In this document: positions 1 to 38,010 of the stretch, piece after piece
How positions within the stretch are numbered: the stretch's first letter is position 1
How the letters are laid out: the number at the start of each line of letters is the position of its first letter
Translations under genes and position numbers: made by a program
The notes under the pieces: model-generated
What the model was told of the DNA's origin: nothing
Database searches by the model: none
The model's input: only the letters and a program-made list of their open reading frames with translations
NCBI GenBank assembly: GCA_022843225.1
Contig: JALHOC010000020.1
Span: 1-38,010, forward strand
DNA from: Hyphomonadaceae bacterium
GTDB lineage: Bacteria > Pseudomonadota > Alphaproteobacteria > Caulobacterales > Aquidulcibacteraceae
Direction: 5' to 3'
DNA length: 38,010 nt

Positions 1-2
1 CG

Positions 3-284
3 GTGATCCTGCCGCATTCTCTGGCGATGATCGGCAATGCGGCTGAAGAGAAGTTCGCGCGCATTCGTCGCGCGCTGGGCTTGGGGCCGAACGCCGACTT
101 GCCGCAAGCGATCGCCGATCTGAACGCGCGTATCGGCCTGCCGACGAAGCTTTCCGCCATGGGCGTCACCGACGCGCACTGGCCCGGCGCGCGCGACTAC
201 GCCGTCTCCGACCTGGCGACGATGTCAAACGCCGTGCCGTTCGATGGTGCTAAGTATGATGAGTTGTTTGGCAGGGCGCTGTGA
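3..284 (+). CDS. Iron-containing alcohol dehydrogenase, C-terminal part
   Basis: The reading frame is open from the window edge to a TGA at 282-284, so this is the last 93 residues of a gene that begins outside the window; the first in-frame GTG (position 3) is not its true start. The residues match the all-helical C-terminal domain of iron-containing (type III) alcohol dehydrogenases: the LPH motif near the start, a GLG segment, then an IGLPTKL stretch followed by a helix with a D-x-A-x-x-x-S/N pattern. These enzymes oxidise or reduce alcohols and aldehydes with NAD(P). The metal and cofactor residues lie in the missing part, so the substrate and subfamily cannot be told. A strong hairpin follows the stop codon. 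Confidence 0.8.
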   Translation: MILPHSLAMIGNAAEEKFARIRRALGLGPNADLPQAIADLNARIGLPTKLSAMGVTDAHWPGARDYAVSDLATMSNAVPFDGAKYDELFGRAL

Positions 285-286
285 AG

Positions 287-316
287 ACCCCTCCCCGCAG
301 GCGGGGGGGCAGGGGT
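287..316. terminator. GC-rich hairpin between convergent genes
   Basis: Nested inverted repeat: outer arms ACCCCT/AGGGGT and inner arms CCCCGC/GCGGGG around a 2-nt loop. It lies 2 bases after the alcohol dehydrogenase stop and 8 bases before the end of the convergent DUF559 gene, so it can serve both. There is no T-tract, so it may instead be a copy of the palindromes seen elsewhere in the window. Confidence 0.5.
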
Positions 317-324
317 GGGGGGGC

Positions 325-722
325 TTAGTCCATCTCTTCAGGATCGAACGGCAACCCCTCCAACACACGGGTGCCGACCGCCTTTATTAGCAGCAATGCG
401 TATTCGGGCGCTTCGCGCACCAAGCGCTCATCGACTCGAAGAACTGCAAATCCGGCAGCTCCAAATCGTTGCTCTCGAACTCGATCGAATGCGGGTTGCT
501 CCAACGGATCGTGAACGGAAGCATCGACTTCGATGACAAGCCTGGGATCATGACAGAGAAAGTCGACGACATACACCGCGACATCCGCCTGTCGACGAAA
601 TCCCCAGCCCTCCAACTTGTGACCTCGGAGTCGCTGCCATAATTCACATTCGGCGCGTGTTGGATTCGCCTCAACCGGCGGGCGGGCGCGATCACTTTTC
701 TGTCTCGCACGGCACCCCCCAT
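325..722 (-). pseudogene. DUF559 (VSR-like) endonuclease-domain protein, frameshifted
   Basis: The main frame (325 up to about 666) encodes the DUF559 core: an E-x-x-LW-x-x-LR-x-x-x-L-x-G-x-x-FRRQ stretch, YVVDFLC, then IEVD, the acidic residues of the VSR/restriction-like fold. This frame has no sensible start. The missing N-terminus, with the ARRLRR motif and an ATG at 722-720, lies in another frame and meets the core exactly at the two A residues (T at 665-666 on the + strand). One extra A there would give a normal protein of about 132 residues, the family's usual length. So a single-base deletion or a sequence error has split the gene. DUF559 proteins are common single genes of uncertain role, related to the very-short-patch repair fold. 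No slippery heptamer is visible, which argues against programmed frameshifting. Confidence 0.75.
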
Positions 723-726
723 CCCC

Positions 727-759
727 GTCCCTTTCCCCCGCGAAGCAGGGGAAAGGGAC
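727..759. terminator. 12-bp perfect inverted repeat after the quinone oxidoreductase
   Basis: GTCCCTTTCCCC (727-738) pairs perfectly with GGGGAAAGGGAC (748-759) across a 9-nt loop. It lies 4 bases beyond the end of the - strand oxidoreductase gene and just before the frameshifted DUF559 start. A run of four T at 761-764 follows on the + side only. It may stop transcription, or be one of the dispersed palindromes of this genome. Confidence 0.55.
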
Positions 760-763
760 CTTT

Positions 764-1759
764 TCACTGCATCATCACAACCAGCTTCCCCGTCGCGTGG
801 CGGTCCATCAGCGCGCGGATAGCTTGGCCGCCGTCCTTCAGCGCGTAGTGCTTGGAGATGCGCGGGCGGATTTTGCCTTCGCCATAGAGCTTGAACAGGT
901 CGCGCACATTCTGCTGGTGCAAAGCTGGTTCGCGCGCCGTGCTCGCGCCCCAGAACACGCCAACGATCGATGAGCTCTTGAGCAAAGTCAGATTAAGCGG
1001 CGGCGTCGGGATGCCCGCCGGGAAGCCGATCACCAAATAACGGCTGTTCCAATTCATGGCGCGCAGCGCGGGCTCGCAATAATCGCCGCCGACCGCGTCG
1101 TACACGACATCGGCGCCGCCGCCGGTCGCTTGCTTGAAGCTTTCCGCGAGCGCACGGCTTTGTTCCTTGGCGAACGCGCCGGGCGGATAGATCACGGTCG
1201 CATCCGCTCCGCAGGCTTTCGCGAACGCGGCCTTCTCTGCGCTCGACACCGCGCCCACGACCTTCGCGCCCATGGCCTTGGCGAGCTCGACCGCGGCCAC
1301 GCCAACGCCGCCAGCGGCGCCGAGGATCAGCACGGTTTCCCCCGCTTGCAAATGCCCACGATCCTTCAGCGCATAATAGGAGGTGCCATAGGTGAGGATG
1401 AAAGCGCTGGCTTCATCGAACGGCATCGCGTCGGGGATCGGCAGCACGCGCGCGGCTTGCGCCTTCACTTTTTCCGCCATGCCGCCCCAGCCCAATGAAC
1501 CGATCACGCGCTGTCCGACCTTCACATTGGTGACGCCCGCGCCCACGCTTTCCACCACGCCCGCGACCTCGCCGCCCGGCGCGAACGGGCGCTCGGGCTT
1601 GAACTGGTATTTGTCCTCGATGATCAGCGCGTCGGGGAAGTTCACGCCTGCGGCTTTCACCGCGATCACCACCTCGCCCTCGCCCGCGACGGGGTCCGGC
1701 GTCTCCACCAGCTCCAACGCCTCCGGCGGGCCGACCTTGGTGCTCATCAGGGCTTTCAT
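764..1759 (-). CDS. Zinc-less medium-chain NADPH:quinone oxidoreductase
   Basis: A 331-residue member of the quinone oxidoreductase branch of the medium-chain dehydrogenase/reductase superfamily. It has an N-terminal GroES-like domain (about 1-125, with the AGVNFPD and PGGEVAGVV motifs) and a Rossmann domain holding the nucleotide-binding GAAGGVG motif near residue 150. The catalytic-zinc and structural-zinc cysteines of classical alcohol dehydrogenases are absent, as expected for this branch. It is expected to be a soluble enzyme reducing quinones or activated double bonds with NADPH. The ATG at 1759 has a GGAG 7 bases upstream. It diverges from the membrane-protein gene at 1817, with a short shared promoter region. 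The substrate cannot be deduced. Confidence 0.9.
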   Translation of the reverse strand: MKALMSTKVGPPEALELVETPDPVAGEGEVVIAVKAAGVNFPDALIIEDKYQFKPERPFAPGGEVAGVVESVGAGVTNVKVGQRVIGSLGWGGMAEKVKAQAARVLPIPDAMPFDEASAFILTYGTSYYALKDRGHLQAGETVLILGAAGGVGVAAVELAKAMGAKVVGAVSSAEKAAFAKACGADATVIYPPGAFAKEQSRALAESFKQATGGGADVVYDAVGGDYCEPALRAMNWNSRYLVIGFPAGIPTPPLNLTLLKSSSIVGVFWGASTAREPALHQQNVRDLFKLYGEGKIRPRISKHYALKDGGQAIRALMDRHATGKLVVMMQ

Positions 1760-1816
1760 GCGCGCGCTCCAGTTTCACCCGATCCGGGGATTGGTGTATG
1801 TGTGCCAACAAACACC

Positions 1817-2149
1817 ATGACCACGCAACGGCCTCCCATGACCCGCACCGGCTATTTTGCTCGCCTCGCCTTTTCCGTGCTGATCGATGTGTTCGATCTG
1901 ACGCTAGGGCGCGTGCCAGTTTTCGGTTCCGTCACCGAGGGCGTGGGCACTGTGGTGTTGCTCGCGATGTGGGGGCCGATCGGGCTCGTGAATTTGGCCG
2001 AGCTCGTGGACTTCACCGACCAGGCCGACAGCTTCATCCCCACCGCGACCTTGGTGGCGCTCTATGTTGGATGGCGGCAAGGGCATCTGACAGGCAAGGC
2101 GAATGAAACATCACCGCCCACGCGCATTGAACAGGAACGCGCACCGTGA
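1817..2149 (+). CDS. Small predicted membrane protein, unknown function
   Basis: About 110 residues with no family I recognise. Two hydrophobic stretches are visible, one around the [16 protein letters not shown] segment and one around [11 protein letters not shown], with a polar acidic loop between them and a charged tail. Candidate starts in frame are GTG 1802, ATG 1817 and ATG 1838; none has a strong ribosome binding site, and 1817 is a compromise. The stop overlaps the GTG start of the isoaspartyl peptidase gene by four bases, so the two are probably translated together. No functional link is evident. Confidence 0.65.
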
Positions 2150-3006
2150 GCGTCTGGGCTCTTGCACTCCATGGCGGCGCCGGCGCCATCGCCGAGCGCG
2201 TGTACCGCGAAGAAGAAGCGCACATGGCCGATTTGCTGGAAGACGGCGCGGCTTTGCTGGCGGGCGGCGCGAGCGCGCTCGATGTCGTCACGGCGATGGC
2301 GGAAGCTTTAGAAGCCTGCGGCTTGCACCAAGCCGGCAAGGGATCGGCGCCGAACGCGGACGGCGATGTTGAACTTGACGCCTCGATCATGGATGGACCC
2401 ACGCGCGCGGCCGGCGCTGTGGCGGCATTGCGTGGTTTCATCTCACCCGTACGCGTGGCGCGCGGCGTGATGGAACAGACGTCGCACGTGTTGCTCGTAG
2501 GCAAAGGCGCGGAAGCGTTCGCGGCAAGCAAGAGCTTTCCGCGCGTCGAAGATCCCAAGAACTACTACAAGACCGCCGCCAGCGGCATGGCGAGCGTCAA
2601 CAGCGGCACGATCGGCGCGGTCGCACGCGACCGCCAAGGCCGTTTGGCGGCGGCGACCTCGACCGGCGGCTTGCAAGGCAAACTCCCCGGCCGCGTCGGC
2701 GATACGCCGATTATCGGCGCCGGCTGCTGGGCCGATGAACGCGCGGCCGTCTCCTGTACGGGGCTTGGCGAATACTTCATGCGCGTAAACGCGGCGGCGG
2801 ATGTCTCGGCGCGCATTGCCTATGCGGGTGCGTCGCTCGCGGATGCCGCCCAGGCTGTGATCGATGATGTGCGCAATCTGGGCGGCTTTGGCGGCCTGAT
2901 TGCGGTGGATAAACACGGCAATGTCGCGACGCCGTTCGCAAGCCAGGGCATGAAGCGGGGAATCGCGACATCATCAGGCGTTCGCGATGTCAAAACATTC
3001 AGGTGA
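2146..3006 (+). CDS. iaaA: Isoaspartyl peptidase / type 2 L-asparaginase
   Basis: 286 residues matching the plant-type asparaginase family, an N-terminal-nucleophile hydrolase that cleaves itself into alpha and beta chains. It starts with the LHGGAG motif. The nucleophile is Thr155 in the [10 protein letters not shown] segment, where self-cleavage before Thr creates the active N-terminus. The following STGG and [12 protein letters not shown] segments match the family's substrate loop. It removes beta-aspartyl dipeptides from damaged proteins and can hydrolyse asparagine, in the cytoplasm; no signal peptide is seen. It starts with GTG, overlapping the previous gene by four bases, and is followed 4 bases after its stop by the MliC-like gene, so all appear to be one transcript. 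The symbol follows the E. coli homologue. Confidence 0.9.
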
Positions 3007-3010
3007 TCCC

Positions 3011-3304
3011 ATGAAGAAGCTCCTCCTCGCCGTTGCCCTGCTTTCGCTCGCGGCGTGCGCCAGCACCGGAATGATCGGAGATCGCATGGATTGGCGCTGC
3101 GACGGCGGCGCGGCCTTCTCGGCGCGGATCAAGACCAATGGCAGCGCCGAAGTGTTCGCGGGCGGGCAAGTGTACAATCTCCCTCATGTCGCCGGCGCAT
3201 CCGGCGCGCGATACTCTGATGGATCGGTGGAGTATTGGGAACGCGGCGGCGAGGCCGTACTGAACGGCGCACGCGGCGGGCCGTACGCGAATTGCCGGCG
3301 CTGA
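3011..3304 (+). CDS. mliC: MliC-like lysozyme inhibitor lipoprotein
   Basis: A 97-residue lipoprotein: a KK-start signal peptide and a lipobox LAAC giving lipidated Cys16. The mature part has the MliC/PliC pattern: an early Cys (CDGG), a short beta-rich domain, the SGARYSDG motif, a W-x-x-G-x-E-A-x-L segment, and a second Cys near the end that would form a disulfide with the first. MliC proteins sit in the outer membrane or periplasm and block C-type lysozyme, protecting the wall. The ATG at 3011 is chosen because it opens directly on the signal peptide; an upstream TTG at 2987 would disrupt it. The stop overlaps the start of the next gene (TGATG). Confidence 0.78.
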   Translation: MKKLLLAVALLSLAACASTGMIGDRMDWRCDGGAAFSARIKTNGSAEVFAGGQVYNLPHVAGASGARYSDGSVEYWERGGEAVLNGARGGPYANCRR

Positions 3305-3816
3305 TGCGCGGGTATTTCGGCATTGGCGCGGAGGAGATTTCCAAGCCCATGAACTTGGGCGCGCTGATGCGCACGGCGCATGCCTTCGGCGCGGGCTTCT
3401 TCTTCACACTGAATGCGCATCCCAAGGTGCGCGAGGCGTATAATGCCGATACGTCGCGCAGCTTTGATCATATGCCCTACTATCCCTGGGACAGCCTCGC
3501 CGACATGCGCTTGCCCAAGGGCTGCGCGCTGGTAGGCGTCGAACTGACAGACGACGCCGTCGAACTGCCGCGCTTCATGCATCCGCAAGCGGCGGCTTAT
3601 GTGCTAGGCCGCGAGCGCGGCTCGCTCTCGCCGGAACTGCTCGCGCGCTGCCAGCACGTGGTGAAAATTCCCACCAAATTTTGCGTGAATGTCGGCCTTG
3701 CCGGCGCGCTCGTCATGTACGACCGCCTGCTCGCGCTGGGCGGCTATCCGGCGCGCCCGATTATGCCTGGCGGGCCTCCGCCAGAGATGACGGAGGCCCC
3801 CCGAAAACGCATCTAA
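3304..3816 (+). CDS. SpoU/TrmH-family RNA 2'-O-methyltransferase
   Basis: 170 residues forming the minimal SPOUT knot fold without an extra RNA-binding domain. The three family motifs are present in order: NLGALMRTA near the start (motif 1), LGRERGSLSPE in the middle (motif 2) and IPTKFCVNVGLAGALVMYD (motif 3, which binds S-adenosylmethionine). In motif 3 the usual Ser-Leu-Asn is Cys-Val-Asn-Val. These enzymes methylate ribose 2'-OH in tRNA or rRNA; the target cannot be named. The start ATG shares its A with the stop of the MliC-like gene, so translation is coupled. The gene ends overlapping the convergent membrane-protein gene by four bases. Confidence 0.88.
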   Translation: MRGYFGIGAEEISKPMNLGALMRTAHAFGAGFFFTLNAHPKVREAYNADTSRSFDHMPYYPWDSLADMRLPKGCALVGVELTDDAVELPRFMHPQAAAYVLGRERGSLSPELLARCQHVVKIPTKFCVNVGLAGALVMYDRLLALGGYPARPIMPGGPPPEMTEAPRKRI

Positions 3817-4241
3817 GCTTTAGCGGCTTGCCCCTTGAGCGCGGGCCAATCCGAGAACGTGAACCAAATGAACAGGCCGAGGCAGATCAACGGCCCAATT
3901 AGCGGGATAATGCCCGCGATGAAAATTAGCGAAAGCGCGCCGTTATGGCCAGCCTTCGAGAAGATTTTCCACCAACAGAATATCGAGAATACCGCGATCA
4001 ATAAGCCGATGATGAGAAAGATAGCCATGAACGGGCCCATCATCGCCATGATCTGCGCTGGATCGCCCATCGCTGATGGATCATAGCCCCCGGCGCTGGG
4101 ATCGAATCCCTCGCCGCCGTCGGTCGGATCTGGGTATGTCGGCGTCGTCAGTTCTTCACTGACTTCTGGTTTGCCCGGACCCATCGCGTCCGCGGGCGGT
4201 GACGTGAGCACTTCGGTTGTTGCATCAGGTTTCGCTGCCAT
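3813..4241 (-). CDS. Hypothetical membrane protein with acidic Pro/Asp-rich N-terminus
   Basis: 142 residues of no recognised family. The first 65 or so are hydrophilic, rich in Pro, Asp, Glu and Thr and probably disordered. They are followed by two predicted membrane helices, one around the FMAIFLIIGLLIAVFSIF segment and one around LIFIAGIIPLIGPLICLGLF, and a short basic tail ending in Lys-Ala. The ATG at 4241 has a good ribosome binding site (GGAGGGA). It is convergent with and overlaps the methyltransferase gene by four bases, and stands alone on its strand. Function unknown. Confidence 0.8.
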   Translation of the reverse strand: MAAKPDATTEVLTSPPADAMGPGKPEVSEELTTPTYPDPTDGGEGFDPSAGGYDPSAMGDPAQIMAMMGPFMAIFLIIGLLIAVFSIFCWWKIFSKAGHNGALSLIFIAGIIPLIGPLICLGLFIWFTFSDWPALKGQAAKA

Positions 4242-4344
4242 GTGTCCCTCCTCTACGTGGCTCCCGGTAGGCTAGTGTCGCGGCGCCGTTGCGGCAAGCG
4301 ATAACGCCGCTTGTTTCGCGGGCTTCACGCGCCATGATGCTTTG

Positions 4345-5253
4345 ATGACAGGCTTTGCAGCCGCCTATCAGCGCCTCTCGCCCAATCTACGCGGCGCGGT
4401 GTGGATGTTGGCGGCATCGCTTGCATTCACGGCGATGACGTCGCTCATCAAATATCTCGGCGACGCATATTCGCCAGCGCTGCAGACCTTCTATCGGCAA
4501 GCTGCTGGCCTGGTCGTGCTTCTACCCATGATCGCGCGCAAATCGGGACATTTGTTGCGCACGAACCGGCCCGGCTTGCTGACGTTTCGCGCGCTGGGAT
4601 CGACGGTAGCGATGGTGCTCGCATTCTATGCCTATCAGGAATTGCCGCTCGCCGACGCCAACGCACTGTCGTTCACGCGCACGCTCTGGATGGTCCCGCT
4701 CGCGCTTTTGGTGCTGCGCGAAAGCGTCGGGCCATGGCGCCTAGGGGCGACGCTCATCGGCTTCGGCGGCGTCCTGGTGATGCTACAACCGAGCGGCCAG
4801 GGCGCCATGAGCTTACCCGCGTTCGCCGCACTTGCCTCTGCCGCGATCTTCGCCGCGACCGTCACCGGGATGAAGATCATGACGCGCGACCATACCGCGA
4901 TGCAGTTGACGGTTTGGGCGGCGGTGCTCGGCTTCGTTCTGGCAACGCCGCTGGCGCTGCTGGAATGGCGCTTGCCGACGATCTTGGATTTCACGTTGCT
5001 CAGCGCCATGGGCGTGCTCGGCCTGATCACGCAATTCTGCTACATTAAAGGCATGAGCCTCGGCGACGCCGCCGCTATGGCGCCGCTCGACTACACGCGG
5101 CTTGTGTTCGCCGTGTTGATTGGCTTCGTCCTGTTTCAAGAGACGCCGAGCCCCACCACAATGCTGGGCGCGCTGATTGTGATCGGTTCAACCTTGGTCA
5201 TCACAATCCGCGAGGCACGGCACAAAATCACGCCGTCGCCCGCAACGGAATAA
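4345..5253 (+). CDS. EamA/DMT-family transporter
   Basis: 302 residues with about ten hydrophobic helices arranged as two EamA repeats, the layout of drug/metabolite exporters. The first repeat holds an ALQTFYRQAAG segment and the FRALGSTVAMVLAFYAYQ stretch typical of the branch close to RarD and S-adenosylmethionine carriers. The second ends with the ETPSPTTMLGALIVIGSTL helix. It lies in the inner membrane and probably exports a small metabolite; the substrate cannot be inferred. The start chosen is the ATG at 4345, preceded by an in-frame TTG at 4342. It is transcribed alone and faces the convergent lipoprotein gene at 5262. Confidence 0.88.
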   Translation: MTGFAAAYQRLSPNLRGAVWMLAASLAFTAMTSLIKYLGDAYSPALQTFYRQAAGLVVLLPMIARKSGHLLRTNRPGLLTFRALGSTVAMVLAFYAYQELPLADANALSFTRTLWMVPLALLVLRESVGPWRLGATLIGFGGVLVMLQPSGQGAMSLPAFAALASAAIFAATVTGMKIMTRDHTAMQLTVWAAVLGFVLATPLALLEWRLPTILDFTLLSAMGVLGLITQFCYIKGMSLGDAAAMAPLDYTRLVFAVLIGFVLFQETPSPTTMLGALIVIGSTLVITIREARHKITPSPATE

Positions 5254-5261
5254 GGAGCGCC

Positions 5262-5753
5262 TTAGCTCGGCCCACCTTGTGCGATTTGGCGCAGCTCCCA
5301 GCCTTGATGGCGAATATTGTCCACCTTCCACGCTTCGCCTTCCCACACGAGATCGTACACGACCCCATCCTGCGTGCCGGCATTGACGAACGCGACGCCT
5401 ACCACGGCATGGCTGTTCACAACGACGGCTTGCGTCGTCACGGTGACGGTCGAGATCTGATAATCCTGCGCGTTGACGAAGGGATCGAAATCAAGAATTG
5501 GCGCTTGTTCCGCGATCGAGCGCGCCATCATCGCCTCCAGCGCCGCGCGCATGGTCTGCGACCAGGGCGCTTGCTCCAACAAGCTCGGGAACGTCGCATT
5601 ATCGCTCATGTAGCGATCGTAGAGCGGGCGCACGATCTCGACCGGATCGGGGAAATCTTGGCTCGGCGCTTCCTTGCCTTCGGGCTGTTGCTGACGCGAA
5701 CACGCCGCAGCCAGAGCCGCCGCCGAGATCAGAATAAAGACGCGCCTTCTCAT
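5262..5753 (-). CDS. DUF3828-like lipoprotein
   Basis: 163 residues with a basic-hydrophobic signal peptide ending in AAAC, so Cys18 could be lipidated, although Ala at the -3 position is unusual for a lipobox. The mature part resembles DUF3828 proteins: a Y-D-R-Y motif, a DPFVNAQDYQI segment and a final beta stretch ending W-K-V-D-N-I, the pattern of a small NTF2-like fold. Role unknown, probably envelope-associated. The ATG at 5753 is preferred to an in-frame GTG at 5762 because it opens on the Arg-rich n-region. It is the last of four co-directional envelope genes (7764 down to 5262). Confidence 0.7.
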   Translation of the reverse strand: MRRRVFILISAAALAAACSRQQQPEGKEAPSQDFPDPVEIVRPLYDRYMSDNATFPSLLEQAPWSQTMRAALEAMMARSIAEQAPILDFDPFVNAQDYQISTVTVTTQAVVVNSHAVVGVAFVNAGTQDGVVYDLVWEGEAWKVDNIRHQGWELRQIAQGGPS

Positions 5754-5820
5754 GTTTGCCACCCATCGAGGCCAGAAGGTGGGGGCGCACGCTGGCCACC
5801 GTCAACTTCTTTGTGCGCGA

Positions 5821-6336
5821 TTAGCTCCGCACCCACTGCACCGTCGGATCATTAAAATCGATCACGTCGCTCAGCTCGTAGACGTTGCGATAGCCGTAGC
5901 CATAGAGGTTGATGAAGGTCTGGATGTTGAGCGCTAAGGGCGCGCTCTTTAGGATCACAGGCGCGGCGTTATTGGAGAAATTGTTGTTGCAATAAATGAG
6001 AATGCGCACATTCGGATCGCGTAAGGCCGCGCGCAAACTCTGATCCGTGAAGTCAGTGAACGGCAGATTGATCGCGCCCGCGATGTGGCCGGCGCGATAG
6101 GCGTCAGCGGAGCGCGCGTCGAGCACAATGGTGTTCGGTTCGCGCGCCATGCGCTGGAAGTCCGCAAGCGTCACCAGCCGCTCGGCGCGATAGGCCTCCA
6201 CCCGGGAGGTCAGCCCTCGAAAGCCTTGATAGTCAATCTGCGCGGATGTGCCCGGATTGACCTTGTCTTGCGCCAGCGCGATCGGGATCGAAACCAAAGC
6301 CAACGCGCCGAAAACGGCCAAGAGCATACGCATCAT
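5821..6336 (-). CDS. Exported rhodanese-domain protein
   Basis: 171 residues with a cleavable signal peptide (ending ALAQ, about residue 22) and one rhodanese domain. The VLDARSADAYRAGHIAGAINLPF segment carries the usual motifs, and the active-site Cys follows in I-Y-C-N-N-N-F-S. The loop after that Cys is rich in Asn (CNNNFSNN) instead of the common C-x-x-G-x-R, so classical thiosulfate sulfurtransferase activity is doubtful; a periplasmic sulfur-carrier or binding role is possible. The start has GGGGAG just upstream. An ATG-ATG doublet makes 6333 an equally good start. Nearby genes also encode exported or membrane proteins. Confidence 0.85.
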   Translation of the reverse strand: MMRMLLAVFGALALVSIPIALAQDKVNPGTSAQIDYQGFRGLTSRVEAYRAERLVTLADFQRMAREPNTIVLDARSADAYRAGHIAGAINLPFTDFTDQSLRAALRDPNVRILIYCNNNFSNNAAPVILKSAPLALNIQTFINLYGYGYRNVYELSDVIDFNDPTVQWVRS

Positions 6337-6387
6337 TCACTCCCCTATGCGGAGCGACTAACGCGGCATTGCGACCACTTTGCGCGC

Positions 6388-6651
6388 TCAACTGGGCTGA
6401 TTGATGACCTGCAAGAGATAGGGCACGCCGATCGCGTAGGCACCGCCGATCAAGAGGCCCACCGGCATGCCCATGAGCGCGCCGACATAACCATTCCCAA
6501 GCCGCTCACCCCAATCGAGTCCGCGTCCGCCGATGCGGAGCAGAAAGCCAACGCCCGCCCCGATTAGCCCACCAGCGCCGCCATAATTCCAGCCGAAGAC
6601 GCACAAGGCGAGCATGCCGGCAAACGCCGCGACGGTAAGGATCAATCTCAT
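6388..6651 (-). CDS. Small glycine-rich membrane protein
   Basis: 87 residues with three hydrophobic stretches: an N-terminal helix, a GGAGGLIGAGVGFLL segment and a VGALMGMPVGLLIGGAYAI segment, both packed with glycine. This suggests a compact inner-membrane protein with glycine-zipper helices. No family is recognised. It lies between the SPFH gene and the exported rhodanese gene on the same strand and may be cotranscribed with them. Its start at 6651 opens directly on the first helix. Confidence 0.7.
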   Translation of the reverse strand: MRLILTVAAFAGMLALCVFGWNYGGAGGLIGAGVGFLLRIGGRGLDWGERLGNGYVGALMGMPVGLLIGGAYAIGVPYLLQVINQPS

Positions 6652-6756
6652 ACGCTTCTCAACGTCCCCTACCCGCCGGTCTCGGCGGGCGCCTCCCCGT
6701 CCTCATGGCGCAAGCGCCCTGGGCTTCGCAAGCGGTGGCTTCAGCGGCCTGCCGCC

Positions 6757-7764
6757 TCAGCCGCCCGAGCCGCCGGCCGGGGGCGCGCCAGCGCGGCTAT
6801 TGGCCAAGAGAGCACTCTGGACCGCGGCCCCGCCCGCGAGCCCCAATTCCTGCGGCGTCAGCACTATGAGCTGCCCTGACGCGGCAAGCGCCTCGGCGAT
6901 GTTTTGGCGCGTCTGCATGTCAATCAATGTCAGAATAGCGGCCGTCGAAGCGGGATCGCGGTTGCGAAACACATCAGCGAGCTGATCGAGCTGCTGCGGC
7001 TTCAACGCCATGGGGCCCGAAGAGCGGGCGATCGCGCGCGCGCGCTCAGCCACTGTCGCGGCTTCCGCCGGCGCCAGGGGCGCGCCGCCGGCGCCAAGCA
7101 CGACAGGCGCCGGCCCGGATGCCGTGAACTCATCGGCGGCGGTGTAGGTGAAGCTCACCGTGTGAAAGTTCGCACCCAGCGCCACGCCAGGCTCGTGCGC
7201 TTCATCGCCATCGGCTTCGCCCTGGCGCAGGCGCTTGACCGCCGCTTCCTCCACATCGTGCAGCGACGCGCGCAGTTCCTCGTCCTGGCGTTTGCCGATT
7301 TCGGCGCGAAACGCGCTCTGAATGCGGGTTTCGAGCGCGAGGCCAAAATCCTGCAAGTGATAGACGAAGAACATGCGGTCGCGATTCAAGCTAAACTGAA
7401 CGCGCGCTTCGACCATGACCTTATGGTTGTCGGCCGTGGTCGCAGCGAACGGCAGCGGCACGCAATATTGCGGGCGGAGATTCACCGCGCCCGTGCGTTT
7501 ATCCATCAGCGGCGTCAGCTTGCGCTGACCGGTGGCGGGATCGAGCGCGACAAATTCGATGCGCGGCGCGCTATCGCCGCGTACGACGAACTCCTCCGGA
7601 TCGATGATGATGCCGCGTCCCTTGAGCGCGCGTTTGAAGCCCTGATCGTTGTGGGTCATGTAGGTGAAATCGACCCGGGTCTGATAGAATTTCCAGACCA
7701 GATAAACCAAGAGCAGCGCCAGCAAGACGCCGCCGATCCATTGAACGATCTGCACCCAATCCAT
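6757..7764 (-). CDS. SPFH/band-7-domain membrane protein
   Basis: 335 residues: one N-terminal membrane helix (about 7-27), then an SPFH-like domain (about 60-235) with the family's beta-rich first half and the helical stretch around AVKRLRQGEAD. A C-terminal helical region of about 100 residues follows, ending in a Gly/Ala/Pro-rich tail. The predicted topology is an N-terminal anchor with the rest on one side of the inner membrane, as in stomatin and HflK/C relatives, which form ring assemblies around membrane proteases or in membrane microdomains. The ATG at 7764 has GAGGGGA 5 bases upstream. A 748-bp non-coding stretch lies upstream, so its promoter should be there. The particular partner is unknown. 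Confidence 0.75.
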   Translation of the reverse strand: MDWVQIVQWIGGVLLALLLVYLVWKFYQTRVDFTYMTHNDQGFKRALKGRGIIIDPEEFVVRGDSAPRIEFVALDPATGQRKLTPLMDKRTGAVNLRPQYCVPLPFAATTADNHKVMVEARVQFSLNRDRMFFVYHLQDFGLALETRIQSAFRAEIGKRQDEELRASLHDVEEAAVKRLRQGEADGDEAHEPGVALGANFHTVSFTYTAADEFTASGPAPVVLGAGGAPLAPAEAATVAERARAIARSSGPMALKPQQLDQLADVFRNRDPASTAAILTLIDMQTRQNIAEALAASGQLIVLTPQELGLAGGAAVQSALLANSRAGAPPAGGSGG

Positions 7765-7916
7765 GATTGTCCCCTCGCGTCTCCGCCGCGCTCAGAGCCT
7801 AGATCAATTCAGCGGCGGCGGAAATCGCATACCCCTGCTTGAGACAGCCGCTCGCCTTCACTCCCGGGCCAAAATCCGGAACGGCTTGTTCTCTTCCCCT
7901 CCAGACAACGGAGGGC

Positions 7917-7991
7917 GGGGACGCGATGACACCGCGTCGTGAAGCGTTCCTTTCGGAACGCGGAACGTGAACGCGACATCCTCGCGTCCCC
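7917..7991. repeat. 75-bp structured palindrome
   Basis: Outer perfect arms GGGGACGCGA (7917-7926) and TCGCGTCCCC (7982-7991) enclose a second perfect hairpin, GCGTTCC (7944-7950) with GGAACGC (7955-7961) on a 4-nt loop. Either strand would fold into a long stem with an inner stem. No T-tract follows, and it is far from any stop codon, so it is not an ordinary terminator. Confidence 0.7.
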
Positions 7992-8168
7992 GTGATCGTT
8001 TGAGCGCCGGCATGGCTGAGGGCGGTCTTTCACACCCGTGGACAAGTCGCCGGCGGCATGCAGGCCGTGCGCTGTTCTCGCGCGACCTCGTGTCTTCTCC
8101 CGCGGTTATCGTGCTCCGCACGCCTCCCGCGGGCTTCCGGCGGTTCGACCTCCACGCTCACCCAAAAC

Positions 8169-8299
8169 ACTTCCCCCGCGTGCGGGGGAAGTCCCGAACG
8201 CAGCGAGGGGATGGGGGGCAAACTTCGCCCCCTCCGTCAGCCTACCCCCGGATCAAGTCCGGGTTCGGCTGACACCTCCCCCGTGAACGGGGGAGGTGT
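8169..8299. repeat. Cluster of four adjoining hairpins
   Basis: Four inverted repeats in 131 bp: ACTTCCCCCGC/GCGGGGGAAGT (8169-8192, 2-nt loop); GGGGGC/GCCCCC (8214-8232); GTCAGCC/GGCTGAC (8236-8273) with an inner CCCGGA/TCCGGG; and ACACCTCCCCCGT/ACGGGGGAGGTGT (8272-8299, 2-nt loop). The first and last share the TCCCCCG core. The pattern is like extragenic palindromic repeats, not a gene or promoter. Confidence 0.75.
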
Positions 8300-8512
8300 T
8301 TGAGTCTTGCGCTTGGACATTCCGCCTCACGCTCAATCACCCCGCTTCTGGCTTTGGCTGAACAGCGGACCAGCCGCCCTCCTGCCGAAGCGGTGCATGC
8401 AACGTACAACAGGGCTGAACCCGGCCGGATTGATTTTCGCCCGCACCTTTGTTTTCAAGAGCGGGAGCGCTGTCGCGTGTGGGATAGAACGCAATCTATC
8501 CCCCTATTGCCA

Positions 8513-9403
8513 TCACTCCACGCACGCGAGGAAGTCTAACAGCGCGTCCCACGCCTCTGGCTCATCGAGCATCGGCGCATGGCCGATATTGGACACTTCG
8601 ACGCTCGCCAGATCAGGCTTCAGCGCGCGCATATAGGCAAGCGTCTCCACACTGAAGAGATCGGAGAGCGCGCCGCGGACGGAGAGCATCGGCTTGGCCG
8701 CAAGCGTCTGAAACAAAGGCGTCAGATCGGCCGGCGGCGCATCGGCGGATTCAGCGAAGGCGAGCGCGATATGGGGATCGTAATCGGCCTGCACCTGGCC
8801 GGTCTCGAGCTCACGGAAGGTACGGCGCGCGAACGCGGCCCAAAACACATCATCATCAAGCCGCTCGGGAAACGCCGCGCCGGCCACGGCGCGCACGGCA
8901 GCATGAGCGGCATCCCATGACGGCAGGGGCTGTACGCGCCCGACATAGCTCGCGATCCGCGCAATGCCCTCTTTGCTGAGACGGGGGCCGATATCATTGA
9001 GCACAGACGCGGCGATGCGATCGGGCGCGAGCGCGGCCACCACCATGGTGATCAGACCGCCCATGGAGGTGCCCAGAAACACCGCGCGCGGCACGCGCAA
9101 CGCATCGAGCAAGGCGAGCACGTCCTGCGCATACACGGCCGGTACATAATGCGCGGGATCGGGATCGTTGGCCGATTGGCCGCGCCCACGCATGTCAGGC
9201 GCGATCACGCGCCGGCCAAGTGCTGCAATGCGCGGGGCGATGATTTCGAAATCGCGCGAATTGCGGGTGAGCCCGTGCAGGCAAATGACGGGCAGCCCCG
9301 TCGCCGGAGCGAGCGGGGCATAGTCGCGTGCATACAAGGACAGCCCATCGACCGTGGCGACGATGCGCTCCTCGAAGCCGCCAATGAACGCGCCGGAATC
9401 CAT
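8513..9403 (-). CDS. Alpha/beta-hydrolase fold enzyme
   Basis: 296 residues with the alpha/beta-hydrolase landmarks: the oxyanion HGLTRNSRDF segment (43-52), nucleophile Ser113 in GTSMGG, probable acid Asp248 in RGALSDLF and His275 in NIGHAPM. A complete catalytic triad is therefore visible. There is no signal peptide, so it is probably cytoplasmic. It could be an esterase, lactonase or other hydrolase of small esters or amides; the sequence does not fix the substrate. The ATG at 9403 has GGGGAG upstream. It is the third gene of an operon with the subtilisin-like protease and its small partner, 12 bases after the latter's stop. Confidence 0.88.
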   Translation of the reverse strand: MDSGAFIGGFEERIVATVDGLSLYARDYAPLAPATGLPVICLHGLTRNSRDFEIIAPRIAALGRRVIAPDMRGRGQSANDPDPAHYVPAVYAQDVLALLDALRVPRAVFLGTSMGGLITMVVAALAPDRIAASVLNDIGPRLSKEGIARIASYVGRVQPLPSWDAAHAAVRAVAGAAFPERLDDDVFWAAFARRTFRELETGQVQADYDPHIALAFAESADAPPADLTPLFQTLAAKPMLSVRGALSDLFSVETLAYMRALKPDLASVEVSNIGHAPMLDEPEAWDALLDFLACVE

Positions 9404-9415
9404 GAAAAAACTCCC

Positions 9416-9901
9416 CTAGCCCGGCGCGTGCGTCGGCGCGGCGGCGGTGTTGGCGTCGGCATAATCGACCGCGCGCATAGCGTTGAGCCGCGCAAGCCAG
9501 CGCGTCTGAAACGCGGCGCGCTCGGCGGCGGGAACATCGGCGCACGAGCGCAAAACCACCTCGGCAGCGCCCACGGTGAAGCGGTCAAAGCACAGGCCGT
9601 CGAACGCCGCTTGCCGTTCCAATTGCGCTTGGATAATGCGCGCGGCGCGCGCCTCGCGACCACGCGCGGCCTCGGCTTGCGCTTGCGCGATCGGCCCCTC
9701 GCCGCGAAAGCGCACCAAGAAACTGATCGGGCTGGGCGTGAGCGTGGGGCGCGGCTCCTGCGCTTGCGCCATCTGGAACAAGCCTTGCGGCACCCTTAGG
9801 GCGTCTGGCGCCCGCCACGGCGCGGCCACGAAGATCGCAGCCAGCATGATGGCCGCGCTCACGGCAATGCCCCAAAGGCGTGCGGGCTCACTGGCGGTCA
9901 A
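9416..9901 (-). CDS. Membrane-anchored partner of the S8 protease, possible I9-like domain
   Basis: 161 residues: one N-terminal membrane helix (about 10-28), a linker, and a 100-residue domain beginning SFLVRFRGEG, then a long Ala/Arg/Gln helix, a C-F-D-R-F-T segment and a final YADANTAAAP. Two Cys could form a disulfide outside the cell membrane. No family was recognised with certainty. The order (a V-R-F strand, helix, strand, helix, then Tyr-x-x-x-Asn) recalls subtilisin prodomains and I9 inhibitors. It starts with TTG, overlapping the protease stop by four bases (TTGA), so it is translated right after the protease. That makes an inhibitor, chaperone or processing partner plausible, but this is inference. 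Confidence 0.7.
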   Translation of the reverse strand: MTASEPARLWGIAVSAAIMLAAIFVAAPWRAPDALRVPQGLFQMAQAQEPRPTLTPSPISFLVRFRGEGPIAQAQAEAARGREARAARIIQAQLERQAAFDGLCFDRFTVGAAEVVLRSCADVPAAERAAFQTRWLARLNAMRAVDYADANTAAAPTHAPG

Positions 9902-11940
9902 GGCGAGCTCAACGCCAAGCCAAGATCGAGCGACCCGCGCCCGCTTGGACGCGCGCAGGTCGCTGAGCCTTCAGCGAGCGGCGTGGCGTTGCGCGACCGC
10001 GCGCATTCGATCTCCGCGAAATTAGCGCCATGCGGCGCCAGCGCCCGTGTGAACAGAGCGTCCTCAAGCGGCCGCCCGCGCAATCCGCTTTGCGCCGCCA
10101 ACAGCGCCAACGCCGCTGAGACGTGCGGGGCGGCCATGCTGGTGCCTTGGGAGAAGGCGTAATAGCAGCGCTCGGTGGAATTGCGATTCACCGGATCGTA
10201 GCAGCCGGCTTGCGTCGCCTTGGTGGAGAGCACGCCGTCGGGGCGGCCATCGCTGTCGCTATCGGCGAACACGTCCCCGCCCGGCGCGAGGATATCCACC
10301 TGCGGGCCAAAGTTGGAATAGAACGCAAGCTGGCCGCGCGCGTCGCCAGCGCCGACAACAATCACATTGTTGCAGTTCGCGGGCGCATAGAGCGCGGCCT
10401 GGTTGGCTTTGTTGCCGGCGGCGACCACGACCACGACATTGCGCGCCACGGCAGCGTCGATCGCGGCTTGCATCGAGGCCGGGCAGGGCGCCTGAATCGA
10501 GAGCGACATATTGATGATGTCGGCAGGCGTCGCGTTCACGATCTGCTGGTTGCCGGCGCCGAGCGCGGGCGCAAGCCCAGCGGCCCAACGTATGCCGGAC
10601 ACGATGTCCGCCAGCTCGCCGCCGCAGCGGCCAAGCACGCGCACCGGGATCACGGTTACGCTCCAGGCGCCGCCGGCAACGCCGACGCGATCATTCGTGG
10701 CCGCAGCACCTACGGTGCCAGCGACATGGGTGCCGTGATAAGAGTTTTCCGTCGCGGCGCCACAGCGATCGCCTGCGTCTTGCGCGTTGGCGTCGATGCC
10801 GTCGCCATCGCCGCCGCGTTCGATATTGGCGATCAGGTCAACGCCGCGCGCGACATTGCCGGACGCCGCGATATCCGGGTGCGTTAGATCAAGGCCTGTA
10901 TCGAGCACGGCGACGCGCACCTGGCGCGAGCCGATTTGCGCGGCGTCCCAGAATTGGGCGAAACCCGCGCCGCCGGGCGTTTGGCCCTCGCCGGCGCCAC
11001 GCGGGCGATAATTCCATTGCAGCGCATAGAGCGGATCATTCGGCACGCCGCCGACTTGCGGCGCTGGCGCAGGCGGCGTTGTCGCCCGTGGCGTTGTCGC
11101 CGGGGGCGTTGAGGCCGGGGGCGTTGTCGCGGGCGGGTTGGTTGTGGGCGGACGCACCGGCGGCGGCGCGCTCGGACGCTCGCGCGGCGGCAGTTCAAAG
11201 CCAGGGTCGGCAATGTAGTTCGGCTCCACGAACTCAAATTGCCGGGACGCTTGCAACCGCGCGATGGCGCAGCGCGTCGCCAAGGCGACATCGGCTTCAA
11301 GTTGTCCCTGACTGACGATCCGCGGGCACCGATCGGTCGTGTTCCACTCAATCGATAAAGGCTCATCAGCTTGCGTCGCGGCGTCGCCGCCTTGTTGCGC
11401 GAAATGGAGCGAGGTTGGCTCCGCGGCGATCGCGGCGACATTCACGGTAACGACGCCGCCTGGGCGCACTTGAATCTCGCCGTCAATGCCAAGACGGCCC
11501 AGCACATCGCGCGCGGCGGAGCGCGCCGTTTCGGAGGCCTCCACCTCGGCGCGCTGGCGCACCTCGGCGATCATGTTTTGCGGCAGCGTTTCGATCGCAT
11601 CGAGACCGTCGGCGCGCAACGCGCGCACGAACGAGGACGCCAGCCCCATCTCGCTTGCGGTCTCGGCCAGTTCTTGCTCAACCCGAGCTCCGACAAGAAT
11701 CTGCCCGGGCGCAACCAGCACCGGCTCGGCCGCGAGAAGGCCGGCGACCTGATCCTGCGGCTGCACTGCGCCGGACAGCGCGCGCGCCTCGACCGGCACA
11801 TCGTCCAGAGGCGCGGGACCTGGCGCTTCGACGCCCCCACCCCGCATACGCTCGACGAGGTCTCCGATTTGGTCGCAGGCGCCCAGAGCCAAAAGCGGCG
11901 CCAGCGCCAAGGCGGCTAGACTCCAGCGGCGTTGCGACAT
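9898..11940 (-). CDS. Subtilisin-like (S8) serine protease lipoprotein
   Basis: 680 residues. The signal peptide ends in a lipobox (LGAC, lipidated Cys22). Residues about 75-245 form a propeptide-like region ending FVEPNYIADP, the usual junction of I9-type prodomains. A Pro/Thr-rich linker with TTPPA-type repeats (about 256-295) precedes the S8 domain. The triad is complete: Asp347 in VAVLDTGLD, His402 in YHGTHVAGT and Ser601 in QGTSMAAPHV, with the oxyanion Asn510 in AAGN. Several Cys pairs suggest disulfides in the periplasm or on the outer surface. An acidic SDSDGRPDG loop near 561 may bind calcium. The start ATG has GAGGGGA upstream. First gene of a three-gene operon. Confidence 0.92.
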   Translation of the reverse strand: MSQRRWSLAALALAPLLALGACDQIGDLVERMRGGGVEAPGPAPLDDVPVEARALSGAVQPQDQVAGLLAAEPVLVAPGQILVGARVEQELAETASEMGLASSFVRALRADGLDAIETLPQNMIAEVRQRAEVEASETARSAARDVLGRLGIDGEIQVRPGGVVTVNVAAIAAEPTSLHFAQQGGDAATQADEPLSIEWNTTDRCPRIVSQGQLEADVALATRCAIARLQASRQFEFVEPNYIADPGFELPPRERPSAPPPVRPPTTNPPATTPPASTPPATTPRATTPPAPAPQVGGVPNDPLYALQWNYRPRGAGEGQTPGGAGFAQFWDAAQIGSRQVRVAVLDTGLDLTHPDIAASGNVARGVDLIANIERGGDGDGIDANAQDAGDRCGAATENSYHGTHVAGTVGAAATNDRVGVAGGAWSVTVIPVRVLGRCGGELADIVSGIRWAAGLAPALGAGNQQIVNATPADIINMSLSIQAPCPASMQAAIDAAVARNVVVVVAAGNKANQAALYAPANCNNVIVVGAGDARGQLAFYSNFGPQVDILAPGGDVFADSDSDGRPDGVLSTKATQAGCYDPVNRNSTERCYYAFSQGTSMAAPHVSAALALLAAQSGLRGRPLEDALFTRALAPHGANFAEIECARSRNATPLAEGSATCARPSGRGSLDLGLALSSP

Positions 11941-12048
11941 GCTTGGTTCCCCTCGCTTCCGATGACTATGACGTAGAACTTGGGCTTGGCTTATGACAAG
12001 GCAATGTCAGCGGCTGCCGGTGGAGAAGGGCCGGACGTTGAGCGAGCG

Positions 12049-12744
12049 ATGAGTACTTTCCCCCTGGCGGCGAATTTGGCGGCAGCCCGCGCGACCGAAA
12101 CGCCGCGCGTCCGCACCGAGGACGAGGCCGTGACGCTGGCCAAGGGCCCCGTTTTCCTTACCATGGAAGAATTGCCAGAAGCGTTTGACCGGCCTGAGGC
12201 TGCCGAGGTCGCGGTCCCAGACCTCTACGGAACCGGCCTGTACGAACTCTACTTCCGCGACGGGGCGTGGCGGGTGTCGATGCGGTACTGGCGGCCAGCC
12301 CCGCCGGCCCCTGTCGCGCGCACCGGAGAAGCCGCCGCCAAAAAACCGCTCGGTCACGCCCGCACGCCGGAGGATGCGCGCGCGCTATTGGGCGCGCCCG
12401 CAGAACTCGCGCAAGACGTCCTGCCAAACCTGTATGTCGATCACAAACAGCTCATGCGGCGTTGGGGTAACCTGGTGAACACTGGGCTCGGCGAGATCGT
12501 TGAGCGCGAGGGCAAGTTCGCGCTGGCGATCAGGTATTGGCGGCCTTTGCATGCGCCAGGAATCGCCGCCCCACTCGCGCCCGCAGAACGCAGCGAACTG
12601 GCCGCACGCCTCGCAGCGCCGCTGCGTGGGGAAGCACCGCAAGACAATCTCGATGTCGGCTTGTTCGAAAACCCTGCGCCGGAAAACCCGAATGTTGTGC
12701 TCGTAACCGACGAAGGCGACGGGCGTTTCAGAGGCAGCGAGTAA
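12049..12744 (+). CDS. Hypothetical protein with two copies of a YWRP-ending module
   Basis: About 231 residues with no recognised family, no signal peptide and no membrane helix. Two segments resemble each other: one with GLYELYFRDGAWRVSMRYWRP and, 70-80 residues later, one with GLGEIVEREGKFALAIRYWRP. Each ends in R-Y-W-R-P followed by a Pro/Ala linker, and each follows an L-Y-rich strand, so the protein looks like an internal duplication of a small beta domain. Possible starts in frame are TTG 11980, ATG 12004 and ATG 12049; the last is preferred because it leaves room for a promoter. It diverges from the protease operon and is convergent with the histidine kinase gene. Confidence 0.7.
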   Translation: MSTFPLAANLAAARATETPRVRTEDEAVTLAKGPVFLTMEELPEAFDRPEAAEVAVPDLYGTGLYELYFRDGAWRVSMRYWRPAPPAPVARTGEAAAKKPLGHARTPEDARALLGAPAELAQDVLPNLYVDHKQLMRRWGNLVNTGLGEIVEREGKFALAIRYWRPLHAPGIAAPLAPAERSELAARLAAPLRGEAPQDNLDVGLFENPAPENPNVVLVTDEGDGRFRGSE

Positions 12745-12749
12745 CGAGA

Positions 12750-12823
12750 GACGCCTCGGCAGCATCCCGCAGCCTGCACAATGCGGGGGAGCCCGTGCAA
12801 AACCGATAACGTGCCGAGGCGTC
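12750..12823. repeat. Long inverted repeat between convergent genes
   Basis: Perfect 12-bp arms GACGCCTCGGCA (12750-12761) and TGCCGAGGCGTC (12812-12823) enclose 50 nt with smaller hairpins (CCCGCA/TGCGGG). It begins 5 bases after the + strand stop and lies about 60 bases before the end of the - strand kinase gene. It may act as a two-way terminator, although no T-tract follows, or be a structured RNA element. Confidence 0.6.
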
Positions 12824-12886
12824 GGAATCCTGCGTACCAGTTGACCTCGGCGGGCGCATTGATCGCACGCAACGGTAATCGCCCAC

Positions 12887-14566
12887 TCAGGCTGGTAGTG
12901 TGACGCGCACCTTGGCCCCCCTCTCGGAGTCCAAGATGACGATCTCGCCGCCATGCGCGCGGGCGATGCCGCGGGCGGCGGCAAGCCCAAGCCCCGCGCC
13001 GCTCATGCCTTCGTTCAGACGCACGAAGGGTTCGAACACCGCGTCTCGCTGATCAGCGGGGATGCCCGGCCCATCATCGTCGATGTCGACCAAGGCTGTG
13101 CGGTCACGGAGCATCAACGTGATGCGCGCGGATGCGCCGAACTTCAGAGCATTATCGACGAGATTGGCGAACAAACGCTTCAAACCAAGCGACTGCCCAG
13201 TGATGATGACGCGCTCCGCGTCCGCATAACTCACGCTGAACCCCGCTTCGAGGCGGTCATCAGCGATGCTTTGCAACAAAGCTGATAGATCGAGCCGCAC
13301 GCGCGCTTCTTCGGCGGGATCGTCGCGCGCGAAAGCGATGAACGAAGCGACAAGCGATTCGACTTCGCCAATCTCCTTGGCCATCCGCTCGCGTTGCTCA
13401 GGCGGCGCGTTTTCAGCGACAAGCCGGAGGCGCATCAGCGGCGTGCGCATGTCGTGCGCCACCGCAGCGAGTGTCTTGGTGCGATCAGCGATCAAAGTGC
13501 GCAAACGCGCTTGCATCGTGTTGATCGCACGCGCGGCGCCGCGCAATTCGCGCGGACCCTCCTCGCGCACGGGTTCGCTTTGCGGGTCGACACCCACGGC
13601 TTGCACCGCATCGGAGAAACTGCGGATGGGACGCGTCAACCGGCGCGCGAACCAAACAGCCAGCAACGAAAGCGTTAGCAAAGTGCCGCCAATAATGCCG
13701 GCAGCGCGCGCGATCCAACTGATCTCGGCCCAATTGCGCCCTTGGCGCATGACCAACCAACGCCCGTCCGGCAGTTGCGCGCTCACCTCATAGTCCGAAA
13801 TCAGCACCGCGCCACGAGGCGGGGGAGCGAAGATCGGCGGCATGGGCGGCGTCGGGACAACGGCCGCAGACGGCGGTTGCGATGTCGTACTCGGCGGCGC
13901 GGGAGGAGGAGGCCTGGGAATACGAACCTCAAGCGGACCGCCGCGTTCGGTGTAAACTTCGACCTGGGCTGGGCTTGGCGTCCGAATGATGACGCCTCCG
14001 CCGTCAGCGTTGGCCTCGCGCGCGGCGCGCATGGCCTCTGCGGCTTCTTGCTGGGCTTCGCGTATCGCCTCGATCCGTGCGCGATGTTCCTCCCAATGCG
14101 ATTCGCGCTCAACGGCGCGTTCAGCACGGTGCGCATCGCGCTCCGCACGCGCGACCTCGCGCTGAATTTCTTCGAGATCGCGCACGCGAAAAACAAAGGT
14201 TTCGTTACGGACAATACTCGACGCCCCGACCCGCACCTGCTCGGGCGCTAAGGCTAGGCTGTTGGCGAGCTCGAATTGCGTTGGTTGCAGATGCGAGGAA
14301 AGAACGCGCGAATCGGGCGCATTCCGCTGCACGAACCAACTCAAACTGTCGCTTGGCAAAGGGCGCCCCTCAGCCAGCATGAAGTCGTAACCAGCGCGGA
14401 ATTCGTCCGCGACCGTATCGGCCGGCGTCACGTCTGGCGGGCGCGGCGGCAACCAGATGACAATCGCGAGCACGGCCACGAATGCCGAAGCCAGCGCCAA
14501 CGCCACCAGGAAGCCCAGATACGCCGCGATCGGCAAGCCGCCGCCAGGACGCAAGCTTGTTTGCAT
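12887..14566 (-). CDS. Sensor histidine kinase with large periplasmic coiled-coil/proline domain
   Basis: 559 residues: membrane helix 1 (about 13-40), a periplasmic domain of about 240 residues, membrane helix 2 (about 285-307), HAMP, HisKA and HATPase domains. The phosphorylated residue is His371 in AAVAHDMRTPL; the ATPase has NLVDNALKFG, DDDGPGIP and GAGLGLAAARGI. The periplasmic part is odd: a charged Ala/Glu/Arg helix (about 130-190, many AER repeats) and a Pro-rich stretch with PPMPP (about 218-262), echoed in the divergently encoded EF-hand protein. The start ATG overlaps the stop of the regulator gene (TGATG), so the pair is coupled. EnvZ/PhoQ-like in layout; the signal is unknown. 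Confidence 0.92.
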   Translation of the reverse strand: MQTSLRPGGGLPIAAYLGFLVALALASAFVAVLAIVIWLPPRPPDVTPADTVADEFRAGYDFMLAEGRPLPSDSLSWFVQRNAPDSRVLSSHLQPTQFELANSLALAPEQVRVGASSIVRNETFVFRVRDLEEIQREVARAERDAHRAERAVERESHWEEHRARIEAIREAQQEAAEAMRAAREANADGGGVIIRTPSPAQVEVYTERGGPLEVRIPRPPPPAPPSTTSQPPSAAVVPTPPMPPIFAPPPRGAVLISDYEVSAQLPDGRWLVMRQGRNWAEISWIARAAGIIGGTLLTLSLLAVWFARRLTRPIRSFSDAVQAVGVDPQSEPVREEGPRELRGAARAINTMQARLRTLIADRTKTLAAVAHDMRTPLMRLRLVAENAPPEQRERMAKEIGEVESLVASFIAFARDDPAEEARVRLDLSALLQSIADDRLEAGFSVSYADAERVIITGQSLGLKRLFANLVDNALKFGASARITLMLRDRTALVDIDDDGPGIPADQRDAVFEPFVRLNEGMSGAGLGLAAARGIARAHGGEIVILDSERGAKVRVTLPA

Positions 14567-15282
14567 CAAGATCTCGGCTTCACGGCAAAGAGATAGCCCT
14601 CGCCCCGCACCGTTCGAATGACCTCGACTCCGGGACGCTCAAGCTTGCGACGCAGCCGGCTCACTTGCACATCTACGGCGCGATCGAACACGTTGCCATC
14701 GTTGTCGAACGCGAAATCCAGCAATTGCTCACGCGAGAGCACACGCCCCGGCCGCTCGACAAAGGCGCGCAGCAGACGAAACTCGCCGGACGACAGGGAA
14801 ATCACCACGCCGTCGGGATCGTGCAGCTCCCGTCGCGCGACATCGAGGCTAAAGCCCGCGAACCGCACGGACTCCGCATACGGCGCCTCGGTCTCGCGCG
14901 AACGGCGCATAACAGCCCGCGCGCGCGCCACAAGCTCACGCGGATTGCAGGGTTTGGCGAGGTAATCGTCGGCGCCGATCTCGAGACCCACGATACGATC
15001 GGCGTCGTCCCCCAAGGCCGAGAGCATGATGATGGGCGGGCGCCCTTTGCCGGAGAGACGCTTGCAGGCTGAAAGCCCATCCTCACCGGGCATCATCAGG
15101 TCGAGCACTATAACATCCGCGCCCTTCGCGGTCAGCGCACGCTCCATGGCCGCGACACTTCCGGCGGTCGCAGCCTCGAAGCCTGCGCGCTCAAAAACCT
15201 CGGCCAAGCCAGAGCGAATGTCGCTATCGTCGTCCACAATCAGGACGCGGGGGCGCGGCGCGGGTTCGGACATAACCGCCAT
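14566..15282 (-). CDS. OmpR/PhoP-family response regulator
   Basis: 238 residues: a receiver domain (about 10-125) with the acidic DDD cluster, phosphoacceptor Asp61 in VLDLMMPGEDG and Lys110 in YLAKPCNP. It is followed by a winged-helix DNA-binding domain (about 145-235) with VDVQVSRLRRKLE and the RTVRGEGYLF hairpin. Partner of the kinase just downstream. The ATG at 15282 lies one base beyond the stop of the hydrolase gene; an ATG at 15273 is an alternative. Longer upstream extensions would run into the hydrolase gene. Likely target: the tandem direct repeat at 16444-16465 upstream of its own operon and of the EF-hand gene (inference). Confidence 0.93.
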   Translation of the reverse strand: MAVMSEPAPRPRVLIVDDDSDIRSGLAEVFERAGFEAATAGSVAAMERALTAKGADVIVLDLMMPGEDGLSACKRLSGKGRPPIIMLSALGDDADRIVGLEIGADDYLAKPCNPRELVARARAVMRRSRETEAPYAESVRFAGFSLDVARRELHDPDGVVISLSSGEFRLLRAFVERPGRVLSREQLLDFAFDNDGNVFDRAVDVQVSRLRRKLERPGVEVIRTVRGEGYLFAVKPRS

Positions 15283-15283
15283 G

Positions 15284-16390
15284 TTATTGCGGCCTTGGCC
15301 CCGCCAACAGAGGAAACAACGCCGAGAGCATCGACTCCGCAGTCGGCGGCTCGCGATTGGTGAGCACAATCAGCGTCCAGTCGCCGTTGCCAAAGAGCAC
15401 GGCGTTAACACCTGGCGCACCGCCAAGGAAACCCGAGCGCGCCGTGGCGCGGCCGGGCTCAGGCGTGCCGCGTACGACCTGCGCGGTGAGTTCGGAGTTG
15501 AGCAAACGGTGTTCGCGCAGCGCATTATCGAACGCAAGCAGATCGCGAAGGGTCGAATACGCGTTGCCCGCCGCACTGCCCGCATAACCGTGAAACTCCG
15601 AAACATCCATGAGCGGTCCGTCCGGCCCGCGCGGGGTACCTGTGAAGGACGCGGTGTTGGCCGGCAATTGGTCGCGACGGAAAAAGCCCGAACTCGCCAT
15701 ACCAGCTGGCGCAAAGACGTGGTCAGCGACGTAGGCCTCGTAACTCTGTCCGGTCACGCGGGCGATGATTTCGCCGAGCACGATGTAACACCCGTTGCAA
15801 TAGGTTTCACGCGCGCCCGGTGCGAACATTGGCGCCCGCGATGAGACGAAACGAAAATAGGCGGCGTTAGATGTAAGGTCCTCCATAGACACCGCGCCGA
15901 AACCAGGCCCGACAAAATCTGCGACGCCGCCGCGGTGCTTCAGCAATTGGTCGATGGTCGCGGCGCGCGTGGCTTCCTGCGGATAGTCAGGGATGATCTC
16001 CCCGACAGTCGTGTCGAGCGTCAGCCGCCCCGCTTGGATCAGTTGCGCAATCGCGACATGCGTGAATGCCTTGCCGATCGAGGCGAGAGGGAAATGCGTA
16101 TCTTGGTTGAGCGCGCGATTCGATACGAGATCGCTGACACCGCGGGCGCTCGCATAAATCTCACGCCCGTCTCTCGCGACCAAAACCGCTCCGTTGAACA
16201 TGCCGTCGCGGTTAAGGCCGGAGAGCCAAGTGTCAAGCTCGGCTCTGATCCTGGCATCGCTCATCCCCTGACTGATGGCGGGCGGCGTCAGAGCAGGGCC
16301 TCCGGGTCGAATTTGTTGAGCCTGCACGGGCAGTAGGAACGTAGCTAGCGCCAGAACTGATCCAGCCAAAGCGCGCAAAAACATAGCCAT
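15284..16390 (-). CDS. Exported serine hydrolase of the beta-lactamase (class C/S12) superfamily
   Basis: 368 residues with a signal peptide ending PVQAQ (about residue 25). The SxxK motif is Ser104-Ile-Gly-Lys107 and the YxN motif is Tyr197-Cys-Asn199. The third motif (KTG or HxG) is not obvious: a GFLGG segment lies where it is expected. Such proteins include AmpC-like enzymes, D,D-peptidases and esterases; with the third motif unusual, true beta-lactamase activity is not assured. The ATG at 16390 has AGGGG upstream and opens on the signal peptide. It is the first gene of the operon with the regulator and kinase, so the kinase may well sense envelope damage (inference). Confidence 0.85.
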   Translation of the reverse strand: MAMFLRALAGSVLALATFLLPVQAQQIRPGGPALTPPAISQGMSDARIRAELDTWLSGLNRDGMFNGAVLVARDGREIYASARGVSDLVSNRALNQDTHFPLASIGKAFTHVAIAQLIQAGRLTLDTTVGEIIPDYPQEATRAATIDQLLKHRGGVADFVGPGFGAVSMEDLTSNAAYFRFVSSRAPMFAPGARETYCNGCYIVLGEIIARVTGQSYEAYVADHVFAPAGMASSGFFRRDQLPANTASFTGTPRGPDGPLMDVSEFHGYAGSAAGNAYSTLRDLLAFDNALREHRLLNSELTAQVVRGTPEPGRATARSGFLGGAPGVNAVLFGNGDWTLIVLTNREPPTAESMLSALFPLLAGPRPQ

Positions 16391-16443
16391 GCAGAGAGTC
16401 CCCTGTGATCCCTGTGATCGAAGACTGAGCAATACGAGTCCTC

Positions 16444-16465
16444 TGTTTCAACAGTGTTTCAACGG
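16444..16465. promoter_or_regulatory. Tandem 11-bp direct repeat, probable response-regulator operator
   Basis: TGTTTCAACAG (16444-16454) is followed directly by TGTTTCAACGG, with 10 of 11 bases identical and a one-helical-turn period. It lies between the divergent hydrolase-regulator-kinase operon (start 16390) and the EF-hand gene (start 16544). PhoP boxes have the same geometry, a TGTTTA-like hexamer, five bases, then the hexamer again. A second tandem repeat, CCTGTGATC twice (16402-16419), lies nearer the hydrolase start. Confidence 0.6.
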
Positions 16466-16543
16466 TGACGTACGCCCGAAACGTCGAGAGCCCACAAAGG
16501 TGCCTCGTTAATGAGCCCGAACGGCTCGAATGAGGGATTGGTC

Positions 16544-17392
16544 ATGATGAAACTGACAACCGCGCTGGGCGTTGCGCTCGCCTCGCTCACAGTCGCCGCG
16601 TACGCCGATTCGAGCGGCCCTAACGTCGTGATCCGCCAGGTCGGGCCGGGCCTGCACCATGGTGGCGGCGACGCCGATAATGACGGCTGGATCACACGCG
16701 CCGAGGCCAGCGCGGGCGCCGCGCGCATGTTTGACGAGATGGACGCCAACGATGATGGCCGCTTGACCTCCGAAGACCACGCCGGGCGCCACGAGCACAT
16801 GCGCGCGGGCCACGGTCCGGACGGCGTTCACGTCATGGGCATCAACGAAGACAATTGCGAACGAACCTCAGAGGGCGAGGGCGACGATCGGCGCGTGACC
16901 GTAATTTGTCGCGAAACAGGCGACGGGGAACGCAGAACCGAGCGGACCGTGACCATTGTCAGAAATGGCGAACAGCTCGACGAGGCCGAAATCCAGCGCA
17001 TCGAACGGGAAGCAGAGCGAGTCGCGCGCGAGGCTGAGCGCGCTGCGCGTCATGCCGAACGGCGCGCGCGCTCGGCCGCCAGAGACGCCGACGACGCCGC
17101 GCGTGAAACCGAGCGACGCGTGGTTGTCGTGACCGGCGGTCCTGACGGCGCGTGGGTTGATGGCGTGCCGATGCCGCCAATGCCTCCGCTTGCGCCGATG
17201 ATCATGATGATGCATGGCGGCGGCGAGGCCGATCTGGATGGAGACGGCGCACTCTCGCGCGATGAGTTCGTCGCGCAGCATTTGCGGTTCTTCGACGCAC
17301 AGGACGCGAACCGCGACGGCCGCATCGAAGTTCCACGCCCGCCGCAACCGCCGGCGCCGCCAGCGCCGCCGGAGTCTCCGCGCCGCCGGTAA
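16544..17392 (+). CDS. Periplasmic four-EF-hand protein with charged coiled coil
   Basis: 282 residues with a signal peptide (cleavage near AYA-DS, about residue 21). Four calcium-binding loops are visible: DADNDGWITRAE, DANDDGRLTSED, DLDGDGALSRDE and DANRDGRIE, the last incomplete at its end. Between the pairs lies a long charged helix of AER/EAER repeats and a Met/Pro-rich PPMPP stretch. The ATG at 16544 is chosen for its GAGG ribosome binding site and the signal peptide; 16511 is possible. It diverges from the two-component operon whose kinase has a similar helix and PPMPP stretch, so a calcium-dependent interaction with that kinase is an attractive guess. A 30-residue peptide gene follows 122 bases downstream. 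Confidence 0.85.
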   Translation: MMKLTTALGVALASLTVAAYADSSGPNVVIRQVGPGLHHGGGDADNDGWITRAEASAGAARMFDEMDANDDGRLTSEDHAGRHEHMRAGHGPDGVHVMGINEDNCERTSEGEGDDRRVTVICRETGDGERRTERTVTIVRNGEQLDEAEIQRIEREAERVAREAERAARHAERRARSAARDADDAARETERRVVVVTGGPDGAWVDGVPMPPMPPLAPMIMMMHGGGEADLDGDGALSRDEFVAQHLRFFDAQDANRDGRIEVPRPPQPPAPPAPPESPRRR

Positions 17393-17514
17393 TGCGACGA
17401 GGCGTCGCCCGCGCGCGACCAACCTCGTGGCGGCGCCTGCATCCAAACACAATGTCAGCTGCATCATACGTGTATCGACAAGCACCGCAGCAGCACCACG
17501 AAAGGAGCAAGATC

Positions 17515-17607
17515 ATGTCCAAACTACTCAACATCGCCGCTGCACTGGTGTTCGTGGCGCCGCTTGCGATCGCCCTTGTGTTTCAAGCCGCTCTGATCGT
17601 CGCCTGA
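17515..17607 (+). CDS. 30-residue single-span membrane peptide, copy 1
   Basis: A complete small gene: strong ribosome binding site (AAAGGAG, 7 bases before ATG), 30 codons, TGA, then an intrinsic terminator. The peptide begins M-S-K, continues as one hydrophobic helix with a central V-A-P (14-16), and ends Q24-A-A-x-I-x-A. It shares Met1, Lys3, Ala9, Ala10, Val12, Val14, Ala15, Pro16, Ala18, Ala20, Gln24, Ala25, Ala26, Ile28 and Ala30 with copies 2 and 3, although the codons differ. The predicted position is in the inner membrane, with Lys3 inside by the positive-inside rule. No family was recognised. Small regulators such as MgtR are similar in size only. Confidence 0.8.
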   Translation: MSKLLNIAAALVFVAPLAIALVFQAALIVA

Positions 17608-17638
17608 TCCCCCACACCCGCCTGCGACGGTCATTCGG

Positions 17639-17670
17639 AAGGCGCGAACCTTAAACGGTTCGCGCCTTTT
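17639..17670 (+). terminator. Intrinsic terminator after peptide copy 1
   Basis: Perfect 12-bp stem AAGGCGCGAACC (17639-17650) with GGTTCGCGCCTT (17657-17668), 6-nt loop, T-rich tail. It ends the peptide transcript about 30 bases after the stop, showing that the small gene ends its own transcription unit. Confidence 0.85.
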
Positions 17671-17799
17671 CCTTGTGAGGCGATCATGAACGTCAAGACA
17701 TGACCGGGCCGACGAAAAATTTTCGCTCCCAGCATCCAAGCGCGTCGCTGCCGGCATCTCATAATCAAGAGATCAACACTGATGCTTAAGGAGCCCGTC

Positions 17800-17892
17800 A
17801 TGAGAAAGTTTTTCGCTATCGTCGCCGCGATTGTCGTGGTCGCCCCTGCCGCGTACGCCGCCATTTTCCAAGCTGCCCAAATCCTAGCCTAA
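17800..17892 (+). CDS. 30-residue single-span membrane peptide, copy 2
   Basis: Second member of the family: ribosome binding site TAAGGAG, ATG at 17800, 30 codons, TAA, then a terminator. It begins M-R-K with two Phe, has the V-A-P at 14-16 and ends F-Q-A-A-Q-I-L-A. It is identical to copies 1 and 3 at 17 of 30 positions each. The V-A-P codons are GTC GCC CCT here, GTG GCG CCG in copy 1 and GTT GCG CCA in copy 3, so the protein has been kept while the DNA drifted. It stands alone between two terminators, about 190 bases after copy 1, so it needs its own promoter. The upstream GCATCTCA..ATCAAGA stretch recurs before copy 3. Confidence 0.8.
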   Translation: MRKFFAIVAAIVVVAPAAYAAIFQAAQILA

Positions 17893-17914
17893 CCCTCCCA
17901 TCGTTGCGCAGCGA

Positions 17915-17949
17915 TGGCGCGGGACCCTTAGGGTCTCGCGCCATTTTTT
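17915..17949 (+). terminator. Intrinsic terminator after peptide copy 2
   Basis: 13-bp stem TGGCGCGGGACCC (17915-17927) with GGGTCTCGCGCCA (17931-17943), one G-T pair, 3-nt loop, followed by six T. A classical rho-independent terminator, 22 bases after the stop. It also separates the peptide from the AraC gene. Confidence 0.9.
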
Positions 17950-17993
17950 GCGCGCTTGGCGCAACAGCGCCGGAACGCTTACAAGCTCCGCCT

Positions 17994-19040
17994 ATGAATA
18001 TGTTGGTGCTTGAGATGCTGGCGCGCGGCATAGCCATCGGCGCGCTGGCGGCGATGGCGGCGGGTTTCGCCCGAGAGACCGCCCGCGCCCACGTCCGCTT
18101 CGTGGGCATCCTGTTTTGTGTGGGCGTCATCGCCTATGCGCTCAACACGTCGCCGCTGATCGCCCCGGCGATCGGGCCGCTCGCCTACCCTGTGCATTTC
18201 CTGTCGCTGGGCGGCGCTGGATTGTTTTGGCTGTTTATTGTGACCCTGTTCGAGGACAGGCCGCTGTCTTGGCCGAACTTCGGTCCTTGGATTTTACTGA
18301 CCATCGTGGGGTTCGTCGGCGTTGTCGCGCAGCGCCCGCAGGCCTCCCATGTATGGATCGTTCACAATCTGATCGAAGCGGGGTTCGCCATCCATGCGCT
18401 GTACCTGGTGGCGCGCAGCTGGCGCGGCGATTTGGTGGAAAGCCGTCGTCGCCTGCGTGGGCCATTCCTCGCCCTAGTGACGCTTTACGTTCTGTCGCTC
18501 TCGGCATTCGAGATCGCCGAAAGCCTGGGCTATTTCAAAGACTGGTTCCGCCCCTTGGGCGCGTGGACGCTCGCGCTCTATTGCGTCGCCGGCGCCTTCG
18601 TTTTCCTTCAGACGCGCGCCGAATTGTTTGGCGCGGCAGCGCCCGCTACGCCTGCCGCCCCTGCTGTCGATAGCGGCACGCGCGCCCTGCTTGATAAGCT
18701 CAACGCGGCGATGGACTCAGGCGCCTGGCGGCGGGAGGGCTTGACCGTCGGCGATCTCGCCGCCGAGGTCGGCGTGCCGGAGCATCGGTTGCGGCCGCTG
18801 ATCAACGACCATCTCGGCTTTCGCAACTTTGCCGCATTCGTGAACGCGCGTCGCATCGAGGCGGCGAAAGCCATGCTGAGCGACCCCGAGCAAGCGCGAA
18901 CGACCGTCGCGGCCATCGCTTTCGAATTGGGCTTCGGCTCGCTCGGCCCCTTCAACCGCGCCTTCAAGGAAGCGACGGGGGTGACGCCGACGGAGTTTCG
19001 GCGCGCTCCAACCTCGCCGAATCCCAAAAACCCTGGCTGA
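17994..19040 (+). CDS. AraC-family regulator with N-terminal membrane domain
   Basis: 348 residues. The first 210 or so form about six or seven hydrophobic helices, like other membrane-bound AraC proteins. The C-terminal 100 residues hold the two helix-turn-helix motifs, with LTVGDLAAEVGVPEHRLRPL and VAAIAFELGFGSLGPFNRAFKEATGVTP, the AraC signature. It probably senses a lipid or membrane signal and acts on nearby genes from the membrane. The ATG at 17994 is used because it lies just after the previous terminator; the ribosome binding site is weak. The gene is followed 96 bases later by the sterol desaturase gene on the same strand, its most likely target. The inducer is unknown. Confidence 0.88.
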   Translation: MNMLVLEMLARGIAIGALAAMAAGFARETARAHVRFVGILFCVGVIAYALNTSPLIAPAIGPLAYPVHFLSLGGAGLFWLFIVTLFEDRPLSWPNFGPWILLTIVGFVGVVAQRPQASHVWIVHNLIEAGFAIHALYLVARSWRGDLVESRRRLRGPFLALVTLYVLSLSAFEIAESLGYFKDWFRPLGAWTLALYCVAGAFVFLQTRAELFGAAAPATPAAPAVDSGTRALLDKLNAAMDSGAWRREGLTVGDLAAEVGVPEHRLRPLINDHLGFRNFAAFVNARRIEAAKAMLSDPEQARTTVAAIAFELGFGSLGPFNRAFKEATGVTPTEFRRAPTSPNPKNPG

Positions 19041-19136
19041 ATCCGAAACCGACCAAGGTTTTTAGGCCTCGGCGAGCCTTCCTCAGCCATATCGCCCATC
19101 GCTCTCCTCGCGAACCCAACGCACTGGAGAGCCGCA

Positions 19137-20360
19137 ATGGATTTCACGCTACTATCCGACATCGCCGGCCAATGGCTGGACAACGCCGAAACCGACGTCA
19201 CCCGCTACGCCCTCTTCGCCATCGGCGTCTGGCTCACCTTATGGGTGGCGCTGGCTGGCCTGCTCCGCGGCCGCAAGATCCGCGAAACAAACCCGCCCAC
19301 GAAACAAATGGCGGTCGAGTTTCTGGTCTCGCTGCGGTCGGTGGCGATTTTCTCCACCATCGGGCTTCTCACCTTCCTGCTTGAGCGGTTCGGCCTCTTG
19401 CCAGGGCCGCAGATCGCCGCCGGCTGGGGGCCGGTGTGGTTCTGGTTCAGCCTTGGTCTGATGATCGTGGCCCATGACGCCTTCTTCTATTGGTCGCACC
19501 GGCTGATGCACGACCCGCGCCTATTCCGCCGCTTCCACCGCCGCCACCACAAGAGCCATAATCCGTCGCCCTTCACCGCCTACAGTTTCGATCTCGGCGA
19601 AGCCGCGATCATGGGTGTGTTCGTGCCGCTGTGGATGATCTCTGTGCCGACGCAATGGCCGGTCGTGGGCCTCTTCATGCTGCACCAGATCGTGCGCAAC
19701 ACTTTAGGACATTCGGGCTATGAATTGATGCCGGCGCGCGGCGATGGCCGGCCGATGTTCGACTTTCTCACGACCACCACGCACCACGACCTCCACCACG
19801 CCCAAGCGGGTTGGAATTACGGCCTCTATTTCACGTGGTGGGATCGGCTGATGGGCACCGAGCATCCTGAGTACCACGCTCGTTTTGCCGCCGCCGTGCG
19901 CAAACCCCTATTGACGCGCCAACGCGCCAAGCTCGCGCCGGCGGCCAGTGTCGCGATCACAACTTTGGCCCTCCTGCTGCCGCCTCAAGCCGCGCGCGCC
20001 GAGACCCCCGCCGCGATCGCCGGCGATTGGGCGACGCCGGGCCTCGGCGCCGTGGTGCGCCTTGGCCCTTGCGCGAACAGCTCCAATACGTTGTGCGGGC
20101 GTCTCCTCTGGGCGTGGGACGAAGGCAGCATGCGGCCCAATGCCACCGGCTCGATGATGCTGCGCAACGCCGCCTGGCGCGACGGGGCGTTTCGTGACGG
20201 CGAACTCCTCAATCCCGAAGATGGCCGCACGTATCGCGGCGAGATTAGGATTGAGGGTCGCGATGCTTTGCGTCTGCGCGGTTGCGCCGGCCCGTTCTGC
20301 CAGTCCCAGGTCTGGCGGCGCTTGGAAAGCATTCCACGCCCGAATTTACCGCCGAATTGA
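19137..20360 (+). CDS. Sterol desaturase/fatty acid hydroxylase fused to DUF2147
   Basis: 407 residues. The N-terminal 255 are a membrane di-iron oxygenase of the fatty acid hydroxylase superfamily: four or so helices and the three histidine boxes HRLMH (121-125), HRRHHKSH (134-141) and HHDLHH (216-221). Residues about 266-288 form a new hydrophobic stretch ending Q-A-A-R-A-E, like a signal peptide with an A-x-A cleavage site. After it comes a DUF2147 domain (about 293-398): IAGDWATPG, LCGRLLWAW, LNPEDGRTYRGEI and LRGCAGPFC...W. DUF2147 is normally a separate exported protein. The ribosome binding site GGAGAG precedes the ATG. It probably hydroxylates or desaturates a membrane lipid; the DUF2147 half should face the periplasm. 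Confidence 0.85.
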   Translation: MDFTLLSDIAGQWLDNAETDVTRYALFAIGVWLTLWVALAGLLRGRKIRETNPPTKQMAVEFLVSLRSVAIFSTIGLLTFLLERFGLLPGPQIAAGWGPVWFWFSLGLMIVAHDAFFYWSHRLMHDPRLFRRFHRRHHKSHNPSPFTAYSFDLGEAAIMGVFVPLWMISVPTQWPVVGLFMLHQIVRNTLGHSGYELMPARGDGRPMFDFLTTTTHHDLHHAQAGWNYGLYFTWWDRLMGTEHPEYHARFAAAVRKPLLTRQRAKLAPAASVAITTLALLLPPQAARAETPAAIAGDWATPGLGAVVRLGPCANSSNTLCGRLLWAWDEGSMRPNATGSMMLRNAAWRDGAFRDGELLNPEDGRTYRGEIRIEGRDALRLRGCAGPFCQSQVWRRLESIPRPNLPPN

Positions 20361-20440
20361 GACGCCCAATGCATCCGATCGCGCACGCCGCTGCATCTCA
20401 AGATCAAGAACCTCGAAACGCACCGAAACAGGAGTTGAAA

Positions 20441-20533
20441 ATGACCAAAGCCGCCAACCTCTTCGCCGCCATCGTCCTGGTTGCGCCAGTCGCCGCCGCG
20501 ATCCTCATGCAAGCCGCCCAGATCGTCGCCTGA
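20441..20533 (+). CDS. 30-residue single-span membrane peptide, copy 3
   Basis: Third family member: ribosome binding site AGGAG, ATG at 20441, 30 codons, TGA and a terminator. It begins M-T-K, has the V-A-P at 14-16 and ends M-Q-A-A-Q-I-V-A. It lies 80 bases after the desaturase-DUF2147 gene and may be read from that transcript or its own promoter. After the stop, the bases GATCCCC-ACCCGCC and the terminator sequence resemble those after copy 1; before the start, GCATCTCA-AGATCAAGA resembles copy 2. So the whole cassette, not just the coding part, was duplicated. Function unknown. Confidence 0.8.
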   Translation: MTKAANLFAAIVLVAPVAAAILMQAAQIVA

Positions 20534-20563
20534 TCCCCACCCGCCCGCGATGGTCGCAACCAG

Positions 20564-20599
20564 AAGACGCGGACCTTCCGTAAGGTTCGCGTCTTTCTT
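20564..20599 (+). terminator. Intrinsic terminator after peptide copy 3
   Basis: 14-bp stem AAGACGCGGACCTT (20564-20577) with AAGGTTCGCGTCTT (20582-20595), one G-T pair, 4-nt loop, then a T-rich tail. It resembles the terminator after copy 1 (CGCGAACC/GGTTCGCG core). Confidence 0.88.
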
Positions 20600-20643
20600 G
20601 TTTGCGCGCTTGATCTAAGCTGCGCGCAAAGCGGAGGGAATAA

Positions 20644-21063
20644 ATGGGCTCGGTCAATCCAAACGGCGACCAGATCGCGGGTATGATGGCAAGCGCAAGC
20701 GACCCCTCGCCGATCAACATGATCAATCTGATCCGCTTCCGCGCGAAAGCCGACTATCCCGCCGATCATGCCTGCGCGCGCGAGAGTTTGACCGGGGAGC
20801 AAGCCTATCAACGCTACAGCGCCGCCACGCTCCAGTTCCTGGCCAAGCTTGGCGCGCGCGTTGTGTGGGCGGGCGCACCCAATCTGGTCGTAATCGGCCC
20901 CAGCGACGAACGCTGGGACATGGCCTTTATCATCGAATATCCGAGTGTCGGCGCAATGCTCTCGATGATCGGCGACCCTGAGTATCAGAAGATAGCGGTG
21001 CACCGCACCGCCGCCGTCGAGGACAGCCGCTTGATCCGCTGCGCGCCGCGCGCGACGCCTTAA
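20644..21063 (+). CDS. DUF1330-family protein
   Basis: 139 residues of the DUF1330 family, which has the dimeric alpha-beta barrel (ferredoxin-like) fold: an [12 protein letters not shown] strand, a YQRYSAA helix, a [10 protein letters not shown] strand, a [10 protein letters not shown] strand, then a helix with [14 protein letters not shown] and a VEDSRLIRC strand. Function is not established for the family. There is no signal peptide. The ATG at 20644 has a good ribosome binding site (GGAGGGA). It begins its own unit after the terminator and its end overlaps the convergent pbpC gene by four bases. Confidence 0.88.
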
Positions 21064-23126
21064 CCGCCGCGCACCCGCACGCGTACGCTCTCGCTTTGCC
21101 CGTCTGCGTCCACAACCGTGACATCATAGAAACCTGGAGCAGCGGGACGCCAGATCGCGCGACCGCTAGTCGGTTCAACATCGACCCGCGCGCCTTCGGC
21201 ATACCAAGTTAGCGGCGCGCGCCCGCCGCGCGCGGACAACGAGAGCCCGCGCGCCTCGGCGCCATAGTCCAGCACCAAAACCTCTGTGTTCGCGGGTGGG
21301 AACAGGATCGCCAGTCCTTCGCGCGCGTCTTGCTCGAACCGCACCAGGGAGGGCGCCGGCCGGTTGCGCTCCTCTTCCGGCGCTGGCGCGAGTTCGCTCG
21401 GCGCGCCGATCAGATCGAACGCCTCGAACAGAATTGGCAACGCAGCCGCGCGACCAGTCGCGCCCGGGCGCGGCGCGCCGTCGGGCCGGCCTACCCAAAC
21501 GCCGATTGCATAACCGTTCGAGACGCCAAATGCCCATGCATCGCGAAAGCCGTACGAGGTGCCGGTCTTAAAAGCGATGCGCGGGGCGTTGCGCGCCACA
21601 TGCGCAGGCACGCGGCCCGCAGGATGCGGCGAGGTTGCAAGAATCTCAAGCACGCGTTCGGCCGTTTCGCCGCGTACAAAGCGGCGCGGCAAGGCAAGCA
21701 ACGGCGCGGTGTCGTCGGCCAGCGGCCGCGCGCTGCCGTCATCGCCCAACGTCGCGTACAATTGCACCAAATCCTCGAGCGTCATTCCGACGCCGCCGAG
21801 CGCCAGCGCAAGTCCAGGCTCGGCGATGGCGCGGCGCGGCATGCGCACGCGCGCGCCCGCGCGCGTCAGCGCAGCCTGGAAGCGGCCCGCGCCAATACGC
21901 TCCAATGTCGCCACCGCCGGCAGATTGAGCGAATGACGCAACGCGTCCTCTAAAGAAACATCGCCGTGGAAACGGCGGTCGAAATTCTCCGGCAGATAAC
22001 CGCCAAAACTGCGCGGCGCGTCACGCACCAGAGTTTCCGGCGCGGCAATGCCTTCGTCGAAGGCGATAGCGTAGAGAAACGGCTTCAGCGCCGAACCTGG
22101 CGAGCGCACAGCGCGCGTCATGTCGATATAGCCGCCAGCGCGCTCGCGCCCGGCGCCGCCGATGCGCGCGCGTACTCCGCGCCCCTCGATCTCGACCGCC
22201 AGCATCGCGATCTGCGCGTCGCGTTCGAGCCCCTGCGCATGACGGCGCGCCAGCGCTTCGAGATCGCGTTGCAAGCGCGCATCGAGCGCGGATTGGACCA
22301 CGCCGTCGCCCGGGTGCGCGTTCACCAAAGCTTGCGCCCCATGCGGCGCCGAATACGGGAACGGCGCGCGCGTCGGGATGGCTATCTGGCGGCCTTCAGC
22401 CGCGCGGCGGTCAGTGATCAAACCGGCTGAGACGAACATGGAGAGCATGCGGTCACGCGCTGTGCGCGCGGCTTGCGGGTGACGGTCGGGCCGACGCGCC
22501 TCCGGCGCTTGCGGCAGCGCGATCAGAAGCGCCATCTCGGCATCGTCGAGCCATTGTGGGTCGCGCTGAAAGTAAGCGCGGCTAGCGGCGCGCACACCTT
22601 CGAGGTTGCCGCCATACGGCGCCAGGGTGAGATAAGCCGCGAGAATTTCGCGCTTCGACAACCGGCGCTCGATTTGCAGCGCGCGGATAATCTCGATGAG
22701 CTTAGATGGAATTGTGCGCGGGCGCGGTTCCAACAATCGCGCCAACTGCATGGTAATGGTTGAGCCGCCTTGGGTGATGCGGCCCTGACGCGCGTACGAA
22801 ACACTGGCGCGCGCCAGCGCAATCGGATCGACGCCCGGGTGAAACCAAAAGCGGGAATCCTCAATGGCGATCAAACGACGTTGAAATTCAGGATCGATTT
22901 CATCGAGTCGCGCTTCGAGGCGCCAAGCGCCCTGTGGCGTGGTGAACGCCATCACCCATTCGCCGTTGCGATCGACAACGACAGGCGAAACCTCGCGCAC
23001 CCGCGCCAGCGGCGGCGGAAAAGTCTGATCGAGCGCGAACAGCGTGAGCATGAGCGCGAGCACCATTGTCGCGACACGTTTACCCTTTGGGGTTAAGGGC
23101 AACGGCGCGCGGGGGCCCCGTTTCAT
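21060..23126 (-). CDS. pbpC: Penicillin-binding protein 1C
   Basis: 688 residues: an N-terminal membrane anchor, a glycosyltransferase GT51 domain with catalytic Glu89 in EDSRFW and [14 protein letters not shown], then a transpeptidase domain with Ser345-A-L-Lys348, SLN in RHSLNLPA and Lys520-Thr-Gly, and a C-terminal BiPBP_C beta domain (last 90 residues). PBP1C polymerises peptidoglycan strands in the periplasm. It lies 49 bases after the alpha-2-macroglobulin gene, as in many proteobacteria, where the pair repairs the wall after attack. The ATG at 23126 has GGAGAGGGGGG upstream and is preferred to a TTG at 23195 that overlaps the neighbour. All catalytic motifs are intact. Confidence 0.93.
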
Positions 23127-23129
23127 TCC

Positions 23130-23152
23130 CCCCTCTCCCTTACCGAGAGGGG
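23130..23152. repeat. Hairpin between alpha-2-macroglobulin and pbpC genes
   Basis: CCCCTCTC (23130-23137) pairs with GAGAGGGG (23145-23152), loop of 7. It lies in the 49-bp gap of an otherwise tight operon, right at the pbpC ribosome binding site, so it could hide the site or attenuate transcription. It may also be another dispersed palindrome. Confidence 0.5.
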
Positions 23153-23175
23153 AGCAGCGGGCTCCTTGCGTCTCG

Positions 23176-26100
23176 TCATTGTCCTCGTGGCGCAATTGTA
23201 ATGGCGCTGGTGGTGGTGCGCGCCATCACGCCAGGGCGATACATGTCCTCTGCTTGCGCGGCGGGCAGAGTGAAACGACCCGGCGTCACCGCACGCACCA
23301 TGTAAGCGTAGCGGAACGGCCCGCGCAGATCAGCGGACGCCACGAACCGGTCGTCACGGCTTTCTTGGACCTGATTGTACGTGATCTCGCCGACCCAAGC
23401 GAATGGCCCACGACGCGACCCGCCATCCCAGTTCGTGCCCGACCCATCCATCGGCGTCAGCAGCGACTCGATCTCAAGTCCGGCCGGCAAGAGATCGACA
23501 ACGACCGTGGGATGATTGCGCGCGCCCTCGGGCTGGCCGGAGACCACCACGATCAAACGATCGCCTTGGCGCACGGCGTCGAGGTCAGCCATTGTACCGT
23601 CGAGACGGAACACGCGCTTATCGATCGTGTAGCCCGCCTGCATGGAAGGCGGCGCCTCGATTGGTACGCCTGACGCCGCAATGGTGCGCCACGCCGGCCC
23701 GCGCGCTGCGTTGCGGAACACAAGCCCAGCAGCCAAGCGCTGCGCATTCGCCATGACGCGCCGCTCGGCCATGGCTTGGCCGTTCAAAGTGACATTGATC
23801 GGGCCTGCGCGTTCCAACAACGCATTCGCCGCCAGCAGAAGCTGCACTTGCTCCTGCGTCATAAGCAGCCCCGCCTCCGGCGCGTCGCGCTCAAGCCGGA
23901 CGCGCAGTCGGTTGACCAGGTCGGTCTCGCCCGCTTCGGCCGCTAACGCCAACACGCCCGCGAGATCGCGCAGTGGAGTCTGGTACCAATCGCCGACATT
24001 GCGATAGCCCAGAGCCCGTTCGGCTTGCTGGAACGCGTTCCTCGACCGCGCGCGGTCGCCCATATGGGCGAGCGCGGCTGCGATATGCGCGCGCGCCAAT
24101 GGCGAAGGCTCATCGCGCAAGCGGTTGTCGTGATAATAGCGCAGCTGGCCAATATCGGCCTCGCCATTGCGCGCCAGTACATAAAGCGCATAGGCCGCCG
24201 CGCGCGAGCGCATCAGCTCGTTGGTGTCGTTCGACCCTGGCCACCGATAGACCTCGAACTGGTAGCCGACCGAGCCGAAATCATTGAGCCGCGCGACGCG
24301 GCGCAGCGCCGCATAGGCTTGTTGCAAGGGCTGACGGGGCACCGCGAAGCCCTGAGCACGCGCGCGCGACAGGAAGTCGGTCACGTAGGCGCCCAGCCAA
24401 GGCGAGGCGTAGCCGTCGCCAGCGCTCCACAGTCCGAACGCTCCGTCGGGACCTTGGCGATCGAGCAATTGCGTTGCCGCCTCTTGCACGCGCCGTGTGA
24501 TACGGGGATCGCGCGCGCGATCTGCCTCGGACGCAAGCGTATTGTAATAAAGCAGCGGCATCGCCACCGATGTCAGCTGTTCAGAGCAACCGTAGGGATA
24601 GCGATACAATTCGTCGAGAAGCGGCGCGGGATCGATGCCCGCGAGGTTCGAGAATGAAATCAAAGCTTGCGAGCCCGAGGGCTGGAACCCCGCCAGAGTA
24701 TCCGCGGGCGCTCGCCACGAGGCGCCTGCGGCCTGCGGCTCGGTGCTTGTGATTGTGATCGGCATCCAGGGCGCGCGCGATTGGATGTCGTACGTGCGCT
24801 CGACAGACGTGAAGCCGCTCGGGCCTTCAAGCCGCAACGTGATGCGCCCAACGCCCAAAGGCCCGCCGCTAATTGGGATCAGCGCTGTTTGCCGCTGGCC
24901 GCGCGTGAGCTGGAAGCGACGCGGCTGCGTTTGGATGCGTGCGGTGTCGGAACCCGCGATCGTAACGGTATAGGCGCCATTCGGACCTTCGACATTATCG
25001 ATGTTGAGCGCACCTTGCGCGGCGTCGCCCGGCGCCAGGAAGCGCGGCAGGATCAATTCCGCCACCACCGGATCGCGCACGACAATCTGTTCGGCGTCTT
25101 GACCCAGTGCGGTTTGGCTCCACGCCACCGCCATGAGCCGCAGCGTGCCGTTGAAGTCCGGCACATCCATGGGGATCATTGCGCGACCGCCGCGCACTTC
25201 GACGATATCGGAGACAAGCGCGACCGTGCGCGTCGGCACGACCGTTAGCCCTTCGCCCCCCAAACTATCGCCACCTTGGCGCGGCGTTGCCGGCGCGCCA
25301 AGGTTTGGATTGAGCAAGCGGCCATAATCGTCGCGCACATCGACGCCGAGCGCGCGTCGGCCGAAGAAATAATCGACCGGGTTGGGACTCGTATATTTGG
25401 TGATGTTGAGGATGCCCTCATCCACCATGGCGATGGCGACGCGCACGCGCTCTCCGCTTTGGACGTTGCGCACCTGCACCGGCACTTCGATGCGCGTGCG
25501 TGGGCGCACGTTCTCGAGGCCGGCGCCGGCGATCACTTCCAATGTCCGCCCGCCCATATCGACCGGCACGTACGCCACGCCGATGGCGCGGCGCGGCACC
25601 GGCAAATTCACCGGATCGCGCGGCGTGATGACAGTGACCAGCACATAAGCGCCAGAGCCCCACTCCGCAGAGACAGGAAGGTCGATTGTCGTGCCCTCAG
25701 CGCTGACGCGCACGGTGCGGGTTTCGATCACGCGATCAGTCGCAACCACGATTTGCGCTTCGCCAGCGTACGGCGGGCGAATTTGCACGCGCGCGCGCGC
25801 GCCAGGCCGCACAGAATCGCCGGGCGCGACAACACTGACCATATCCGGCGTCGCGTCGTCGTCAGCCGGGCCGCCCCAACCGACGCCGAAGCGCTGCGAG
25901 GCTTCCGCACCCGTGCGAGTCTCCCGCACGATCAAACGGTAGGAGCCCGAGCGCAGGCCATCCTTGGCGATGCGCAGCGGTTCGCCGGCGGGAATGTCGA
26001 CGGTTGCGCCATCGACGGGAATGTCGCGCCCGGTACGCCGCCAGCGCCAATTCCCGTTGTCCAGATACCAATCGTAGTTCCAGTCCTCGCGCACCAGCTG

Positions 26101-28236
26101 CCATTGCACGCCGCGCACGCCGACGCGATTGGCGGCCGCATTGAGCGCGATCACATCATAGGCGACGCGCTCTCCCGCCCCGGCGCGGCGATTTTCGAAT
26201 TGCGGCTTCAGGCCGATATAGAGATCGCGCAGACGCACCGGCAGCGTGAAGCCTTCACGCACCATGCGCCCGCCCGGATCGGCGACCGAGACCACCATGC
26301 GCGCGCGCAGCGGCAGCGTCGTATCCGGCTCTTCCGGCAATTGCAGCGAGAGCTGCGCCGCGCCTTGCCCATCCGTGACGGTTCCCGGCAGTTGGAAGAA
26401 CCGCTCGTTGAAGCTTTCGTCGGCGCGGCCGAACGCAAAGCCTTCTTGCTCGGGGAATGGATTGGGATCGACGACGAGACGCGCTTCCGCCTCCACCGCG
26501 AGGCCCGATCCCGGCGCGCCATAGAGGAAGTCCGCCTGCACGCCCACGGCTTGGCTCTGCCCACGACGCAAGATCACATTGCGCTCATCGAGCTGCTCTT
26601 CCGAAGGATTGAAGGTGACGCGCAGACGCTGCGGCACGAAATCCTCGACCGACCAGCTCACTTCGCCCGCGATTGCGTCCTGACCATCGACCAAAAGCTC
26701 TGCGCGCCACTGTCCGCGCGGGGCGCTGCGATCGAGCTCAATATTCTTGGCGATAGCTCCGCCATCGACAGCCTCGGTCAAGCGCATGCGGCGCGCTTCG
26801 GTGCCGTTTGGGCGATAGACGACGAGCGTCGCCTGCCGATCGGCGATTGCGCGGCCGACTTGATCGCGAATCAAGCCAATCAAACGCACGCGCTCGCCAG
26901 GGCGATAGATGCCGCGCTCCGTGTAGAGATAGGCGTCGATGTCGCCGGGCGCGCGGCGTCCATCCACGCCTCGATCGGAGAGATCAAGGCTCGCGCCCTG
27001 CAAGTCGAGCGCGGCGAAGTCGCCGCCGGCGCCATAGGCCATCACGTATCGGGCACGCGCGGGCCCCTCGCCATTGACCAAGGCTTCAGCGAAGCGCACG
27101 CGGCCTTCCGTATCGGTGCGGGTGCGCGCGAGTTCTTCGTTGTTCTGCGCGATCAAGGTGAGCGTCACGTTCGCCATTGGTCGCGCCGTGCGCAGCGAGC
27201 GCACCACGACATCAACACCGGTGGCGCCACTGAACGTCTGGAGCGCTAGATCCGTATACATGATCCAACGATAGGCGGACGCAGGGCTCTCGTTTTCACC
27301 GCTGCCGCGCTGACCAGCGCTCGGGCTTGAATCACGTATCTTGACGACATAGGCGCCTGGACGCATCTCGCGCAGCGCCGCGCCAAGCGCGAACACGGTC
27401 GTCACCGCGCTGTTGCGGCGGCTGGCGTCAACGTCGATTTCGCCTTCATAAACGGGCACGCCAACGCCCTCGGCGGCGCCGTCGAAGCCCCAATAATTCC
27501 AGCCGCCCTCTTCATTGATCTCGCCTTGAGATATCGTGTGCTGAGACAGAATGCGGTCGGGCACGCGCAGCACTTCGACCTTGATGCGCGAAACATTGAC
27601 CGTCTCGATCGCAATGCCATCGGCTTCGGCGCGCGGCAGAATGGTGCCGTTGCCGGCGAAGCCGACATAGGTGGGGCGATCGCCGAAAGTAAGCGTGAAG
27701 GTTTCATCGGCCTCGGTGCGTTCGCCCGATTGCGCGGGCAAACCTTGGCGGACCGTGATTTGGCGCTCTGGCTCGAACGGCAAGCCGCCCAGGCACAACA
27801 AATTGCCCGACACGTCCGTCTGCACCGGGATCGCCGGCTCAATGACCAGGTAATCGCTAAAATTCACCGAAGCGTCGGTCGAAAGCGCTTGGCTGAATTC
27901 TAAACACGCGCGCGGCTCGGCTTGGTCCATCTCGGCGCGCAGGCGTACGAAGGCCATGCCCTCAACTTGGGCAATGCCCGCGCGCGGCGCATCAGCGTTG
28001 CGCGCGCGTTCACCTGGGAACACGGCGCCGATCTGCATGGCTTCGACCACCGAGGCGCCGGTACCAACACGCCCCAACACCGCGCCGCCCCAAAGCCCAA
28101 TCAGAAGCGCCACGGAGGTTGCAAGTACCGTGTTGCGATTGGCGATGAGATATTCGCGCGCGGGCGCAATCCAGGACCAATCCAATTTGCGGGGATCGAT
28201 ACGTTCGGCGAGCGATTTCCAGTCGAAGGCAGCCAT
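23176..28236 (-). CDS. yfhM: Bacterial alpha-2-macroglobulin with thioester
   Basis: 1686 residues, the usual size for this family. After a cytoplasmic N-terminus and one membrane helix (about 40-58) come repeated macroglobulin (MG) domains, a bait-like region, and the thioester domain with Cys1217-Ser-Glu-Gln1220 in YGCSEQLTS; the Cys and Gln form the thioester that traps attacking proteases. A receptor-type C-terminal domain follows. The common motif is C-L-E-Q; Ser replaces Leu here, which keeps the essential pair. E. coli YfhM is a lipoprotein, whereas this one has a transmembrane anchor. It works with PBP1C in periplasmic defence. The ATG at 28236 has GGGAG upstream. Confidence 0.93.
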
Positions 28237-28458
28237 CGTGCGCGTCTCCCGTCCCACCCGGACAATCCAGCATTGCCCGAGGCTCGCGCTGCCGGCAAGT
28301 CAGCATTAATTTCCGGCAAAGTTCAGGCGGAGCGTCGCCAATCATTGAAATTGAGCCTCCTCACTAGAAGGCGCGCTGATCGCCAGATAGAACACCTCAA
28401 AACACAAAGATGACGGCGGCGTCGCTTTTTGGGCGCCGTTACGGGAGGTAGACGACAC

Positions 28459-30210
28459 ATGACCGACGCTGGCGCCAAGCCCGCCTTTCCCGCCATGCCG
28501 ATCGAGCATGCGCACAAGCTGCTGACACAGCCCGGGACGATGTTCGAGGTCGGCGAAGAGACCATTCGCGGCGTCACCTTCAAGGTCTGGAAAAACGCCC
28601 CCCCGACTCTGCGCGAAGTGTTTGCGCTCGCCGGGATGTTTGGGCCGCGCGAGTTTCTCGTGTTCGAAGACGAGCGCGCTACGATTGCCGCCTTCCAGAC
28701 CGCCGCGAAAACGTTCGCGGCCGAGTTGATCGCCGATGGCGTTAAGCCCGGCGACCGCCTGGCCATTGTCATGCGCAATCTGCCGGAATGGCCGGTCGCG
28801 TTCTGGGGTGGCGTGTTAGCAGGCGCGATCGTGACGCCGCTCAATGCCTGGTGGACCGGCGCCGAACTCGAATACGGCCTGCAAGACAGCGGATCGTCGG
28901 TCGTGGTGGTTGATAGTGAGCGCTATGAGCGCTTGCGCGATCACCTGCCGAATTGCCCTGATGTGCGCAGAGTTTACGTCTCACGGCTGCGCGAGGATAT
29001 CGCCGACCCGATGGTGCGGCGCCTGGAAAGCGTGATCGGCGCCACCAACGCATGGAAGGATCTGCCGGCGCCCGCCGAGGGCGCCTACCCGCCGCGCCTG
29101 CCTGACGACGATGTGACGATCTTCTACACGTCGGGCACGACGGGCAAACCGAAAGGCGCGGTGATCACCCACCGCAATATCATTTCCAACATGCTGAACT
29201 CAGCATCGGCGCAGGCGCGCGCGTTCTTGCGTCGGGGCGAGATGCCGCCGGCGCCCGACCCGACCGCGCCGCAGAAAGCCTCGCTGATGTCGGTGCCGTT
29301 CTTCCACGCCACCGGCTGCTTTGCCGTCATGATTCCGTTTATGATGGGTGGCAACAAGCTTGTGATGCAGCGCAAATGGGACACCGATCTCGCGCTCCCC
29401 CTTATCGTGAAAGAGCGCATCACCCATGTCGGCGGCGTGCCGACAATTGCCTGGCAGATCCTCGAACATCCCAAGGTCGATGAATACGACCTCTCTTGTC
29501 TTGAAGGGATTTCCTATGGTGGCGCGCCAGCCGCGCCAGAACTGGTCAAGCGCATTAAGCAACGCTTTCCTCTCGCCGTGCCAGGCCAGGGCTGGGGCAT
29601 GACGGAAACGTCCGCCACGGCGGTGTCGAACAATGCCGAAGACTACGAGCGCAAGCCGAGTTCGTGCGGCGTGCCCGCCGCGACCGGCGAAGCCAAGATC
29701 GTCGGGCCGGACGGCGCCGAGATGCCGCGCGGCGAAGTGGGCGAGCTCTGGTACAAGGGGCCTGTCGTCGTGCGCGGCTATTGGAACAAGCCGGAAGCCA
29801 CGGCGGAAACCTTCGTCGATGGTTGGGTGAAAACCGGCGATCTGGCGAAGATGGACGAGGAAGGCTTCCTCTATATCGTCGACCGCGCCAAGGACATGCT
29901 GATCCGGGGCGGCGAAAACATCTACTGTGTCGAGGTCGAGAATGCGCTCTACGATCATCCTGCGGTGATGGACGCGGCTGTCATCGGCAAGCCGCATCAG
30001 AGCCTGGGCGAAGAACCGCTCGCCGTCGTGCACCTGAAGCCGGGCATGAACGCGACCAGCGATCAGCTACGTCACCACGTGGCGCAGAAGATCGCCGCGT
30101 TCAAAGTGCCGGTCGAAGTGATCTTCTGGCCAACGACATTGCCGCGCAACGCCAACGGCAAGATCGTGAAGCGCGATCTGAAAGCCGAGATCGAGAAGCC
30201 GCAATTCTAG
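28459..30210 (+). CDS. Class I acyl-CoA synthetase (AMP-forming)
   Basis: 583 residues of the adenylate-forming superfamily. The P-loop-like motif YTSGTTGKPKG spans 223-233; GQGWGMTETSA gives the A5 motif, and TGD, RAKDMLIRGGENIYCVEVE and NANGKIVKRDL give the later motifs, including the catalytic Lys near the end. It activates a carboxylic acid with ATP and transfers it to CoA; the range is probably medium to long-chain fatty acids, but the pocket cannot be read. The ATG at 28459 has GGGAGG upstream. It diverges from the alpha-2-macroglobulin gene across 222 bp and converges on the epoxide-hydrolase-like gene, 15 bp apart. Confidence 0.9.
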   Translation: MTDAGAKPAFPAMPIEHAHKLLTQPGTMFEVGEETIRGVTFKVWKNAPPTLREVFALAGMFGPREFLVFEDERATIAAFQTAAKTFAAELIADGVKPGDRLAIVMRNLPEWPVAFWGGVLAGAIVTPLNAWWTGAELEYGLQDSGSSVVVVDSERYERLRDHLPNCPDVRRVYVSRLREDIADPMVRRLESVIGATNAWKDLPAPAEGAYPPRLPDDDVTIFYTSGTTGKPKGAVITHRNIISNMLNSASAQARAFLRRGEMPPAPDPTAPQKASLMSVPFFHATGCFAVMIPFMMGGNKLVMQRKWDTDLALPLIVKERITHVGGVPTIAWQILEHPKVDEYDLSCLEGISYGGAPAAPELVKRIKQRFPLAVPGQGWGMTETSATAVSNNAEDYERKPSSCGVPAATGEAKIVGPDGAEMPRGEVGELWYKGPVVVRGYWNKPEATAETFVDGWVKTGDLAKMDEEGFLYIVDRAKDMLIRGGENIYCVEVENALYDHPAVMDAAVIGKPHQSLGEEPLAVVHLKPGMNATSDQLRHHVAQKIAAFKVPVEVIFWPTTLPRNANGKIVKRDLKAEIEKPQF

Positions 30211-30225
30211 GCGACGAGCAAGGCT

Positions 30226-31203
30226 CTACAGCGTCGCCAGCCAATCGATGATCTGACCCGTCGTGGCGTCGGGCGCTTCCTGCTGCACCCAATGGCCAGC
30301 GCCGGGGTTGATGTGGGCGCCGCGAAAGTCCGTGAGCTGCTCGCGCATTGTCGCGATCAGGGTATCGGGATTGCCGTCGCCGAACATCTTCAACACCATG
30401 TCCTGCGCGCCGGCGATGAACAGCGACGGCTGATGGATCTTGCGATCTTCGACCGCGTTCATCATCGCCCAGTCGCGCTCGAAATTGCGGTAACGATTGA
30501 TCGGCCCGCGAAAGCCTGAGCGCTCGAACTCGCCGACGAAATAGTCGATGTCGGCGGGCGAGAGCCATGATGGAAAGGGATCGGGATCGGGCAACCCCTT
30601 CAGCATCGGCTCATCGGCGGGTTTGTTGTTATCCCCCCAACGCCCGTCAGCTTGGGCCGAAGCGGCGTAATACATGCGTCGCAGCGTGCCGCGCACGTCG
30701 ACCTCGAACTCGGCCTCGGCGACACCCTCGTTCTGAAAATAGGCCATGTAGAAGAATTTGCCTTGGTCGGTATACATGGCCTTGAAAATTTGGCTGAGCG
30801 GCATCGGCGGCAGCGCATAATACGGCACCGATAGCCCCGCCACGCCGCGCACTTTGTTCGGGTGCAACACGGCTGTGTGCCATACGATTGGCGCGCCCCA
30901 ATCGTGCCCGATCACAACAGCCGGTTTTCCCGGTGAGAGCGCATCGATCACGCCGGCCACATCCGCGGTCATGTTCGCCATCGAATAGGCATCGACCGCG
31001 TGCGGCTTGTCGGAGCCGCCATAGCCGCGGACATCGATGGCGCAGGCGGTGAACCCAGCGGCAGCCAAGGGCGCCATCTGGTGGCGCCACGAATACCAGC
31101 TCTCGGGAAAGCCATGCACCAAGACAACCAGCGGCCCCTCGCCTTGAACCGCCGCGCGCACGCGGATGCCATTGGTTTCGATCATTCTGAAATCGGGGCT
31201 CAT
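30226..31203 (-). CDS. Epoxide hydrolase-like alpha/beta hydrolase
   Basis: 325 residues. The HGFPESWYSWR segment (30-40), the nucleophile Asp101 in GHDWGAP, and His304 in PGAGHWVQQE match soluble epoxide hydrolases and haloalkane dehalogenases, which use an Asp nucleophile. An acid partner lies in AGAQDMV. The cap region holds two Tyr (around FFYMAYFQNEGVAE and RRMYYAAS) that could polarise an epoxide. No signal peptide; cytoplasmic. The ATG at 31203 has a strong AAGGAG site. It lies 72 bases after the potassium antiporter gene on the same strand; whether they share a transcript is unclear. Confidence 0.88.
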   Translation of the reverse strand: MSPDFRMIETNGIRVRAAVQGEGPLVVLVHGFPESWYSWRHQMAPLAAAGFTACAIDVRGYGGSDKPHAVDAYSMANMTADVAGVIDALSPGKPAVVIGHDWGAPIVWHTAVLHPNKVRGVAGLSVPYYALPPMPLSQIFKAMYTDQGKFFYMAYFQNEGVAEAEFEVDVRGTLRRMYYAASAQADGRWGDNNKPADEPMLKGLPDPDPFPSWLSPADIDYFVGEFERSGFRGPINRYRNFERDWAMMNAVEDRKIHQPSLFIAGAQDMVLKMFGDGNPDTLIATMREQLTDFRGAHINPGAGHWVQQEAPDATTGQIIDWLATL

Positions 31204-31275
31204 GGCTTCTCCTTCGCGAGGCAAGCGCACTTATAGCCCCCGAACAGGCGCGCCGCATCACTTCTCTGGCGGCAA

Positions 31276-33117
31276 TCAGCGCGCGCCTCCCTCGATCACC
31301 TCTGCGGCTTCCTCGTTGAGCGCCTTGGCCTCGCGGCTGGGCACGATCAGCGGCGCCGGTTGCGGGGTCGTCATATTGCCGCGCAACAGCGAGCGCCCCG
31401 CTTCAAGCCCCCCCGCAATCTGGGCTTCGAGCCGTTGCGCGTCGCGATCGCGGACTTCTTCGATCGTCTCGGCGATCTCAATGTCGTCCACGCCCAGCCC
31501 GCGCAGCACTGCGCCTGAGAACGCGAGCGCCGATTCCATGGTTTCGCGGATTTGGTAGTCGACGCCAGCCTTGACCAACCTCAGCACGTGACCACGATCG
31601 AAGGCGCGCACGAAGAGCTTGGCTTGCGGGAATTCGGCCTTCACTAAGTCGACGATCTTGTCGGCCACTTCCGGCTTGTCGATGCACACGAGGATCGCCT
31701 CCGCGCGTGAGGCGCCAGATGCGTGCAGCACGTCGAGTCTCGAACCATCGCCGTAATAAACCTTGAAGCCGAACTTCGCTGCGGCGCGGATCATGTCCAC
31801 ATCGTTCTCGATCAAGGACACGTCTATGCCGCGCGCCAGCAAGGGTTGGCTCGCCATTTGCGCAAACCGGCCAAAGCCGATGAACAGGACACGGCCCTCG
31901 AGGTCTGCCGCCTCCTCGACGCCATCGCGCGATTCCGTCGGCGCGGGCGTCAATCGGCGTTGCGCGATCACCACCAACGGAACCATCGCCATGGAGACAA
32001 TGACTATCGCCGTCAGGATGGAAGCGAGGCGCGGATCAAAAATCCCTGCCGCCAGCGCCGCAGCATAAAGGACGAACGCGAACTCTCCACCTTGCGCGAA
32101 CAAGGCGGCGCGCTGCACGCTCTCGCGCCAATCCGCGCCAAAGAGGCGCGCCACCAGAAAGACGCCAAAACCCTGCACCGCCATAAACACCAGCGCGCCA
32201 AGCGCGATGATCTGCCAGTTCGCCAAAGCCGCAGGAATGTCGAGCGACATGCCCACGCTCATGAAAAACAAGCCGAGCAGGATGCCGCGAAACGGCTCGA
32301 CGTCGGCTTCCAATTGATGACGGAACGACGATTCCGAGAGCAAAACCCCAGCTAGAAAGGCGCCCATCGCCATCGAGAGCCCGCCAAGCTGCATCAAGAA
32401 CGCCGCGCCCAAAACCACAAGTAGCGCCGCGGCCGTCATCACTTCGCGCGCACCCGAGCGCGCCAACAGCATGAAGATCGGATTGAGCACCCAGCGCCCA
32501 GCCGCGAACACGCCAGCGATGGCGGCCGCCGCGATCAGCGCGCTTTGCCATGCCGGCGGCGCGTTCTCGGCCACGGACGCGCCATTGAGCGAGGCAAGCA
32601 CCGCCACCAAGGCCAGCAGCGGCACGATGGAGAGGTCTTCGAACAACAGGATCGCTGTGGCGCGTCCGCCCGCGGGTGTCGCGGTTTGGCCAGCGTCATC
32701 CATCATTTTCATGATCACAGCCGTCGAGGACAGCGAAAAACCAAGCGCGGCGATCAAGGCCGCTTGCCAGCCCAGTCCGTAGAGAATGCCGACGCCCGCC
32801 AGCAACGACGCGCACACGGCCACATGCGCCGCGCCCATGCGGAAAATGTCACGCCGCAGCGCCCACAATTTCGCCGGGCGCATTTCAAGACCAATCAGAA
32901 ACAGGAACATCACGACGCCGAGTTCGGCGGCGTGCAACACCGCCTCGGGCTCGCCGATGACGCGCAGGCCGAAGGGTCCGATGATGAGGCCGGCGGCGAG
33001 ATAGCCCAGCACCGAGCCCAAACCGAGACGGATGAAGATCGGCGCCGCAACGACCCCCGCCGCCAGCACAGCCACCGCTTGGGCCAAACCCAGCCCGCCA
33101 TCCGTTTCAACCGCCAT
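31276..33117 (-). CDS. KefB/KefC-type potassium/proton antiporter (CPA2)
   Basis: 613 residues: an N-terminal antiporter domain of about 12 membrane helices (to about 385) and a cytoplasmic RCK/TrkA-N domain (from about 410) with a GFGRFAQ nucleotide-binding motif, an acidic residue ending the second strand (SLIENDVD), and DGSRLDVLHASGA. A Glu-rich C-terminal tail follows. It would exchange K+ (or Na+) for protons across the inner membrane, as glutathione-gated Kef systems do; gating ligand not known. The ATG at 33117 is chosen because the first helix follows at once; longer forms would extend into the chpT gene on the other strand. Confidence 0.9.
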   Translation of the reverse strand: MAVETDGGLGLAQAVAVLAAGVVAAPIFIRLGLGSVLGYLAAGLIIGPFGLRVIGEPEAVLHAAELGVVMFLFLIGLEMRPAKLWALRRDIFRMGAAHVAVCASLLAGVGILYGLGWQAALIAALGFSLSSTAVIMKMMDDAGQTATPAGGRATAILLFEDLSIVPLLALVAVLASLNGASVAENAPPAWQSALIAAAAIAGVFAAGRWVLNPIFMLLARSGAREVMTAAALLVVLGAAFLMQLGGLSMAMGAFLAGVLLSESSFRHQLEADVEPFRGILLGLFFMSVGMSLDIPAALANWQIIALGALVFMAVQGFGVFLVARLFGADWRESVQRAALFAQGGEFAFVLYAAALAAGIFDPRLASILTAIVIVSMAMVPLVVIAQRRLTPAPTESRDGVEEAADLEGRVLFIGFGRFAQMASQPLLARGIDVSLIENDVDMIRAAAKFGFKVYYGDGSRLDVLHASGASRAEAILVCIDKPEVADKIVDLVKAEFPQAKLFVRAFDRGHVLRLVKAGVDYQIRETMESALAFSGAVLRGLGVDDIEIAETIEEVRDRDAQRLEAQIAGGLEAGRSLLRGNMTTPQPAPLIVPSREAKALNEEAAEVIEGGAR

Positions 33118-33247
33118 TGGTACCCTGTTTGGTTTGCCCAGGGGGCTGCAGATAGCACGCGCGCAGGCGCTTTCCATGGGCGGCGAATCCGATTCAACGT
33201 CGGTGACTCTGTTGAGCCTTGGGCGGGTCCGCCTTGGAGCGCGCGCG

Positions 33248-33880
33248 ATGATCGAAAACACAAAGCTTACAGCGCTGGTCGCTTCGCGCATCTGCCACGA
33301 CATGGTCGAGCCGATGTCGGCGATCATCCAGGGTCTGGAAATGATCAAGGCGCAGGAAGGTGCCAAAACCGACCCAGACGCCCTCTCGCTTTTGGATCAT
33401 GGCGTGGGCAAGGCATGGGCGAAGCTCGAATTTTTCCGCTTCGCCATGGCTGGCGCGATGGCGGAAGGCGAGTCCACCTTGGAGGAAGGCCGTGAGGTCG
33501 CGCACAAGCTCTATTCAGCCTTGAAGGCCGATTTGAAGTGGAACGCGGCTCACGTGGCGATGCCCCGCCCAGCTGTGCGCGTGATCGTGAATTTGTTGCT
33601 GATTGCCAACGAATGCTTGCCTCGCGGCGGCACAGTCGAGGTGGTCGCGGAGAAGACGGCGTCGGGCGGCGAAGTGCGCATCATCGCCGCCGGCCCGCGG
33701 GCCAAGTTGCGCGAAGCCACGGCGCTGGCCTTGCGCGGCGAAGGCGAGGAGCCCTCGGGCCACACCATCCAGCCCACGCTCACCGGGCTCCTGGCCCGTC
33801 AAGGCGGCGTCGAGCTTTCGGCCCGCGAAAGCGAAGAGAGGGTCGAGCTGATCGCCCGCTCGCCCGCCTTCAAACTCTGA
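33248..33880 (+). CDS. chpT: ChpT-family histidine phosphotransferase
   Basis: 210 residues. A short dimerisation helix pair carries the phospho-accepting His17 in SRICHDMVEPMSAIIQGLEMI. The remaining 140 residues look like a kinase ATPase domain that has lost its ATP-binding boxes, the hallmark of ChpT. In Caulobacter, ChpT passes phosphate from the hybrid kinase CckA to CtrA and CpdR to control cell cycle and motility. The ATG at 33248 has TTGGAG upstream. It is followed after 66 bp by a single-domain receiver and a CheR-like gene on the same strand. In the gap lies a TTAA-N6-TTAA sequence. Confidence 0.9.
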   Translation: MIENTKLTALVASRICHDMVEPMSAIIQGLEMIKAQEGAKTDPDALSLLDHGVGKAWAKLEFFRFAMAGAMAEGESTLEEGREVAHKLYSALKADLKWNAAHVAMPRPAVRVIVNLLLIANECLPRGGTVEVVAEKTASGGEVRIIAAGPRAKLREATALALRGEGEEPSGHTIQPTLTGLLARQGGVELSARESEERVELIARSPAFKL

Positions 33881-33888
33881 ACAAGCCT

Positions 33889-33902
33889 TTAAGGCTCATT
33901 AA
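33889..33902 (+). promoter_or_regulatory. TTAA-N6-TTAA, possible CtrA-type half-site pair
   Basis: Two TTAA blocks separated by six bases lie 45 bp before the receiver gene. CtrA prefers TTAA-N7-TTAA, so the spacing is one base short. The left block is also the centre of a small palindrome (AGCCTTTAAGGCT), which could be the tail of the chpT unit. Weak evidence. Confidence 0.3.
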
Positions 33903-33946
33903 CCGGCAAGCTGCACAGTCGTGCGCGAATCCCTAGGAGTTCGCTC

Positions 33947-34312
33947 ATGAAACGCTGTCTCATCGTCGACGACAGCCGCGTGATTCGCAAAGTCGCGCGC
34001 CGTATTCTCGAAGACATGCGCTTCGAAGTCGAGGAAGCCGCTGACGGGCTTGAAGCGCTGCAGGCATGCCGCCGGCAGATGCCCGACGCGATCCTGCTGG
34101 ATTGGACCATGCCGGTGATGTCGGGCATCGATTTCCTCCGCCAATTGCGCAAGGAACCGGGCGGCGACATTCCGAGCGTCGTGTTCTGCACCACGGAAAA
34201 CGATGTCGAGAAAATCGCCGAGGCGCTCAAGGCCGGCGCCAACGAATACATGATGAAGCCTTTCGATGGCGACATCCTGCACTCCAAGTTCGCCGAGGCG
34301 GGCCTGATCTGA
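33947..34312 (+). CDS. CheY-like single-domain response regulator
   Basis: 121 residues, only a receiver domain: acidic DD at 8-9, phosphoacceptor Asp52 in LLDWTMPVMSG, a Thr pair in FCTTEN and Lys in YMMKPFD. With no output domain it must act by binding a partner or as a phosphate sink. Its stop overlaps the CheR-like start (TGATG), so they are coupled. Together with chpT upstream it could take phosphate from ChpT; or it may be a chemotaxis regulator separated from the main chemotaxis operon. The sequence cannot tell which. Confidence 0.92.
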   Translation: MKRCLIVDDSRVIRKVARRILEDMRFEVEEAADGLEALQACRRQMPDAILLDWTMPVMSGIDFLRQLRKEPGGDIPSVVFCTTENDVEKIAEALKAGANEYMMKPFDGDILHSKFAEAGLI

Positions 34313-35133
34313 TGCTCAACGACGCTGAATTCGCTCTCGTCGCCGGCGAGGTGAAGGCCCGGTCTGGCGGCGTGCTTACACGCGAACTTGCCGGCGCGGT
34401 GGAAATCCGACTGCAACCGCTCGCGCGCCGCGAGGGTTTCGCCTCCGCGTCGGAGCTGATCGCCGCCGCGCGCATTCGCCCCGACGGGCGCTTGTGGGCC
34501 GGCATCGCCGACGCGCTGGCGCAGTGCGAGACGCGTTTCTTTCGCGATCGCGCCATGTTTCAGCGCTTGCACACAGAGATCATCCCCGCCGCGCTGGCGC
34601 GGCGCGGCCATGAGCGTGTCCGCATCTGGTCGGCAGCGTGCTCAACTGGGCAAGAGCCTTATTCGATCGCGATGATGCTCGAAGAGATGCGCAATGAGGG
34701 GCTGAACCCCGCCAGCGAAATCATCGCCACCGATTTCTCCGATCGCCTGATCGAGAAAGCGCGCTCGGGCCTCTACACCCAGTTCGAGGTGCAGCGCGGG
34801 CTGCCGATCCGCAAATTGATCGCGTACTTTGAAAAGGCCGGCGATCTTTGGCGGCTGTCGGATCGCTTGCGCGCGAATGTGCAGTTCCAGAGCCACAATT
34901 TGATGAAGCACCCTGGCCATCTCGGCCAGTTTGACATCATCATCCTCTCACATGTGCTGAACAGCTTCGACGCAGACGCGCGAACGCAGATTGTTCAGCG
35001 CGCGGCGGAAATCCTGCATCCGCAAGGATGCATCATACTGGGCGCCGGCGAAACCATGCCAGCGGGCTGCGAAGGCCTGACGTTCTCCAATGGCATGATC
35101 AGCCGTGCCGGTGCGGCGCGGCGCGCTGCCTGA
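34312..35133 (+). CDS. cheR: CheR-family methyltransferase
   Basis: 273 residues. The N-terminal helical domain includes CETRFFRD (about 72-79), the counterpart of the family's T-x-FFRD motif, and the SAM-binding motif is AACSTGQEPYSIAM (108-121). A second region has IIATDFSDRLIEKARSGLY. Past that the usual R-N-V-L-I-Y-F segment is replaced by SHVLNSFD, and the C-terminal end is short of the family's usual end. CheR methylates glutamates on chemoreceptors. Whether this copy methylates chemoreceptors or something else is open, because the window holds no receptor or CheA/CheW. The symbol marks family, not proven role. Confidence 0.85.
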   Translation: MLNDAEFALVAGEVKARSGGVLTRELAGAVEIRLQPLARREGFASASELIAAARIRPDGRLWAGIADALAQCETRFFRDRAMFQRLHTEIIPAALARRGHERVRIWSAACSTGQEPYSIAMMLEEMRNEGLNPASEIIATDFSDRLIEKARSGLYTQFEVQRGLPIRKLIAYFEKAGDLWRLSDRLRANVQFQSHNLMKHPGHLGQFDIIILSHVLNSFDADARTQIVQRAAEILHPQGCIILGAGETMPAGCEGLTFSNGMISRAGAARRAA

Positions 35134-35207
35134 GCAGCATCGCAAGATATCGACCATTCGTCGCAAGGGCTTTGCGCGGGCAGCGTCTTTCGCGCCCTCA
35201 CGCATGC

Positions 35208-36107
35208 ATGCGCCAACTCCTTGCCCTCGCTGCCCTCTTTGTCGCCGCTTGCGCCACCACCGCGCCCGCCAGCGCCCAGTGCCCGCCGCCGGGGTGGGAC
35301 CGCACGCGGCTTGAAGCGCTGAAAGCGGCCGACTTCGAGATCACCAACACCCGCGAGCGTCGCGCCTTTGCCCAGGCGATCGCGGCCTGCGTCGCTTCAG
35401 CCGATCCGTTCTTGCGCGATGGAATCGCGTTCGAAGGCCTGTCGCACATGCTGCGCGCGCGACACTTGGATGTGGCGACGCAAACGGCGCTCACAACCAA
35501 TATGCTGGCGCGGCTCGACAGCGCCGACCCGCAAGGCTTCGAGCGCCCGTTCGCCGCGCTTGTGCTGTCCGAACTGGTGCGCGCCGACCGCATGAACAGC
35601 CACTTCACCGACGACATGCGCGCGGATGTGATCAATCGCTCAGTCGCCTACGTCGCCGGCATACGCGATTATCGCGGCTTCGACGAACGCGTAGGCTGGC
35701 GCCATGGCGTCGCCCACGGCGCGGACTTGCTGATGCAATTGGCGCTGAGCGAAAGTACGACACGCGACGATCTCGCCCGCATGCGAGACGCTCTCGCCGC
35801 GCAGATCGCGCCGGAGGGTCATTTCTATGTCTATGGCGAGCCCGAGCGCTTAGCGCGGCCGATCCTGGTGATGGCGCAGCGTGGGGTATTCACCGCCGAG
35901 GACTGGAGCGCCTGGTTCGCACAAATCTCCGCGCCCGCGCCTTTGGCCTCGTGGGGCGAGGCGTTCTCCTCGCAAGCTGGGCTCGCACGTAAGCACAACG
36001 TCTCGGCGTTTGTGAACGCGATTTGGATCAATGCGCGCTTGAGTGAAAATGCCGGCGTGCAAGCCTTGCTGCCGGGCGCGGAAGCGGCGCTGCGCGCGCT
36101 GCCTTGA
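35208..36107 (+). CDS. DUF2785-family lipoprotein
   Basis: 299 residues. A signal peptide with lipobox VAAC (lipidated Cys at about 15) is followed by a Pro-rich linker and an all-helical domain with the DUF2785 signature around GWRHGVAHGADLLMQLAL, plus regularly spaced helices of repeat (ARM/HEAT-like) type. The function of the family is unknown. The ATG at 35208 opens directly on the signal sequence. The gene follows cheR by 74 bp and ends 2 bp from the convergent carboxylase gene. Confidence 0.8.
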   Translation: MRQLLALAALFVAACATTAPASAQCPPPGWDRTRLEALKAADFEITNTRERRAFAQAIAACVASADPFLRDGIAFEGLSHMLRARHLDVATQTALTTNMLARLDSADPQGFERPFAALVLSELVRADRMNSHFTDDMRADVINRSVAYVAGIRDYRGFDERVGWRHGVAHGADLLMQLALSESTTRDDLARMRDALAAQIAPEGHFYVYGEPERLARPILVMAQRGVFTAEDWSAWFAQISAPAPLASWGEAFSSQAGLARKHNVSAFVNAIWINARLSENAGVQALLPGAEAALRALP

Positions 36108-36109
36108 GG

Positions 36110-38008
36110 TTACTCCGCCTCGAGTTTCGCCAGCACCACGCCTTCGCTCACCTGCGCACCGGACTTGGTGTTGAGTTCGAAGAGCTTGCCGTCGAACGGC
36201 GCGGTGAGCGTGTGCTCCATCTTCATGGCTTCGAGCAGAAGGATGGGATCGCCCTTCTTCAGCTTGGCGCCGACTTTGGCGGCGACAGAAACGATCTTGC
36301 CCGGCATCGGCGACAGGATGGCGCCATCGCCGGCGGCCAACTCGCCGCCTTCGCGCTCGCCGGTGTCGAGGGTGAATTCGTATGCTTCGCCGCGATCGAA
36401 CACGACCACCGCGCGACTGCCGATGCCGATCGTGTTGAGCCCGCGGGGTTCTTCCGGGAACGTCCTCGTATCGGTATCCCAAGCGATCGCTTCCTCGCCC
36501 AGGCGCAAACGCACGATCCGGTGCGGCGGCGCGTTGAGGCGAAAACCACCGAGCTGCCTCCACGGCGAATGACTGGCGCCGTACATCATCTCTTCGCCAA
36601 GAAAGCGGGAGGCGGCCATGGCGACAGCGTCGTCACGCGCGGGCGGACGGCGCGCGAGCTTATCGCCGCGCGCGGCGATAAGTGCAGTGTCGACGTCGCC
36701 CTTAATGAAGGCATCATCCTTCAGGCAACGCACAAGGAAACCGGCGTTTGTCTTGACCGGATAGATTTCGAGGTCGCTGCACGCGCGGCGAAGCATATCG
36801 ATCGTCTCCCCGCGCGAATGGCCAACGGCGATCAGCTTGGCGATCATCGGATCGTAAAACGGCGTCACTTCGTCGCCGCTCTCCACCGCCGCTTCGATAC
36901 GCACGTGTTGCGGGATGTTGAGGATGTCGACGCTGCCGGTGCTCGGCAGGAAGCCGGTATCGGGGTTCTCGGCGTAGAGACGCACCTCCATCGCGTGATT
37001 GCGAATGCGGAGCTCGCCCTGCTTCAGCGGCAGCTTCTCGCCGCTCGCCACGCGCAGCTGCCATTCCACCAAATCCTGCCCGGTTATCTCTTCCGTCACC
37101 GGGTGTTCGACTTGCAGGCGCGTGTTCATTTCCATGAACCACACACGATCCGCGCGGAGGCCTTCGCTGGCGTCGGCGATGAACTCGATGGTGCCGGCGC
37201 CGACATAGTTCACGGCGCGCGCGGCGAGCACGGCGGCGTCGGTGACGGCTTTGCGCGTCGCCTCGTCCATGCCCGGCGCGGGCGCTTCTTCGATCACCTT
37301 CTGGTGGCGGCGTTGCAGCGAGCAATCGCGTTCGAACAGATGCACGACATTGCCGTGCGTATCGCCGAACACCTGCACCTCGATATGGCGGGCGCGAGCC
37401 AAGTACATTTCGAGCAGCACGCGATCGTCGCCAAACGCAGCGGCCGCTTCGCGCTTGGCCGATTGCAGCGCTGCTTTGAAATCGCCCTTCTTCTCGACCT
37501 TGCGCATGCCTTTGCCGCCGCCGCCGGCGACGGCTTTAATCAGCACCGGATAACCGATTCCGTCGGCCTCCTTCTGCAAACGCTCTTCGCTTTGATCTTC
37601 GCCGAGATAGCCGGGGGTCGTCGGCACGCCGGCTTCAGCCATGAGTTTCTTGGCGGCGTCTTTGAGGCCCATCGCGCGGATGGAGTCCGGCGTCGGGCCG
37701 ATCCAGATCAAGCCAGCATCGATGACAGCCTGCGCGAAGTCGGCGTTCTCGGAGAGAAAGCCGTAGCCAGGATGGATGCCCTGGGCAGCCGTTTGCTTCG
37801 CAGCGGCGATGATCTTCTCGCCGCGCAGATAGCTCTCCTTCGCGGGCGACGCGCCGATGTGCACGGCTTCATCCGCCTCGCGCACGTGCAGCGCTTTAGC
37901 GTCAGCGTCGGAATAAACCGCGACGGTTCGGATGCCGAGGCGCTTCGCGGTGCGGATGACGCGGCGGGCGATCTCGCCACGGTTTGCGATGAGGACGGAT
38001 TTAAGCAT
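36110..38008 (-). CDS. Biotin-dependent acyl-CoA carboxylase alpha subunit (methylcrotonyl-CoA type)
   Basis: 632 residues: a biotin carboxylase half (about 1-445) with the ATP-grasp glycine motif GGGGKGMR, HIEVQVFGD, MNTRLQVEHPVTE, and EARLYAENP-type AMEVRLYAENP; a short middle domain; and a C-terminal biotinyl domain with Lys596 in EAMKMEHTLTAPF, the lysine that carries biotin. The TLTAPF ending and length best match 3-methylcrotonyl-CoA carboxylase, used in leucine breakdown; propionyl-CoA and acetyl-CoA carboxylase alpha subunits are close alternatives. The ATG at 38008 is complete but its upstream region lies outside the window, so the beta subunit was not seen here. Confidence 0.88.
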   Translation of the reverse strand: MLKSVLIANRGEIARRVIRTAKRLGIRTVAVYSDADAKALHVREADEAVHIGASPAKESYLRGEKIIAAAKQTAAQGIHPGYGFLSENADFAQAVIDAGLIWIGPTPDSIRAMGLKDAAKKLMAEAGVPTTPGYLGEDQSEERLQKEADGIGYPVLIKAVAGGGGKGMRKVEKKGDFKAALQSAKREAAAAFGDDRVLLEMYLARARHIEVQVFGDTHGNVVHLFERDCSLQRRHQKVIEEAPAPGMDEATRKAVTDAAVLAARAVNYVGAGTIEFIADASEGLRADRVWFMEMNTRLQVEHPVTEEITGQDLVEWQLRVASGEKLPLKQGELRIRNHAMEVRLYAENPDTGFLPSTGSVDILNIPQHVRIEAAVESGDEVTPFYDPMIAKLIAVGHSRGETIDMLRRACSDLEIYPVKTNAGFLVRCLKDDAFIKGDVDTALIAARGDKLARRPPARDDAVAMAASRFLGEEMMYGASHSPWRQLGGFRLNAPPHRIVRLRLGEEAIAWDTDTRTFPEEPRGLNTIGIGSRAVVVFDRGEAYEFTLDTGEREGGELAAGDGAILSPMPGKIVSVAAKVGAKLKKGDPILLLEAMKMEHTLTAPFDGKLFELNTKSGAQVSEGVVLAKLEAE

Positions 38009-38010
38009 CA

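Follow-up and report, generated by a model that had tools for sequence, protein, structure and literature searches.

A multi-copy family of about 30-residue peptides with signal-peptide-like geometry and candidate stress promoters in a small group of Caulobacter relatives

The window analysed here, a stretch of 38,010 nucleotides from a Hyphomonadaceae bacterium, carries three very short genes within 3 kb (Table 1). Reading of the open reading frames confirmed that all three are intact, each encoding exactly 30 residues followed by a stop codon. Alignment of the peptides gave 15 invariant columns, as counted in the preliminary description of this DNA, and its figure of 17 identical residues in 30 for each pair also held: copies 2 and 3 are each 57% identical to copy 1 in the alignment, the third pair being counted by eye. 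The codons of the conserved Val-Ala-Pro had been said to differ in all three copies; the three words do differ (GTGGCGCCG, GTCGCCCCT and GTTGCGCCA), but the Ala codon GCG is used twice. Each copy was found to possess its own Shine-Dalgarno (SD) site, as proposed (AAAGGAG, AAGGAG and CAGGAG). An additional in-frame ATG lies upstream of copy 2, at 17782, and opens a frame of 36 codons. We prefer the 30-codon start, since the SD falls within the 36-codon frame and relatives favour the shorter start. A scan of the region for sigma-70 promoters found none, against 0.8 expected.

Table 1. Positions of the peptide genes, their flanking elements and neighbouring genes in the window
Feature	Position	Strand	Remarks
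Peptide gene copy 1	17515..17607	+	30 aa (MSKLLNIAAALVFVAPLAIALVFQAALIVA)
Peptide gene copy 2	17800..17892	+	30 aa (MRKFFAIVAAIVVVAPAAYAAIFQAAQILA)
Peptide gene copy 3	20441..20533	+	30 aa (MTKAANLFAAIVLVAPVAAAILMQAAQIVA)
Class I element of copy 1, GCATCC-N16-GCATC	17439..17465	+	begins 76 nt 5′ of ATG
Class I element of copy 2, GCATCC-N16-GCATCT	17732..17759	+	motif search
Class I element of copy 3, GCATCC-N16-GCATCT	20371..20398	+	motif search
Terminator-like hairpin 3′ of copy 1	17637..17670	+	purpose-written script; absent from general terminator scan
Terminator-like hairpin 3′ of copy 2	17913..17945	+	purpose-written script; absent from general terminator scan
Terminator-like hairpin 3′ of copy 3	20563..20596	+	general terminator scan and purpose-written script
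EF-hand protein gene	16511..17392	+	recurrent upstream neighbour of array, 8 loci including this one
Two-component system	12887..15369	-	recurrent neighbour of array
Response regulator of two-component system	14566..15369	-	
Histidine kinase of two-component system	12887..14569	-	
PBP1C-type gene (transglycosylase, transpeptidase, BiPBP_C)	21060..23195	-	recurrent downstream neighbour of array

Genes for a two-component system, an EF-hand protein, PBP1C and alpha-2-macroglobulin recur beside loci of this array type, and an AraC regulator and a desaturase adjoin the peptides in three of the loci compared. Many peptide copies sit at unrelated loci. No neighbour protein was constant across the compared loci, and no linked receptor, importer or protease partner was found at the peptide genes. 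Because the neighbours vary from locus to locus and many copies lie elsewhere, the suggestion that the peptides regulate the adjoining kinase or desaturase found no support, and we reject it as their general role.

A profile built from the three window peptides alone retrieved eight more copies from the host genome (E from 2.7e-8 to 9.6e-4), which has 11 clear copies at E ≤ 1e-3 by profile search. In the profile search that had been suggested, 32 of 61 genomes had a match at E ≤ 0.1, namely the host genome, 28 of the same genus and three others. Retrieval of these additional copies and matches by only three sequences indicates that the three genes are not chance frames. Among sampled species of the genus, 29 of 30 carry the family, with 1 to 24 copies per genome; outside the genus, matches were limited to a handful of genera within its taxonomic family. 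An order-level sample gave matches in 34 of 348 genomes and a class-level sample in none of 384, the host genome aside.

Purifying selection on the peptides is strong. Pooled dN/dS over 16 syntenic pairs was 0.103 (pS 0.236, pN 0.029), bearing out the earlier proposal of selection at the protein level. Stop codons in homologous frames, or a dN/dS near 1, had been named as grounds for refuting it; the ratio is not near 1, and none of the matches listed contained an internal stop.

Genes as short as 30 codons are often overlooked by annotation. The view that no described family has this pattern held up: none of the three window peptides matched Pfam at E ≤ 1, and among 67 members only scattered weak matches were found in NCBIfam (best LP_plasma, 1.9e-4, 4 of 67 members) and in PHROGs (best E 0.017). 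Within the literature searched, which included PMC3073932, no paper on the peptide family and none with the letters of the tail came to light. This multi-copy family of about 30-residue peptides, confined to one small group of Caulobacter relatives, is apparently undescribed. A phage or plasmid origin was also considered and set aside; one peptide, the copy at locus L053, had no match at E ≤ 1 in plasmid or phage collections.

The promoters of the peptide genes fall into two classes, I and II, and all three window copies belong to class I. Across 28 distinct class I peptide promoters the spacer was always 16 nt when 12–19 were permitted, and GCATCC-N16-GCATCT had 61 matches in eight genomes, compared with none for the reversed control. 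The class I element is also found upstream of the operon of an ECF sigma factor linked to DUF6249. It precedes this operon in seven of eight close orthologues, the eighth, that of the host genome, being cut by a contig end; gene order at the operon was read in two of the close orthologues. Among distant ECF homologues, the exact element was present in only one of four. Of 60 genomes of the taxonomic family, 33 have both the peptides and the ECF gene, 2 the peptides alone, 3 the ECF gene alone and 22 neither. This association is partly due to shared ancestry, and an ECF match at E ≤ 1e-40 was absent from two peptide-bearing genomes (G002 and G021). Since the ECF operon is preceded by the same −35/−10-like element, its 16-nt spacer included, we consider it quite probable that the ECF sigma factor whose gene follows the DUF6249 gene directs transcription of the class I copies, all three window genes among them. 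Judging from these sequence elements, a dedicated stress-type sigma factor seems to turn on the class I peptides, and the element provides a testable promoter for it.

Class II promoters consist of a CRP-like palindrome at −41.5, often placed before two-peptide operons, with TAnnTT at a constant distance from the palindrome (every letter in 36–37 of 38). The combined pattern had 54 matches in six genomes and its reversed control none. A CRP-family protein that binds at −41.5 is the likely activator of class II copies.

The peptides share a layout of Lys3, a hydrophobic core, Pro at −5, Ala at −3, a variable −2 and Ala at −1, followed by a strictly conserved tail, xLxQAAxIVA-COOH. Lys3 occurs in 107 of 109 30-mers. 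Among 127 measured peptides, Pro occupies −5 in 121, Ala −3 in 120 and Ala, Ser or Thr −1 in 122, some copies lacking Ala at −1 or −3; Gln lies exactly seven residues from the C-terminus in 123, to which four QAS members were added by eye. Position −2 is the column of highest entropy in the 109 30-mers (2.93 bits), the next being position 23 (2.92), and the tails look similar within and between genomes. The positive n-region, hydrophobic core and helix breaker between −6 and −4 of a Sec signal peptide are all present, as are, judged by motif only, the small residues at −3 and −1 and the free −2 of a signal peptidase I site.

In windows picked after the profile had been viewed, conservation over positions 16–24 alternated with period 2 (permutation p 0.006–0.009), helical periodicity, measured as 100-degree power, gave p 0.78 over 16–24 and 0.53 over 4–30, and positions 4–15 had neither periodicity. 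The alternation persisted at redundancy cut-offs of 80, 65 and 55%. Because conservation alternates with period 2 and not with the helical period, a Sec signal peptide fits better than a membrane helix. The earlier designation of the products as membrane peptides is possible, but their conservation more closely resembles that of a signal peptide with a conserved C-terminal decapeptide.

Our best reading, to which we give an even chance, is that these are stress-controlled exported micropeptides, the main rival being uncleaved membrane micropeptides. The three genes belong to a multi-copy family restricted to one lineage, whose products of about 30 residues would be pre-peptides. The sequences themselves show the family, its spread, the purifying selection, the two shared promoter elements and a terminator-like hairpin behind nearly every unit; the regulation and the export are steps of inference from there. 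Each peptide would be a minimal Sec signal peptide, with Lys3, a short hydrophobic core, Pro −5, Ala −3 and Ala −1, and signal peptidase I would cut after residue 20, delivering the decapeptide xLxQAAxIVA into the periplasm; for signal peptide and cleavage jointly, as for the cut itself, we regard the case as evenly balanced. It counts against cleavage that only 10 hydrophobic residues would remain, very few for a substrate of signal peptidase I. Speculatively, the tail, whose hydrophobic C-terminus is fixed, might after release bind a partner in the envelope, possibly a PDZ protease that reads C-termini, in the stress response. That the tail serves as signal or envelope-protease ligand in a Gram-negative exported-decapeptide system under ECF and CRP-type control is a doubtful extension. 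Each genome would then have as many as two dozen such genes, single and paired, whose products are released to the envelope or outside. If the tail is released, the peptides would rank with the smallest known Sec pre-peptides and would offer a rare candidate for envelope signalling by peptides in Gram-negative bacteria.

Uncleaved, the peptides would act as single-span inner-membrane micropeptides under envelope stress, binding larger membrane proteins or altering the membrane, an account that we find possible though clearly less probable than export. It would agree with the hydrophobic residues from 4 to 30, the lack of charge beyond position 3 (104 of 109 distinct 30-mers), the invariant Gln inside the hydrophobic part and the presumed stress-type regulation. 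AlphaFold2 also predicted a single continuous helix over residues 2–29 for three sequences, a result judged uninformative for such short hydrophobic peptides. KdpF, MgtS and CydX, small stress-induced inner-membrane proteins of Proteobacteria, offer a parallel in their length of about 30 residues, single hydrophobic span and stress regulation, but they are typically single-copy with one partner each, whereas the present family is multi-copy at unrelated loci and has no constant neighbour protein. Nor does this account explain the −5/−3/−1 pattern with its highly variable −2, and the period-2 conservation over 16–24 is not that of a helix.

Type I toxins such as Ibs, Ldr and Hok are very short hydrophobic tandem peptides whose translation is controlled by RNA structure. 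The present peptides resemble them as very short hydrophobic paralogues in tandem and in possible RNA-level control of class II units, but we think it improbable that they are toxic products of this kind, blocked in translation by RNA structure. Of 31 class II-only units, 16 have an SD-complementary terminator loop of the CUCC type (AUGCUCC, UCUCC), compared with none of 28 units with a class I element and none of 60 background terminators, and 19 of 29 class II leaders contain a perfect hairpin with 6 or more pairs 5′ of the SD (shuffles: mean 0.7, maximum 4). However, SD complementarity of own versus swapped loops was not above chance (p 0.17), the window copies lack a CUCC-type loop, and an Rfam scan of seven loci found no known RNA family at gathering threshold. 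The family further differs in its activating-type promoters, its signal-peptidase-like geometry and its lack of a known antisense RNA, and we know of no fixed C-terminal decapeptide in type I toxins. Least probable by far is that the peptides are leaders or attenuators for the genes that follow them, or that the frames arose by chance over a DNA or RNA element with a function of its own. These readings would account for the terminator-like hairpin that our script found shortly 3′ of the stop codon in almost all family units, and for a codon choice skewed relative to neighbouring genes at 11 of 30 codon positions, a possible sign of some nucleotide-level constraint. We disfavour them because dN/dS is 0.10 and the downstream genes are unrelated between loci, partly on the opposite strand.

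Streptococcal SHP and enterococcal iAD1 and iCF10 are pheromone precursors of 20–35 hydrophobic residues with a positive start, matured to a short C-terminal tail; they belong to Firmicutes, usually in one or few copies, and the SHP gene adjoins its receptor gene. The present family is alike in being a short hydrophobic precursor with a positive start and a conserved short C-terminal segment. It differs in being Gram-negative, in having up to 24 copies per genome with nearly identical tails among the copies of one genome, and in showing neither a linked receptor in the loci compared nor strain-specific tails by eye. For a family of such copy number, under strong selection and with two shared promoter elements, the three family libraries searched gave no convincing entry.

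The Caulobacter vibrioides CaBP-SigV circuit shares a gene order with the present system, a periplasmic EF-hand protein being encoded beside an ECF sigma factor, but the part of its account consulted mentions no micropeptides (PMC13171946). A link through a common promoter was rejected, since the elements given in that part (GGAAA/CGTTCA; GGAAGCTTCG/GCTTCA) differ from GCATCC-N16-GCATC (PMC13171946).

In closely spaced pairs of peptide genes, −2 is aromatic in 20 of 22 first genes and Met in 13 of 22 second genes. This non-random choice, a point against the export reading, could mean that position 19 is functional.

The three 30-residue peptide genes described from the sequence were borne out, each with an ATG start, 30 codons, an SD site and a stop, and alignment confirmed that copies 1-3 agree at 15 of 30 positions. 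Next after copy 3 lies a DUF1330 gene. These and other features are collected in the table.

Coordinates of peptide genes, neighboring genes and related features
Feature	Location	Remark
Serine beta-lactamase/PBP-like gene (PF00144)	window 15284-16432	between two-component system and EF-hand gene; same gene cluster (11) in 4 other loci
EF-hand gene	window 16511-17392	upstream of peptide genes
Copy 1	window 17515-17607 (+)	
Copy 2	window 17800-17892 (+)	
AraC-type regulator	window 17994-19040	between copies 2 and 3
Fatty-acid-hydroxylase/DUF2147 protein	window 19137-20360	between copies 2 and 3; the two domains fused in a single frame
Copy 3	window 20441-20533 (+)	
DUF6249-ECF sigma-third gene operon	L094:131-1456; L096; orthologue G000:C93:250-795	GCATCC-N16-GCATCT upstream
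SD-complementary loops 3' of peptide genes	L047, L048, L052, L056-L060, L062, L063, L066-L068, L072, L073, L075, L076	

The view that these genes form a family was upheld, and the family proved much larger. A profile of copies 1-3 alone recovered 8 further copies in the host genome (E≤1e-3), which lie two by two in tandem on contigs C3, C11, C58 and C100. A larger profile, built from 67 distinct 30-mers, gave 12 host matches in total, the twelfth probably a weak match on C8. At E≤1e-3 it matched 35 of 60 genomes of the bacterial family: 29 of 30 in the genus (1-24 copies each, the sole miss being a 57%-complete genome), 4/4 in genus g20, and a single genome each in g8 and g23, the g23 match being weak. 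In an order-wide sample (E≤1e-5), 34/348 genomes matched (29 from the genus, 4 g20, 1 g8), and in a class-wide sample the host genome was the sole match (1/385). Terricaulis is placed in the Caulobacteraceae in NCBI taxonomy. Longer members (31-46 residues) carry their extension ahead of the core, except L069, which has one additional residue at its C-terminal end.

The preliminary description had also proposed selection on the protein. Over 16 syntenic pairs (13 between genomes G023 and G018, 3 between G027 and G029, matched manually by neighborhood and order), pS was 0.236 and pN 0.029, giving a dN/dS of 0.103. No broken reading frames were present among the matches listed from the host, family, order and class searches. 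At the sequence level, both the existence of the family and selection on it are demonstrated. Codon usage is also skewed in the 30-residue copies: the invariant Gln24 is encoded by CAA in 65/70 distinct genes vs 45% of Gln codons in neighboring genes, and codons 9 (GCC) and 29 (GTC) are likewise skewed.

Conservation was then mapped on 131 distinct peptides, collected with the family profile so that part of it is built in, with positions numbered from a putative signal peptidase I cut after residue 20. A script found the Gln of QAA in 127, exactly seven residues from the C-terminus in 123, six in 3 and eight in 1; the 4 members it missed have QAS, with Gln at the equivalent place. Counting back from Gln, Pro occupies -5 in 121/127 and Ala -3 in 120/127, and -1 is Ala in 110, Ser in 8, Thr in 4, Val in 4 and Leu in 1. 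Position -2 accepts eleven different residues; among the 109 30-residue members it is the most variable column (position 19, 2.93 bits), followed by position 23 (2.92 bits).

Substrates of signal peptidase I bind in an extended form that places -3 and -1 in pockets and leaves -2 outside them. Entropy over positions 16-24, a window picked post hoc with the profile already seen, alternated with period 2 (p 0.006-0.009). This signal persisted when redundancy was cut to 53, 20 and 8 sequences (p 0.006, 0.018 and 0.004) and appeared in both halves of the family (p 0.032 and 0.008). Such a pattern is not expected of a membrane helix, and a helical component was absent over 16-24 (p 0.78); positions 4-15, likewise chosen post hoc, showed neither periodicity. 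Export followed by cleavage is the better of two readings, and we give it an even chance; that the products stay uncleaved as membrane micropeptides is possible, if somewhat doubtful. The family may resemble streptococcal and enterococcal pheromone precursors, and also Ibs, Ldr and Hok and the small stress membrane proteins. If export and cleavage occur, the evidence would permit the tail, xLxQAAxIVA, to serve as a signal or protease ligand, which is a guess.

Two promoter elements are demonstrably shared, as judged from sequence. The class I element, GCATCC-N16-GCATC, precedes 28 distinct peptide promoters (29 lines with one promoter listed twice; several are mutually orthologous), including all 3 window copies; the scan covered 86 profile matches from 41 sequences, a few of them weak, e.g. 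locus L049. The spacer was 16 in every case, 12-19 being permitted. Strict GCATCC-N16-GCATCT occurred 61 times in 8 genomes vs 0 for the reversed control. Among 30 strict matches inspected, 11 led to family peptides. Others stood before genes for DUF2807 (head GIN) proteins (L093, L108), before a gene for an exported-looking, conserved protein of ~111 residues (L085, L089, L110, L114), or before a DUF6249 gene with an ECF sigma gene and then a small third gene behind it (L094, L096); the rest led to various or no clear genes. Given the DUF2807 proteins, envelope or adhesin-like proteins may belong to the regulon.

The DUF6249-ECF operon is possibly autoregulated; the third gene in it has no Pfam match and may encode the anti-sigma factor. 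A second related ECF gene adjoins the operon. Of 8 orthologues of the ECF gene (76-100% identity), 7 have the element upstream, its second half reading GCATCC in G071; the eighth, the host's own, is at a contig end. Four distant homologues (40-44%) have it exactly (1), with a mismatch (1) or not at all (2). Across 60 genomes, 33 have peptide and ECF gene, 2 the peptide only (G002, G021), 3 the ECF gene only (G028, G030, G033) and 22 neither, an association that shared ancestry explains in part.

Dispersed copies carry the class II element, GTGAC-N4-GTCAC or near variants, letters imposed by the search itself; TAnnTT stands at a constant distance from it in 36-37 of 38. Taking TAnnTT as the -10 box would put the center of the palindrome at -41.5, the classical position of CRP acting as a class II activator. 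The combined pattern had 54 matches in 6 genomes vs 0 for the reversed control. Of 30 inspected, 21 had a family peptide behind them, 5 either a conserved 95-aa protein (L120, L131, L133) or a protein of 153/154 aa (L129, L132), and 4 nothing clear. By strict patterns, 64 transcription units comprise 31 with class II only, 22 with class I only, 6 with both, those seen being first members of arrays, and 5 with neither. We infer, on good grounds, that the ECF factor and CRP would control the peptide genes.

A terminator-like hairpin closes nearly every unit (none found in 2/64, a few weak). CUCC-type loops (AUGCUCC, UCUCC), which are complementary to SD sites, cap this hairpin in 16/31 class II-only units, 0/28 units with class I, 1 of 5 unassigned units and 0/60 background terminators of the same loci. 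These hairpins may represent a 3'-UTR small RNA or self-control; over 17 units, loops matched their own SD no better than swapped ones (p 0.17). Ahead of the SD, 19/29 class II leaders contain a hairpin with a perfectly paired stem of 6 pairs or more (in shuffles, mean 0.7 and maximum 4), with several distinct stem sequences.

Twenty-two copy pairs are spaced 4-53 nt apart. Position 19 is aromatic in 20/22 first genes and Met in 13/22 second genes, and Cys11 occurs in 17/22 second vs 6/22 first genes.

Loci arranged as in the window have a histidine kinase and EF-hand gene within 5 kb on one side (8 loci) and PBP1C and alpha-2-macroglobulin genes within 5 kb on the other (10 loci), both flanks being present in 6. 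This cell-envelope setting agrees with an ECF factor but points to no particular partner. The AraC regulator and desaturase occur in 3 loci. In G036, from another genus, 35-residue members adjoin the same PBP1C and alpha-2-macroglobulin genes.
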